DNA from: an uncultured Spartobacteria bacterium
Lineage (GTDB): Bacteria > Verrucomicrobiota > Verrucomicrobiia > Chthoniobacterales > Chthoniobacteraceae
DNA: 50,711 nt
Direction: 5' to 3'
NCBI GenBank assembly: GCA_903882875.1
Contig: CAIRYQ010000022.1
Coordinates: forward strand, 1 to 50,711
The notes beneath the pieces were generated by a model, which saw nothing but the letters and a program-made list of their open reading frames with translations, made no database searches and was not told where the DNA came from. The translations under genes and the position numbers were made by a program. Below, piece after piece: positions 1 through 50,711 of the stretch. Each line of letters starts with the position of its first letter. Within the stretch, counting starts at the first letter, position 1.

Positions 1-180
1 CCACGGGGACCGCGAGGGCGGACATCATCACCATCGCGGGCTTGGCCGCGACGACCGTGGCGGCTGGCAGCATCACCACCACGGCTTTGGCCACGGGGAC
101 CGCGAGGGCGGACATCATCACCATCGCGGGCTTGGCCGCGACGACCGTGGCGGCTGGCAGCATCACCACCACGGCTTTGG
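1..180 (+). repeat. Two perfect 90-bp tandem repeats
   Basis: Bases 1-90 and 91-180 are identical at every position. The unit is a multiple of three, so it adds a 30-residue His/Gly-rich block without breaking frame. The array starts at the window edge, so more copies may lie upstream. Complete identity, including third codon positions, points to recent duplication or ongoing gene conversion. Confidence 0.95.
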
Positions 181-820
181 TCGTGGCGAGCATCATGGCT
201 TCGGCCCCGGCGACCGTTCAAATGCACATCATGGCCCGAGGCCCGGCGGCTTTGGCCCCCAGGCAGGACATCATCCGGCAGGCAACCCTGTGGAGCATCT
301 CGTAAAGGCGCTCGGCCTCACCGCGGAGCAGCAGGAAAAAGCGAAGCCGATTTTCGAGCAGGTCGGAACGAAGCTGAAGGCCATCCGCGAGGCAGCCGGC
401 AAGAAAGCCAGGGAAGTGATCGAGGGCACTCACAACAACATCAAAGCCGTCCTGAACGACGAGCAGAAAAAGAAATTCGGCGAAATCCACGAGCGCCTGA
501 AGGCCGCAGCCGGCGCGCCGGAGCACCATGGATTCGGGCCGCAGGGCGGACATCATGAGGCGGGCAATCCCGCCGATCATCTCGCAAAGGCGCTCGGCCT
601 CAGCGATGAGCAGAAAGGCAAGCTGGCGCCCATTTTCGACCAGACGAAGCCGAAGCTGGAAGCCATCCACAAGGAAGCTGCGGCCAAGGCGAAGGAAGCG
701 ACGGAGGCCGCGCACAAGGACATCAAGTCACTGCTGACTCCCGAGCAGCAGGAGAAATTCGAGAAGCTGCACCAGGAACACGCGAAGCCGCCGGGCGCGC
801 CCGTGCCGCCGAAGGCGTAG
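2..820 (+). CDS. His/Gly-rich protein with two Spy/CpxP-like repeats (5' partial)
   Basis: The reading frame is open from base 2, so the start lies outside the window. The first ~95 visible residues are Gly/His/Arg/Asp-rich with HHHH clusters, including two identical 30-residue units. Then come two related helical modules of about 70 residues, beginning near VEHLVKALGLTAEQ and ADHLAKALGLSDEQ; each ends with a D/PEQ(K/Q)xKF motif. This pattern resembles LTxxQ-type Spy/CpxP periplasmic proteins, which bind unfolded protein or sense metal and envelope stress. The His clusters suggest divalent metal binding; that is inference. A strong terminator follows at 859. The amino end, and so any signal peptide, cannot be seen. 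Confidence 0.75.
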   Translation, partial: HGDREGGHHHHRGLGRDDRGGWQHHHHGFGHGDREGGHHHHRGLGRDDRGGWQHHHHGFGRGEHHGFGPGDRSNAHHGPRPGGFGPQAGHHPAGNPVEHLVKALGLTAEQQEKAKPIFEQVGTKLKAIREAAGKKAREVIEGTHNNIKAVLNDEQKKKFGEIHERLKAAAGAPEHHGFGPQGGHHEAGNPADHLAKALGLSDEQKGKLAPIFDQTKPKLEAIHKEAAAKAKEATEAAHKDIKSLLTPEQQEKFEKLHQEHAKPPGAPVPPKA

Positions 821-858
821 CGAAAAAGATCACGGCGGCTGCATCCGTCTGATTGTCG

Positions 859-896
859 TGTGGCCGGGGATTCGTTTCCCCGGCCACATTTGTTTT
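859..896 (+). terminator. Rho-independent terminator of the His-rich gene
   Basis: A perfect 12-bp stem (859-870 with 877-888) with loop TTCGTT is followed by TTTGTTTT. It lies 38 bases after the stop codon at 820. Confidence 0.9.
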
Positions 897-967
897 CGCG
901 CATGCCGTGTGATGCCGCTTTTCACCGTCGCCGATTCCTGCATCCTACGCCTTAGCCACGGAACGCG

Positions 968-1981
968 ATGCGCTCCGACGCCGCAACGAACCCTCCGCAT
1001 TCCCCACCACGCATCACTGTGAAACTAGCGAGCCTCACCCTCGTCTTCGCCGCACTCTATTCCAGCGTCACTCTGTGCGCCGCAGCAGAATCGCTCACGC
1101 TCAAGCTCTGGCCCGACGGACCGCCGACGGCGATGGCTCCGAAATCCGAGGCGACGAAAAAGCAGATCGCATCCTACGGCCCGATCACGGCGACGCATGT
1201 TTCGGACGTGACTGATCCCACGATCACCATTTTCCGCCCGGAGAAACCGAACGGCACGAGCGTCGTCGTCGCGCCGGGCGGCGGCTACATGTTCCTCTCG
1301 TATGCGAGCGAAGGTTCGCAGGTGTGCGAATGGCTGAACACGCTCGGCGTCACCGCGGTGCTGCTGAAATACCGCACGCCGACGCGCGACGAGAAGGAAC
1401 CGTTCACCATGCCCGTACAGGATGCGCAGCGCGCGATCGGCATCGTGCGGCATCACGCGGCGGAGTGGTCGCTCGACCCGAAGCGCGTCGGGCTGCTCGG
1501 CTTTTCCGCAGGCGGAAATCTCACCGGCCACGCCGCGTGGGATCGCGGCGAGCGCACGTATCCGCAGAAGCCGGAACTCGACGACGCGCGCGGGCCGGAC
1601 TTCATCGTGTTCGTCTATGGCGGCGGCTTTCTCGATCAAAGTGACAAGACGAAATTCCGCGCCGGCTTCAGCGTGCCCGCCGATGCGCCGCCCGCGTTCT
1701 TCGTCGTGGCGCACGACGACAAGACGAACCCAATCGAGGCCACGATGCTCTATCTCGAATACAAAAAACTGAACATCCCCGCCGAGCTGCACATCATGAC
1801 GAAGGGCGGCCACGGCTTCGGCATCAAGGTGGACTTCCTCGTTCGCGCACATGCACGCGAACTTGCGCGCAGCCAAGGCTTTTCCACAACGGTCATCAAA
1901 CCGGAGGGCAACCCGATCAACGACTGGCCCGCGCGCTGCGGCGAATGGCTCGGCGCGATGGGTTACCTCAAGGCACAATAG
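968..1981 (+). CDS. Secreted alpha/beta hydrolase (esterase/xylanase-like)
   Basis: A 337-residue protein with an exported N-terminus. The GTG at 1019 would begin directly at a compact signal peptide (VKLASLTLVFAALY...), so it is a possible alternative start to the ATG at 968. The fold markers of the BD-FAE/acetyl-xylan-esterase-like group are present: an oxyanion segment APGGGY, the nucleophile elbow GFSAGG, an acid residue in AHDDKT and the catalytic His in GGHGFG. It probably cleaves esters on plant-derived or other polysaccharides outside the cytoplasm; substrate is inference. The next gene, at 2019, is a clear paralog, so this is a tandem duplication. A loop of about 25 residues between GGHGFG and the C-terminus is absent from the paralog. 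Confidence 0.85.
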   Translation: MRSDAATNPPHSPPRITVKLASLTLVFAALYSSVTLCAAAESLTLKLWPDGPPTAMAPKSEATKKQIASYGPITATHVSDVTDPTITIFRPEKPNGTSVVVAPGGGYMFLSYASEGSQVCEWLNTLGVTAVLLKYRTPTRDEKEPFTMPVQDAQRAIGIVRHHAAEWSLDPKRVGLLGFSAGGNLTGHAAWDRGERTYPQKPELDDARGPDFIVFVYGGGFLDQSDKTKFRAGFSVPADAPPAFFVVAHDDKTNPIEATMLYLEYKKLNIPAELHIMTKGGHGFGIKVDFLVRAHARELARSQGFSTTVIKPEGNPINDWPARCGEWLGAMGYLKAQ

Positions 1982-2018
1982 TTCCCCGCTCTACTTCCTC
2001 ACCCACTCCACACTCCAC

Positions 2019-2900
2019 ATGAAACTGCTCCCATTCATCACACTCATCTCCACCGCCGCCGCGCTCCACGCCGCCGAACCCATCACGCTCAAGCTCTGGC
2101 CGAATGGCGCGCCGGATCCCACTGGGTTCAAGATCGAGGCCGAGAAGGAAATCCCGAAGAAGAACGACGCCGATGTGAAACGCGTGACGAATGTCTCCGA
2201 GCCGACCATCACCATTTACAAGGCGGATAAGCCGAACGGCACCGCGGTCATCGTCGCGCCGGGCGGCGGCTATTCCATTCTCGCCATCGAGCATGAAGGC
2301 ACGCAGGTCTGCGAATATCTCAACACGATCGGCGTCACCGGCATCCTGCTGAAATACCGCGTCCCGGCGCGCAGCAAGGACGACCCTTCCAAGGAACCGC
2401 TTCAGGACGCGCAGCGCGCCATCGGCCTCGTGCGGCATCACGCGGCGGAGTGGGGGCTCAAGCCCGACCGCGTCGGCATCCTCGGCTTTTCCGCGGGTGG
2501 ACATCTCTGCGTCATGGCCACGCTGCACGCGAACGATCGCACCTACACGACCGACTCCGCGCTCGATGTGGACGACGCGACGCCGAATTTTTCCATCCCC
2601 GTCTATCCCGCGTATCTCGTCACGAAGGAGGACAACTTCACGCTGCGACCCGAAATCAAAGTCACGGAAAAATCCCCGCCGATATGCCTCATCCACGCGC
2701 ACGACGACAAGAACGTGACCAGCCCCAGCGGCAGCGCGCTGCTCTACCTCGCTTACAAAAAACTGAACCTCCCCGCCGAGCTGCACATCTATGCGAAGGG
2801 CGGACACGGATTCGGAATGCGCAAGACCGGCCTGCCCACTGCCGACTGGCTCGTGCGCGTCGGCGAATGGCTCGGCAGCATGGGCTGGCTGAAAGAGTGA
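2019..2900 (+). CDS. Secreted alpha/beta hydrolase, paralog of the preceding gene
   Basis: A 293-residue protein starting at MKLLPFITLISTAAALHAAE, a good signal peptide; longer upstream reading in this frame overlaps the previous gene and is unlikely to be translated. It shares with its neighbour the opening ITLKLWPNGAP, the oxyanion segment VAPGGGY, the nucleophile elbow GFSAGG, the acid region AHDDKN and the catalytic His in GGHGFG. A catalytic Ser-Asp-His triad is therefore intact. It starts 37 bases after the upstream stop, so the two are probably cotranscribed. Likely an extracytoplasmic carbohydrate esterase; exact substrate unknown. Confidence 0.87.
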   Translation: MKLLPFITLISTAAALHAAEPITLKLWPNGAPDPTGFKIEAEKEIPKKNDADVKRVTNVSEPTITIYKADKPNGTAVIVAPGGGYSILAIEHEGTQVCEYLNTIGVTGILLKYRVPARSKDDPSKEPLQDAQRAIGLVRHHAAEWGLKPDRVGILGFSAGGHLCVMATLHANDRTYTTDSALDVDDATPNFSIPVYPAYLVTKEDNFTLRPEIKVTEKSPPICLIHAHDDKNVTSPSGSALLYLAYKKLNLPAELHIYAKGGHGFGMRKTGLPTADWLVRVGEWLGSMGWLKE

Positions 2901-2919
2901 GCGGCTCCCGTTCCCGCGC

Positions 2920-3105
2920 ATGAATTACATCGTCGAGACGGAAATCGTCTGCCCGTTTTGCGGCGAGGCGTTTGCCACGGCGGTGGACACTTCGCAGGGC
3001 GACGTGAGCACCATCGAGGACTGCACCGTCTGCTGCCGCCCGATCGCGTTGCACTTTGAATGCGAGCCAGGCGAAGTGCTCTCAGTGGATTCGTCGAGAG
3101 CCTAA
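2920..3105 (+). CDS. CPXCG-motif Cys-rich small protein
   Basis: A 61-residue protein with CPFCGE near the start and CTVCCRP about 25 residues later, the pattern of the Cys_rich_CPXCG family. The two Cys pairs probably bind zinc. The biological role of the family is not known. It starts 19 bases after the second hydrolase, on the same strand, and may belong to that transcription unit. The end of the frame runs to 3105, before the serpin start. Confidence 0.8.
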   Translation: MNYIVETEIVCPFCGEAFATAVDTSQGDVSTIEDCTVCCRPIALHFECEPGEVLSVDSSRA

Positions 3106-3176
3106 CGCCCCGCTTGCGCTGCTCTGGAAATTCCGCGCAGATTGACGCAGCCATTCCGGGACAACATGCTGACGAA

Positions 3177-4430
3177 ATGAAAGCCGCCCTCCTCGCCGGA
3201 ACCTTCCTCGTCATGAATGCAGCCGCGGCGGACACCGACACCGCGGCTGGTGCTATCAACCACCTCGGACTCGATCTGCACCGGCGGCTCGCGAAGCCGG
3301 GAGAGAACCTCTGCCTTTCTCCCTACTCGATCCAGAGTGCGCTCGCGATGACCTTCGCCGGCGCGGACGGCGCGACACGCGACGAAATGGAAAAGGTTCT
3401 CCATTTTCCAAAAGGCGACGCCATCCACGCCTCATTCGCTGCGCTGAACCACGGGCTCGCGGACGTGGCCAAGAAGACCACGGAACTTGCAGCGCAGGCG
3501 AAAAAATACGGCGGCCCCGGCGAACCGATCGCGCTGAACATCGCGAACCGCCTCTTCGGACAGTCGGGCTACGAATTCCGTGAGCCATTCCTTTCGCTGC
3601 TGAAAGAACAATATGACGCGCCGATGGATCTGCTCGATTTCCGGGAATCCCCGGAGCCCTCGCGCAAGCACATCAACGACTGGGTGGAGGAGCAGACCCG
3701 CAAGCGCATTCGCGACCTCATTCCGAGCGGAATCATCAAGGAAGGCACCCGCCTGGTGCTCGTGAACGCCGTGTACCTCAAGGCACCGTGGGCGACGGAA
3801 TTCCAAAAGGAGGCGACGACATCCGAGCCGTTCCACGTCCGCGGCGAGGATGCAAAACCGGTGCCCACGATGAGGCGCGAAGCGAAATTCGGCTTTGCGC
3901 AGCACAAGGGCTACCGCGCCGTGAGCATTCCATACATCGGGCACGACGTGCATTTTCTAGTCATCGTGCCGGATGATGTGAACGGTCTCGCCGACGTGGA
4001 GAAAGGGCTCACCGCCGAAACGCTCGCGGAGCTTGCCAAGATGGAGCACCGGCTCGTGAACCTGCACCTGCCGAAATTTCACATCGAGCCGCCCTCTGTG
4101 GAACTCGGCGATGCGCTCATGGCCCTCGGCATGAAGACCGCATTCGACGAGCCGCGTCGCAGTGCAAACTTCGATCGCATGGCCCCGCGCAAGCCGGACG
4201 ACTACCTCTACATCTCGAAGGTCATCCACAAGACCTTCCTCGATATCGATGAAAAAGGAACCGAGGCCGCAGCCGCCACCGCAGTGGTCATGTTTTCCGC
4301 AGGCTCCGCCATGCAGCGCGCCGAGCCTGTCGAGCTAAAGGTGGATCGCCCGTTCCTCTTCGCGATCCAGCATGTGCCGAGCGGCGCTTGCCTCTTCCTC
4401 GGCCGGGTGAATGACCCTGGTGCGAAGTAG
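3177..4430 (+). CDS. Secreted serpin (serine protease inhibitor)
   Basis: A 417-residue protein. The start at 3177 gives a signal peptide (MKAALLAGTFLVMNAAAAD); the frame is open further upstream but that stretch overlaps the previous gene and lacks coding character. Serpin hallmarks are present: NLCLSPYSIQSALAMTFAGA near residue 40, NAVYLKAPW in the middle, and the C-terminal DRPFLFAIQH. The reactive-centre hinge EKGTEAAAATAVV (about residues 359-371) keeps the small residues needed for loop insertion, so it should be an inhibitory serpin. By hinge counting, P1 falls near Ala375 in FSAGSA, which would suit an elastase- or subtilisin-like target; the exact bond is inference. It may protect the cell surface from external or self-made proteases. 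Confidence 0.93.
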   Translation: MKAALLAGTFLVMNAAAADTDTAAGAINHLGLDLHRRLAKPGENLCLSPYSIQSALAMTFAGADGATRDEMEKVLHFPKGDAIHASFAALNHGLADVAKKTTELAAQAKKYGGPGEPIALNIANRLFGQSGYEFREPFLSLLKEQYDAPMDLLDFRESPEPSRKHINDWVEEQTRKRIRDLIPSGIIKEGTRLVLVNAVYLKAPWATEFQKEATTSEPFHVRGEDAKPVPTMRREAKFGFAQHKGYRAVSIPYIGHDVHFLVIVPDDVNGLADVEKGLTAETLAELAKMEHRLVNLHLPKFHIEPPSVELGDALMALGMKTAFDEPRRSANFDRMAPRKPDDYLYISKVIHKTFLDIDEKGTEAAAATAVVMFSAGSAMQRAEPVELKVDRPFLFAIQHVPSGACLFLGRVNDPGAK

Positions 4431-4478
4431 GCCCCTCGTCGGCTAAAGGTGGCACCGGCTGCTGCCGCAGCCCTGGCC

Positions 4479-5435
4479 TCAAAACTTCGCCTTCGGCTTC
4501 GCGCCGCGGCCGGGCTTGCCGTAGGTCACGGGCTTTTTCCTCGGCTCGATCTTTGAGAGGCCGGTGCCGGCCTTCAGTTCGCCGATTTGATCGCGCAGGA
4601 GCGCGGCCTTTTCGTATTCGAGGTTTGCGGAGGCGTGAAGCATCTCCTCCTCCAGTTCGCGGAGCGTCTCGCTGAGGGAGAAGTTGCCGCCGGCCTCGTT
4701 CACAACGGAGGATTCGATTTCACGGCCACGCAAAATCGTGTGCAGGCTCTCCTGCACGGCACGCTTCACACTCGTCGGCGTGATGCCGTGTTTCTCGTTG
4801 TATTCGATCTGCCGCGCGCGGCGGTACTCGGTGATGTCTAGCAGCGCCTGCATGGATTTTGTCACCGTGTCGGCGAAAAGATAGACTTGCCCGTTCACGT
4901 GGCGTGCCGCGCGGCCGGCTGTCTGGATGAGCGAAGTCTGCGAGCGGAGGTAGCCCTCCTTGTCGGCATCGAGGATGACGACGAGCGAGACTTCCGGGAG
5001 ATCGAGCCCTTCGCGGAGGAGATTGATGCCGACGAGAATGTCGAACTCCGCCGCACGCAACGCGCGCAAAATTTCCACGCGTTCGATCGTATCAATGTCG
5101 CTGTGGAGATACCGCACGCGCAGGCCCACGTCCTTGAGGTAATCGCTGAGATCCTCCGCGGTGCGCTTCGTGAGCGTGGTGATGAGCACGCGCTCGCCGA
5201 GTTCCGTGCGCTGGCGGCAAAGCTCCATCGTCTCATCAATCTGCGCCTTGAGCGGACGGATGGTAATCCTGGGATCGAGCAGTCCGGTGGGCCGGATGAT
5301 TTGCTCGACGATCAGCGGCGCGCCCGGCGTGTGGACATCGAAGTCCTCGACGGGCACTTCACTCCCGCTAGGTTTGATCGAAGTGGAATTCATCGCCCCA
5401 CCGATACCGCGCTGCGCGGCATTGAAAAGGAGCAT
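4479..5435 (-). CDS. uvrB: UvrB, C-terminal half only (split gene)
   Basis: A 318-residue product matching the second half of the UvrB excision-nuclease helicase. It joins the family at IVEQIIRPTGLLDP, then has TTLTKRTAEDL, VRYLHSDIDT, LVGINLLREGLDLPEVSLV, the motif VI segment QTAGRAARHVNG, HGITP, and the C-terminal UVR helical hairpin (about residues 260-295) that contacts UvrC. The ATP-binding half is missing here and is found at 9477-10745 on the same strand. An in-frame TGA sits directly before the first ATG. The first ~22 residues are not UvrB-like. An internal ATG at 5393 is preceded by GGTGGGG and could be the real start. Two unrelated genes separate the halves. Function as a separate polypeptide is unproven. 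Confidence 0.9.
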   Translation of the reverse strand: MLLFNAAQRGIGGAMNSTSIKPSGSEVPVEDFDVHTPGAPLIVEQIIRPTGLLDPRITIRPLKAQIDETMELCRQRTELGERVLITTLTKRTAEDLSDYLKDVGLRVRYLHSDIDTIERVEILRALRAAEFDILVGINLLREGLDLPEVSLVVILDADKEGYLRSQTSLIQTAGRAARHVNGQVYLFADTVTKSMQALLDITEYRRARQIEYNEKHGITPTSVKRAVQESLHTILRGREIESSVVNEAGGNFSLSETLRELEEEMLHASANLEYEKAALLRDQIGELKAGTGLSKIEPRKKPVTYGKPGRGAKPKAKF

Positions 5436-5465
5436 TCACATCGCAACCGTCGCCACATCACGGTT

Positions 5466-7991
5466 TCAAGGGGCGAGGCTCGCACTGCCGTCCTTGGAAA
5501 TGAGGACCGGCAGTTCGCGGGCGCGGACGATACGTTCGTCGCGACCGAGCGTGACTTCCAGCAGCGCCCCGCGCGACCACTCCGCATCTGGGCCCGGCCC
5601 GTCGAAAACAAGATTGCCGAGCGACCATGCGACGAGCGCGCCATTTTGGAAAACGAGCGGCTGCCGCGTGTGCGGACCGCTGCCGATGATCAACCGCGCA
5701 CCCGCGCCTGCGAGCTGTCCAGCGAGCGTTTGTTGCGCATCATCTGGTGTGGCGGTGTGCTCGGTGCCCCAATGCGCCAGGACGATCACGACCGCGGTGC
5801 GCGCGGATTCACGGATGGCGGCAAGCAATGGGGCATCCGCGTGCTCCTCACATGCGAACACCGCGAGCCGGTGCACACCCTTTTCCAAAATCACCGCGCG
5901 CGGCGATCCGTCGGCGCTGCGGATTTTCGCAGCAGCGAGGCGGCGCGCGGCGTCGGCGAACGCAGCGTCGCCGAAGTCCCGCGCGTGGTTGTTCGCGAGC
6001 GACACAAGACCCACTCCCGCGGCTGCGAGCAATTCCGGCGCGCGCTCGTGGGCACGAAAGTGAAACGTCCTGCGAGGTGCCGGCTCACCCAGCGGAGATG
6101 CGACGCATTCGAGATTCACAAGTGCGAAATCGGCTGTGTGGAATGTTGGCGCGATGCCTGCGAGCGGATCCACACCGCGATCGATCGCCGTCGCGACGCC
6201 GCGACCAAGCATCACATCGCCGCCGAAGACGAGGCGCAGCGTGTCCGGTTCGGCGCGCAGGCGGAGCAGGCGGAATCGCTCGTGCTTTTTCAGCAGCACG
6301 CCGAGCGGGACGATCTCCGGCACGCCTTCGAGGTGATGCACGACGAGATCGCCAGGATCGAGCTGGCCCAGCGGAGGACGATCTTCCCACACGTCTGCGA
6401 CGTGGCTTCCGAAATGCACGAATGCACCGGCCTCGACATCGCGCGCTGCGATCGCAGGCAGCGCATCGCCGCGCTTCCACGACGCGATTTCTTCGCAGTG
6501 CGAGGCAAACTGCTTCGGGTCGCCCCACGGCAGACGCCAGCCTTCGCGCCGAAGCGCGGCGGTGAGAAAATTCGCGCAATCCGCGGCAGCCAGCGCATCC
6601 GGCCCTCCGGGGACGAGGCCGCAGCCGAATGCGTACGGTCGCGCGAACTGCTCGCTCAGCGCGCCACGAAAGCCCGTGCCGGAACGAAAGGTCAGCGCGA
6701 TGTCATTCGAGCGCCATTGCTCGCCGTCGCGCTCCGCAGTCGCAAAAACAAACGCCGTTCCCGCATGGGTCGTCGGCTCGAGGATCGCGTGAAGCGCGCG
6801 CGTCGGGAGTTCCGGCCCTTCGCCCAGCGCACGCGGCACGCGGCGAAGAAAGCGCGGCGCGTCGTCGGCAAAGCCGAGCGCGAGCCCGGCGACATTCGTG
6901 CTCGCGTGCTCCGGGACGAGCGCGAACCAACGCACGCGCGCACCGTCCGCGTGCTCGACACGGAGCATCTGTGCGGCATCCGCGCGGAGGCGGTGCCAGC
7001 CGTCCGGCTCCGCGATTTCATCCGCGACAATCGCGCGCGGAATGAACGGCTCGGCGGCCCATTCATCGAGCAATGCAGCAAGCCTCGGATCGTCGCCGAA
7101 CCGGTTCCGCCGCGCGAGCAGCAGCGTGCGCAGCGCGGGGCCGGCACGAGGGAGATCGAGGCGCGGCACTGGCTTTCCGGCTTTCTGCAACTCCTGCGCG
7201 CGACGCGAACGATCCGGCCCGGCGTCGGCGAATGGAGCAAACGTCACGCGGGCATTGGCGACGCTCGTCGCCGCATCGAGCGCGAGCACCGTGAGCCGCT
7301 CCGCCTGGGCTTCGCCGCGAAGCCACGGCGACGATAGGCTGAAGGTGAGCGCGCGGAGCCCCGGCACGCGCAGCAGCCCGGTGAACACTTTCGTGAATTC
7401 CGCATCGAGCCGCCCGTCGGGCACGTCCGCGAAATAATCGAGATCAAGCGAAGCGACCACTCGAGCTTCGCGCGGCCACTTCGCCGACTCGCGCTCGAAG
7501 CCGGCCCAGTCCGTCGCGCGGTAACGCGTGCCGAGTTCGCCGCATTCGCGAGGGAACGCCTCGCTGAGCCCGTCGAGATTTTCGCGAGCGAGCGTCTGCC
7601 GCCGCCCGATTTCGAGCCGGTTCAACTTTGGTGCCGCGACCCACACCACTTCCGCAAACGGCGCGGGCATGAGCGGCTCGATCCAGTCGAAGCACTGCAC
7701 CGCGCCGTCCTTGCGCCAGCGCGCCAACAACCTCGCGCGGGCATCTTCATCCGGCACGCCGCGCAGCGCTGTGCGGATGCGATCCGAGTCCGCGAGCGCA
7801 CTCGCGTCGCTGTGCGCATCCACGAGCACGAGCTTGTGCGGTTCGTCGAGCGGGAGCGTCCCGGCGAGGTGGTGAAAAGTGCCGGCGTGGCTTTCCTCGA
7901 AATGGATGTCGAGCAGCGCCGGTTCGTCGGCGCGCACAATAGCGAGCATCACGAGCCACGCAGCCGCGAGCCATGTGCGGCACCACACCAT
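5466..7991 (-). CDS. Secreted three-module protein: arginase/UPF0489-like, Cys-peptidase-like, CapA-like
   Basis: An 841-residue protein with a signal peptide (residues 1-21). Module 1, about residues 25-200, has VDAHSD (D58, H60, D62) and SLDLDYF (D183, D185), the two metal-binding motifs of the arginase/UPF0489 fold. A middle segment contains DCANFL (C472) and, about 45 residues on, HFGSH followed by DPGDLVVHHL, which resembles the Cys/His pair and GDLV turn of NlpC/P60 or DUF1175-like peptidases. From about residue 590 it is a CapA-type domain (FGGDVMLGRGV, LANNHARDFG, HWGTEH, GSGPHTRQP, SLGNLVFD) as in poly-gamma-glutamate synthesis proteins. It lies in the uvrB interruption, 4 bases after the gene at 7996. 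CapA is confident; the other two modules are motif-based inference. Confidence 0.78.
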   Translation of the reverse strand: MVWCRTWLAAAWLVMLAIVRADEPALLDIHFEESHAGTFHHLAGTLPLDEPHKLVLVDAHSDASALADSDRIRTALRGVPDEDARARLLARWRKDGAVQCFDWIEPLMPAPFAEVVWVAAPKLNRLEIGRRQTLARENLDGLSEAFPRECGELGTRYRATDWAGFERESAKWPREARVVASLDLDYFADVPDGRLDAEFTKVFTGLLRVPGLRALTFSLSSPWLRGEAQAERLTVLALDAATSVANARVTFAPFADAGPDRSRRAQELQKAGKPVPRLDLPRAGPALRTLLLARRNRFGDDPRLAALLDEWAAEPFIPRAIVADEIAEPDGWHRLRADAAQMLRVEHADGARVRWFALVPEHASTNVAGLALGFADDAPRFLRRVPRALGEGPELPTRALHAILEPTTHAGTAFVFATAERDGEQWRSNDIALTFRSGTGFRGALSEQFARPYAFGCGLVPGGPDALAAADCANFLTAALRREGWRLPWGDPKQFASHCEEIASWKRGDALPAIAARDVEAGAFVHFGSHVADVWEDRPPLGQLDPGDLVVHHLEGVPEIVPLGVLLKKHERFRLLRLRAEPDTLRLVFGGDVMLGRGVATAIDRGVDPLAGIAPTFHTADFALVNLECVASPLGEPAPRRTFHFRAHERAPELLAAAGVGLVSLANNHARDFGDAAFADAARRLAAAKIRSADGSPRAVILEKGVHRLAVFACEEHADAPLLAAIRESARTAVVIVLAHWGTEHTATPDDAQQTLAGQLAGAGARLIIGSGPHTRQPLVFQNGALVAWSLGNLVFDGPGPDAEWSRGALLEVTLGRDERIVRARELPVLISKDGSASLAP

Positions 7992-7995
7992 TCTT

Positions 7996-9381
7996 TTACC
8001 GAGCCGGTTGAATCTTCGGCGCTTTTTCGAGCGGCGCGATCAGCTCGATGTCGCTTACCGCGGTGTCCTCGTATTTCGAGCCGGGATAGACTTTCTGAAT
8101 CGTGAGCTTGATCGTCTTCACCTCGCCGATGCCCGCGGGCAGCGGAATGCGATACAAGTGGTGCGTGAGTCGCTCGTCCGGGATGGCCGCGGTGAATGGC
8201 GCGGCCCCATTCACGCTCACGCCGAACTCGGCGACGCGACCATTTTTATAGTAAAGCGAATCGTCCTCGCCCTTGCAGTAGCCGGTGCGAATGCCGAGGA
8301 AGGCGACCTTGCGCGGCACCCGCAGCGCGAGCGTGATGCTCTCGCCGACGCCGTCGCCTTTTGCGCCCTCGACCCATGCGGTGCCGGGATTGCCGTCGGC
8401 GACATTCGCCGCGGCGTAGGTCGTCTCCTCCTCTTCGCCCGCGATTTTCGTGGGCGGCAATTCAGAGGTCGCCGTCGCCGTGTAGTCGTGATGGGAAAGC
8501 TCCCACGCCTTCCCGATGCGGGTGAAATTCGCGCGGCTGCCTTCACCGGCATCATCGCCCGCCGGCTTCGATCCCGGCAGCAATCTTCCGAATTCCGCAC
8601 ACGCAGGATGCACGGCGATATTCAGATCGTCGCCGAGGCCGGGCTTAAAATTCTTAAACTCCCACGTCCACGAGTCGCCGGTCCGAGTGAAGCGTTTCGG
8701 GAGATTGAATTTCACCTGATCCGCCGGGACACTCGCGGCATTGACGACCACCTTGCCGGTCTTAATCGGCCCTTTCCAAACGGCCGCCGTCGAAAAAAGA
8801 TAAGTCAGCGTCTCGGCTGTGGTTTCCGCATCGTCGGAAATCGATCCGGTGATCCCAAAATAATTCGTGTCGTAGCTGACCCGGAGCTTGCGCGTCTGCC
8901 CGCTGGCGAAGTCGAGCTTGAACACATACCAGAACGGCACCTGGCGATATGGCCCGTCCGGCCCGCGAAGTTTCGGCGTGGGAAAATCCTTCTGTCCCAC
9001 CTTGTCGCGGAAGGTACGCCATTCCAGTTTCTGCCCGTCGAGCTCGGGAGCGAAATTCCGCAGCGGCGGCGTGGTTTCGCCTTCCTCCCGTTTTGCGTTG
9101 TTTTCATCAATGATGAGCGCCGCCGCGGCCTTGCACGGAAAGCCGATCTCGGCAGTCACCGCCTTGCCCGGATTGCGCAGCGTGTATTCGACCTCGACGT
9201 GCCCGTGCTCGATGTGGAGGTCAATGCGCAGATCTTCCGTGAGCATCTCGATCTGCCCCGCATTCTTCGGCTGGAACAGGCCGAGCGAGCCATTGCTCGC
9301 GGTGCCGTAGAGGTAGCCGCCTCCATTGGCGGACGCGATGCAGGGGACGAGCGCGGCGACGAGGAAGACTGCGATTTTCAT
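7996..9381 (-). CDS. Secreted protein with C-terminal discoidin/NADase-type glycan-binding-like domain
   Basis: A 461-residue protein with signal peptide MKIAVFLVAALVPCIASA. Residues ~20-260 form a beta-rich region with VEVEYTLRNPGKAVTAEIGF and FWYVFKLDF, similar in style to DUF4424-like secreted domains. From about residue 300 a discoidin-like module follows (TATSELPP, YAAANVADGNPGTAWVEG, GVGESITLAL, IRTGYCKG, IKLTIQKVYPG), the pattern of the NADase-type glycan-binding domain. It probably binds a polysaccharide or surface glycan; no catalytic site is seen. It is the first gene of the two-gene insert in uvrB, with only 4 bases to the CapA-fusion gene, so the two are surely cotranscribed and likely act together at the envelope. 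Confidence 0.72.
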   Translation of the reverse strand: MKIAVFLVAALVPCIASANGGGYLYGTASNGSLGLFQPKNAGQIEMLTEDLRIDLHIEHGHVEVEYTLRNPGKAVTAEIGFPCKAAAALIIDENNAKREEGETTPPLRNFAPELDGQKLEWRTFRDKVGQKDFPTPKLRGPDGPYRQVPFWYVFKLDFASGQTRKLRVSYDTNYFGITGSISDDAETTAETLTYLFSTAAVWKGPIKTGKVVVNAASVPADQVKFNLPKRFTRTGDSWTWEFKNFKPGLGDDLNIAVHPACAEFGRLLPGSKPAGDDAGEGSRANFTRIGKAWELSHHDYTATATSELPPTKIAGEEEETTYAAANVADGNPGTAWVEGAKGDGVGESITLALRVPRKVAFLGIRTGYCKGEDDSLYYKNGRVAEFGVSVNGAAPFTAAIPDERLTHHLYRIPLPAGIGEVKTIKLTIQKVYPGSKYEDTAVSDIELIAPLEKAPKIQPAR

Positions 9382-9476
9382 GCTCGATATTGAACGCCGG
9401 ATATCAAAGGAGGCGAGAACAGATTCGACTACGCGCAGCCGGAAAGCCGGTCAGCACGGTTTGGAAAAAACCGCAG

Positions 9477-10745
9477 CTACTTCCTCACCCCGCCCTGTGT
9501 GGCACTCACGGGGATGTAGCCCTTGTTGCCGACGACGCTGTTGCGAATCTCGAACTCCCCCGGCGTCGCGCTCACGTAGATCGTCTGCCCGGCCATCTCC
9601 ATGAACTCGGGGAATTTCAGCGGCCGGTTGTCCATCGCGCTCGGGAGGCGGAAGCCGTATTCGACGAGCGTGTTTTTCCGCACGCGGTCGCCCTCGTACA
9701 TGCCGCCGATTTGCGGGATGGTCGCGTGCGATTCGTCAATCACGAGCAGGAAGTCGCGGGGAAAAAAGTCGAGCAGGGTGTAGGGCCGCGAGCCCGGCGC
9801 ACGTCCGCTGAGATGGCGCGAGTAATTCTCGATGCCGCTGCAAAAGCCCATCTCCTGCATCATCTCCAAATCGTATTCCGTGCGCTGCTTGATGCGCTGC
9901 GCTTCGAGCAAACGCCCGTGCTTTTCAAAAAAAATCACGCGCTCCTGCATCTCCTCGCGGATCGTCACCAGCGCGGCGCGCAGCCGGTCGCTGCTCGTCA
10001 CGAACTGCTTCGCGGGGAAAATCACGATCATCGTGAGCTGCTCGTTCACGTGCCCGGTGAGCGGGTCGAACCGCGAGATGCGGTCCACCTCGTCGCCGAA
10101 GAACTCGATGCGGATCGCCGTCTCGTCCTCGCTCGCGGGATGCACTTCGACCACGTCCCCGCGCACGCGGAAGCGGCCGCGCTCGAATGCCACGTCATTT
10201 CGCTCGTAAAGCATGTCCACGAGTTTGCTCAGCACCATCTCGCGCCCGATTTTCTGGGCGACCTTCAGCGTGAGCAGCATCGAGAGAAAATCCTCCGGCG
10301 AAGCGAGGCCGTAGATGCACGACACGCTCGCCACCACGAGCACGTCGCGCCGCGAGAGCAGCGACGAGGTCGTGGACAAACGCAGACGCTCGATCTCCTC
10401 GTTGATGGACGAATCCTTCTCGATGTAGGTGTCCGACCGCGGGATGTAAGCCTCCGGCTGGTAGTAGTCGAAATAGCTCACGAAATACTCCACCGCATTG
10501 TCCGGAAAGAACGCGCGGAACTCCGAGTAGAGCTGCGCGGCGAGCGTCTTGTTGTGCGAAATCACGAGCGTGGGCCGTTCGATTTCGCGCACCACATTCG
10601 CCGCGGTGAAGGTCTTGCCGCTGCCCGTCACGCCGAGGAGCGTCTGGTGCCGGTTCCCCGCGACGATGGACTTCGTCAGCTTCGCGATCGCCTGGGCTTG
10701 GTCGCCCTGCGGCGAGTATTTCGAGGAAAGCTGGAATGCGGGCAT
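9477..10745 (-). CDS. uvrB: UvrB, N-terminal half only (split gene)
   Basis: A 422-residue product starting [16 protein letters not shown]; upstream in-frame sequence comes from a palindromic repeat and is not coding. It has the Walker A motif GVTGSGKT (residues 38-45), the UvrB beta-hairpin region [26 protein letters not shown], the DESHATIPQ box and [22 protein letters not shown]. It then stops after about 26 more residues, just where the second RecA-like domain should begin. Intact UvrB is about 660-700 residues. The missing part is at 4479-5435. The break falls in the variable stretch between motif III and the conserved VxQxxRPTGLLDP, so each polypeptide would carry one RecA-like lobe. 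Damage recognition needs both lobes together. Confidence 0.92.
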
Positions 10746-10788
10746 TTGACCACTTTCGCCGGAACCGGAGCGAATGCAACGCGCGCAG

Positions 10789-10817
10789 TGTAGGACAGGC
10801 TGGCAGCCTGTCCTACA
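10789..10817. repeat. 29-bp perfect palindrome (REP-like)
   Basis: Left arm 10789-10802 and right arm 10804-10817 are perfect 14-bp complements around one central base; the core is GTAGGACAGGC facing GCCTGTCCTAC. It sits in the 120-bp gap between the divergent uvrB N-half and the S9 peptidase gene. From memory, this type of intergenic palindrome is common in Verrucomicrobiota and resembles REP elements moved by RAYT transposases; that needs checking. Confidence 0.85.
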
Positions 10818-10865
10818 TTCTTTTTCCTTATCGCTGCGTGTGCGGCGGGTAGAAAGAGGCACCCC

Positions 10866-12785
10866 ATGTTCCGCCACATCGCTCCCCTGCTCCTCGCAGC
10901 TTCGCTAACGCACGCCGCCGACATCCCTTCGAATCTCACTACGGAAAATCTTCCTCCGATCACGTCGGAGACGCGCGCTTCGGCGGGACGCTATCTGGAA
11001 TCCCGCACCGCCGTTTTCCACGGCTGGCTGCCGGGGACGCGCGAGATGCTCGTGACCACGCGGTTTGCGGACACGGCACAGGTGCATCATGTGAAAATGC
11101 CGGGCGGCGCGCGCCGACAGCTCACGTTTGGCCGCGAGCCGATCGGCGGATTGGTCGTGCAGCCGAAGCTCGGGAAGGCGTTCGTCTTCAGCCAGGATTC
11201 GGGCGGCGGCGAGGCGTATCAGCTCCACCGCTTTGATTTCGCGGATGGCCGCTCGACGCTGCTCACCGATGGCAAATCGCGCAACACCGGCGCGCGATGG
11301 TCGCGCGACGGGAAGCAGCTCGCCTACACGACGACGCGTCGGAACGGAAAGGACAACGACATTCACATCATGGATCCGTTCGCACCGGAAACGGATCGCG
11401 AGGTCTTCCAAGTGCAGAGCGGCGGATGGAGCGTGAAGAGCTGGTCGCACGACGGAAAAAAGCTGCTGCTCGGCGAATACATTTCGATCAACGAGAGCCG
11501 GCTGCACCTGCTCGACATCGCGAGCGGAAAAGCCGAACCGCTCACGCCGCCGGGGACGGAAAAGGAGTCATGGGCAGAGTCCGCATTCGGGCCGGATGAC
11601 ACATTTGCATATGCGCTCACGGATCGCGGCAGTGAATTCATGCGGCTCGTGCGGCTCGATTTTGCGACGAAGGAGGTGCGCGTGCTCGTGAAGGACATCG
11701 CCTGGAACATCGAGGACTTCGCGCTTTCCAAGAACGGCCAGCGCATGGCGATCGTGAGCAACGAGGATGGCGCGAGCGTGCTGCGGATCATCGATCCGCA
11801 GACCGGCGCGCTCATCACGCAGCCGAAGCTGCCGCTCGGCGTGATGGGCGCGGTGTCGTGGAATTCCAACGGTCACGAGATCGGATTTTCGCTGAACTCC
11901 GCCAAGTCACCGACGGATGCGTGGAGCTACGATCTCACCACTGCGCAGCTCACGCGCTGGACGGAGAGCGAGATCGGCGGGCTCGATCCTGCGAAATTTT
12001 CCGAGCCGGAGATCGTGCGCGTGAAGTCGTTCGACGGACTCGGCGTGAGCGGATTTCTGTATCGTCCCAATGCGAAGCGGTGGCCGGGAAAAAGGCCGTG
12101 CCTCGTGAACATTCACGGCGGGCCGGAGAGCCAGTCGCTGCCCGTTTTCCAAGGGCGGAACAACTACTACATCAACGAACTGGGCATCGCGCTTTTCTAC
12201 CCGAATGTGCGCGGCTCGGACGGCTACGGGAAGACGTTCCTCACGCTCGACAACGGCTTCAAGCGCGAGGACAGCGTGAAGGACATCGGCTCATTTCTCG
12301 ACGCGCTTGCGAAGGACGAGCGGCTCGACGCCGCGCGTATCGCGGTGACGGGCGGCAGCTACGGCGGCTACATGAGCACGGCCTCGATGGTCCACTTCGG
12401 CGACCGGCTGCGCTGCGGGATTGATGTCGTGGGCGTCGCGGATTTCCTCACTTTCCTCGCGAACACGAGCGCCTACCGGCTCGACCTGCGCCGCGTGGAA
12501 TACGGCGACGAGCGCGATCCGAAGATGAAGGAATTTCTCGCGAAGATTTCGCCGAGCGCACACGCGGCGGAGATCAAAAAGCCGCTGTTCATCGTGCAGG
12601 GAAAAAATGATCCGCGCGTGCCGGTGTCGGTCGCGCACTCGATGCGTGACGCGATGAAGAAGGCCGGAGGCACGGTGTCGTATCTCGAAGCGAGCGACGA
12701 AGGCCACGGCTTTGCGAAGAAGCCGAATGCGGACTTTCAATTTCTCGCGACCGTCGAATTTCTCCGCGAGCATCTGCTCAAGTAA
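10866..12785 (+). CDS. S9-family prolyl oligopeptidase-like peptidase, secreted
   Basis: A 639-residue protein with signal peptide [19 protein letters not shown]. Residues ~40-370 are a TolB-like beta-propeller ([28 protein letters not shown] and similar blades) that gates access. The C-terminal alpha/beta hydrolase domain has NIHGGPESQ, the nucleophile elbow GGSYGGYM (Ser498), Asp582 in KNDPRVP and His614 in EGHGF, so the triad is complete. Family members remove di- or oligopeptides in the periplasm. It is divergent from uvrB and is followed after 15 bases by the heme-binding dehydrogenase. Confidence 0.93.
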
Positions 12786-12800
12786 CTCCCCTGCCCCGCC

Positions 12801-15800
12801 ATGAAAATCACGCACCTGATTCCACTCGCCTCACTCTGCGCCCTGCCCCTCGCCAACGCCGCCGATCCGAAACCGGACGACAAATTTTCGCCCGAGATTG
12901 CGGAACTCGTGAAAAATTTCACCGGTCGCGGCGCGCTCGGGGACAAAAGTTCGCCGCGGCCCACGCCTGCGGAATCGCTCGCGGCGTGCAAGGTCGGCGA
13001 CGGGCTCGCTCTCGACATCGTGGCCGCCGAGCCGATGGTGCGGCAGCCGCTGAACATGCACTTCGACGAGCGCGGGCGGCTGTGGGTCGTGCAGTATTTG
13101 CAGTATCCGTTTCCTGCGGGGCTGAAGGTTTTGAAATACGACGAGTATCTGCGCGCGGTCTTCGACAAGGTGCCACCGCCGCCGCCGAATCATTTCAAGG
13201 GCGCGGATCGCGTGACCATTTTGGAGAGCAGCAAAGGCGACGGCGTTTACGACAAGTCGCACGATTTCGTGAGCGACCTGAACATCGCGCGCAGCGTCGT
13301 CACGGGGCGCGGCGGCGTGTGGATATTGAATCCGCCGTACCTCCTTTTTTACCCGGACAAAAATCGCGCCGACGTGCCGGATGGCCCGCCGCAAGTGGTG
13401 CTGAGCGGCTTCGGACTCGAGGACACGCACAGCGGCGCGAACTCGCTCGAATGGGGGCCGGACGGCTGGCTCTACGGCGCGCACGGCAGCACCTGCACGG
13501 CGGACATCCGTGGCGTGAAATTTCTCGGCCAGGCGATCTGGCGCTACAATCCGCAGACGGATGAATTCGAGGTCTTCGCCGAGGGCGGCGGGAATACGTT
13601 CAGCCTCGATTTTGACAAGGAGGGCCGCATTTTTTCCGGCACGAACGGGAGTCCGCGTGGGCTGCACTACCCGCAAGGAGGCGCGTTCATCAAAGGCTGG
13701 GGCAAGCACGGGCCGCTGATGAATCCGTATTCGTTCGGCTGGTTCGAGCACATGGCGCACACGGGTGAGAAGCGGCGCTTTTCGCAAAGCATGGTGATCT
13801 ACGAAGGCGGCGCGATTCCGTCGCTGGAGGGGCGCTTCATCGCCTCGATGGCGCTCATCAATCGCGTCATCAGCACCGCGCTGTATCGCGACACCTCGAC
13901 GTTCCGTACCGAGGACGGGCCGGTGATCGTGGACTCGGCAAACAACTGGTTCCGCCCCGTGGACACGAAGGTCGGGCCGGACGGCGCGGTGTTCATCGCG
14001 GACTGGAGCGACAGCCGGCTGAGCCATCTCGATCCGCGCGACACGTGGGACAAGGAATCGGGCCGCATCTGGCGGATGCGCGCCGCGGGCACAAAGACGA
14101 AATTGGAGAGCTTCGATTTTGCAAAGATGACCGGCGAAGAGCTGATCGCGCGTCTTTCGCATCCGAACAAATGGCACCGCCAGACCGCGCTGCGCGTGTT
14201 GTGGGATCGCCGCGACGCGTCACTCGTGCCGAAACTGCGCGAGATCGTAGCGACGGAGCGCGGACAGCTCGCGCTGGAGGCATTCTGGGCGGTGAATGCA
14301 TGCGGCGGCTTCAATAATGACTATGCACTGACGACGCTCAAACACTCGCACCCAATGGTGCGCTACTGGACCGTGCGGCTGCTCGGCGACAGAAGCCCAT
14401 GGGCGTACGGTTGGAATAGGTCATTGCCGAAACCCGTACGGCCGAAATTGAGCCCAGAGCTATTGAAGTGGATGGAGACGGAGAGAATCAAGGATGTTGA
14501 GGCGGAGCAGCCTGTGCTGAAAGCGCTCGTGGAACTGGCGCGCACGGAGACGGATGTCGAGGTGCGTACGCAGTTCGCGAGCACTGCAAAGCGCCTGATT
14601 GCACGCGATGCGCTGCCGATCATCCGCGATCTGCTGCTGCGCAGCGAGGATGCGGGCGACAAGTATCAGCCGCTGCTGATCTGGTGGGCGCTGGAGAGCA
14701 AATGCAAATCGGATCGCGAGTCCGTGCTCGCGTTGCTCGCCGACAAGGCGCTGTGGGCTTCGCCGATTTTCCAGCAGACGATCACCTCGCGGCTCGGGCA
14801 GCGTTTCACTGCGGAGCGCTCGGCGGAAGGACTGGAAGTCTGCGCGAAGCTGCTCGCGCTCGCGCCGACGCGCGAGGATCGCGTGAAGCTCGCGGAGGGC
14901 ATGGATGCTGGCTTGCAGGGCGGTGACAGCGGGACGATTCCAGCGTCGCTGCGCGAAGGATTCAGCGCGCTGTGGAAAGACGCGGGCCCGCAGACTGCGC
15001 TCGTGCGGCTGGGCGTGCGGCTCAGCGACGCAGCGGCGCTCGGAGTGGCGGTGGAGCGCGTCCGCGACTCGAAGACGAAATCTGCGGAGCGCACGGGGCT
15101 GATCGAGTTGCTCGCGGAACGGCGCGAGGAGAAGGCGGTGCCGGTGATGCTCGGTTTGCTGCGTTCGGAAAAGGCGGACGCGATGCAGCTCGCGCTCGCA
15201 AATGCGCTGCAGCGTTTCGGCAGCGAGGACATAGCGCGCACTTTTCTAGAACTCGTGCCGGCGATGGCGGTGAAGCCGCGCGCGGTGGCGCTCGGGGCGA
15301 TGTGCAGCCGCGCTTCGTGGGCGCAGGTGCTTTTGAAAGCTGTGGACGCCGGCGGTGTGAAAAAGGAGCAGCTCACTTCGGCAAACTTGCTGACGATCCA
15401 AGGGCTGCATGACGCGGCTTGCGATGTGTTGCTGGCGAAACATTGGAGCACGCTGAAGCAGAGCAGCGCGGCGAAAGAGGCACGCATCGCGCAGGTGCGG
15501 CAGGTGCTCGCGAAGAACAAGGGCGATGCGGAGGCAGGGCATGCGATTTTCAAGGCGACGTGCGCGGTGTGCCACACGCTGGGCAAGGAGGGCGGAAAAA
15601 TCGGGCCGGACCTGACGGGCTACGAGCGGGACAATCTCGATTTCATGCTGCCCGCGATCGTGGATCCGAGTCTCGCGATTCGCGAGGAGTTCACGGCATT
15701 CACGGTCGTGACGAAGGACGGGCAGACGCTCATGGGCTTCCTCGACGCGCAGACGCCGCAGTCCATCACCGTGCGCGACCTCAACAGCCAGAAGCTCGTG

Positions 15801-15923
15801 CTGAGCCGCGGTGATGTGAAGTCGCTGACGGCGTCGCCGGTGTCGCTGATGCCGGAGGGTTTGCTCGACGCGATGAGTGCGCAGCAGATCGCCGACCTGT
15901 TTGCGTATCTGATGAAGAAATGA
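12801..15923 (+). CDS. PVC-type membrane-bound dehydrogenase with HEAT repeats and cytochrome c domain
   Basis: A 1040-residue secreted protein (signal peptide MKITHLIPLASLCALPLANA). Residues ~60-420 form a glucose/sorbosone-dehydrogenase-like six-blade propeller (MHFDERGRLWVVQYLQYP, LEWGPDGWLYGAHGS, GPDGAVFIADWSDSR). Residues ~430-880 are HEAT-like helical repeats. The last ~130 residues are a cytochrome c with the single heme motif CAVCH and the Planctomycetes/Verrucomicrobia-type tail (LAIREEFTAFTVVTKDGQTLMGFL) that defines the PVC heme-binding domain. Such proteins are abundant in these phyla and are thought to oxidise carbohydrates and pass electrons to periplasmic carriers. Substrate is unknown. 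Confidence 0.92.
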   Translation: MKITHLIPLASLCALPLANAADPKPDDKFSPEIAELVKNFTGRGALGDKSSPRPTPAESLAACKVGDGLALDIVAAEPMVRQPLNMHFDERGRLWVVQYLQYPFPAGLKVLKYDEYLRAVFDKVPPPPPNHFKGADRVTILESSKGDGVYDKSHDFVSDLNIARSVVTGRGGVWILNPPYLLFYPDKNRADVPDGPPQVVLSGFGLEDTHSGANSLEWGPDGWLYGAHGSTCTADIRGVKFLGQAIWRYNPQTDEFEVFAEGGGNTFSLDFDKEGRIFSGTNGSPRGLHYPQGGAFIKGWGKHGPLMNPYSFGWFEHMAHTGEKRRFSQSMVIYEGGAIPSLEGRFIASMALINRVISTALYRDTSTFRTEDGPVIVDSANNWFRPVDTKVGPDGAVFIADWSDSRLSHLDPRDTWDKESGRIWRMRAAGTKTKLESFDFAKMTGEELIARLSHPNKWHRQTALRVLWDRRDASLVPKLREIVATERGQLALEAFWAVNACGGFNNDYALTTLKHSHPMVRYWTVRLLGDRSPWAYGWNRSLPKPVRPKLSPELLKWMETERIKDVEAEQPVLKALVELARTETDVEVRTQFASTAKRLIARDALPIIRDLLLRSEDAGDKYQPLLIWWALESKCKSDRESVLALLADKALWASPIFQQTITSRLGQRFTAERSAEGLEVCAKLLALAPTREDRVKLAEGMDAGLQGGDSGTIPASLREGFSALWKDAGPQTALVRLGVRLSDAAALGVAVERVRDSKTKSAERTGLIELLAERREEKAVPVMLGLLRSEKADAMQLALANALQRFGSEDIARTFLELVPAMAVKPRAVALGAMCSRASWAQVLLKAVDAGGVKKEQLTSANLLTIQGLHDAACDVLLAKHWSTLKQSSAAKEARIAQVRQVLAKNKGDAEAGHAIFKATCAVCHTLGKEGGKIGPDLTGYERDNLDFMLPAIVDPSLAIREEFTAFTVVTKDGQTLMGFLDAQTPQSITVRDLNSQKLVLSRGDVKSLTASPVSLMPEGLLDAMSAQQIADLFAYLMKK

Positions 15924-16005
15924 CGGGCGGGACGGCTTCGCCGTGTCACGACGGGCGTCCGGATTCGCAACGCACCTGCGGCAGGCAGAACGTTCAACGT
16001 CCCAC

Positions 16006-17610
16006 TCAGCGCGCGGTCGTCTTTGCCTCGACGGGAGTTTCCTCGGGGAGGATCGAATCGGGCTCGATGAGTGTGGTGATGCGCCGCTCGAATGCGGCGC
16101 GGGCGGCATTTTCATCCGTCATTCCTGCGATGGCGACTTCGAGAGTCTGCTGGCCGAGGTGTCGCTTGCGCTGGAGGACTGCGCGCCAGCGGCTCGCGGG
16201 GTTCCATCCCTCGGGCACTTCGGGCGCGGCGCCGGGATCCTTGCGGTCCTCCCAGATGCAGAAGAAGACGTAGTTGATCTGTCCCTGCGCGTCGAAGCGG
16301 TAGGTGCGGAAGACGAGTTCGATGTCGCCTTTGCGGATGACGAGAGGCTCGTATTCGGCGATGCGCTGGAATCCCGCGGCGACTAGGCAGATGTCGGGGT
16401 TGTGCCAGCGGGCTTCGATGCGCGTGGTGCCTGCGCCGGGCATCCAGCGGAAGTGGAAGACGGTCCAGAACGAGCCATCGTCCTCACGCCAGCGGGCCTG
16501 CCTGCCGGTGTCGAATCCGATGCTCCGCGTGCTTCGCGAGAGCGGGATTTCCGCGTATCCGGTCTGCTTTTCGGGCCAGCCAATGCGCCACCACGCGCCG
16601 TTCGCGGGAGCGGCGCTGCGGTACCAGATCTCAGTGCCGGCGGCGACGAGGACGATCCACGCGGCGAGCGTGGCGACGAGCGCGACTGGCAGGCTCCGCG
16701 GTCCCTCCGCCTCGGCGGGCGCGAGGGCGCGGCCCAGTTTCGGACGGAGCAGGAGTGCGAGCACGAGGAGTCCGACGAAGGTGATGCCGAGAATGGTGAA
16801 GCCGGCGGGGTCGTGCCATTTGTCCACGGCCTTGAGGCCGTCGTGCTCGGCGACGTATGCGAGGAGCAGTGCGCGTCCGACATTGCAGAAAAATGCGAAC
16901 ACGACGCCGGAACCGAGAAGCACGAGGCGCGAGCGGAATGAAAACATCCAGAGCTGGCCGAGAAAGAGCGCGGCCATGACGGTGGCCTGAAACGAACGCA
17001 GGCCGCTGCACGCCTCCTCGATGCCGACGAGCCCGGTGCCGAGACGGATGAGGTTGCCCTCCTGGATCGCGGGGATTGAGCAGAGGTTCAGGCCGTTGAC
17101 GGTGAGCGTGGCGACCCACGCGCTGAAATTCTGGATGATGCCCTGCTCGATTTTCACCGGCCACGGGACGGCGACGAGGACGAACACGACGGGAAACGCA
17201 AAATGGCGCAGCCACGGCGTGCCGCCGGCGAGGTAAATTGCGCAGAGCGAGATGCCGGTGACGGAGAGCGCGAACGACCACTGAGCGAAGCGCCAGTCGG
17301 GCGTGGCTTCGATGAGGAGGCGCACGGGCAGCAGGCACGCGGCGAGGAGCGCGATGGTGAAAGTGGCGGCTCCACGGCGCTGCGGAGGCGCTGCGGAAGG
17401 CCGCGTGTTCCAGCATTCCCACAGGAGAAAAAGCGCGAGCGCCGGGACGGTCCAGCCGTAGGCGTACTGCGGGTTCGACGACCAGAATGCGCTGATGCTC
17501 CGGACCAGACCGGCCCAGAGGAGAAAAAAGGTGAGAAGGGAAAGCCAGCCGAAGCCGCGCCTGCATTCGTTCATCGCTTCAGACATTTTCACAGACGGGG
17601 CAAAAGCCAA
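16006..17610 (-). CDS. xrt: Exosortase fused to EpsI-like C-terminal domain
   Basis: A 534-residue membrane protein. About eight hydrophobic helices fill residues 20-285. The exosortase transpeptidase signature is complete: Cys201 in EEACSGLRS, Arg246 in FFCNVGRALL and His266 in WHDPAG. From ~residue 320 an EpsI-type domain follows (HNPDICLVAAGFQRI, NYVFFCIWEDRKD), which is often a separate partner protein. Exosortases cleave PEP-CTERM sorting tails and probably hand proteins to surface polysaccharide. A PEP-CTERM protein is encoded 2.3 kb away at 19928, a likely substrate. The ATGs at codons 9 and 13 are alternative starts. The helical-repeat gene at 17761 is divergent from it. Confidence 0.92.
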   Translation of the reverse strand: MAFAPSVKMSEAMNECRRGFGWLSLLTFFLLWAGLVRSISAFWSSNPQYAYGWTVPALALFLLWECWNTRPSAAPPQRRGAATFTIALLAACLLPVRLLIEATPDWRFAQWSFALSVTGISLCAIYLAGGTPWLRHFAFPVVFVLVAVPWPVKIEQGIIQNFSAWVATLTVNGLNLCSIPAIQEGNLIRLGTGLVGIEEACSGLRSFQATVMAALFLGQLWMFSFRSRLVLLGSGVVFAFFCNVGRALLLAYVAEHDGLKAVDKWHDPAGFTILGITFVGLLVLALLLRPKLGRALAPAEAEGPRSLPVALVATLAAWIVLVAAGTEIWYRSAAPANGAWWRIGWPEKQTGYAEIPLSRSTRSIGFDTGRQARWREDDGSFWTVFHFRWMPGAGTTRIEARWHNPDICLVAAGFQRIAEYEPLVIRKGDIELVFRTYRFDAQGQINYVFFCIWEDRKDPGAAPEVPEGWNPASRWRAVLQRKRHLGQQTLEVAIAGMTDENAARAAFERRITTLIEPDSILPEETPVEAKTTAR

Positions 17611-17760
17611 GGCAATCCCTCGGAAGCCTCATGTGAAGATCGGGTGACAACAGGGGTGTACGGGCTGGCGACGCTTGCACGGATGTGCGTTTTCCCTAGC
17701 CTCACACAAACGGCGGACGCCGCTCACGACGGTCGCGACCGACCACCCCATTTCAAAACC

Positions 17761-19527
17761 ATGCCTGCCATTCCTTCCATTTCCAGGAGACGACGAAACC
17801 TCGTTTTGATTTGGAGCATCGTCCTCGCGGTGCTGTTCACGGCGGCCTACATCGCAAAGGTGAAACTGCGCGCGCCGTACCACCGGTGGAAAGCGGAAAG
17901 CCATGCGTGGCAGGCGGCGGAGTCGCTCGCGCATGGCGACCCGAAGCGTGCGCTGCTCGACGCAAAGAACGCGCTCGGCCACAACCCGCTCAACGCCGAT
18001 GCCACGCGGATCGTGGCAAAATCCCTCGAGACCCTCGGAATCGCCGGGGCGGAGGACTGGCGCCTGCGTCTCGACACGCTGCGCCCGCGCGATCCGGAGA
18101 ATGTGCCCGCGCTGGCAAACGCGCTGTTGAGATCCAGCGGCTGGGAATCGGCCGAGCAGCGGCTGGAAACGCTCGACGAAGCGGGCCGGAACACCGCGGC
18201 ATTCCACGCCGTGGTCGCGGCCATCGCGACGGAGAAACACGACGCGGCAGCCGCGGAGCAGCACTGGGCCGAGGCGGCCCGGCTGGAGCCTGCGGAGAAA
18301 AAATACCGGCTGAACCTCGCCGCGCTGCGGCTCGAATCGAAAGTGCCCGGACAGCGCGAGGCGGCGCTCGCCGATCTGGAACAAATGCGCGCCAGCCCGG
18401 CGACGGGCAGCGAGGCGCTGCGGCAACTGCTCGGCGACGCGGTCCGCCGGCACGAGGCTCCGAGGGCGCGCGCGCTGGCGGATGCGCTCGTCGCGGAAAA
18501 AGGCAGCACATTCCGCGACAAGCTCACGCGGCTCACGGCGCTCCGGCTGACGTATGATGCGCGCTCGACACCGTATCTCATCGAGCTTCGCGACGCGGCC
18601 ATTACCGAGCCGGTGAACCTTTACTCCCTGCTGGCGTGGATGAACACGAGCGACCTCGCGCTGATGGTGGAGGAATGGGTCCGCTTCCTGCCGCAGGAGA
18701 TGATCTCCAGGCCACCTGCGGGCCTCGCCGTCGCGGAGGCACTCATGCGTTGCGGCGAATGGCAGAAGCTGGACGACCTCATCGGCACGGTGAAGTGGGG
18801 CGAGCTGGAGTTCATGCGCAAGGCATTCCTCACCGCGGCGCTCGAACATGTCGGCGAAGAAGGCGAGGCGGCGCAGGAATGGACGAACGCCGTCGCATCC
18901 GTGCGCGCCAGTTCCGACGGGCTGGAGCGTCTCGCGAGATTCGCCGTGCAAGCCAAATGGGCCGGACGTGCGGAGGAAATCATGCGCATGCTTGCAGCGA
19001 TGCCGCATTGCCCGCGCTGGGTGATGGATTCGCTGTGGAAGGACGCCTTTCAGCGCGGCGACACCGCGCAGCTCCAGAGGCTGAGCGCCGCGCTCGCGAA
19101 GTCCGATCCGAAAGGGATCGCCGCGCGGAACAACTACGCGTTCCTCTCACTGCTCACGCGCAACGCCGAGGACAACCCGCAGCGCATCGCTGAGACGCTC
19201 CACCGCGAGCACCCGGAAAATGCGCTCATCACCTCGACCTACGCGCTCTCGCTATTCCAGCAGGGCAGGACCGCCGATGCCGTCGCGCTCACCTCCGCGC
19301 TGAAACCCGACGCGCTCCGCGAGCCGCAGGTCGCGCTCTACCACGCGATTTTCCTGCTCTCAGCCGGGCAGCCGGAAAAGGCGGACGATTACCTCAAACT
19401 CTCCGCCAAATGGCCGATGCTCCCCGAGGAAAAGACACTTCTCGAACGCGCAAAGGCCACCGGTGTGAAGGCTGCCGGAGCAGCCGAAGACCCGCAGAAA
19501 CCGGATGCGTCCGGCGCTCTGTGGTGA
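17761..19527 (+). CDS. Membrane-anchored helical-repeat (TPR-like) protein A
   Basis: A 588-residue protein. The start at 17761 gives a basic N-terminus (SRRRRN) and one transmembrane segment at about residues 14-34, then a long periplasmic helical-repeat region. TPR-like signatures include AWQAAESLAHGDPKRALLDAK-type units (around residue 55), LAALRLESKVPGQREAALADL and TSTYALSLFQQGRTADAVAL near the end. It is clearly paralogous to the protein at 20849: both share ARNNYxFLSLL, STYALSLF and LPEE motifs in the same order. It lies divergent from the exosortase and upstream of the PEP-CTERM gene, so a scaffold role in sorting or polysaccharide export is plausible but unproven. Confidence 0.8.
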   Translation: MPAIPSISRRRRNLVLIWSIVLAVLFTAAYIAKVKLRAPYHRWKAESHAWQAAESLAHGDPKRALLDAKNALGHNPLNADATRIVAKSLETLGIAGAEDWRLRLDTLRPRDPENVPALANALLRSSGWESAEQRLETLDEAGRNTAAFHAVVAAIATEKHDAAAAEQHWAEAARLEPAEKKYRLNLAALRLESKVPGQREAALADLEQMRASPATGSEALRQLLGDAVRRHEAPRARALADALVAEKGSTFRDKLTRLTALRLTYDARSTPYLIELRDAAITEPVNLYSLLAWMNTSDLALMVEEWVRFLPQEMISRPPAGLAVAEALMRCGEWQKLDDLIGTVKWGELEFMRKAFLTAALEHVGEEGEAAQEWTNAVASVRASSDGLERLARFAVQAKWAGRAEEIMRMLAAMPHCPRWVMDSLWKDAFQRGDTAQLQRLSAALAKSDPKGIAARNNYAFLSLLTRNAEDNPQRIAETLHREHPENALITSTYALSLFQQGRTADAVALTSALKPDALREPQVALYHAIFLLSAGQPEKADDYLKLSAKWPMLPEEKTLLERAKATGVKAAGAAEDPQKPDASGALW

Positions 19528-19609
19528 AACGATGAATTTCCGCACGCGCCGCAACACCCGGCAGTGGTTTATTTTCAAACCAATCTCACTGTGATTGGGA
19601 AAGCGGGCT

Positions 19610-19657
19610 CGCGTGCGCGTACACGCGCATACGCGGGTGCGCAAGCACACGCGCGCG
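19610..19657. other. Alternating purine-pyrimidine tract (Z-DNA-prone)
   Basis: Bases 19610-19635 alternate pyrimidine and purine strictly for 26 positions, and two shorter alternating blocks follow (19636-19642 and 19644-19657), nearly all GC or AC/GT steps. It lies in the 400-bp gap between the helical-repeat gene and the PEP-CTERM gene, about 230 bases upstream of a candidate sigma-54 promoter. Such tracts adopt Z-DNA under negative supercoiling. The rest of this gap up to 19850 shows no gene. Confidence 0.6.
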
Positions 19658-19850
19658 CTCGCGCTCCTGCTTTTGGCCTGCCCCCGCGCGAACAGGGCAA
19701 GGATGACAGCGGCCAATACCGCAGGAATGTTGCGGAACTCCGACGGATCGGATCGGATCGGAGATCGTAAAACTGAAACACATCCAAAGCCCGCCACACT
19801 TGAGTCAGGCAAGTGGAACGTGCGGGCATCCGGCAGGTTGGCCGATTCAG

Positions 19851-19902
19851 ATTTCGGAAAAATAGCCGAAATTGTACTTGCACCGCGGCACCGGAATCGC
19901 TT
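19851..19902 (+). promoter_or_regulatory. Sigma-54-like promoter with upstream dyad, for PEP-CTERM gene
   Basis: GGCAC at 19887-19891 and GCTT at 19899-19902 keep the exact 12-base spacing between the GG and GC dinucleotides of the sigma-54 -24/-12 consensus (TGGCAC-N5-TTGCT), with two mismatches. A start site near 19912 would leave a leader of about 16 bases before the ATG at 19928. Just upstream is an inverted repeat, ATTTCGG (19851-19857) and CCGAAAT (19866-19872), a possible activator site. In Zoogloea-type bacteria PEP-CTERM expression is known to depend on RpoN, which fits. This is prediction from sequence. Confidence 0.45.
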
Positions 19903-19927
19903 AATTTTTCGAGAAGCCGAGATTTTT

Positions 19928-20755
19928 ATGACACCCACCCCGAAACGCCCGCTTTTCTCCACATTCGTGATCGCAGCGATCTCGCTCGCGAGTCCGTTCC
20001 TGTCATCCTCCGCGCATGCGGATCTCGTCACGAATGGTGGATTCGAGTATGGGTATTACGCCAGTCCATTGGATCCATCGGGGAACGGCGGTGTCGCCGT
20101 CGGAGGTGGAACCACGCAAGGCTATCAGGTAGATCTTCCAGCAACCGGTACAGTTCCTGGTTCATATGGCTGGAATACCGGCCCCCGTGACCCAACGACT
20201 GGCGATGTGACTGCGGTTTTAGTCAATAACCTAGGAGGCCCCGCATACTTCTTGAACAGCCCGGGTGGCGGACCCCACGGTGGGTATGTCGCCGCAGTTT
20301 TTACCGATGGAACCTACCAAAGCTACATCACGCAAGTTCTCACGGGCCTGACCATCGGACAGACCTACCGGCTAGGCTACTGGATCTCAAATCAGATTGG
20401 CGACGCCCCGTCAACTACGACTTCCGGCCCCGACTTCACCTATAACTCTTTGACGGTGGCATTGGGCGGGAACGACACAGGCACCGCGATCACCGGTGCC
20501 ACGAATATCTTCGGCCCAGTCCAATTGCAAGTGCCGCTAGGCTGGACTTATGAAACCCAGGACTTCGTTGCCAGTGGTAGTACTTCCATCCGTCTTTCGT
20601 TCATCGGTGGAAGTAACACAGCGGGAGACCTCCTCGACGACGTGAGCGTCGTCGCTGTTCCGGAAAGCTCCTCCTTCGGAGTGCTCATGGGCGCAGCCCT
20701 GCTGGCGTTTGGCACTGCTGCGCGGTTCCGCCGCCGGAGCGTGGCGATGGCGTAA
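19928..20755 (+). CDS. PEP-CTERM sorting domain protein
   Basis: A 275-residue secreted protein. The signal peptide covers residues 1-35 (ends SSSAHA). The body starts DLVTNGGFEYG, the usual opening of carbohydrate-binding-like PEP-CTERM proteins, and is rich in Gly/Thr with a jelly-roll character (RLGYWISNQ, IRLSFIGGSN, LLDDVSVV). The C-terminus is the tripartite sorting signal: VPESS, a hydrophobic helix (GVLMGAALLAFGTAA) and the basic tail RFRRR. It is probably cut at the VPE motif by the exosortase at 16006 and attached to or released with surface polysaccharide. The gene has lower GC at third positions than its neighbours. Confidence 0.9.
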   Translation: MTPTPKRPLFSTFVIAAISLASPFLSSSAHADLVTNGGFEYGYYASPLDPSGNGGVAVGGGTTQGYQVDLPATGTVPGSYGWNTGPRDPTTGDVTAVLVNNLGGPAYFLNSPGGGPHGGYVAAVFTDGTYQSYITQVLTGLTIGQTYRLGYWISNQIGDAPSTTTSGPDFTYNSLTVALGGNDTGTAITGATNIFGPVQLQVPLGWTYETQDFVASGSTSIRLSFIGGSNTAGDLLDDVSVVAVPESSSFGVLMGAALLAFGTAARFRRRSVAMA

Positions 20756-20781
20756 CCTCAGGGCATCGGCTCAAGAACGAA

Positions 20782-20798
20782 AAGAGCCGCGGGCTTTT
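20782..20798 (+). terminator. Probable terminator of PEP-CTERM gene
   Basis: A 7-bp stem (AAGAGCC with GGCTTTT, one G-U pair) around loop GCG ends in four T. It starts 27 bases after the stop codon. A second perfect dyad, GGCAAA-G-TTTGCC at 20802-20814, follows and may instead be an operator for the gene at 20849. Confidence 0.45.
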
Positions 20799-20848
20799 AT
20801 CGGCAAAGTTTGCCTTCGTTGGGGTTAGATGCTCTACTCTGGGTTCCC

Positions 20849-23002
20849 ATGTCCGACCCTTTTCACATTGCCGCCCGTGCCCTGAGATCCGGCAGCCGCA
20901 TCTGTGCGGACTGCGGGAGCCGCTTCCAACTCAGCCATGACACGACCGGCGAAGTCGAATGTTGCGATGCGTGCCGTTCGCGAAGGGCACGGTTGATCGA
21001 ACGTATCGCGGACAAATTTCACCTGATTCCCAAGGAGGTCGTTCCGAAGCCCCGCGAAGACGCGAACCACCTCCAGAAGTGCACGGATTGCGGAAAGGAA
21101 TTCCAGCCTAACGCCCGCGGCATCCCGCTCGATCAATGCTGCGAGGAATGCCACGGAAAGCGCGTGAACCTAGTGGACAGCATCGCGGATCAGACCTTCA
21201 AGGGCTGGCACTCCACAGCGAAACCGAAAGAACGCGTGTGGATGAAGCGCCTGATACGTTACGCGCTTCTGTTCGCACTCCTCGGCACCGCGCTATGGTT
21301 TGGCACGCCGCCGGTACGCCGCGCGTATCACCACTGGCGTGAAAAAAAGCATTTTGCGCGTGCGACGGCCTATTTTGCGAAAGGCGATTTCCGGCGCGCG
21401 ATGATTGATGCGCGGAACACCCTTGTGTTCAACTGGAACAACACGGAAGCCATCCGCCTGATGGCGAAAACGTGCGAGGCGCTGCACTCCCCGCAGGCCG
21501 TCGAATGGCGCGCCCGATTCGCCCAACTCGTGCCAAACGATTTGGAAAATTCCCTGGGATGGGCCGGTGCCGCCATCTTGGCGGGCGACTATCTAACCGC
21601 CGAACGCATCCTGAAGCAAATCCCCTACGCGGATCACGACACCGCTTCATTTCACCACCTCTCCGCATTGCTCGCACTCAACCGGCGCGATTCGATCAAG
21701 GCTGAATTCCACTGGGCGGAAGCTGCGAAACTGAACCCTGCAGACGACGGCTACAAGCTCAACATGGCTTCGTTGCGCCTCAAGCTCGGCTCCGAAAGTG
21801 AACGCACAAATGCCCTCGACCTGCTGAACCAACTCAGCCTCACCTCCAAGGAACGACTCCCCGCGATGCGCGCCCTCCTTACCGATGCCATCCGCCACGG
21901 TGAACACGCCCACGCACGACAGATCGCCATCGCCCTGGCCGAGGATCAGAAGGATCAGAAAGCACTCTTTTCCGACAAACTCCTGCGCCTCTCCACGCTG
22001 AACATCCTTCAGGATCCTGATTTCCCAATCTGGCGTGCACGCCTCGAAGCCGAGTGCGTGGAGCGCCCCGCGAGCGCCTACGAACTCATCATCTGGATGA
22101 ACCGGGCCGGCTTCGCGAAGGATGTTCCCAGCCTGGCCCAGAACATCAGTCAGGATCTGCTCATGCAACCGCCGGTGTCCGTCGCCGTGGCCGATTCGTA
22201 CGCAGTGCTCAAAGACTGGCCCGGCCTCCAAAAATTGCTGAAGCCGGCAAAGTGGGGCAGCATGGAATATGTCCGACTCGCCACCCTCGCGTGGGCGCTG
22301 GAAAATTCCGGGGATCACACCGGTGCCGCAAACATGTGGAGAAATGCCCTTGCCTCTGCCGAATCACGGATCGAACGCGTGGAGACCCTTGCGCGTTCCG
22401 CCATCTCGTGGGGCTGGAACGACCGCGCCGAAGAAGCGCTCTGGAAAATCACCACGTTCAGCGTTCAAAGCCCGACTTGGGTTCTCCAGGCGCTGTGGAC
22501 CAGGACACTCCAGCGTGGCGACACCGACAAGCTGCGCGTCATTGCCCAGTTCATGCTTCAGGCCAATCCCAAGAGCGTCACCGCACGCAACAACTACATC
22601 TTTCTCTCCCTCCTCAAGCGCACCGAAGAAGGTTCGCCCCATGTCGCCGCGGAGACGCTCTACAAGGAGAATCCCACGAACCCGACCACCGTTTCCACCT
22701 ACGCCCTCTCGCTCTTCCTGCTCGGCCGTACCCGCGCAGCCGCGGAAGTGATGGAGACACTGCAGCCCGAGCAGCTCCGCGATCCGTCCCTCGCCACCTA
22801 CTACGGAATCTTCCTCGCCGGCGCAAAGCTCAACGCGAAGGCCGAGCAATATTTCCAGCTTGCTGGCAAGGATTTCCGACTGCTGCCCGAGGAAAGGGCG
22901 CTCAAAGAGCGCGTCTTGAAAAAGACCACCTCCTCTCAGCCGAGCACTGTCCCCGGGAAAAAAACGCCGGCCACTCCATTGCCTGTGCCTGCAGGCAAGT
23001 GA
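20849..23002 (+). CDS. Zinc-finger plus membrane-anchored TPR-like protein B
   Basis: A 717-residue protein. Two tandem treble-clef-like fingers, 59 residues apart, sit at the N-terminus: C19-x2-C22 with C39-x2-C42, and C78-x2-C81 with C98-x2-C101. Each is followed by a similar (R/N)LI/V-xxIAD helix, so this is a duplicated module. A transmembrane helix spans ~135-151. The rest is a helical-repeat region paralogous to the protein at 17761 (ARNNYIFLSLL, STYALSLFLLGR, LLPEERALKERV). The C-terminus is Pro/Lys-rich. With a single helix the fingers should be cytoplasmic and the repeats periplasmic. An upstream in-frame ATG at 20810 is a weaker start. Its place beside the exosortase locus suggests a linked role. 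Confidence 0.8.
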   Translation: MSDPFHIAARALRSGSRICADCGSRFQLSHDTTGEVECCDACRSRRARLIERIADKFHLIPKEVVPKPREDANHLQKCTDCGKEFQPNARGIPLDQCCEECHGKRVNLVDSIADQTFKGWHSTAKPKERVWMKRLIRYALLFALLGTALWFGTPPVRRAYHHWREKKHFARATAYFAKGDFRRAMIDARNTLVFNWNNTEAIRLMAKTCEALHSPQAVEWRARFAQLVPNDLENSLGWAGAAILAGDYLTAERILKQIPYADHDTASFHHLSALLALNRRDSIKAEFHWAEAAKLNPADDGYKLNMASLRLKLGSESERTNALDLLNQLSLTSKERLPAMRALLTDAIRHGEHAHARQIAIALAEDQKDQKALFSDKLLRLSTLNILQDPDFPIWRARLEAECVERPASAYELIIWMNRAGFAKDVPSLAQNISQDLLMQPPVSVAVADSYAVLKDWPGLQKLLKPAKWGSMEYVRLATLAWALENSGDHTGAANMWRNALASAESRIERVETLARSAISWGWNDRAEEALWKITTFSVQSPTWVLQALWTRTLQRGDTDKLRVIAQFMLQANPKSVTARNNYIFLSLLKRTEEGSPHVAAETLYKENPTNPTTVSTYALSLFLLGRTRAAAEVMETLQPEQLRDPSLATYYGIFLAGAKLNAKAEQYFQLAGKDFRLLPEERALKERVLKKTTSSQPSTVPGKKTPATPLPVPAGK

Positions 23003-23084
23003 TAGTGCGGTTTGCTCAAAGTGCGGCCCCGTGTCCGCAAATGCAGTTCCCCCGTCGCCTCGAAACGCCGCACCGCTTCGGCTG

Positions 23085-23702
23085 CTACTCACGCGGCCTA
23101 GTCACCGCGATGTCCGCCTTGTAGCTGCCGAAGATCGTCACCACGAGCACGCCTCTGTTCTCCCCTTCCTTGCGTCCGTCGAGCGCGATCGGCACGCTGC
23201 TTGCCGCCGTCTCCGTCTTCACGAGCGGCACCTTCACCAGCGGCTCCTTGTCCTTCGCGAAAAGCGCGAGTTCCAGCGCGCCGCTGTCAGTCTTTGAGAC
23301 GCCGATAAAATAAGCCTCGGCCTTCGCCTCGTTGTCGCCCTCGCGAAAAGTCACCGTGCGCAGCTTCGCCGGATCCGCCGCCGCATTGTTCACCGCGAGC
23401 ACCACATTGCGCATCCACAGTTGGGCGATGCCAGACACCGTCTTGCCCGCGCCGGCGACCGCCTCCGCAGCGAGCTTGCGGTCAGGAATCGCGAGCAGCC
23501 CCGTGTCGCCACCCGCCTGGATGCCCGCGGCCTTGCTCGCATCGGCATCCACGGAAAAAGGCGCATCACTCGGCGAACCCAGCGTCTCGATTGCCTTGCC
23601 CGCGATCTTCGCAATCTGCTCCGATGGGATCTGCTGGATTTCCTGCGCGACGGCAAACGTGGTGATGAGAGTGAGGATGGGAATCAGCTTCATGGCTTTC
23701 AT
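23085..23702 (-). CDS. Hypothetical secreted protein
   Basis: A 205-residue protein with signal peptide MKAMKLIPILTLITTFAVAQ. A second ATG three codons in (23693) is equally possible. I do not recognise the family. The mature part is mixed alpha/beta with few aromatics: IAKIAGKAIETLG, WMRNVVLAVNNAAADP, GDNEAKAEAYFIGVS, and ends GVLVVTIFGSYKADIAVTRPRE. No Cys, no catalytic motif. It is divergent from the ferredoxin-like gene at 23785 and shares the 82-base intergenic region with it. Confidence 0.6.
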   Translation of the reverse strand: MKAMKLIPILTLITTFAVAQEIQQIPSEQIAKIAGKAIETLGSPSDAPFSVDADASKAAGIQAGGDTGLLAIPDRKLAAEAVAGAGKTVSGIAQLWMRNVVLAVNNAAADPAKLRTVTFREGDNEAKAEAYFIGVSKTDSGALELALFAKDKEPLVKVPLVKTETAASSVPIALDGRKEGENRGVLVVTIFGSYKADIAVTRPRE

Positions 23703-23784
23703 GGTTGCGCATCCAGACGCCGGAGAAAGATCTGTCGTTACGAAAATCTTCCGTCCCTCTCCGCACCCGATACCCTCCGCACGC

Positions 23785-24135
23785 ATGAATGAAGCACTGA
23801 ACGCAGGCCTCAAAAAAGCCGCCATCGCCACAGCGGAGCGGCACATCTTCCTCTGCATGGGCCCGGACTGCTGCGCGCCCGCCGACGCGGAAATCGTCTG
23901 GGAATACATCAAGCGCCGCGTGCGCGAGACCTCGCTCCGCGCAATGCGCACGAAGGCGCAGTGCCTCCGCATCTGCACCGGCGGCCCGTGGCTCGTCGTC
24001 TATCCCGAAGGCACATGGTACGGCGGCGTCACATCGGATCGCTTCGAGCAAATCCTCCAGCAGCACCTTATCGGCGGCACGCCTGTTGCGGAATGGATCA
24101 CCGTGACGAATTGCCTCGGTTGTCGCGCAACGTAG
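23785..24135 (+). CDS. 2Fe-2S thioredoxin-like ferredoxin protein
   Basis: A 116-residue protein with the thioredoxin-like 2Fe-2S ferredoxin layout: an early Cys group (FLCMGPDCC), then CLRICTGGPWLVVYPEGTWY, and a C-terminal CLGC. The spacing of Cys residues and the GPWLVVYPEG strand match the NuoE-like/(2Fe-2S) ferredoxin family found as single-domain proteins. It probably carries electrons in the cytoplasm; the partner is unknown. The start at 23785 is chosen because the reading frame upstream is the antisense of the secreted protein gene. Confidence 0.8.
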   Translation: MNEALNAGLKKAAIATAERHIFLCMGPDCCAPADAEIVWEYIKRRVRETSLRAMRTKAQCLRICTGGPWLVVYPEGTWYGGVTSDRFEQILQQHLIGGTPVAEWITVTNCLGCRAT

Positions 24136-24145
24136 AATCGCCGGT

Positions 24146-24949
24146 TCAGTCGGTGGCAATTTCCCGCATCGTGCCCGGCTGCATCCGTTCGAGTAACTCC
24201 GCGCGCAGCACACCCATCCTCCGCTCAAGTTCCGAACGCCGCATCCAGCTCGTCCGCACTGCCCACCACAGACGCGGGATTCCGCGCGGGACATGCAGCA
24301 ATTCCACGAGCGGTGCGACGATTTCCGCCCGCCCGTAGCCTTTGAGAAATGCCGTCGCCAGCGGCAGCCACTCGTCGTCGGCACAGCGTCCGCAGACATC
24401 CTGGAGCGTCACCAGCAAATCATCCGCGTGCCGCCGCGCCTCCGGCAGATCGCGGTGGTGCCGCATTTCAAAATCCACCAGCCGCGCCCGCCCCGTCGCC
24501 GCATCGAACACAAAATTTCCCGTGTGCGGATCGCCGTGGCTCCATGCCGCGCCGTGATGGTGCGAATGCAAATGGTGCACCCGGCGCAGCTCGGTGCCCG
24601 CCGCCGCGAGATGCTTCGGCAGCAAAGTTCCCGCCGTGAGCAGGCGCGACAGATCCATTCCCGGCAGCACCGATACAAAGGGCGTGCCGCTCTCATCCAC
24701 GCCCGCCGTGGACTCCGGCGAGTGCAGCAGCCGGAAGCAGGCCACCTCCCACGCGCGCCACTCGTCATCGTCCACGATCGCCTCCACCGGATTTCGCGCG
24801 AGGCGGAAAAATACATTCGCCACGCGCATCACCAGCCAAGCTGCGCGCCGCCTGCGCTTCGGCATCACCGGATGTGCGCCGCACGCACGCACGGCCTGCT
24901 CGCGAACTTCGGTGAAAAGCGTTTCCATGCGCGGGAAAATATCAGGCAT
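24146..24949 (-). CDS. Small kinase-like phosphotransferase
   Basis: A 267-residue protein with the core of a protein-kinase-like fold: catalytic loop SHGDPHTGNFVFD (H138, D140, N145) and metal-binding LVDFE (D159), as in RIO/Bud32/LPS-kinase-type small kinases. The preceding HHLHSHHHG stretch is unusual. A clear glycine loop and the usual VAIK lysine are not obvious in the N-terminal lobe. The substrate cannot be told; surface sugars or a protein are both possible. An ATG at codon 8 is an alternative start. Its stop lies 10 bases from the stop of the convergent ferredoxin gene. Confidence 0.72.
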   Translation of the reverse strand: MPDIFPRMETLFTEVREQAVRACGAHPVMPKRRRRAAWLVMRVANVFFRLARNPVEAIVDDDEWRAWEVACFRLLHSPESTAGVDESGTPFVSVLPGMDLSRLLTAGTLLPKHLAAAGTELRRVHHLHSHHHGAAWSHGDPHTGNFVFDAATGRARLVDFEMRHHRDLPEARRHADDLLVTLQDVCGRCADDEWLPLATAFLKGYGRAEIVAPLVELLHVPRGIPRLWWAVRTSWMRRSELERRMGVLRAELLERMQPGTMREIATD

Positions 24950-24982
24950 CCCCGCCCGTTCAAACGCGGAAAACGAGCGCGG

Positions 24983-26236
24983 CTATTTCGTCACGCCCCG
25001 CCTCTCGACAGGCCGCACTTCCGAGCCGTCCACGAGCGCGTCCGGCGGATTCACGATCACGCGATCCGCGGCGGTCACACCCGAGAGCACCTCGACGAAC
25101 GTTCCAAAGTCACGCCCGATGCCGACCTTTTTCATCGCGACACGGTTGCCCGCGCCGACCACGCCGACCATCGTGCCCTCAATGCGGAAGAGCAGCGCAT
25201 TCGACGGAATCGTGAGCACCGGCTGGGGTTGTGCATTCTTGAAACGCACCTGCGCGTAGCTGCCCGGCAGCAGTTCGCCCTTCGCATTGTCCACTTCGAG
25301 TTCCGTGAGCAACGTGCGAGAGGCCGCGTCGAGCGATTCGGCAGTCCGCACGACTTTCGCCTCGAAAACGCGGCCCGCGATTTCGTTCAGCGTGATGTCC
25401 GCCGTCTGGCCGATCGTGATGGCGCGCGCATAATTCTCCGGCACGCGGGTAAAGACGCGCAGCTTTTCCGCCTGCAGGATGTGGAAAAGTTCGCGGCCCG
25501 CGCCGGCGTTCACAAGCTGGCCGACGTCGAGCGTCCGCATCGTGATCGTCCCGGCAAAGGGCGCGGTGATCTTGGCAAAGCCGAGCGTCTCCTCCAGCCG
25601 CTGCACCTTCGCATGGGATGCCTCGACCGTCGCCTTTTTCAGCGCGAGGTCGGCGATTTTTTCATCCGCCTCCTGCGGGCTGATCGTCTTTGCCGCACGC
25701 ATCTCGGTCCACCGTTTCGCGGTCGTCTCCGCAAGCGTGCGCGCGGCCTCGGCCTGCGCGAGTTCGGCGCGGGCCTGCGCGAGATCGCGCTCGATCTCGG
25801 GCGTGTCGAGTTCGGCGAGAAGCTGCCCCTGCTCGACATGCGCGCCGATGTCCGCGAGCCAGCGGCGAACGTAGCCGTTTGCGCGGGCATAGATCGCGGC
25901 CTCGGTGAGCGCCTTCACTTCGCCGGACAGCACGATCGGCGGCGCGGCAGGCGCGGGCGCGGGCGACGCGACATCCACGGTCAGCATCGCAAGTTCGCGC
26001 GTCTCCTTTTTTACCACGGCCCGCTCGCGCGAGCGCGGAAAATATCCCAGCGCAAAAGCGCCCACGGCGAAAATCAGAGCGGCGATGACCAGCCCGCCGA
26101 TGCGAGGCCCGGCCGGCTGCGGTCCGCCGGTTGCGGTTTCGCCCTTTGGCGACGAAGGGATGTCAGGGGATTCGAGCACCTCGGAACCTTGTCGCGAACG
26201 AATCGGTGCGTCGAGGGAATCGGTGTGTGTGTTCAT
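24983..26236 (-). CDS. RND efflux periplasmic adaptor (membrane fusion protein)
   Basis: A 417-residue protein with a single N-terminal membrane segment (about residues 48-66). The HlyD/AcrA plan is present: a first lipoyl half (YARANGYVRRWLADIGAHVE), a long helical hairpin (AELAQAEAARTLAETTAKRW), the second lipoyl half (ITAPFAGTITMRTLDVGQLV), a beta-barrel and the membrane-proximal domain with VIVNPPDALVDG. It bridges the inner-membrane RND pump to an outer-membrane channel. It starts 6 bases after the pump gene, so they form one operon. No outer-membrane factor gene is adjacent. Confidence 0.93.
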   Translation of the reverse strand: MNTHTDSLDAPIRSRQGSEVLESPDIPSSPKGETATGGPQPAGPRIGGLVIAALIFAVGAFALGYFPRSRERAVVKKETRELAMLTVDVASPAPAPAAPPIVLSGEVKALTEAAIYARANGYVRRWLADIGAHVEQGQLLAELDTPEIERDLAQARAELAQAEAARTLAETTAKRWTEMRAAKTISPQEADEKIADLALKKATVEASHAKVQRLEETLGFAKITAPFAGTITMRTLDVGQLVNAGAGRELFHILQAEKLRVFTRVPENYARAITIGQTADITLNEIAGRVFEAKVVRTAESLDAASRTLLTELEVDNAKGELLPGSYAQVRFKNAQPQPVLTIPSNALLFRIEGTMVGVVGAGNRVAMKKVGIGRDFGTFVEVLSGVTAADRVIVNPPDALVDGSEVRPVERRGVTK

Positions 26237-26242
26237 GACGGT

Positions 26243-29200
26243 TTAGTGCAGGGCGAGTTCGGTTTCGGATGCCTCCGCGAGTTCGGGATCCTGAGTCGGA
26301 GGTTTCGTGTTCCGGTGGAAAATGGCGAACACCACCGGCACGAAGAACAGCGTCGCAAGTGTCGCGAGCAGCAGCCCGCCGATCACCGCGCGGCCGACCG
26401 GCGCATTTTGCTCCGCGCCTTCGCCGAGGCCGAGGCTCATCGGCAGCATGCCGATGATCATCGCGAGCGCCGTCATCACCACTGCGCGAAGACGCGTGGT
26501 GCCGGCATTGATCGCCGCCGAGAGCGCGTCCACGCCCTCGTTCATGTTCGTGCGCGCAAAACTGACAACGAGCACCGAGTTTGCGGTGGCCACGCCGAGG
26601 CTCATGATCATGCCCATCAGCGCGGGCACGCTCAGCGTCGTCTGCGTCACCCAAAGCCCCCATACCACGCCAGCGAGCGCACCCGGCAGCGCGCTGATGA
26701 TGATGAGCGGGTCGAGCAGGCTTTGGAAATTCACCACGAGCAGCAGATACACGAGCACGATGGCGACGACGAGTCCGACAGCGAGGCCCGTGTAGCTGCT
26801 GTTCATGGTCTCCGCCTGGCCTCGCACGACAATGTAGCTGCCGCGCGGCAAATCCTTTTTCGCCTCCTCAATGAGCGGCTTGATGTCGGCGACAACGCCA
26901 CCGAGATCGCGCCCGCTCACGCCGCCGAAAATATCAATGACCGGCATCACGTCGTAGTGCGAAATCACCGGTGAATCCTGCCCGCGCTCGATTGTCGCGA
27001 GGTTCGTGAGGATTTGCCCGTCGCCTTCGCCTGCACGCCCGCCGCTGATCGGAATCGTCTCCAGTGCGCCGATGGAATCCATCACATGCTCCGGCGCGCG
27101 GACGTTGATGGTGTATTGGATGCCGAGCTTTGGATTCAGCCAGTACACCGGCTGCACCTGCCCGCTGCCGCTCAGGCTGAGCAGCACGGAATTCGTCACG
27201 TCGCGCTCGCTCAGGCCGATCTCGCTGGATTTGTCGCGATCCACATTCACCGTCAGCTTCGGCTGATCGGCGGGCTGCTGCACGCGGATGTCCACCGCGC
27301 CGTTCACAGAGCGGATTTTTTCCGCGAGCCGCGCGGCGACGAGACGGTTGGCATCCTGATCGCGCCCGTAGATCTGCACGTCAAACGGCGCGGGCAGGCC
27401 GAGATTGAGCGTCTGGCTCACAATGTCCGCCGGCAAAAAATAAAAGATCGTGCTCGGGAATTCGCGGTTGAGTCGCGCGCGGAGCAGGCGCACGTATTCG
27501 TCCGTCGGGCGGTGCTTCTCCGCGAGCGAGACAAGGATGTCCGCGTCGCCCGTGCCGATGACGCCGCTGTTGCTGTAGCTCAGCGCGATGCCGGAAAAAG
27601 GAATGCCGATGTTGTCGAGGACGCCACCGACTTCCTCCTTTGGAATGACCTCGCGCATCACCTGCTCGACACGCTCGACGAGCCGCGCCGTCTCCTCGAT
27701 GCGCGAGCCGCTGCGCGCGCGCAGGTGCAGGCGGAACTGGCCCCCGTCCACCTTCGGGAAAAAGTCCTGCCCGAGCTGCGGCACGAGCGCGAACGAGGCG
27801 ATGCAGCACGCGAGGAAAATGATCGCAAAGGTCCCGCGCTTTTCCATCACCGCGCCGAGCATCGCGCGGTAGCCCTTGCGGAACGCGGAGAAGCCGCGCT
27901 CGAACACGCGCTGAATGTGGACGAACGGCGCGCTCCATCCGGTCGCCCGCACCTCGTCCGCGGCGTCCTCGGCCTCGTGGCTGTGGTACGGCGAATTGCG
28001 GTAGAACCACATCACGAGCGTCGGGATGAGCGTGCGCGAAAGGATATAGCTCGCGAGCATCGCAAAAACCACCGCCTCGGCGAGCGGCACAAAAAGAAAG
28101 CGCGCAACGCCGGTGAGAAAAAACATCGGCACAAAGACGATGCAGATGCAGAGCGTGCTCACAAATGCCGGCAGCGCGATTTCCTGCGCGCCGGCGAGAA
28201 TCGCGGTGATGAGCGGCTTCCCCATCGCCATCTGCCGGTGGACGTTTTCGATCTCTACCGTCGCGTCGTCCACGAGAATGCCGACTGCAAGCGAGAGGCC
28301 GCCGAGCGTCATGAGGTTGATCGTCTCGCCGAGCGCGCTGAGCACGGCCAGCGATGCAATCACGCTCAACGGGATCGAGATCGCGATGATCACCGTGCTG
28401 CGCCACGAGCCGATGAACAGCAGGATCATGATCGCCGTCAGCGCCGCCGCGATCACGCCTTCCTTCGCCACGCCGTCAATCGCAGCGCGGACGAACAGCG
28501 ACTGATCCGCAAATTCCTTGATGTCGAGATCCGCCGTCACCGTCTTCTGCACCTGCGGCATCTGCGTCTTGATTTTCCGCACCACGTCGAGCGTCGAGGC
28601 AAAGCCGCTCTTCATGATCGTGATCAGCGCGCCGCGCTGGCCGTCCATGCGGACGATGTTCGTCTGCGGATTGAAGCCGTCGCGCACCTGAGCCACGTCG
28701 CGCAGGTAAAGGATCGCGCCATTCACGACTTTGATCGGCATGTTGTTCAGGTCGTCTAGCACGCGCGGGCTGCCGTTGGTCTCGATGTTGTATTCCGTGT
28801 CGCCGATTTTCGCCGTGCCTGCGGGAAGGATGAGGCTCTGCACATTCACCGCGTCCACGATGTCCTGCGCGCGGAGGTTCTTCGCCTTCAGCGCCGTGAG
28901 GTCGAGGTCCACTACGACCGTGCGCATCCGCCCGCCGTACGGCCACGGGATTTGCGCGCCGGGGACGTTCACGAGGCCGATGCGGATCTGGTTCAGCGTG
29001 ATGTCTGCGACTTCCTGCTCGCTCAGCTTTTTGCTCGAAATGCTGTATTGGAGAATGGGAACCGTGGACGCGTTGTAGCGGATGATGAGCGGCGGCTGCT
29101 GCCCCGGCGGCATCTGCCGGAGAATCGTCTGCGCGACCGCCGTGATCTGCGCGACACCGCCGTCCACATTCGCGCCGGGCTGGAGGAACACCTTGATGAT

Positions 29201-29470
29201 GCCCACGCCGTTGTAGCTGTTCGACTCGACGTGCTCGATGTCGTTCACCGTCGCCGAAAGCGACCGCTCGTGATTGTAGAGGATGCGCTGCTCGATCTCG
29301 CGCGGGTTCAGCCCCGCGTACTGCCAGATGACCGAAACGACCGGGATATTGATCGAGGGAAAAATATCCACCGGCGTGCGCAGCAAAATATACGGCAGCA
29401 TGAGCAGCAGCACGAGCGCCATGACGACGAACGTGTACGGCCTGCGCAGTGCTAATCGGACGATCCACAT
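26243..29470 (-). CDS. RND efflux transporter permease
   Basis: A 1075-residue inner-membrane pump of the hydrophobe/amphiphile efflux (AcrB/MdtB-like) family. The start at 29470 gives MWIVRLALRRPYTFVVMALV, the standard N-terminus; upstream in-frame sequence contains repeats and is not coding. Landmarks are VDIFPSINIPVV, DIEHVESNSYNGVGIIKVFL, the proton-relay helix GGLSLAVGILVDDATVEIENVHR, SRTLIPTLVMWF, and the second-half VMTALAMIIGMLPM. Length matches the family. It pumps drugs, metals or lipids out using proton-motive force; the substrate is not evident. A dyad and repeated motifs lie upstream at 29508-29570. Confidence 0.95.
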   Translation of the reverse strand: MWIVRLALRRPYTFVVMALVLLLMLPYILLRTPVDIFPSINIPVVSVIWQYAGLNPREIEQRILYNHERSLSATVNDIEHVESNSYNGVGIIKVFLQPGANVDGGVAQITAVAQTILRQMPPGQQPPLIIRYNASTVPILQYSISSKKLSEQEVADITLNQIRIGLVNVPGAQIPWPYGGRMRTVVVDLDLTALKAKNLRAQDIVDAVNVQSLILPAGTAKIGDTEYNIETNGSPRVLDDLNNMPIKVVNGAILYLRDVAQVRDGFNPQTNIVRMDGQRGALITIMKSGFASTLDVVRKIKTQMPQVQKTVTADLDIKEFADQSLFVRAAIDGVAKEGVIAAALTAIMILLFIGSWRSTVIIAISIPLSVIASLAVLSALGETINLMTLGGLSLAVGILVDDATVEIENVHRQMAMGKPLITAILAGAQEIALPAFVSTLCICIVFVPMFFLTGVARFLFVPLAEAVVFAMLASYILSRTLIPTLVMWFYRNSPYHSHEAEDAADEVRATGWSAPFVHIQRVFERGFSAFRKGYRAMLGAVMEKRGTFAIIFLACCIASFALVPQLGQDFFPKVDGGQFRLHLRARSGSRIEETARLVERVEQVMREVIPKEEVGGVLDNIGIPFSGIALSYSNSGVIGTGDADILVSLAEKHRPTDEYVRLLRARLNREFPSTIFYFLPADIVSQTLNLGLPAPFDVQIYGRDQDANRLVAARLAEKIRSVNGAVDIRVQQPADQPKLTVNVDRDKSSEIGLSERDVTNSVLLSLSGSGQVQPVYWLNPKLGIQYTINVRAPEHVMDSIGALETIPISGGRAGEGDGQILTNLATIERGQDSPVISHYDVMPVIDIFGGVSGRDLGGVVADIKPLIEEAKKDLPRGSYIVVRGQAETMNSSYTGLAVGLVVAIVLVYLLLVVNFQSLLDPLIIISALPGALAGVVWGLWVTQTTLSVPALMGMIMSLGVATANSVLVVSFARTNMNEGVDALSAAINAGTTRLRAVVMTALAMIIGMLPMSLGLGEGAEQNAPVGRAVIGGLLLATLATLFFVPVVFAIFHRNTKPPTQDPELAEASETELALH

Positions 29471-29507
29471 GCGCGGAGGCTCACACGCACACCGCGAAAG
29501 GCATTGC

Positions 29508-29570
29508 ACGCCCTTGCTCATGGTGGAGAACGCCCTTGCTCGGCAGGAAACACGGTTTCCAGCCTTGCTC
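29508..29570 (-). promoter_or_regulatory. Candidate operator region of the RND operon
   Basis: Upstream of the pump start, on the minus strand, GAGCAAGGGCGT occurs twice exactly (29519-29508 and 29541-29530) and GAGCAAGG a third time (29570-29563). Between the second and third copies is a perfect dyad, GGAAAC-3-GTTTCC (29546-29560). Such a dyad is the size of a TetR- or MarR-type site. No regulator gene is adjacent. No clear -35/-10 pair was found. Confidence 0.4.
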
Positions 29571-29647
29571 TTGTTCACAATCCGAATTGCAAACGGCGCA
29601 CGCCGACGCCCACCTAGCACTGCAACTGCAATGTCGCGCCTCGCGCG

Positions 29648-30433
29648 TTACACCGCGGGAATCGCACGCTCCAGCAGATCCGCGAGCACCGCCGCCGCGC
29701 GCGCGCCCGTCTCCATCACCTCCGAGTGCGCGAGCGGCGCGGCGTTCAGCCCGGCGGCCCAATTCGTGAGGCATGAAAATCCCACGACCTCCAGTCCGAA
29801 CGCGCGTGCCTGAATTGCTTCGAGGACGGTGCTCATGCCGACTGCATCCGCGCCGAGTTTTTGTAGCATCCGGATCTCTGCGGGCGTCTCGTACTGCGGG
29901 CCGAGCAGCCCGGCGTACACGCCCTCGTGCAGCGTCATGCCGCGTGATTTTGCAGCGGAGGAAAAGTGCGCGCGCAGGTGCTTCGAATACACCTCGCTCA
30001 TGTCGAAAAAATGCGCGCCGCCGAGCAGCGGCGAGGTGCCTGTGAGATTGAGGTGATCGCCGAGCAGCATCCACGAGCCGGGCGGGAACTGCGCATTGCA
30101 CGTCCCCGCCGCGTTCGTGAGCACGAGCCTGCGGATGCCGCGCTCCGCCATCCAGCGCACGTGTGCCGTCACCTCCGCAGCACTGCGTCCCTCGTACAAA
30201 TGCACGCGCCCGCGCGCCGCGACGATCGGTACGCCACCGATTTTTCCGAACACAAATTCACCCGCGTGCCCTGCGACACGCGACTGCGGCAGTCCGGGAA
30301 TCTCCGCGTACGGCACGCGTACCTCGACTTCCATGCGCTCGGAAAATCCACCGAGCCCCGAGCCGAGCACGAGTCCCCATTGCGGATGAAAATTTTGCCA
30401 GGACATCCGGGCAGCGTGCGAAATTCGCGCCAT
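29648..30433 (-). CDS. punA: Purine nucleoside phosphorylase (class I)
   Basis: A 261-residue protein with the trimeric PNP signature set: phosphate loop GSGLGGF, the RxHxYEG segment RVHLYEG, LTNAAGTCN, GDHLNLTG, GPQYETPAEIRMLQ, GADAVGMSTV and SCLTNWAAGL. It phosphorolyses purine nucleosides to base plus (deoxy)ribose-1-phosphate in the cytoplasm, for salvage. The ATG at codon 10 (30406, MSWQNF) is an alternative start. The GMSTV and NWA residues indicate a guanosine/inosine-type enzyme. It is not clearly linked to neighbours; the gap to the RND gene is 177 bases. Confidence 0.95.
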   Translation of the reverse strand: MARISHAARMSWQNFHPQWGLVLGSGLGGFSERMEVEVRVPYAEIPGLPQSRVAGHAGEFVFGKIGGVPIVAARGRVHLYEGRSAAEVTAHVRWMAERGIRRLVLTNAAGTCNAQFPPGSWMLLGDHLNLTGTSPLLGGAHFFDMSEVYSKHLRAHFSSAAKSRGMTLHEGVYAGLLGPQYETPAEIRMLQKLGADAVGMSTVLEAIQARAFGLEVVGFSCLTNWAAGLNAAPLAHSEVMETGARAAAVLADLLERAIPAV

Positions 30434-30493
30434 GCGCGCAATGGCGCAAATGCGCTTCGAGCTTCAACCCGAAGCATTGGGCCGAGGCCGAAC

Positions 30494-32044
30494 CTACTTT
30501 GCCGCGGGCTCCGCGGGCTTCGTCGTCTCGGGCTTGGCCGCGGATTTTGGAGCGTCGGATTTTGGCTCTTCGGGCTTCGGTGCGTCCGCCTTCGGCTTTT
30601 CCGTCTTCGAGACTTCCGCTTTCGGGACCTCAATCTTCGGAGCCTCGGTCTTGGGCGTTTCCTTTTTCGGAGCTTCCGTCTTCGCCACTGCGGGTGCGGC
30701 TGCGACCTGAGCCTCTTTTGAAAAATCCACGCTGCCGAGCACTTCGCGAATCGTCTCGCTCGGGAGCACCTGCGTCTCGATGCGGCCCGAGCGCGCGATG
30801 ACGAGGCCGACGACGTTGCCGTCAAGATCCGTCACCGGGCCGCCGCACTGTGTCGAATTCAGCGGCAGATCCGTCTGCATCGCCGAGGGGAAATCCGTGC
30901 GCCGCTTGCTGATCGTGCTGCCCATGTTGTTCATCCTGTCATTGCTGTTGCGGATCGGGCCCGTCGCGGCACCGCGGTCGCCGAGCGCGATTTCCTTTTC
31001 CATCACGGCTTCGCCGCGCTGGAGCTTCAGCTTCACTTTGTCGCCGGCTTTGCGATCGGAAACCATCTTTGTGAATGTGTAAACCGACTCCGGTTTTTTG
31101 CCGTCGAGTTCGAGGATGCGATCCTCCTTTTGCAGCCCGGAATTCTGCGCCGGGCCTTTCGGCACGACGTCGCGGATCTTCAGCCCCTTGTCGTCGCTCT
31201 CGAGCTGCACGCCAAGAAAGCCGCGGCCCTTCGTCTGCTCATTGCGCACCGCCACGCTCACAACGCCGATGGCCACCGGATCGCGGCCCTCGGGCGCGAC
31301 CGCGGTGATGAACGTTCCAACCTCCAGCGCGCCGCGCCCGGACCATTTCACCGCGGGGATGTCCTTCGCCGTGGCTTTCACGAGCGCGAGATCGTGATCC
31401 GGCCAGGTGCGCACGACTTTCGCCGCGACCCACTGGCCTTTGAACTGGCACTGGAGTTCCGCAGCGCTGCCGACTTCGCTCGCCTTTGTGAGCAGCCAGC
31501 CGTCCGCGCGGATGCCGGTTGCAAACGCGAGCGGGTCCGACGGCTTCTTCGCATCGCGCAGCACGAATGTCGCGGGTGCCGCGCCGAGCGAACCGGGGCG
31601 GTGGCCTTCGAGCAGTTGGTTGAAATGATCCGCCAGCTTTTTTTCCGTCGCCTTGTCAAATCCGGGCGGCCCTCCGAGGCCGAGTCCCTTGAACGCGTCG
31701 GGATTCTTCTCCTTCATCAGCCGCAGCAATTCGGGCAGCTCCGCCTTCTTCAAGTCATCGGCTGGCACGCCCTGTTTTTCGAGCACGCTGCGCAAGAGCG
31801 AGAGCAGCTCCTTCGCATCCATCTTCAACATGCCGCCGTTGTCCTCCGCGCGCTTGCGGAGTTCATTCAGCAAATCCTCCACGCCTTGTCCCGAAGGTTT
31901 CGGCTTCTCCGCGGGCTTGGGAGTTTCCTGCGGCTTCGTCTCGGGTGCCGGCGTCGGATCGGGCTTGGAATCGGGAGCCTTTTTGATCGCTCCGTGGAGC
32001 GAGCCCGTGGCGAGCAGTGCGGCGATGATGAATGTGCGGATCAT
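30494..32044 (-). CDS. HtrA-like pseudo-protease with PDZ domain inside the protease fold
   Basis: A 516-residue secreted protein (signal peptide ~1-19). After a Pro/Lys linker and a helical region (55-150) comes a trypsin-like domain, but the usual His is Ser189 (LLTKASEVG), Asp218 is kept (DHDLALV), and the nucleophile Ser is Cys400 (STQCGGPVTDLDG). A PDZ domain (about 272-355, GFLGVQLESDDKG...) lies between the Asp and the nucleophile position, not after the protease domain as in DegP. The last ~75 residues are Lys/Pro/Glu/Ala repeats of the KTEAPK type. It should be inactive as a serine protease, maybe a scaffold or chaperone. It follows the active homolog by 54 bases. Confidence 0.82.
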   Translation of the reverse strand: MIRTFIIAALLATGSLHGAIKKAPDSKPDPTPAPETKPQETPKPAEKPKPSGQGVEDLLNELRKRAEDNGGMLKMDAKELLSLLRSVLEKQGVPADDLKKAELPELLRLMKEKNPDAFKGLGLGGPPGFDKATEKKLADHFNQLLEGHRPGSLGAAPATFVLRDAKKPSDPLAFATGIRADGWLLTKASEVGSAAELQCQFKGQWVAAKVVRTWPDHDLALVKATAKDIPAVKWSGRGALEVGTFITAVAPEGRDPVAIGVVSVAVRNEQTKGRGFLGVQLESDDKGLKIRDVVPKGPAQNSGLQKEDRILELDGKKPESVYTFTKMVSDRKAGDKVKLKLQRGEAVMEKEIALGDRGAATGPIRNSNDRMNNMGSTISKRRTDFPSAMQTDLPLNSTQCGGPVTDLDGNVVGLVIARSGRIETQVLPSETIREVLGSVDFSKEAQVAAAPAVAKTEAPKKETPKTEAPKIEVPKAEVSKTEKPKADAPKPEEPKSDAPKSAAKPETTKPAEPAAK

Positions 32045-32098
32045 GGTGTGCTGGGATTTCGGAGCGTGTGCGGGAAGGTGGCGGATATCGTGATGTGC

Positions 32099-33112
32099 TT
32101 ACGGTTTTTTCGGCGGTGTCGGCAGCGGCTCCATCCGCTTCAGCATCTCGGCTTCGGAAACGAGGATGACCTCCGTCTTTCGTTCCTCGGTGCCGCGCCG
32201 GTAGGCGAGCGCGAGCTTCTCGCCTGCCTTGCATTTTTTCAGCTTGTCGGCCACGGCCTTGGGTGTCGGCATGTCTTCGCCGCCGAGCTTCAGGATCACG
32301 TCGCCCGCTTTCACGCCAGCGGCGGCGAGCGGGGATCTGGCCTGCACTTCCTTCAGCAGCGCGCTGCCCCCCGCGGGGTCGAACACCGCACCGAGCACCG
32401 CGGGACCGGTCACGCGCTGGCCGGGACGCACGGGCGGTTTGCCCCAAGTTTTTCCTTCGAGCATTTTTTCCCACGAGACTTTCGCCGCGTTCACGGGCGC
32501 GTCGCGATTGTAGCTCAGGCTCTCCGAGATGGACGAGTGGATGCCGATGACCTTGCCATCGAGATCAAACAGCGGGCCGCCCGAGTCGCCGCCGATCAGC
32601 GTGCAATCGCTCACGAGGAAGCCGCCCGCATTTTTCTGGCTGATGCGCCCGATGCGCGCCGGTGGCAGACGCCGGATGTCGAACCCGCCGGGATGCCCGA
32701 GCGCGACGACGATGGTCGTCTGTTCCAACTTGTCCGAGTCGCCCATCTGCGCGACGGGATACTTGCCGGGCTTGATGATTTTCGCGAGGCCCACGTCGCG
32801 CGTGTAGTCTGCGCCGAGCACCTTGCACTTCTCCTGTTTGCCGTCCGGGAAAACCACGATCATCGTGTCGTTGCCGTACGTCACGTGGCCCGCGGTGAGG
32901 ATCAGCCCGTCCTCCGTGACGATCGTCCCCGAGCCCGAGCCCGGCACTTTCTCGCCGACGAGCGCGACGACCGACGGCAGGTTCTTTTGCACGACGGCCT
33001 TCACCTTCGTCTCCATGCTTTTCATCTCCGCCACGGTGAACGCGAACACCGTGTGCGCCGCGAAAAATACGAATGCAAAAATCGGGCGGAGGAAGTGGCG
33101 GGGTGCAGTCAT
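32099..33112 (-). CDS. HtrA/DegP-like serine protease with PDZ domain
   Basis: A 337-residue exported protein; the start at 33112 (MTAPRHF) gives the best signal peptide, with an in-frame ATG 11 codons upstream as alternative. The S1C triad is complete: His76 (LTAGHV), Asp106 (RDVGLA) and Ser177 (GGDSGGP). A PDZ domain follows (SPLAAAGVKAGDVILKLGGED, residues ~245-320). It is a periplasmic quality-control or signalling protease. The gene downstream encodes a degenerate relative with an internal PDZ domain, suggesting a protease/regulator pair, which is inference. Confidence 0.9.
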   Translation of the reverse strand: MTAPRHFLRPIFAFVFFAAHTVFAFTVAEMKSMETKVKAVVQKNLPSVVALVGEKVPGSGSGTIVTEDGLILTAGHVTYGNDTMIVVFPDGKQEKCKVLGADYTRDVGLAKIIKPGKYPVAQMGDSDKLEQTTIVVALGHPGGFDIRRLPPARIGRISQKNAGGFLVSDCTLIGGDSGGPLFDLDGKVIGIHSSISESLSYNRDAPVNAAKVSWEKMLEGKTWGKPPVRPGQRVTGPAVLGAVFDPAGGSALLKEVQARSPLAAAGVKAGDVILKLGGEDMPTPKAVADKLKKCKAGEKLALAYRRGTEERKTEVILVSEAEMLKRMEPLPTPPKKP

Positions 33113-33272
33113 GCGATGGAAGGCTGTGGAGTAAATGCGGAACACGCGCGGAGTTTTGCCTAAATAATCTGCAATCGGTGCGGGCGCAAGTGGACGGGGT
33201 TTGCGTGGACCCCGTGATGTGTCCGTGAAGCGCTAAACTCCGGGCGAGGAGACTGTCCCCGCAGCGCCGCCA

Positions 33273-33300
33273 TTGCGCGCGGCCCCGTCCCTGCTATACA
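33273..33300 (+). promoter_or_regulatory. Possible promoter of the FmdB operon
   Basis: TTGCGC (33273-33278) and TATACA (33295-33300) are separated by 16 bases, 36 bases before the fmdB-like start. The -10 matches 4 of 6 and the -35 only 3 of 6 consensus bases, so support is modest. Confidence 0.35.
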
Positions 33301-33336
33301 CGTCTGCCTTTCCAAGCAGAAAACAACAGCCGACGA

Positions 33337-33669
33337 ATGCCGACCTACGAATACGAATGCGAGAAGTGCGAGGGTGCCTTTGAGTGCGTGCAGTCCATGA
33401 AGGACGACGCGTTCAAGACATGCCCGAAGGAATTGTGCAGGATGAAAAAATGGGGCAAGGGCAAGGTGCGCCGGCTTATGGGCACTGGTGCGGGGCTCAT
33501 TTTCAAAGGCTCGGGTTTTTACATCACGGACTACCGTTCCGAGGGCTACAAGGCCGCGGCCAAGAGCGATTCCGCGGCGGCGAAACCGGCCGAAAGCAAG
33601 CCCGCCGAAAGCAAGCCTGCGGAGAGCAAGCCCGCCGCGCCGCCGAAGGCTCCCGCGAAGAAAGACTGA
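33337..33669 (+). CDS. FmdB-family zinc-ribbon protein
   Basis: A 110-residue protein starting MPTYEYECEKCEGAFE, the hallmark of the FmdB/CxxC_CxxC_SSSS regulatory protein family, with a second Cys pair in CPKELC and the conserved GTGAGLIFKGSGFYITDYRS. The zinc ribbon fills about 60 residues. The C-terminal tail is a low-complexity run with three KPAES repeats ending in Ala/Pro/Lys, longer than in many homologs. The family is linked to amidase/formamidase regulation in name only; the molecular role is unknown. The zinc-ribbon membrane gene follows after 27 bases. Confidence 0.9.
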   Translation: MPTYEYECEKCEGAFECVQSMKDDAFKTCPKELCRMKKWGKGKVRRLMGTGAGLIFKGSGFYITDYRSEGYKAAAKSDSAAAKPAESKPAESKPAESKPAAPPKAPAKKD

Positions 33670-33696
33670 TCCCGAGTTTCACCAGCCCCGACGAAC

Positions 33697-34461
33697 ATGG
33701 CCCAACCAGATTCCCGCAAGCTCACCTGCACCGCGTGCAAGTACGAGAACGAAATCGAGCGCGTCTATTGCCACAACTGCGGCGAGAAGCTGGACCGTTC
33801 CCTCCTGCCCGTGGCCGACATGACGAAACCCTCCGAGGAAAAGGCGAAGACTGCGCGGCAGGTGAAGAAGCTGATGGACCCGAACCGGCTCAACTGGTGG
33901 ATGAACCTGAAGACTTTCCTGCTCGTCGAGTTTCTCGCCGTGCTCGTCGCCGCGGGATATCTCATCGTGCAGGCGCCTGCCTGGGTGTTGCCCATCGAAA
34001 AGGACAAGCTCCCCGAAACCGAAGTCGGCGACGTGTGGGGTGAGATGCTCCGGCAGAAGGCGGTGGTGTCCGTGACTTTCAAGGAATTCGACGTGAACTA
34101 CTATCTCAACAAGTACGTGAAAGGCGGCAACGGCTCGACGGTGAAACTCGACCGCGCCTTCGCACATTTCGAAAAGGACACCGTCATTCTCGCCACGCAG
34201 CGGAGCGTACTGGGCCTCTCGATTTGCAACACCGCGGCTTTCAAGCCCGAGCACGAGGGCGTGAAGTGGAAGGCAGATGTCCGCCGGTTCGCCATCGGGC
34301 GGCTCACCGTCCCGTCCACGCTCGCGAAGCTCATCGGGCTTGATTCGTCGGTGCTCGGTGCGTTCACGCGGGTTTTTGACAAGGACATCCAGCGGCTGGA
34401 CCGGCTGGAAAAAATCGAATCCGCCGAAGGCTCGATCACCTTCACCGCCCGGCAGCAATGA
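33697..34461 (+). CDS. Zinc-ribbon membrane protein
   Basis: A 254-residue protein. An N-terminal zinc ribbon (CTACKYENEIERVYCHNCGEKL, Cys pairs at about residues 11/14 and 25/28) is followed by a basic linker and one transmembrane helix (about residues 70-90, LKTFLLVEFLAVLVAAGYLIV). The rest should be periplasmic, with VSVTFKEFDVNYYLN and a C-terminal beta region. I do not recognise the periplasmic part. Its stop codon overlaps the start of the next gene (ATGA), implying translational coupling and a shared process. Confidence 0.7.
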   Translation: MAQPDSRKLTCTACKYENEIERVYCHNCGEKLDRSLLPVADMTKPSEEKAKTARQVKKLMDPNRLNWWMNLKTFLLVEFLAVLVAAGYLIVQAPAWVLPIEKDKLPETEVGDVWGEMLRQKAVVSVTFKEFDVNYYLNKYVKGGNGSTVKLDRAFAHFEKDTVILATQRSVLGLSICNTAAFKPEHEGVKWKADVRRFAIGRLTVPSTLAKLIGLDSSVLGAFTRVFDKDIQRLDRLEKIESAEGSITFTARQQ

Positions 34462-35837
34462 TTCCGCGCCCCGCGAGGGCTGTGCTGTTTTTTTTCCTCG
34501 GCGCGCTGCTGCACGGCGCGCTGCGCACTGCGGCCTTTGCGGTGGATCTGCGCCACAGGAGCGTGAGCGGCTCCGGGCAGTTTGTGGTGTATTGCGACGA
34601 CCGCGACGCGCGCGGGAGGATCGTCAGCTTCGTCGAGGACGTGAAGGGGCAGCTCCTGCGCGTCCTGCACGACCGCGACGAATGGAAAATCCCGATCGTC
34701 ATTTCCATCGAGCCCGAAGGCGAACCGTCCTCGGTCAGCAGCACGCTCGTGAACACCGTCGCCGGGCCGAAGGTGGACGTCGTCGTGCGTCTCGGGGACG
34801 ACCCGGCGAAAATCTTGTTCCAGCGCCACATCGTCCATGTGCTGCTGCTCGAGATTGCCTATCGCGATCGTCCGCCGCTGCGTGGCGGCGAGCATTTCGC
34901 GCTCCCGCCGTGGTGGCTCACCGAGGGGCTGCTGCAGGACATGCGCGCACACGCGGGCATGAGGGATCCGGACATCTTCAAGAGCATCGTGAACACCGAG
35001 AAGCTGCCCTCTTTCGAGAAACTCCTCACGCAGCCCCCGCTGCAGCTCGACACCGCCGCCGGCGCGGTGGATCGCGCGAGCGCATTTGCGCTCACCACCG
35101 CGCTGCTGAACATGTCCGCAGGCCCGGCGAACCTCGGGCGCTTCCTCCGCGCGTGGCCCGACGGTTCGCGCGATCCGCTCACGCTGCTGGCCCGGCATTT
35201 TCCCATGCTCGGCGATTCTCCGCAGAGCCTCGCGAAATGGTGGACGCTCCAGCTCGCGCAGCTCGGCAAATCCGAGACGCTGCGCGGCCTCTCCGCCGCC
35301 GAGGCGGATGCGGAACTTGCCGCGCTGCTCGCCTTTGACATCACCTCCGGCAAGCCGCCGGTGAGCCAGCACTACGTCCTCGCGGACTTTGAAAAATACA
35401 TCAAGCTCCCCGGCGCGCGGCCCGCGCTGCGTCTCGCGCAGGTGAAGATTTCCATGCTGAGTTCGCGGGCTCACGTCCTCTACCGCCCCATCCTCAAGGA
35501 ATACGAGGAGCTGTGCGGCCTGCTCGCCTCCGGCAAGACCAGCGGCGTCGCCGACCGCATCGCCCGCGCCGAACGGTTCCGCGCCTCCGCGCTCCAGCGC
35601 AGCGAGATGATCGCCGACTACCTGAACTGGTACGAGGCCACGCAGACACCCGGCAGCACCGGGCAGTTCGACCGCTACCTCCGCGCCGTCGAGGATCGCG
35701 ACGCGAAAAAGCGCCAGCCCGCCGCGCCCGTGGACCCGAGGATCGCCGAATACCTCGACGCGCTCGAACAGGAATTCGCCCCGCTGCGCCCGAACATGCT
35801 CCCCGGCGACGAACCCACAGGCAGCGCGCGGCGGTGA
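34458..35837 (+). CDS. Secreted protein resembling a degenerate zinc metallopeptidase
   Basis: A 459-residue protein with signal peptide ~1-28. Around residues 135-170 it has HIVHVLLLEIAYR followed by LPPWWLTEGLLQDM. In peptidase-MA/gluzincin relatives this place reads HExxH followed by P-x-WL-x-EG. Here the first His-Glu pair is missing, so the zinc site seems lost although the WLTEG acid segment is kept. The C-terminal half is helical. It is translationally coupled to the zinc-ribbon membrane protein (ATGA overlap), so the two probably form one envelope complex. The peptidase relationship is inferred from a short motif only. Confidence 0.6.
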   Translation: MIPRPARAVLFFFLGALLHGALRTAAFAVDLRHRSVSGSGQFVVYCDDRDARGRIVSFVEDVKGQLLRVLHDRDEWKIPIVISIEPEGEPSSVSSTLVNTVAGPKVDVVVRLGDDPAKILFQRHIVHVLLLEIAYRDRPPLRGGEHFALPPWWLTEGLLQDMRAHAGMRDPDIFKSIVNTEKLPSFEKLLTQPPLQLDTAAGAVDRASAFALTTALLNMSAGPANLGRFLRAWPDGSRDPLTLLARHFPMLGDSPQSLAKWWTLQLAQLGKSETLRGLSAAEADAELAALLAFDITSGKPPVSQHYVLADFEKYIKLPGARPALRLAQVKISMLSSRAHVLYRPILKEYEELCGLLASGKTSGVADRIARAERFRASALQRSEMIADYLNWYEATQTPGSTGQFDRYLRAVEDRDAKKRQPAAPVDPRIAEYLDALEQEFAPLRPNMLPGDEPTGSARR

Positions 35838-36056
35838 GCCGGGGCGGAGATCGGCGGCGGAAACCGTCAGCACTTAGCCTTGCCCCGCCGCTCCGATACC
35901 GCAAAGCTCCGCCTCATCGCTGACTATCAGCTTAGCCCTTGCTTCCATGCCTCGCCTTGCTGAGGCAAGGTGTGTATCTGGATTATTTAGTCGCGAAAGA
36001 AGCGACAAAAATCGCATGAAATCAATATCTGAATATTTGAAATGGAAGGAGAACTA

Positions 36057-36391
36057 ATGAGTCGAAAAAAGGCCGTAATTATGGCGATGACTGCAAGCGG
36101 GGTTTTAACAAGCGTCTGCTTGTTGATGCTCTCCGTTAATCATGGGAAAAACGTCGAATCCATTTCCCGGGTGCATTTATCGCGTTTAGCTTGGGGCAAT
36201 TGATCGCCATTATTATCGGCATGTACCGAGCTGCGATAGATAAATCCCAAGGTTTTCTGGTAACGCTTGCGGCCTTTGGGTGTGCATTAGCTGTGTTTGG
36301 AATTTGGATTGTAGTAATGACAATTAAGTATGGCATCACTCAATCGGATCCTGCGGGCAATGGGCGATTGCCAGCGATCGAAAAACACTAG
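36057..36391 (+). pseudogene. Small membrane protein gene broken by a frameshift
   Basis: A strong Shine-Dalgarno (AAGGAG) precedes the ATG at 36057. The first frame gives 48 residues with one hydrophobic helix (GVLTSVCLLMLSV) and stops at 36203. The frame one base off continues from about 36170 as AFIAFSLGQLIAIIIGMYRA and a further helix (AAFGCALAVFGIWIVVMTI) to 36391. Together they make a plausible protein of about 110 residues with three membrane segments. The shift lies near CCCGGG at about 36166-36171. It could be a real mutation or a sequencing indel. The region is AT-rich relative to its neighbours. Family not recognised. Confidence 0.55.
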
Positions 36392-36618
36392 AACTGGTTT
36401 CACAATTACCGAAGCGTGATCAGCAAGCAGGCGACATGAAAGAAGGCTTGGGACAAGGGACTGAGATAAGGGTTAGACTGATTATCGCGCTAGAAACCGA
36501 TTAGGTCCAAACACCGATCGCCGTCCGCATCGCTCCCCATCGGCAGAAGAAGGCGATTCGCGAGAAGCCGCAGGAGTCGGGTTGACTCGTGCAATGCAGG
36601 CGATCAACCTGCTGGCGC

Positions 36619-37086
36619 ATGAACCAACGCACGTTCCTTTCCATCATCGTTGCAGGACTGATTTTCCCGGCGTTCGCGCCGTTCGTGCAGGCGACTTCCA
36701 ATTACCCCTACAAGCGCAATGAGTATGTCACGATCACCCGAGGGAAGTCGCCGGATGGCGTTTTTTCCATCGCCTCACATGGTGAAGGGGATCTCGGGAC
36801 GGATAACTTTAACCTCCACCTCATGGACGCGAAGACGGGCAAGAAGATCGGCCCGCTCACGGGAGATCCCGAGAATACGTGGGGGGCTGATACGCTGGCG
36901 GGCGCTTACCATGCGAATTGGTCGGCCGACTCGAAGTCCGTGACGATCTCCTACCGCTCCGATCGGCACACCGTCTCCTGCATCAAATTCAAGATCGAGA
37001 ACCGGCGCGCTTCCCGCGTGAGCGGCCCGACTCCGATCACCGACCGTCAGGCCAAGGAGTTTGGCTGGCCCGATCTCAAGAACTGA
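36619..37086 (+). CDS. Hypothetical secreted protein
   Basis: A 155-residue protein with signal peptide MNQRTFLSIIVAGLIFPAFA. The mature part has WD40/TolB-like blade wording (SPDGVFSIASHGEGD, LHLMDAKTGKKIGPL, HANWSADSKSVTISYRSDRH) but is only large enough for two or three blades. No catalytic motif is seen. The flanking gap of about 230 bases upstream contains no other gene. Function unknown. Confidence 0.6.
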   Translation: MNQRTFLSIIVAGLIFPAFAPFVQATSNYPYKRNEYVTITRGKSPDGVFSIASHGEGDLGTDNFNLHLMDAKTGKKIGPLTGDPENTWGADTLAGAYHANWSADSKSVTISYRSDRHTVSCIKFKIENRRASRVSGPTPITDRQAKEFGWPDLKN

Positions 37087-37177
37087 GTCGCGCGGGCAGT
37101 TTGCATCAATTGCGGCACAGGCACCGTTTCTGCCAAGGTTGGCGCATCAAAATCGCGGCAGCGATGCGAGGAAGATT

Positions 37178-37212
37178 CCGGGTGGAGCACGCGACTCGCG
37201 TGCTCCACCCGG
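37178..37212. repeat. 35-bp near-perfect palindrome (REP-like)
   Basis: A perfect 16-bp stem (37178-37193 with 37197-37212) closes on the loop ACT. The arms read CCGGGTGGAGCACGCG and its complement. It lies in the gap between two convergent genes of unknown function. It has no T tract, so it is more like a REP-type palindrome than a terminator, though it could stop transcription from both sides. Confidence 0.85.
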
Positions 37213-37302
37213 GACTTGCCGTCGCTCGCCAGCGTAACTTTGACGTGTCGGCCCTGAGGGGCAGGGCAAATCTTGACAAGCGGAAGGCTCCTGAATCCCA
37301 CG

Positions 37303-38028
37303 TCAGCGCCAGAAATTTTTCCAGCCGGTGGCCATGACAAACGGCAGCGGCTTTTCTGCGCCGAACGCCAGCCGCCGCGAACGCTCGGAACTCGTGATCG
37401 AAAACGTCGCGTGATCCATTTTGTCCGCGGACGTGAAGACGAGGTGCGCGACGGTTGCGCCCTCGGCGAGCGATTCGAGCAGCGTGTCCGCGGTCACCGG
37501 AGCGACGTAGCGGACCTCGACCGTCCCGGCGGGATGGAGCAGGAAAAATTTTTGCCCCTGCGTGCCGCGGGCGCCGGCGTTCTGCCCGCTGTCGGTGAAG
37601 TGATATTCCGCGCCGGGGCCGAACTTCAGATTGCCGATCCAAAACGTGTTGCCGAAATTTTTGGGGTTGGGAACCGTAGTCATCTCATAACTTGAGAGGA
37701 TGTTCGATCCCGCCGTGTTTTTGGTCTGTATCAGATGGAAGTTCTTTTTCGTCTTCCGATCGGCAAATGTGGGGCCTGTGCCGGGGTGGAAAGTCAGCAC
37801 GCCCTCGGGCAAATCCCACTGCTCGATCCGGATGCCGGAACCCACATTGCGCTGCGCACGGCCAAACCGTTCGATGATCGCAGCCCGGGCATCGTCCGAA
37901 GATTTGCCACGGATTTCAGCCGCAATTTTCTGAACCACATCCGGCGCATCCGAGAGATCCGGCGCCTGCGAGCCGAAGGTGGTTTGCACCGTGAAAATGA
38001 GGACGAGGGGGAGGAATACGTGTCTCAT
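37303..38028 (-). CDS. Hypothetical secreted protein
   Basis: A 241-residue protein. The start at 38028 gives signal peptide MRHVFLPLVLIFTVQTTFGS; an ATG five codons upstream (38043) is an alternative. The mature part has a short helix (VVQKIAAEIRGKSSDDARAA) and then a beta-rich domain (WDLPEGVLTFHPG, FWIGNLKFGPGAEYHF, GTVEVRYVAP, DHATFSITSSERSR). I do not recognise the family. It is divergent from the PIG-L gene across 121 bases. Confidence 0.6.
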   Translation of the reverse strand: MRHVFLPLVLIFTVQTTFGSQAPDLSDAPDVVQKIAAEIRGKSSDDARAAIIERFGRAQRNVGSGIRIEQWDLPEGVLTFHPGTGPTFADRKTKKNFHLIQTKNTAGSNILSSYEMTTVPNPKNFGNTFWIGNLKFGPGAEYHFTDSGQNAGARGTQGQKFFLLHPAGTVEVRYVAPVTADTLLESLAEGATVAHLVFTSADKMDHATFSITSSERSRRLAFGAEKPLPFVMATGWKNFWR

Positions 38029-38149
38029 GATGCTGCGGAACATAGGCGATGCGAGCGGCGAGCGCCAGCGTCTGAATCCGGCTTGCGTGCGACGATTCCG
38101 TGCTTGTCGTCCGCACACGCGTTCACGCACACATTCAGGCATCCTCCTG

Positions 38150-39031
38150 ATGAAAGTCCTCTTCGTTCACGCGCACTACGACGATTACGAATTCACCGCT
38201 GCCGGCACCTTCGAGCTGTGGCGGCGGAAGCTCGGGACGGCATTCCAGCCAAAGGTGCTCGTGTGTACGGATGGCAAGGCCGGGCATCATTTTCGCACAC
38301 GCGAGGAGACCGGGCGCATCCGGTTTGATGAGCAGATCGTCTCTGCAAAACTCGGCAGCTACGACTTTGAACTGCTTCGCCTGCCGGACGGCCAGGTGCC
38401 GCGCGAGGCGTGCCTGCAGGTGACGACCGATCTGCTCGCCGCGCTGTGGAAGGCCATCCGCGATTTCGAGCCGGACTATCTTTTCTGCCCGCCGCTGCCG
38501 GAGGATCCGCTCGCGGGTGTCCATAATGATCACATCACCATCGCCGACGCCGTGCGCCGCGTGGCCTACATGATCAATGTGCCGCACGCGTTCACGCCCG
38601 AGTATCCGGCCGACGAGACTGCATCGCGCCCGTGCAGGGTGCCCGTGATCGTGAACGTGTACGACGGCTACATGTCCGGCGCGAATTCGCACGACATCGC
38701 AGTGGACGTGGAGGCTGCGTTTTCAAAAATCCGCGAACTGACATGGTGCCACCAGTCGCAGGTCACCGAGTGGCTGCCGTGGGTCGGCCGCCACAACATG
38801 GCCCCGCCGAAGTCCGAGGCCGAGTGGTCGGAAATCCTGCGTGCGCGTTTCGATCGGAAGAATCGCGAACTCGGAATCCGCAGCGCGCACGCAGTCGAGG
38901 TCTTCCGCGTCACGTCGTGGGGTGTCGTGCCGACGAACGAACAACTGCTCGCGGACTTTCCGCCAATCGTGCGCGAGGCATCGAATCTCGATGCCCTCGC
39001 GTCGCGGCTGAAACGCTGGCGCTGCGAGTAG
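38150..39031 (+). CDS. PIG-L family deacetylase
   Basis: A 293-residue protein. The N-terminal metal motif is AHYDDYE (residues 8-14), the AHPDDxE motif of PIG-L/BshB deacetylases with Pro replaced by Tyr; the second motif is the VHNDHI segment. Family members remove acetyl groups from N-acetylglucosamine-type sugars, for example in mycothiol, bacillithiol or lipid-linked sugars. There is no signal peptide, so it should be cytoplasmic. The start at 38150 begins directly at the first beta strand (MKVLFVHAHYDD). The C-terminus includes GRHNMAPPKSEAEW. The substrate is unclear. Confidence 0.82.
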   Translation: MKVLFVHAHYDDYEFTAAGTFELWRRKLGTAFQPKVLVCTDGKAGHHFRTREETGRIRFDEQIVSAKLGSYDFELLRLPDGQVPREACLQVTTDLLAALWKAIRDFEPDYLFCPPLPEDPLAGVHNDHITIADAVRRVAYMINVPHAFTPEYPADETASRPCRVPVIVNVYDGYMSGANSHDIAVDVEAAFSKIRELTWCHQSQVTEWLPWVGRHNMAPPKSEAEWSEILRARFDRKNRELGIRSAHAVEVFRVTSWGVVPTNEQLLADFPPIVREASNLDALASRLKRWRCE

Positions 39032-39172
39032 CCGACGGGATTGGTTTCGTCTGGGCATCTTTTCACTGCTGCCCGAAACGGAGGCTTTAGGCCGGCATTT
39101 TTGCCTCGATATTTTTCTTGCCATCCGGCTGGTTGAATGTTTAGGCTCGCGCAAGGTTCCCTGATTTATCCT

Positions 39173-40417
39173 ATGGCAAAGATACCTGCACCTCGTCGGA
39201 AAGTGGCTCGGATTGTCCAAGACCGCGTCGGCTCATCTTCATCCTCGTCCTCGTCCTCCGACAGCAGTGACTCGTCGAGCAGCAGCGATTCCTCGGACTC
39301 CAGCGATTCGTCCTCGTCCTCCGACAGCAGCGACTCGTCGAGCAGCAGCGATTCCTCGGATTCCAGCGACTCGTCCTCCTCGTCCGACAGCAGCGACTCT
39401 TCGAGCAGCAGCGATTCCTCGGACTCCAGCGATTCGTCCTCGTCCTCCGACAGCAGCGACTCGTCGAGCAGCAGCGATTCCTCGGACTCCAGCGATTCGT
39501 CCTCGTCCTCCGACAGCAGCGACTCGTCGTCCTCGGACAGCAGCGACTCGTCCTCCTCAGACAGCAGCGACTCATCGTCCTCGGACAGCAGCGACTCATC
39601 GTCCTCCGAGAGCAGTGTTTCGTCCTACCCATCGTCATCTTCCTCTGGAGGCATTACGCTCGATCAGGACGACTTCGAGCTAACTAATGCAGATGCTGGC
39701 GACTGGGCTTCTCAGGTCGTCAATTTTACCAATGATACCGGGGAGGACGTTGAGGGCATCGATATTGAGCCAGATGGATCGAACGAAAATGTAGTGGCTA
39801 CAGCAGACGCTGAAGAACCTCCGTTTAAAGTGAAACTCACGGGGCCAAACACATTTACCATTGAGTCGAACTCAACTGCTACCCCCAAAGGAAGACCGAA
39901 GAAAACTTTCAGCTTGGCTTTCACAGGACCTAATGGGACAAAACTCGGCACCGTGGCCACGAATGTGGGAGTGATGCAGACGCTGGTTTCCGCATTGACA
40001 GACTCCGTGGATAATGGCGCGCTTCACCCACCCTTGCTGCAGCTCGGCCTTAATATTAAAAGCACATTTACTCTTAGCGCCGGAACTGTAGGTTTCACGA
40101 CTCCTGGCGCTTCTGAAGTTGCCGGTGCAACAGCGTCCGGGCAGTTCACAATTGCTCCATTTGTAGTGGATTATAGCGCAGGAGTTAAGGAAACATTCAC
40201 TACTGTCAACAAGCAGGACAATATTTCTCTGTCATACCAGACTTCTCTTAGCGCCACTTTGGATGTGTATAAAACCCAATTGCAAACGTGGCAATTGATT
40301 GCAAAATGGCAGCGGGCGTTTTCGTCCAATTGGACAAATACGAGCGACACGTATAGCCTGTCATTTAACATAAAAATAACGGACCGAAAGGCGACTGTAA
40401 CGAGTAATTTCTTTTGA
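39173..40417 (+). CDS. Ser-Asp repeat protein with C-terminal beta domain
   Basis: A 414-residue protein starting MAKIPAPRRKVARIVQD. Residues ~20-150 are almost only Ser and Asp, encoded by exact DNA repeats of 63 and then 24 bases. After the repeats comes a 260-residue beta-rich region with a domain of Ig-like character (DQDDFELTNADAGDWASQVVNF, VKLTGPNTFTIESNS) and a C-terminal segment (FVVDYSAGVKETFTTVNKQ, TYSLSFNIKITDRK). No signal peptide is clear, although a short basic N-terminus is present. SD-repeat stalks of this sort carry surface adhesins in Gram-positives. The gene body after the repeats is distinctly AT-richer than the flanks, suggesting transfer. Confidence 0.7.
   Translation: MAKIPAPRRKVARIVQDRVGSSSSSSSSSDSSDSSSSSDSSDSSDSSSSSDSSDSSSSSDSSDSSDSSSSSDSSDSSSSSDSSDSSDSSSSSDSSDSSSSSDSSDSSDSSSSSDSSDSSSSDSSDSSSSDSSDSSSSDSSDSSSSESSVSSYPSSSSSGGITLDQDDFELTNADAGDWASQVVNFTNDTGEDVEGIDIEPDGSNENVVATADAEEPPFKVKLTGPNTFTIESNSTATPKGRPKKTFSLAFTGPNGTKLGTVATNVGVMQTLVSALTDSVDNGALHPPLLQLGLNIKSTFTLSAGTVGFTTPGASEVAGATASGQFTIAPFVVDYSAGVKETFTTVNKQDNISLSYQTSLSATLDVYKTQLQTWQLIAKWQRAFSSNWTNTSDTYSLSFNIKITDRKATVTSNFF
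39260..39615 (+). repeat. 63-bp then 24-bp tandem repeats coding Ser-Asp
   Basis: The landmark GACAGCAG recurs at 39260, 39323, 39386, 39449 and 39512, exactly 63 bases apart, then at 39536, 39560 and 39584 at 24-base spacing (with GAGAGCAG at 39608). Both units are multiples of three, so repeat number can change without shifting frame. The 63-bp unit codes a 21-residue block, the 24-bp unit an 8-residue DSSDSSSS block. Confidence 0.92.
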
Positions 40418-40503
40418 AACCTCCAAAGCGAAAAAAGGCACGTGGGGAAAGTACTGATACCTGACAATATGGTTACAGTGGGAATGGGTTTTGGGTTTTA
40501 AAA

Positions 40504-41748
40504 ATGCCGACAAATCGTAAGATTGTGAATTTCCTTGCTGCTCTCTGGATTGCTGTCAGACGATGTTCTGTCGTCGTTACGCTGGCCGGGTTGTGGCATG
40601 CGAGAACCATTGCAGAGGAACCGGATAAGGTTCTTTTTCAGCAGCACCTGCCGAAGGTGCCGGCGCATGTAATGGCCGAAGTCACACTGCTTGGAAAGCC
40701 GTGCATCATGATTCTCGATACCGGAGCCGGAATCGTCACCTTGGATAAGTCACTCACGAAGGCGATTCTCTCCAATATTGGAGAAACCAATGTCATGCTT
40801 GCTGACGGAAGCACTCAGACCATGACAATCTTCGAGGGGGCTTCCTTGAAATTGGATCAATTATCCATCGATCGACCTGCGATTACATTCTCGGATCTTG
40901 GCAGGTACTCCCTTTATACAGGGCGTCCATTGTCGGGAGTTATCGGCATGAATGCATTGAGTGTCGGGAAAATCTTCATGAGCCATGACGAAGGCATTTT
41001 TCAAGTTCATATCGGACCATGGAAATTGGATAAATTTGATTGTCAGGAAATCGAGTTGGAAAAAGATTCCCCTGCCGCAGTAATCAAGACTGACATACTT
41101 GGACATTCGGCGAAATTCACGGTTGATACCGGTATGGACGACTGTATTCGCTTGGAAGCAGAAGTATTTGACGCTCTCGTCAAGGAAGGTGCTATTGAAC
41201 CTGCAAAAGTGAATGCCCGCACACTATCGCTGACGGGTATGACTTCATCCACCAGAGGGTGGTTCCTGAAAGGGGAATTGATGGGAAAAAAGCTGGCCGG
41301 AGTTACAGTCGTTTCCAATGCAAAAGCCTCAATTTTGGGTCTGGCGTGGCTATATGGCTTCAACATGGAGATCGATTTCACCAAACGCAAGCTCCGGTAC
41401 CAACTGCGCCGCGATGCCAAATTGCCAGGCAGTGTAGCCATGACGCTCGGTGCCATCCTGCTCTACGAAGGGAGCGGTGCCCAGATCGAACGGTTGCGCC
41501 CCAGCGGCGGAGCGGCGGAGGATGCGGGACTGAAACCTGGTGATGTGATCGAAAAATTCGGCGACATCAAGGCCGGGGCGATGAATGCGGCGGTCATGGG
41601 CGAGGCTGTAGCGGACGCTGCCGGCAAGGAAGTCGCCGTGCGTTTTTTGCGCAAATCCGACGGTGAGCGTGTCAACACGAAACTAAAACTGCCGCCCAAC
41701 ATCTCGGAGTGGAATTTCTCCGGCAGAGAGAGGTCCAACGAAAAATAA
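40504..41748 (+). CDS. Two-lobed retropepsin-like aspartic protease with C-terminal PDZ
   Basis: A 414-residue protein with a long hydrophobic N-terminus (residues ~8-30) that suggests a signal or anchor. Two aspartic protease lobes are seen: ILDTGAG (Asp72) followed by LSGVIGMNAL, and TVDTGMD (Asp208) followed by SILGLAWLYGFNMEIDF. Bacterial retropepsins normally dimerise with one lobe; here both are in one chain, as in pepsin. A PDZ domain follows (about 318-400, ERLRPSGGAAEDAGLKPGDV). The second motif lacks the Ser/Thr after Gly (DTGM). It probably cleaves periplasmic or membrane proteins. It sits 86 bases after the Ser-Asp repeat gene and could process it; that is inference. Confidence 0.82.
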   Translation: MPTNRKIVNFLAALWIAVRRCSVVVTLAGLWHARTIAEEPDKVLFQQHLPKVPAHVMAEVTLLGKPCIMILDTGAGIVTLDKSLTKAILSNIGETNVMLADGSTQTMTIFEGASLKLDQLSIDRPAITFSDLGRYSLYTGRPLSGVIGMNALSVGKIFMSHDEGIFQVHIGPWKLDKFDCQEIELEKDSPAAVIKTDILGHSAKFTVDTGMDDCIRLEAEVFDALVKEGAIEPAKVNARTLSLTGMTSSTRGWFLKGELMGKKLAGVTVVSNAKASILGLAWLYGFNMEIDFTKRKLRYQLRRDAKLPGSVAMTLGAILLYEGSGAQIERLRPSGGAAEDAGLKPGDVIEKFGDIKAGAMNAAVMGEAVADAAGKEVAVRFLRKSDGERVNTKLKLPPNISEWNFSGRERSNEK

Positions 41749-41926
41749 TTGTTTCTCGACTTTGGTATTTCTCTGCTTCACAAGGTTCAAAAGTGATACC
41801 CCTAAGCCTTAGCAGAGTTTGGGTTTTTCCAGAAGCAGCAGATTCTTCTGCGTCTTTCTAGCAGCAACAGGACGTCGTTATCGGTGGCTTGATGCTCCGG
41901 AGTGCGCTCGACTGTCGTGCGAACCT

Positions 41927-43045
41927 ATGCGAAAACTTATCCTCACTAACCGCCAGTCGCCGGGCGACATTGTGATGCTCACGGCGGCGGTGCGGGATTT
42001 GTACCGGAGCCATCCGGGGAAGTTTGCGACGGATGTGCGGACTTCGGGCGGGGCGCTTTGGGAGAACAATCCGCACCTTACCCCGCTGCGGGATGGCGAC
42101 GCGGAGACGGAGCGCATCGCGTGCGGGTATCCGCTGATCCACCGGAGCAACCGCGGGCCGTGGCATTTCATCCACGGCTTCACGCAGCATCTCGCGGAGC
42201 AGCTCGGCGTGGAGATTGCGCCGACGGATTTCAAGGGCGACATCCATCTCGCGGCGAAGGAGCGGCGGTGGATTTCGCAGGTGCAGGAGATCACGCGCGA
42301 GCCGGTGCCGTTCTGGATCGTGAATGCGGGCGGGAAATTCGACTACACGGCGAAGTGGTGGGAGCACGCGCGCTATCAGGCGGTGGTGGATCATTTCCGC
42401 GGGCGCATCCTTTTTGTGCAGGTGGGGGAAAAGGGACACCGGCATCCGCCTTTGCGCGGTGTGCTCGATCTGCGCGGGCGGACGGATCTGCGGCAGCTCG
42501 TGCGGCTGGTGCATCACGCGCAGGGCGTGTTGTGCCCGGTGACGCTGCTCATGCACCTCGCCGCCGCCGTGCCTGTGCGCTCGGGTATGCCGCAGAACCG
42601 CCCGTGCGTGGTCGTCGCCGGCGGACGCGAGCCCGCGCAGTGGGAGGCGTATCCGCACCACCAATACATTCACACGAACGGCGCGCTGCGCTGCTGCGAC
42701 CAGGGCGGCTGCTGGAAGTCGCGCACGGTGCCGATCGGCGACGGGGACAAAAAAGATCAGCCTGCCGCGCTTTGCACGAATGTGGTGCATCTGCGCGATC
42801 CCGCCCTGGGCTTCCTGCGCGACGCGAAAGATCCGGTGCCCGCGCACGCCGCGGCGGATGCCGCGGGACAACGAGCGGAGGATTTTCTGCCGCGGTGTCT
42901 GGATCTCATCACGGCGGAGGAGGTGATCCGGCGCATCAGCCTGTATTTCGACGGCGGTGCGGTGCGGCATCTCACCGCGCACGAATGGCGCGTGTGCGCG
43001 GAGACGATCGCCGGACTTACCGATGTGGAATCTCGCGGCGTGTGA
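41927..43045 (+). CDS. Glycosyltransferase family 9-like protein
   Basis: A 372-residue protein starting MRKLILTNRQSPGDIVMLTA, which matches the GT9 (ADP-heptose/LPS heptosyltransferase) opening with the GDxxMLTAA helix. The sugar-binding half includes WIVNAGGKFDYTAKWW, VQVGEKGH, LRGRTDLRQLVRLVHHAQGVLCPVTLLMHL and HLRDP. The LVHHAQG...MHLAA segment is the usual nucleotide-sugar/acceptor region. It probably adds a sugar to LPS core or a related glycan from the cytoplasmic side. CCDQGGCW is a Cys-rich loop not typical of the family. The start at 41927 fits the motif; an upstream in-frame start adds ~36 non-conserved residues. Confidence 0.8.
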   Translation: MRKLILTNRQSPGDIVMLTAAVRDLYRSHPGKFATDVRTSGGALWENNPHLTPLRDGDAETERIACGYPLIHRSNRGPWHFIHGFTQHLAEQLGVEIAPTDFKGDIHLAAKERRWISQVQEITREPVPFWIVNAGGKFDYTAKWWEHARYQAVVDHFRGRILFVQVGEKGHRHPPLRGVLDLRGRTDLRQLVRLVHHAQGVLCPVTLLMHLAAAVPVRSGMPQNRPCVVVAGGREPAQWEAYPHHQYIHTNGALRCCDQGGCWKSRTVPIGDGDKKDQPAALCTNVVHLRDPALGFLRDAKDPVPAHAAADAAGQRAEDFLPRCLDLITAEEVIRRISLYFDGGAVRHLTAHEWRVCAETIAGLTDVESRGV

Positions 43046-43105
43046 TCCGTCGTGAATGTGCAGGCTTCCCGCTGTCCGTGGAACCGGCTGCTGCCAAAAT
43101 GCCGG

Positions 43106-43133
43106 TTGACACGCCCGCCCCTTGAACTAGAGT
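43106..43133 (+). promoter_or_regulatory. Housekeeping promoter of rplA-rplJ
   Basis: A perfect -35 box TTGACA (43106-43111) and a -10 TAGAGT (43128-43133) are 16 bases apart. Transcription would start near 43140, giving a leader of about 100 bases before rplA. A hairpin ACCGGC/GCCGGT (43083-43088 with 43101-43106) lies just upstream and could end transcription from the glycosyltransferase gene, though it has no T tract. Confidence 0.65.
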
Positions 43134-43139
43134 GCGCGC

Positions 43140-43241
43140 CCTTTTTCCAACGGCACCGTGCATCCCGCACACCGCTGGTGAGGGGATAAACAAACACAAC
43201 CGCAGGAGGGCAAAACCGCCCGCCAGCACTGCAAAACACAC
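43140..43241 (+). promoter_or_regulatory. rplA leader with possible L1 autoregulatory structure
   Basis: The ~100-base leader can fold: GCTGG (43174-43178) pairs with CCAGC (43223-43227), with an inner hairpin GGGC/GCCC (43208-43211 with 43218-43221). L1 is known to repress its own operon by binding a structure near the translation start that mimics its rRNA site, so this is a reasonable candidate. The rplA start lacks a good Shine-Dalgarno, since the GGAGG at 43205-43209 is too far away. Confidence 0.3.
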
Positions 43242-43946
43242 ATGGCTCAACAACGTTCGAAACGATATCGCGCATCCGCGGAAAAGCGCGATAACAAGAA
43301 AGTCTATCCGCTCACCGAAGCAGTCGCCGCTCTCAAGGCGATGCCTCCCACCAAGTTCGACCAGACCGTGACGCTCGCGTTCCGGCTCGGCGTGGACCCG
43401 AAGCAATCCGACCAGATGGTGCGTGGCACCTGCCCGCTGCCGCATGGCTCGGGAAAAGTCGTCCGCGTGCTCGTGTTCGCGGAAGGCGCGGCAGCGCAGG
43501 CGGCGAAGGACGCGGGTGCGGAATTCGTCGGCTACAAGGACATGATCGAGAAGTGTGTCGGTGGTTTCCAGGATTTCGATGTCGCAGTCGCGACGCCCGG
43601 CGCGATGGCCGAAGTGCGCAAGCTCGGCAAGGTTCTCGGACCCCGCGGCCTCATGCCGAACCCGAAGACCGGCACCGTCACCGAGGACACGGCGAAGGCC
43701 GTGCGCGAAGTGAAGGCGGGCCGCGTCGAGTTCAAGCTCGATAAGAACGCGAACATCGCGGTGCCAGTGGGCAAGTTCAGCTTTGATCTCCAGAAGCTCG
43801 TCGAGAACGGCACGGCGGTCATTGACGCCGTCATCAAGGCGCGCCCCGCGACTGCGAAGGGCCGCTTCGTTGACAACATCACTCTGAGTGCAACCATGAC
43901 GCCCGGCGTCACCGTGGACGCCTCGCAATTCCTGAAACTCGCCTAA
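43242..43946 (+). CDS. rplA: 50S ribosomal protein L1
   Basis: A 234-residue protein of standard length. Conserved parts include KVYPLTEAVAALKAM, the GSGKVVRVLVFAEG strand, the L1 signature around LGKVLGPRGLMPNPKTGTVT, and the C-terminal TAKGRFVDNITLSATMTPG. It forms the L1 stalk and represses its own mRNA translation. It usually follows rplK, but here a glycosyltransferase gene is upstream and rplA has its own promoter. rplJ starts 15 bases after its stop. Confidence 0.97.
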   Translation: MAQQRSKRYRASAEKRDNKKVYPLTEAVAALKAMPPTKFDQTVTLAFRLGVDPKQSDQMVRGTCPLPHGSGKVVRVLVFAEGAAAQAAKDAGAEFVGYKDMIEKCVGGFQDFDVAVATPGAMAEVRKLGKVLGPRGLMPNPKTGTVTEDTAKAVREVKAGRVEFKLDKNANIAVPVGKFSFDLQKLVENGTAVIDAVIKARPATAKGRFVDNITLSATMTPGVTVDASQFLKLA

Positions 43947-43961
43947 CCCGAGGACCCACAC

Positions 43962-44576
43962 ATGCACCCAGCAAAAGCATCCGTCGTCACCGACCTCAAC
44001 AAGCGACTCAACGATTCGCCGTTCATTTTCGTCGCCGATTACACCGGCCTCAATGTCACCCAGTTCTCCGAGTTGCGCACGCGCCTCGACAAGGCCGGCG
44101 CCCGCTGCCAGGTCGTGAAAAACAGCTACCTGCGCCTCGCGGCAAAGGGAGCCGGCCTGCCCGACCTCGGCGAACTTCGCGGACAGAACGCGATCGTCAC
44201 CGGAGAAAAGGACGTCGCCGCTGCCGCGAAGGTTCTCAAGAACTTCACGGCGGAATTCAAGAAGCCGACCGTCCGCACGGGCGTCGTGGATCGCCTCATC
44301 GTCACCACCGAGCAGATTCAGGCCATCGCCGATCTTCCTTCGCGCGACGTCCTGCTCTCGCAGCTCCTCGGCGTCCTCAGCGCACCCGCGAGCAAGCTCG
44401 TCCGCCTGCTCAACGAGCCGGCCAGCCAGCTCGCCCGCGTCCTTCAGGCCAGGGTCGACCAAGGCGGCGCCCCGGAAGCTCCTGCCGCAAAGGCAGAGAC
44501 TCCCGCGCCTGCCGCACCAGCCGAAGTTGCCGCACCGGCAGACTCGACTCCCGCAACCGAGACCCCAAACTCCTAA
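43962..44576 (+). CDS. rplJ: 50S ribosomal protein L10
   Basis: A 204-residue protein. The L10 core is clear: FIFVADYTGLNVTQFSELR, CQVVKNSYLRLAAK, then ITGEKD-like AIVTGEKDVAAAAKVL, and the helix that binds L7/L12 dimers (about residues 150-175). The last ~40 residues are an Ala/Pro/Glu-rich tail, longer than in typical L10. It anchors the L12 stalk and is usually followed by rplL; here rpsO follows after 15 bases instead, so the L12 gene must lie elsewhere. Confidence 0.95.
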   Translation: MHPAKASVVTDLNKRLNDSPFIFVADYTGLNVTQFSELRTRLDKAGARCQVVKNSYLRLAAKGAGLPDLGELRGQNAIVTGEKDVAAAAKVLKNFTAEFKKPTVRTGVVDRLIVTTEQIQAIADLPSRDVLLSQLLGVLSAPASKLVRLLNEPASQLARVLQARVDQGGAPEAPAAKAETPAPAAPAEVAAPADSTPATETPNS

Positions 44577-44591
44577 GCTCTTTACAAAATC

Positions 44592-44846
44592 ATGGCCACG
44601 ACAGAATCCATCACCACCCTCCGCCTGCACGAGAAAGATACCGGCAGCGCGGACGTGCAAGTCGCCGTTTTGACCGAGCGCATCAATCACCTCACCGAGC
44701 ACCTCAAGGCCCACGCGAAGGATCATTCCTCACGCCGCGGCCTGCTCCAAATGGTCGCACGCCGTCGCGGCTTGCTTGATTACCTCAAGCGCACCGCGGC
44801 TCCGCGCTATCAGGCGGCGCTCGATAAGCTGAATCTGCGCAAGTAG
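44592..44846 (+). CDS. rpsO: 30S ribosomal protein S15
   Basis: An 84-residue protein matching S15: [46 protein letters not shown] and the Lys/Leu-rich end. S15 binds 16S rRNA early in 30S assembly. The gene is slightly short because the N-terminus lacks several residues found in E. coli. A strong terminator follows, and pnp comes next, the classic rpsO-pnp order. Confidence 0.96.
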
Positions 44847-44867
44847 GTTCAAGACCAAGTTCCTCAC

Positions 44868-44902
44868 TTCGCCCCGGTCCTCGCACCGGGGCGAATGCTT
44901 TT
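44868..44902 (+). terminator. Rho-independent terminator after rpsO
   Basis: A perfect 11-bp stem TTCGCCCCGGT/ACCGGGGCGAA (44868-44878 with 44885-44895), loop CCTCGC, followed by TGCTTTT. It ends the ribosomal-protein transcript 22 bases after the rpsO stop and should limit read-through into pnp. Confidence 0.85.
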
Positions 44903-45049
44903 ACCCGGTCAGACAAAAACACAGCCCCGCCACCGCCGATACCGGGCGGAGGGTGAGCGGAGCAAACCAAACAATCGCCACACGGTTCGCCGGACGCGGT
45001 TTCTGGTTTCAGTCCTTAGCCCCAGCTTCAGTCTCCGTTCTGAATCCTA

Positions 45050-45124
45050 ATCTTATTCTTAATCTTAATCCCTTCCCGGCCTTCCGAGGTGCGAGGGGAT
45101 TAAGATTAGGATTAAGAGTAAGAT
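45050..45124 (+). repeat. Imperfect inverted repeat of TTAATC/GATTAA units upstream of pnp
   Basis: The left arm is built of CTTAATC/CTTATTC units (45050-45072) and the right arm of GATTAAGA/GATTAGG units (45096-45124). TAATCTTAATCCC (45060-45072) pairs perfectly with GGGATTAAGATTA (45096-45108), and a second register pairs the outer parts imperfectly. The loop is GC-rich. It lies in the 369-bp rpsO-pnp gap, which holds no gene. It may be the pnp leader hairpin or a mobile simple repeat. Confidence 0.7.
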
Positions 45125-45215
45125 GAAGGACGGAACTTCGAGTCGGCGCTTTTGGGACTGCGAACCGGGAAACGCGTTTTGACGGCACGCCGGATGGCAT
45201 TTTCAAAAAATCAAA

Positions 45216-47381
45216 ATGAGCATCCATAACGTGACTGCCAATTCCGGCAGCACCCCCATCATCATCGAAACCGGCAAGCTCGCGAAGCTCGCCGACGGAG
45301 CCGTGACCGTGCGTTGCGGCGAAACCATCATCCTCGTCACCGCGGTCTCCGCGACGAAGATCAAAGAGGGCCAGGACTGGTTCCCGCTGAGCGTCGAGTA
45401 CCGCGAAAAGGCGGCGGCAGTCGGCCGTTTCCCCGGCGGCTACTTCAAGCGCGAAGGCCGTCCCACCGAAAAGGAAGTCCTCACCGCGCGCATGACGGAT
45501 CGTCCGCTGCGCCCGCTCTTCCCGAAGGGCTACCTCTACGACACGCAGATCGTCGGCACACTCATGAGCGCGGACGGTCAGAACGATCCCGACATGCTGT
45601 CCATCAACGGCGCGAGCGCCGCACTCATGGTTTCCGACATCCCGTTCGCGGGCCCCGTCGGCGCCGTGCGCGTGGGCCGCATCAATGGTGAATTCATCGC
45701 GAACCCCACGCACGCGCAGCGCGCTGAGAGCGACCTCGACCTCGTCTATGTCGGCACGGAAAACGACGTGATCATGATCGAAGGCGCAGGCAACGAAATC
45801 CCCGAGGAGGAATTCATCAAGGCCCTCGAATTCGGCCACACCGAGGCGGTGAAACTCATCGCCGCGCAAAAGGAACTCGCCGCGAAGGTCAGCAAGGCCA
45901 AGCGCGAAATGCCGCTCTTCACCGTGAAGGACGAGGTGATGGAAGTCGCCTACGAAGTCGCCGGCAGCCGTATCGAGGCCGCACTTTACACCCCGAGCAA
46001 AGTCGCCCGCAGCAAAGCGGTGAACGCGCTCAAGGATGAAGTCGGCACCGCCATCAAGACGAAGTTCCCGGAGGCCACTCCCTTCGAGATCAGCCAGGCC
46101 TTCGACTACCTGCAAAAGAAAGCATTCCGCGTCGCCATCCTCGATCGCCAGTCGCGTTGCGACGGACGCGGCCTCGGCGACCTCCGCCATATCAGCGCCG
46201 AGACCGGCCTGCTCCCGCGCTCGCACGGCAGCGCCCTTTTCGCCCGCGGCGAAACGCAGGCGCTCTGCCTGCTCACCCTCGCGACCACGCAGGAAGCGCA
46301 GGACATGGATGGCTACACCGGCGGCGACACCAGCAAGGCCTTCATCCTGCACTATAACTTCCCGCCCTTCTCGGTCGGCGAAACCGGCCGCATGGGCGGC
46401 ATGAACCGCCGCGAAATCGGCCACGGCGCACTCGCCGAGCGCTCCATCGCACCGGTCATCCCCTCGACGGAAGACTTCCCCTACGCCATCCGCATCAGCA
46501 GCGAAGTGTGCGAGTCGAACGGCTCCACCTCAATGGCCTCCGTCTGCGGCGGCGTCCTCGCGCTCCTCGATGCAGGCGTGCCCATCAAGAGCCCCGTCGC
46601 CGGCATCAGCGTCGGCCTCGTCACCGAGTTTGAAGGTGAGACCCTCAAGCGCTACACCACGCTCGCCGACATCATCGGCAGCGAGGATCACTTCGGCGAC
46701 ATGGACTTCAAGCTCTGCGGCACCCGCGAAGGCGTCACCGGCTTCCAGCTCGACCTGAAGCTCCCCGGCGTCTCGCACAAGATCATGAGCGAAGCCGTCT
46801 ACCAGGCCCGCGACCTGCGCATGAAGATACTCGACATCATGGCCGCCACCATCGCCGCGCCGCGCGCGGAAATGTCGCCCTACGCCCCGCGCATCGAGAC
46901 GATCAAAATCAACCCCGACAAGATCGGCCTCATCATCGGCCCCGGCGGCAAGACCATCAAGGGCATCGTCGCCGAGACCGGCGCCGAGATTAACATCGAG
47001 GACGACGGCAGCATCCGCATCTACTCGAACAACCCCGAGGCGATGGCCCGCGCGAAGCAGATCATCAATGGCATGACCAAGGAAGTCACCATCGGCGAAG
47101 TGTACCACGCCCCGGTCGTGAACATCAAAGAGTTCGGCTGCTTCGTCGAAATCCTCCCCGGCAAGGACGGCATGTGCCACATCAGCGAACTCGCCGACCG
47201 CCGCGTGAACCGCGTCGAGGACGTCGTGAAGATGGGCGACATGATCTGGGTGAAAGTCCTCGGTGTGGACGAGCGCGGAAAAATCAAACTCTCGCGCAAA
47301 GCCGCGATGAAAGAGCGCGACGAAGCCGCTGGCGCCGGTGCCCCCGCCGCCCCCGCACCGCAGCCCGCAGGAACGAACTAA
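45216..47381 (+). CDS. pnp: Polynucleotide phosphorylase
   Basis: A 721-residue protein of the expected size and domain order: first RNase PH core (FPGGYFKREGRPTEKEVLTAR, TDRPLRPLFPKGY), helical linker, second core (GSALFARGETQALCLLTL, PPFSVGETGRMGGMNRREIGHG, SSEVCESNGSTSMASVCGG), KH domain (IGLIIGPGGKTIKGI) and S1 domain (GEVYHAPVVNIKEFGCFVEI) with an Ala/Pro-rich tail. It degrades RNA 3'-5' by phosphorolysis and works with RNase E or helicases. It has no clear Shine-Dalgarno. It should have its own promoter because a terminator lies upstream. Confidence 0.98.
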   Translation: MSIHNVTANSGSTPIIIETGKLAKLADGAVTVRCGETIILVTAVSATKIKEGQDWFPLSVEYREKAAAVGRFPGGYFKREGRPTEKEVLTARMTDRPLRPLFPKGYLYDTQIVGTLMSADGQNDPDMLSINGASAALMVSDIPFAGPVGAVRVGRINGEFIANPTHAQRAESDLDLVYVGTENDVIMIEGAGNEIPEEEFIKALEFGHTEAVKLIAAQKELAAKVSKAKREMPLFTVKDEVMEVAYEVAGSRIEAALYTPSKVARSKAVNALKDEVGTAIKTKFPEATPFEISQAFDYLQKKAFRVAILDRQSRCDGRGLGDLRHISAETGLLPRSHGSALFARGETQALCLLTLATTQEAQDMDGYTGGDTSKAFILHYNFPPFSVGETGRMGGMNRREIGHGALAERSIAPVIPSTEDFPYAIRISSEVCESNGSTSMASVCGGVLALLDAGVPIKSPVAGISVGLVTEFEGETLKRYTTLADIIGSEDHFGDMDFKLCGTREGVTGFQLDLKLPGVSHKIMSEAVYQARDLRMKILDIMAATIAAPRAEMSPYAPRIETIKINPDKIGLIIGPGGKTIKGIVAETGAEINIEDDGSIRIYSNNPEAMARAKQIINGMTKEVTIGEVYHAPVVNIKEFGCFVEILPGKDGMCHISELADRRVNRVEDVVKMGDMIWVKVLGVDERGKIKLSRKAAMKERDEAAGAGAPAAPAPQPAGTN

Positions 47382-47420
47382 ACGTCGCGAGGAAAAATCC
47401 TCCGGCTCACAAACTCACAA

Positions 47421-47449
47421 AAGGGGCGGCCTCCGGGCCGCCCCTTTTT
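47421..47449 (+). terminator. Rho-independent terminator of pnp with UNCG tetraloop
   Basis: A perfect 11-bp stem AAGGGGCGGCC/GGCCGCCCCTT (47421-47431 with 47436-47446) closes on TCCG, a UNCG-type tetraloop, and runs into TTTTT. It starts 40 bases after the pnp stop. Confidence 0.95.
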
Positions 47450-47475
47450 CGTGCCCTCAAAATCGATCCCCAGTC

Positions 47476-47538
47476 CGCACGGTGCTGGACACGAACGTCA
47501 TCGTCGCCGGACTCCATTTTTCAAGTCCGGCTTGGAAA
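47476..47538 (+). pseudogene. Remnant of a PIN-domain toxin N-terminus
   Basis: The frame starting near 47476 reads RTVLDTNVIVAGLHFSSPAW, which matches the first strand and metal-binding Asp of PIN-domain (VapC-like) toxins. After AAA at 47538 the reading no longer resembles PIN and has no room for the other acidic residues before gdhA. No antitoxin gene is seen. It is probably a relic of a deleted toxin-antitoxin module. The evidence is one 20-residue match, so it is moderate. Confidence 0.5.
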
Positions 47539-47662
47539 TGCACGAATCACTGCCGACCACCCACCGCACAAATCTCATTGGAAGTGAGAAAAATCCGTCC
47601 GAGATGTCCGGGGAAGCGCAATCAGAGTTTGTCGTCTCGGCTGCACCGCGTAATGCTCGTGC

Positions 47663-48919
47663 ATGGATCTTTACCGGCATCCCGTTTTCGACATGGCGTG
47701 CCACCAGTTCGATCTGGTGGCGGATCACCTTGAAATTCCCACAGCCTTCCGCGACAGGCTCAAATATCCCAAGCGCGCACTGACCGTCGCTATCCCAATT
47801 CACCGCGACGACGGAAGTGCCGAGGTCTTCTTTGGATACCGCGTCCAGCACCACCTCACCCTCGGTCCGACGAAGGGCGGCGTGAGGTATCATCCCGACG
47901 TGACCGTCGGTGAGGTGGCTGCGCTTGCGATGTGGATGAGTTGGAAATGCGCCCTCGCCGGTCTGCCCTACGGCGGGGCGAAGGGCGGAGTCACCTGCGA
48001 TCCCCGCAAGCTTTCCACCAAGGAACTCGAGCGCATCACCCGCCGCTACACTCAGGAGATCATCCCCTTCATCGGCCCGCAGGTTGACATCCCGGCCCCC
48101 GACATGGGCACCAACGAGCAGACGATGGCGTGGATGATGGACACTTACTCGGTCCACACGGGATACAGCGTCCCCGGCGTCGTCACGGGCAAACCCGTCA
48201 ACCTCGGCGGTTCACTCGGTCGTCGCGAGGCTACTGGCCGTGGCGTCGGCTACCTCATCAACCGTTCGATGGACGTGCTCAACATGGACCCGACGAAGGC
48301 GACCGCGGTGGTGCAGGGTTTTGGCAATGTCGGCGGTGTCACTGCGCACTCCCTCACGCGCTACGGCATCAAGGTCACCGGCATCAGCGATTTCGACGGT
48401 GCGATTTTTAACTCCAAAGGCATAGACATCGCGGCACTCGAACAGCATGTAGCCACCACGCGCAGTGTGAAAGGCTTCCCCGGTGCGGAAGCGATCTCTC
48501 ACGCCGAACTGCTTCTGCTGCCTTGCGACATCCTTGCGCCCTGCGCCCTTGAGCGCCAGATCACTGCCGATAACGCGCCTCACCTCAAATGCCGCATACT
48601 CGCCGAGGGTGCCAACGGCCCGACCACTCCCGAGGCTGATGTGATTCTCGAACGCCGCGGGGATGTCTTTGTGATCCCCGACATTCTCTGCAATGCGGGC
48701 GGCGTGGTGGTATCTTACTTCGAGTGGGTGCAGGATCTCCAGAGCTTCTTTTGGACTGAGTCGGAGGTCACCGACAAATTGTTCCGCATCCTCGAAGGCG
48801 CGTTCACGCAGACGCTGAACCTGAGCCGCAAGCGAGCCATCTCAATGCGATTTGCCGCTCTGAGCCTCGGGATCAGCCGCGTGTTCGAAGCGAAGAAACA
48901 GCGCGGGCTCTTTCCATAA
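47663..48919 (+). CDS. gdhA: Glutamate dehydrogenase (Glu/Leu/Phe/Val dehydrogenase family)
   Basis: A 418-residue protein. Conserved parts are the substrate-binding GPTKGGVRYHP, the catalytic-Lys segment LPYGGAKGGV, the acidic DIPAPDMGT, GSLGRREATGRGV, the nucleotide-binding Rossmann motif VQGFGNVGG, and PCALERQIT...AEGANGPTTPEAD. It interconverts glutamate with 2-oxoglutarate and ammonia. The short form (about 420 residues, hexameric) is typically NAD- or dual-specific; the coenzyme is not certain from sequence. The start at 47663 is the first possible after an in-frame stop; no good Shine-Dalgarno is seen. Confidence 0.95.
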   Translation: MDLYRHPVFDMACHQFDLVADHLEIPTAFRDRLKYPKRALTVAIPIHRDDGSAEVFFGYRVQHHLTLGPTKGGVRYHPDVTVGEVAALAMWMSWKCALAGLPYGGAKGGVTCDPRKLSTKELERITRRYTQEIIPFIGPQVDIPAPDMGTNEQTMAWMMDTYSVHTGYSVPGVVTGKPVNLGGSLGRREATGRGVGYLINRSMDVLNMDPTKATAVVQGFGNVGGVTAHSLTRYGIKVTGISDFDGAIFNSKGIDIAALEQHVATTRSVKGFPGAEAISHAELLLLPCDILAPCALERQITADNAPHLKCRILAEGANGPTTPEADVILERRGDVFVIPDILCNAGGVVVSYFEWVQDLQSFFWTESEVTDKLFRILEGAFTQTLNLSRKRAISMRFAALSLGISRVFEAKKQRGLFP

Positions 48920-49254
48920 TCCGCATGTGGGAAATCAAAATGCGGGGGCCACCGACGGACAACGTTGCAAAAATCTGTGCCCAGTAGTCGCAAAACCCAG
49001 TCCGGATTGTCTGAAGTTGAGGCGCGTGGCAGCAAATTCTCCACCGCCGGCTGAGGACGTTGACAGCTTCATAAGCCTACGCGACCCGATGTGCGGATTC
49101 AAGTGAGCAGGCCCGCATCATCCTTGTGAACCCCATCGAACGAATGTCTCCCATCGCGACTCTTCGTTTGGACTCAGCTAGCTACGAGTGCCAGTTGGGT
49201 GCTCTTGAAAAGAACAAAGATGACGCTCCCCCGCGCATTCAAGCTGGAAACTCC
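48920..49254. other. Intergenic region without a recognisable gene
   Basis: A weak 6-bp inverted repeat, CCGCAT/ATGCGG (48921-48926 with 48940-48945), follows gdhA without a T tract. TTGACA occurs at 49061-49066 but no convincing -10 lies at the right distance. Nothing else is evident. Confidence 0.5.
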
Positions 49255-50615
49255 ATGAAGCACGTTCTCATTTTCTCTAGCACCCTCCTGATCGTTTCTT
49301 TGGCCCTGCTGCGCGCTGAACAGATCCTTATTACTCCCCAAGCCACTACCACGCCGCTGCTGAATCCTGGCAAAGGCTGGTCCGTGCATGACTGGCCGGC
49401 GTGGCAGGAGAAAGAGGTGCTTGATCTGGTGGGCATGGGCGTCGGGCGTTTTGAATGGGCAAGACTGGAGCCGCGAGAGGGTGAGTATGACTGGAAACCG
49501 ATCGAGGAGATGCTCACGGCTTGGGGGGACATTGGTCGCGTTTGCAACATCGGCATCATGTGCGCCAGCACGCACAGCAGGCTTGCCGGTGGCTACGTCA
49601 ATCCAAAGTGGGTCTTCGACACCGGAGCAAAAATGCATGAGATTGAACTCACACCCGAGATGACCACCCAGGGTACGGCTGGAAGCAAAGTCGCGCCCGT
49701 ATTCGATGATCCCATCTTCCTCACGAAGTTCCGCACATTTCTGCAAGCCTTCGCAAAACGCTTCGATGGCGACCCGCGCATCGCATTGCTCGACATCCGT
49801 TCGTATGGCAACTGGGGCGAGTGCCACATGCATCCCTTCAAAGTCCCCGACATCGCACCGGAAAAGTTCCGCGAGCATGTGCAGATGCATCTGGATGCCT
49901 TCAAAAAACGCAGTTATGCCTCTCACGAAACAGCCACCTCGGCAAATTCGGTCCGCTTAAGGACATCTTCGATTGGGCAATATTGGAAAAGCACATAGCT
50001 CCGCGCCGCGACGGCATCTGCGGCAATAGCGATGGGAAGGAAACCGCCATCGGCCTCGGTCTCGTGCCCGCCGCGTTTGAGTTCTACGCGCCTTACGACA
50101 CACTGAAACAGCTCGGCTGGTGGGATGGGATCAAGGACAGAGGCGGCAGCGGGTTCCGTCTGGAAGATTGCATTGAAAACGGTCATCCGACATGGGTTGA
50201 TCTCGGCGGAGTCAAACCCAGCCTGCGATTGCTTCAAGAAAACCGCGCCCTCATCGAACGCCTCACTAACCGCATCGGCTACCACTTCCATCTCGTCCGC
50301 GCCACGTGGCCTGGCGAGATTAAGGGGGCGTTCGATTTCGAACTCACCGTTCAAAACCAAGGTGCCACACCGATCTACATTCCGTGTTCGGTCGCCATCT
50401 CCTCGATCGATGAGACTGGAAAACGCATCGCCACCGTATGGCCCGAATCCCTCCAGCCCAAGCAATGGCAGTCCGACAAAGCTACAAAGCAGACCGCAAA
50501 CTTACAGTTCAAAAACGTGCCACCAGGCCAATACCGGCTAGCTTTGGCCCTTACGCGGCAAAAGGCGGACGCGAAGCCGTTCATCCAACTAGTGCAGTGT
50601 AACGGAAGGAACTGA
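49255..50615 (+). pseudogene. Secreted glycoside-hydrolase-like gene with a frameshift in an A-run
   Basis: Translation from 49255 gives a signal peptide (MKHVLIFSSTLLIVSLALLR) and then a TIM-barrel-type sequence: NPGKGWSVHDWP, GVGRFEWARLEPREGEYDW, and SYGNWGECH, whose Glu could be the acid/base. This frame ends at 49998, but from 49909 the coding character moves to the frame one base back (TQLCLSRNSHLGKFGPL, then a beta domain to 50615). The switch falls at a run of six A (49903-49908); one more A would give an intact 453-residue protein. It resembles DUF4832/GH42-like proteins. Whether it is a true mutation, a slippage site or a sequencing error cannot be told. An IS630-type gene abuts its end. 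Confidence 0.7.
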
Positions 50616-50620
50616 TGGGT

Positions 50621-50710
50621 TCAACGGATGCGCCGGTCGGTATTGCGATAAGTCCATTTGAAAGGTTTTGCCGTCTTGTTGTGGCCTTTGATGTATTTGG
50701 TGATCTTGCG
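50621..50710 (-). mobile_element. IS630-family transposase, C-terminal end (window edge)
   Basis: Read on the minus strand from the window edge, the frame is RKITKYIKGHNKTAKPFKWT followed by a short Arg-rich tail and TGA at 50621-50623. IS630-family DDE transposases typically end with an I/K-Y-I-x(2)-H/Y-N-x(3)-KPFxWT motif. Only the last 30 codons are in the window. It lies 5 bases after the end of the hydrolase-like gene, so the insertion is immediately downstream. The catalytic domain is out of view. Confidence 0.7.
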
Positions 50711-50711
50711 G

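What the first reader, a model, noticed from the sequence alone, without database searches (positions are those of the whole stretch)
4479..10745. uvrB is split by a 4-kb two-gene insert
The minus strand encodes UvrB residues 1-~400 (ending after SATPG) at 9477-10745 and the rest (from VEQIIRPTGLLDP) at 4479-5435. Both halves keep their conserved motifs, order and orientation. The break lies in the variable loop between the two RecA-like lobes, a place where separate chains might still assemble. UvrB is normally a single gene. Between the halves are two secreted-protein genes without any transposase. It could be a natural split UvrB, a recent disruption with a second uvrB elsewhere, a removable element or an assembly chimera.
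Basis: partly seen in the sequence, partly recalled or inferred. Interest (0 to 1): 0.85.

Follow-up and report, generated by a model that had tools for sequence, protein, structure and literature searches.

The report
Naturally split UvrB DNA-repair gene
In two species of an uncultured bacterial genus the DNA-repair helicase UvrB, normally one protein, is encoded as two separate genes cut at the same flexible loop, and both halves look maintained, so this repair enzyme may work as a two-chain machine.

Summary
In detail: uvrB is cut into an N gene (9477-10745) and a C gene (4479-5393), with two unrelated genes between. No other uvrB was found in this 96%-complete genome. The split is not private to this assembly: another species of the genus (G029) is cut at the same UvrB model positions (401/405), its halves on different contigs and at least about 22 kb apart. 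In the family, 34 of the 36 genomes with both halves keep one reading frame across the cut site. The cut lies in a linker that is 57 residues or longer in intact relatives of the family, 14-16 in most non-relatives measured, and predicted disordered. All motifs checked remain; dN/dS is like that between intact relatives. UvrA and UvrC are present here; UvrC was not found in G029. Most likely the halves are two chains that assemble into a working UvrB (inferred, not shown). Loop and leader sequences at the cut resemble G029 more than the closest relatives, which hints at one split allele spread by recombination, but the trees do not settle it. The two insert genes were not found in 39 other family genomes and show no sign of mobility.

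The parts
9477..10745 (-). uvrB-N: first RecA-like lobe with Walker A, UvrA-interaction domain and SATPG motif; stop codon in the linker
4479..5393 (-). uvrB-C: second RecA-like lobe, UvrB domain, C-terminal UVR motif; start ATG at 5393 (alternative ATG at 5435)
5394..5441 (-). leader upstream of uvrB-C that resembles the leader of the C gene in G029
7996..9381 (-). insert gene 1: signal-peptide-like start (by eye), NADase-type glycan-binding domain, weak DUF4424
5466..7991 (-). insert gene 2: signal-peptide-like start (by eye), PGA_cap (CapA-like) domain

Best explanation
A natural gene fission of uvrB. The gene was cut inside a long, disordered, fast-changing linker between the two RecA-like lobes. 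Each half has its own start and stop and is probably translated as a separate chain; the two chains would associate through the lobe interface and contacts with DNA and UvrA into a working UvrB for nucleotide excision repair. Shown: the split, the same cut in G029, no other uvrB found, complete motifs, purifying selection, an expanded linker predicted disordered. Inferred: expression, association and activity of the chains. The two genes between are cargo tolerated between halves that need not be adjacent.
For: Same cut positions in G000 and G029, in G029 on two contigs with both halves over 10 kb from the nearest contig end. No other uvrB in either genome. Twelve of twelve motifs present in both; dN/dS G000-G026 0.059 (N) and 0.103 (C) against 0.061 and 0.089 for the intact pair G026-G027; changes unique to G000 not more than those unique to G026 with any of five outgroups. 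Linker expanded, at the position between residues 404 and 405 of PDB 2fdc, pLDDT under 50 at residues 415-439 of the C. flavus model. UvrA and UvrC present in G000.
Against: No reads, expression or protein data. UvrC was not found in G029, the other split genome, although the genome is 93% complete. If the split in G000 is recent, low dN/dS to G026 says little about the time after the split. Neither half alone reaches the UvrB cut-off.
Confidence: 0.7

Rival explanations
1. Inactivated gene: uvrB was broken by rearrangement and both halves are remnants on the way to loss.
For: UvrC not found in G029. Two family genomes, G022 and G034, have no uvrB match although UvrC is found, so uvrB may be dispensable in the family, unless these are assembly gaps.
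Against: Open frames, complete motifs, low dN/dS and no raised rate in either split genome; the same cut position in two species.
Confidence: 0.2
2. Assembly chimera or mis-join: the organism has an intact uvrB.
For: No reads could be mapped; both split genomes are fragmented assemblies (129 and about 170 contigs). The left flank of uvrB differs from G026 and G027.
Against: G029 shows the same cut independently; the N half keeps the gene order seen in G026; no second uvrB piece that would complete either half.
Confidence: 0.06
3. Removable element or trans-splicing: the insert is excised, or the chains are ligated by a split intein.
For: The insert lies exactly between the halves and the four genes point the same way.
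Against: No recombinase or intein family matched in the four proteins; no convincing pair of repeats at the two ends among those listed (lists capped); in G029 the halves are on different contigs.
Confidence: 0.04

Closest known systems
Bacterial UvrB (TIGR00631; PDB 2fdc, 1d9z, 1t5l)
   Same: Both halves match end to end, positions 2-401 and 405-658, with motifs kept
   Different: Two genes instead of one; neither reaches the model's cut-off alone; long linker at the cut
Split bacterial dnaE
   Same: A DNA enzyme encoded in two pieces; a split dnaE with a possible intein is described for Desulfonema ishimotonii (passage read in PMC6390638)
   Different: There the pieces are adjacent and in different frames and an intein is suspected; here no intein family was matched
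Split reverse gyrase and other split genes of Nanoarchaeum equitans
   Same: A helicase-type DNA enzyme encoded as two genes (recalled; only search listings seen)
   Different: Archaeal, reduced genome, another enzyme; no sequence comparison made here

Membership tests
UvrB (TIGR00631) | Walker A, helicase motifs and UvrB-specific stretches (12 strings checked) | tested here: met
   12 of 12 in G000 and in G029
UvrB (TIGR00631) | UvrA-interaction domain, UvrB domain and C-terminal UVR motif | tested here: met
   PF17757 in the N gene; PF12344 and PF02151 in the C gene
UvrB (TIGR00631) | Single chain scoring above the curated cut-off of 750.1 bits | tested here: not met
   672 and 334 bits in the two halves; 671 and 333 in the genome search
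UvrB (TIGR00631) | Damage loading by UvrA, ATPase, incision by UvrC | not testable with these tools
   needs protein; UvrA and UvrC genes are present in G000
Split-intein protein | Intein halves at the junction | tested here: not met
   no intein family among the Pfam matches of either half; N half has 26 residues after SATPG, C gene 14 extra residues at most

The most novel reading that the evidence does not exclude
A split UvrB allele that works as two chains is passed between species of this genus by recombination in the conserved sequence on either side of the hypervariable linker, replacing intact alleles. The fission itself, with a leader for the C gene, is the inherited unit, and once split the halves drift apart in the chromosome (4 kb in G000, different contigs in G029).
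Probability: 0.3. Interest if true: 0.75.

Novelty: new variant of a known kind. Interest (0 to 1): 0.68.

Why it matters
UvrB is a highly conserved bacterial repair helicase whose two lobes move on ATP binding. A natural two-chain form would show that the covalent link between the lobes is dispensable and would give a ready split point for testing this. It also offers a case where steps of gene fission can be followed in one bacterial order: a longer linker, insertions and frameshifts in the linker, a split, then separation of the halves. In the held library the phrase 'split UvrB' gave no paper; 'UvrB' with 'split gene' gave 2 and with 'split', 'Verrucomicrobia' and 'excinuclease' 2; passages of one paper from each of the last two searches were read and described no split UvrB. 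The other listed papers were not opened.

Tried and rejected
Second uvrB in the genome: not found. Ancestral split with later re-fusion: would need several re-fusions, since eight intact species of the genus fall on several branches around G000 and G029; not favoured. Clean empty site: G026 aligns with window 24268-10818 in broken pieces and then has an intact uvrB, but downstream of uvrB G026, G027 and G000 all differ (adenylate-kinase-like, epimerase-like and serpin; the first two read by eye from frames), so an empty site could not be shown on both sides. Short shared motifs at the ends of the two genes: seen by eye, not used. Leader similarity as a general promoter motif: of 178 leaders checked one held GTATCG near the start, the G029 C gene itself; the G000 C gene was not in that set because its first ATG is at 5435. 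The leader null includes spurious ORFs and its best pair, score 40, involved one, so the rank of 41 is worth about 1 in 4000, not more. Wider survey of the order (213 genomes): print only the best rows, which I compared by eye. Breaks between the halves away from contig ends were seen in G000, G029, G160, G166 and G156; G105 and G037 have a break or stop in the N half; other short frames lay near contig ends or were not opened. Of the 80 named loci, 76 have both halves on the contig in one frame with a gap of at most 310 bases and 4 have no N-half match because the contig starts at most 181 bases before the C-half match (internal stops not checked there). The second structure job and the fold searches were not used.

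Full report
What is there. On the minus strand the window holds, in this order, uvrB-N (9477-10745), an NADase-type glycan-binding protein with a weak DUF4424 match (7996-9381), a PGA_cap (CapA-like) protein (5466-7991) and uvrB-C (4479-5393, or from 5435). TIGR00631 is covered at positions 2-401 by the N gene and 405-658 by the C gene. Searches of the genome (5.78 Mb, 129 contigs, 96% complete) with each half and with the UvrB model found no other uvrB.

It recurs. Of 40 family genomes, 36 have strong matches to both halves; G012 and G019 lack an N-half match, and G022 and G034 have only weak ones. In 34 of the 36 the listed open frames run across the cut site (one of them, G037, has a stop inside its N half). 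The two exceptions are G000 and G029, out of 10 genomes of the genus. G029 is cut at the same model positions. Its N gene, ending GYIPVSITQGGTA*, is at C29:11626-12888; its C gene, starting MTASSIKPSGGDVPVEEFDVHTPGAP, is at C4:10537-11430. Contigs C29 and C4 are 42665 and 80662 bases long, so the halves are at least about 22 kb apart. Beside the N gene of G029 lie sulfatase and ThuA-domain genes, before its C gene another ThuA-domain gene. G017 of the same family has a uvrB contig of the same length, 321032 bases, as the Chthoniobacter flavus Ellin428 contig, so I read the family as Chthoniobacteraceae.

Where the cut is. Between SATP and RPTGL, 69 of the 80 named loci could be measured by a looser pattern: 28 have 54 residues or more, 2 have 29 and 43, and 39 have 16 or fewer. 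With the stricter pattern the long ones are 54-148 and the short ones 14-16. The 28 long ones carry titles of Verrucomicrobiota; some loci titled Verrucomicrobiales have short linkers. Of 29 family loci 28 gave a value, 57-89 residues; the one missing is the split G029 (the looser pattern can overstate single values). Aligned with PDB 2fdc the extra stretch falls between residues 404 and 405. An AlphaFold2 model of C. flavus UvrB (mean pLDDT 78.3) has pLDDT under 50 at 415-439; counted by hand on the alignment, the cut of G000 falls at about residues 415-442. In three genomes of another family of the order the frame is broken in the same linker: G160 with short repeats there, G156 with a palindrome-like insertion, and G166. 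Whether these frameshifts are real or assembly errors is not settled.

Are the halves kept? All 12 motif strings checked are in both split genomes. dN/dS between G000 and G026 is 0.059 (N) and 0.103 (C), against 0.061 and 0.089 between intact G026 and G027. Changes unique to G000 versus G026 are N 5 v 8, C 1 v 6 with outgroup G028, and N 4 v 9, C 4 v 4 with G032; the other three outgroups likewise show no excess in G000 (N 7 v 7, C 1 v 5 with G029). G029 against G028, outgroup G017, gives N 13 v 26 and C 14 v 11 (all). UvrA is found in both split genomes, UvrC in G000 but not in G029. The last point speaks against a working pathway in G029 unless UvrC lies in the missing part.

One origin or two? 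Trees of the uvrB bodies, uvrA, uvrC and the long uvrA place G000 with G026 and G027; G029, which is absent from the uvrC tree, is elsewhere, beside G031 and G032 in the long uvrA (100/100). Holding G000 and G029 together is rejected for the uvrB body (p-AU 2e-6). The ends at the cut look different. The first 29 conserved codons of uvrB-C are 54/87 identical to G026 and 67/87 to G029, the rest 723/813 and 627/792 (Fisher p 1.4e-9 for G026, 0.68 for G029). The N tail is 47/63 and 49/63, the N body 1096/1194 and 944/1191 (p 7e-5 and 0.75). The 48 bases before the C-gene ATG align between G000 and G029 with score 41; 3952 other leader pairs had mean 16.3, sd 3.8, maximum 40. These results fit a split allele shared by recombination. 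Against it: the loop tree groups G000 and G029 only weakly (78/68), does not reject the loop going with G026 and G027 (p-AU 0.125), and loop sites depart from G026 and G027 to a similar degree when G032 takes the place of G029. I leave one origin and two origins nearly even.

The insert. Both insert genes were found in G000 alone among 40 family genomes at E up to 1e-10. Plasmid records give no match for the first and one weak CapA-domain match for the second; viral contigs give none for the first; the lists shown of repeats (20 of 37 direct families, 25 of 60 inverted pairs) hold no convincing pair at the two ends. The flank beyond uvrB-N is shared with G026 (pieces of contig C117 1-9206 against window 24268-10818); the flank beyond uvrB-C is not shared with G026 or G027. 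So the insert is new to this family or missed in it, and how it arrived is unknown.

Verdict. A real and recurrent natural fission of uvrB, most likely functional as two chains. The split, its recurrence and the constraint are shown; assembly and activity are inferred. Papers: search listings only for (one search listed none), passages of PMC6390638 and PMC2837039 read; the phrase search 'split UvrB' gave none. Split reverse gyrase is named from recall.

Noticed in passing
G000:C122:26060-31702 (L191): A frame of 1943 codons matches UvrA twice in a row (a fused double UvrA) beside a normal uvrA elsewhere; frames of similar length are in other species of the genus.
   Followed up: partly
G022 and G034 (same family): No uvrB found with either half or the UvrB model although UvrC is found; genomes 94% and 90% complete.
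   Followed up: partly
L078 (G160), L079 (G166), L082 (G156): uvrB frame broken in the same linker in three species of another family, in two of them with short repeats or a palindrome-like stretch.
   Followed up: partly
window 10787-10819: A strong palindrome (15 pairs) lies between uvrB-N and the divergent S9 peptidase gene; similar palindrome-like stretch after uvrB in G026 (by eye).
   Followed up: no
window 3060-4430: A bacterial serpin gene faces uvrB-C.
   Followed up: no
G119:C70:98-1330 and G066: G119 has a second strong uvrB N-half match near a contig end, G066 two C-half matches, the better at 3.5e-84.
   Followed up: no
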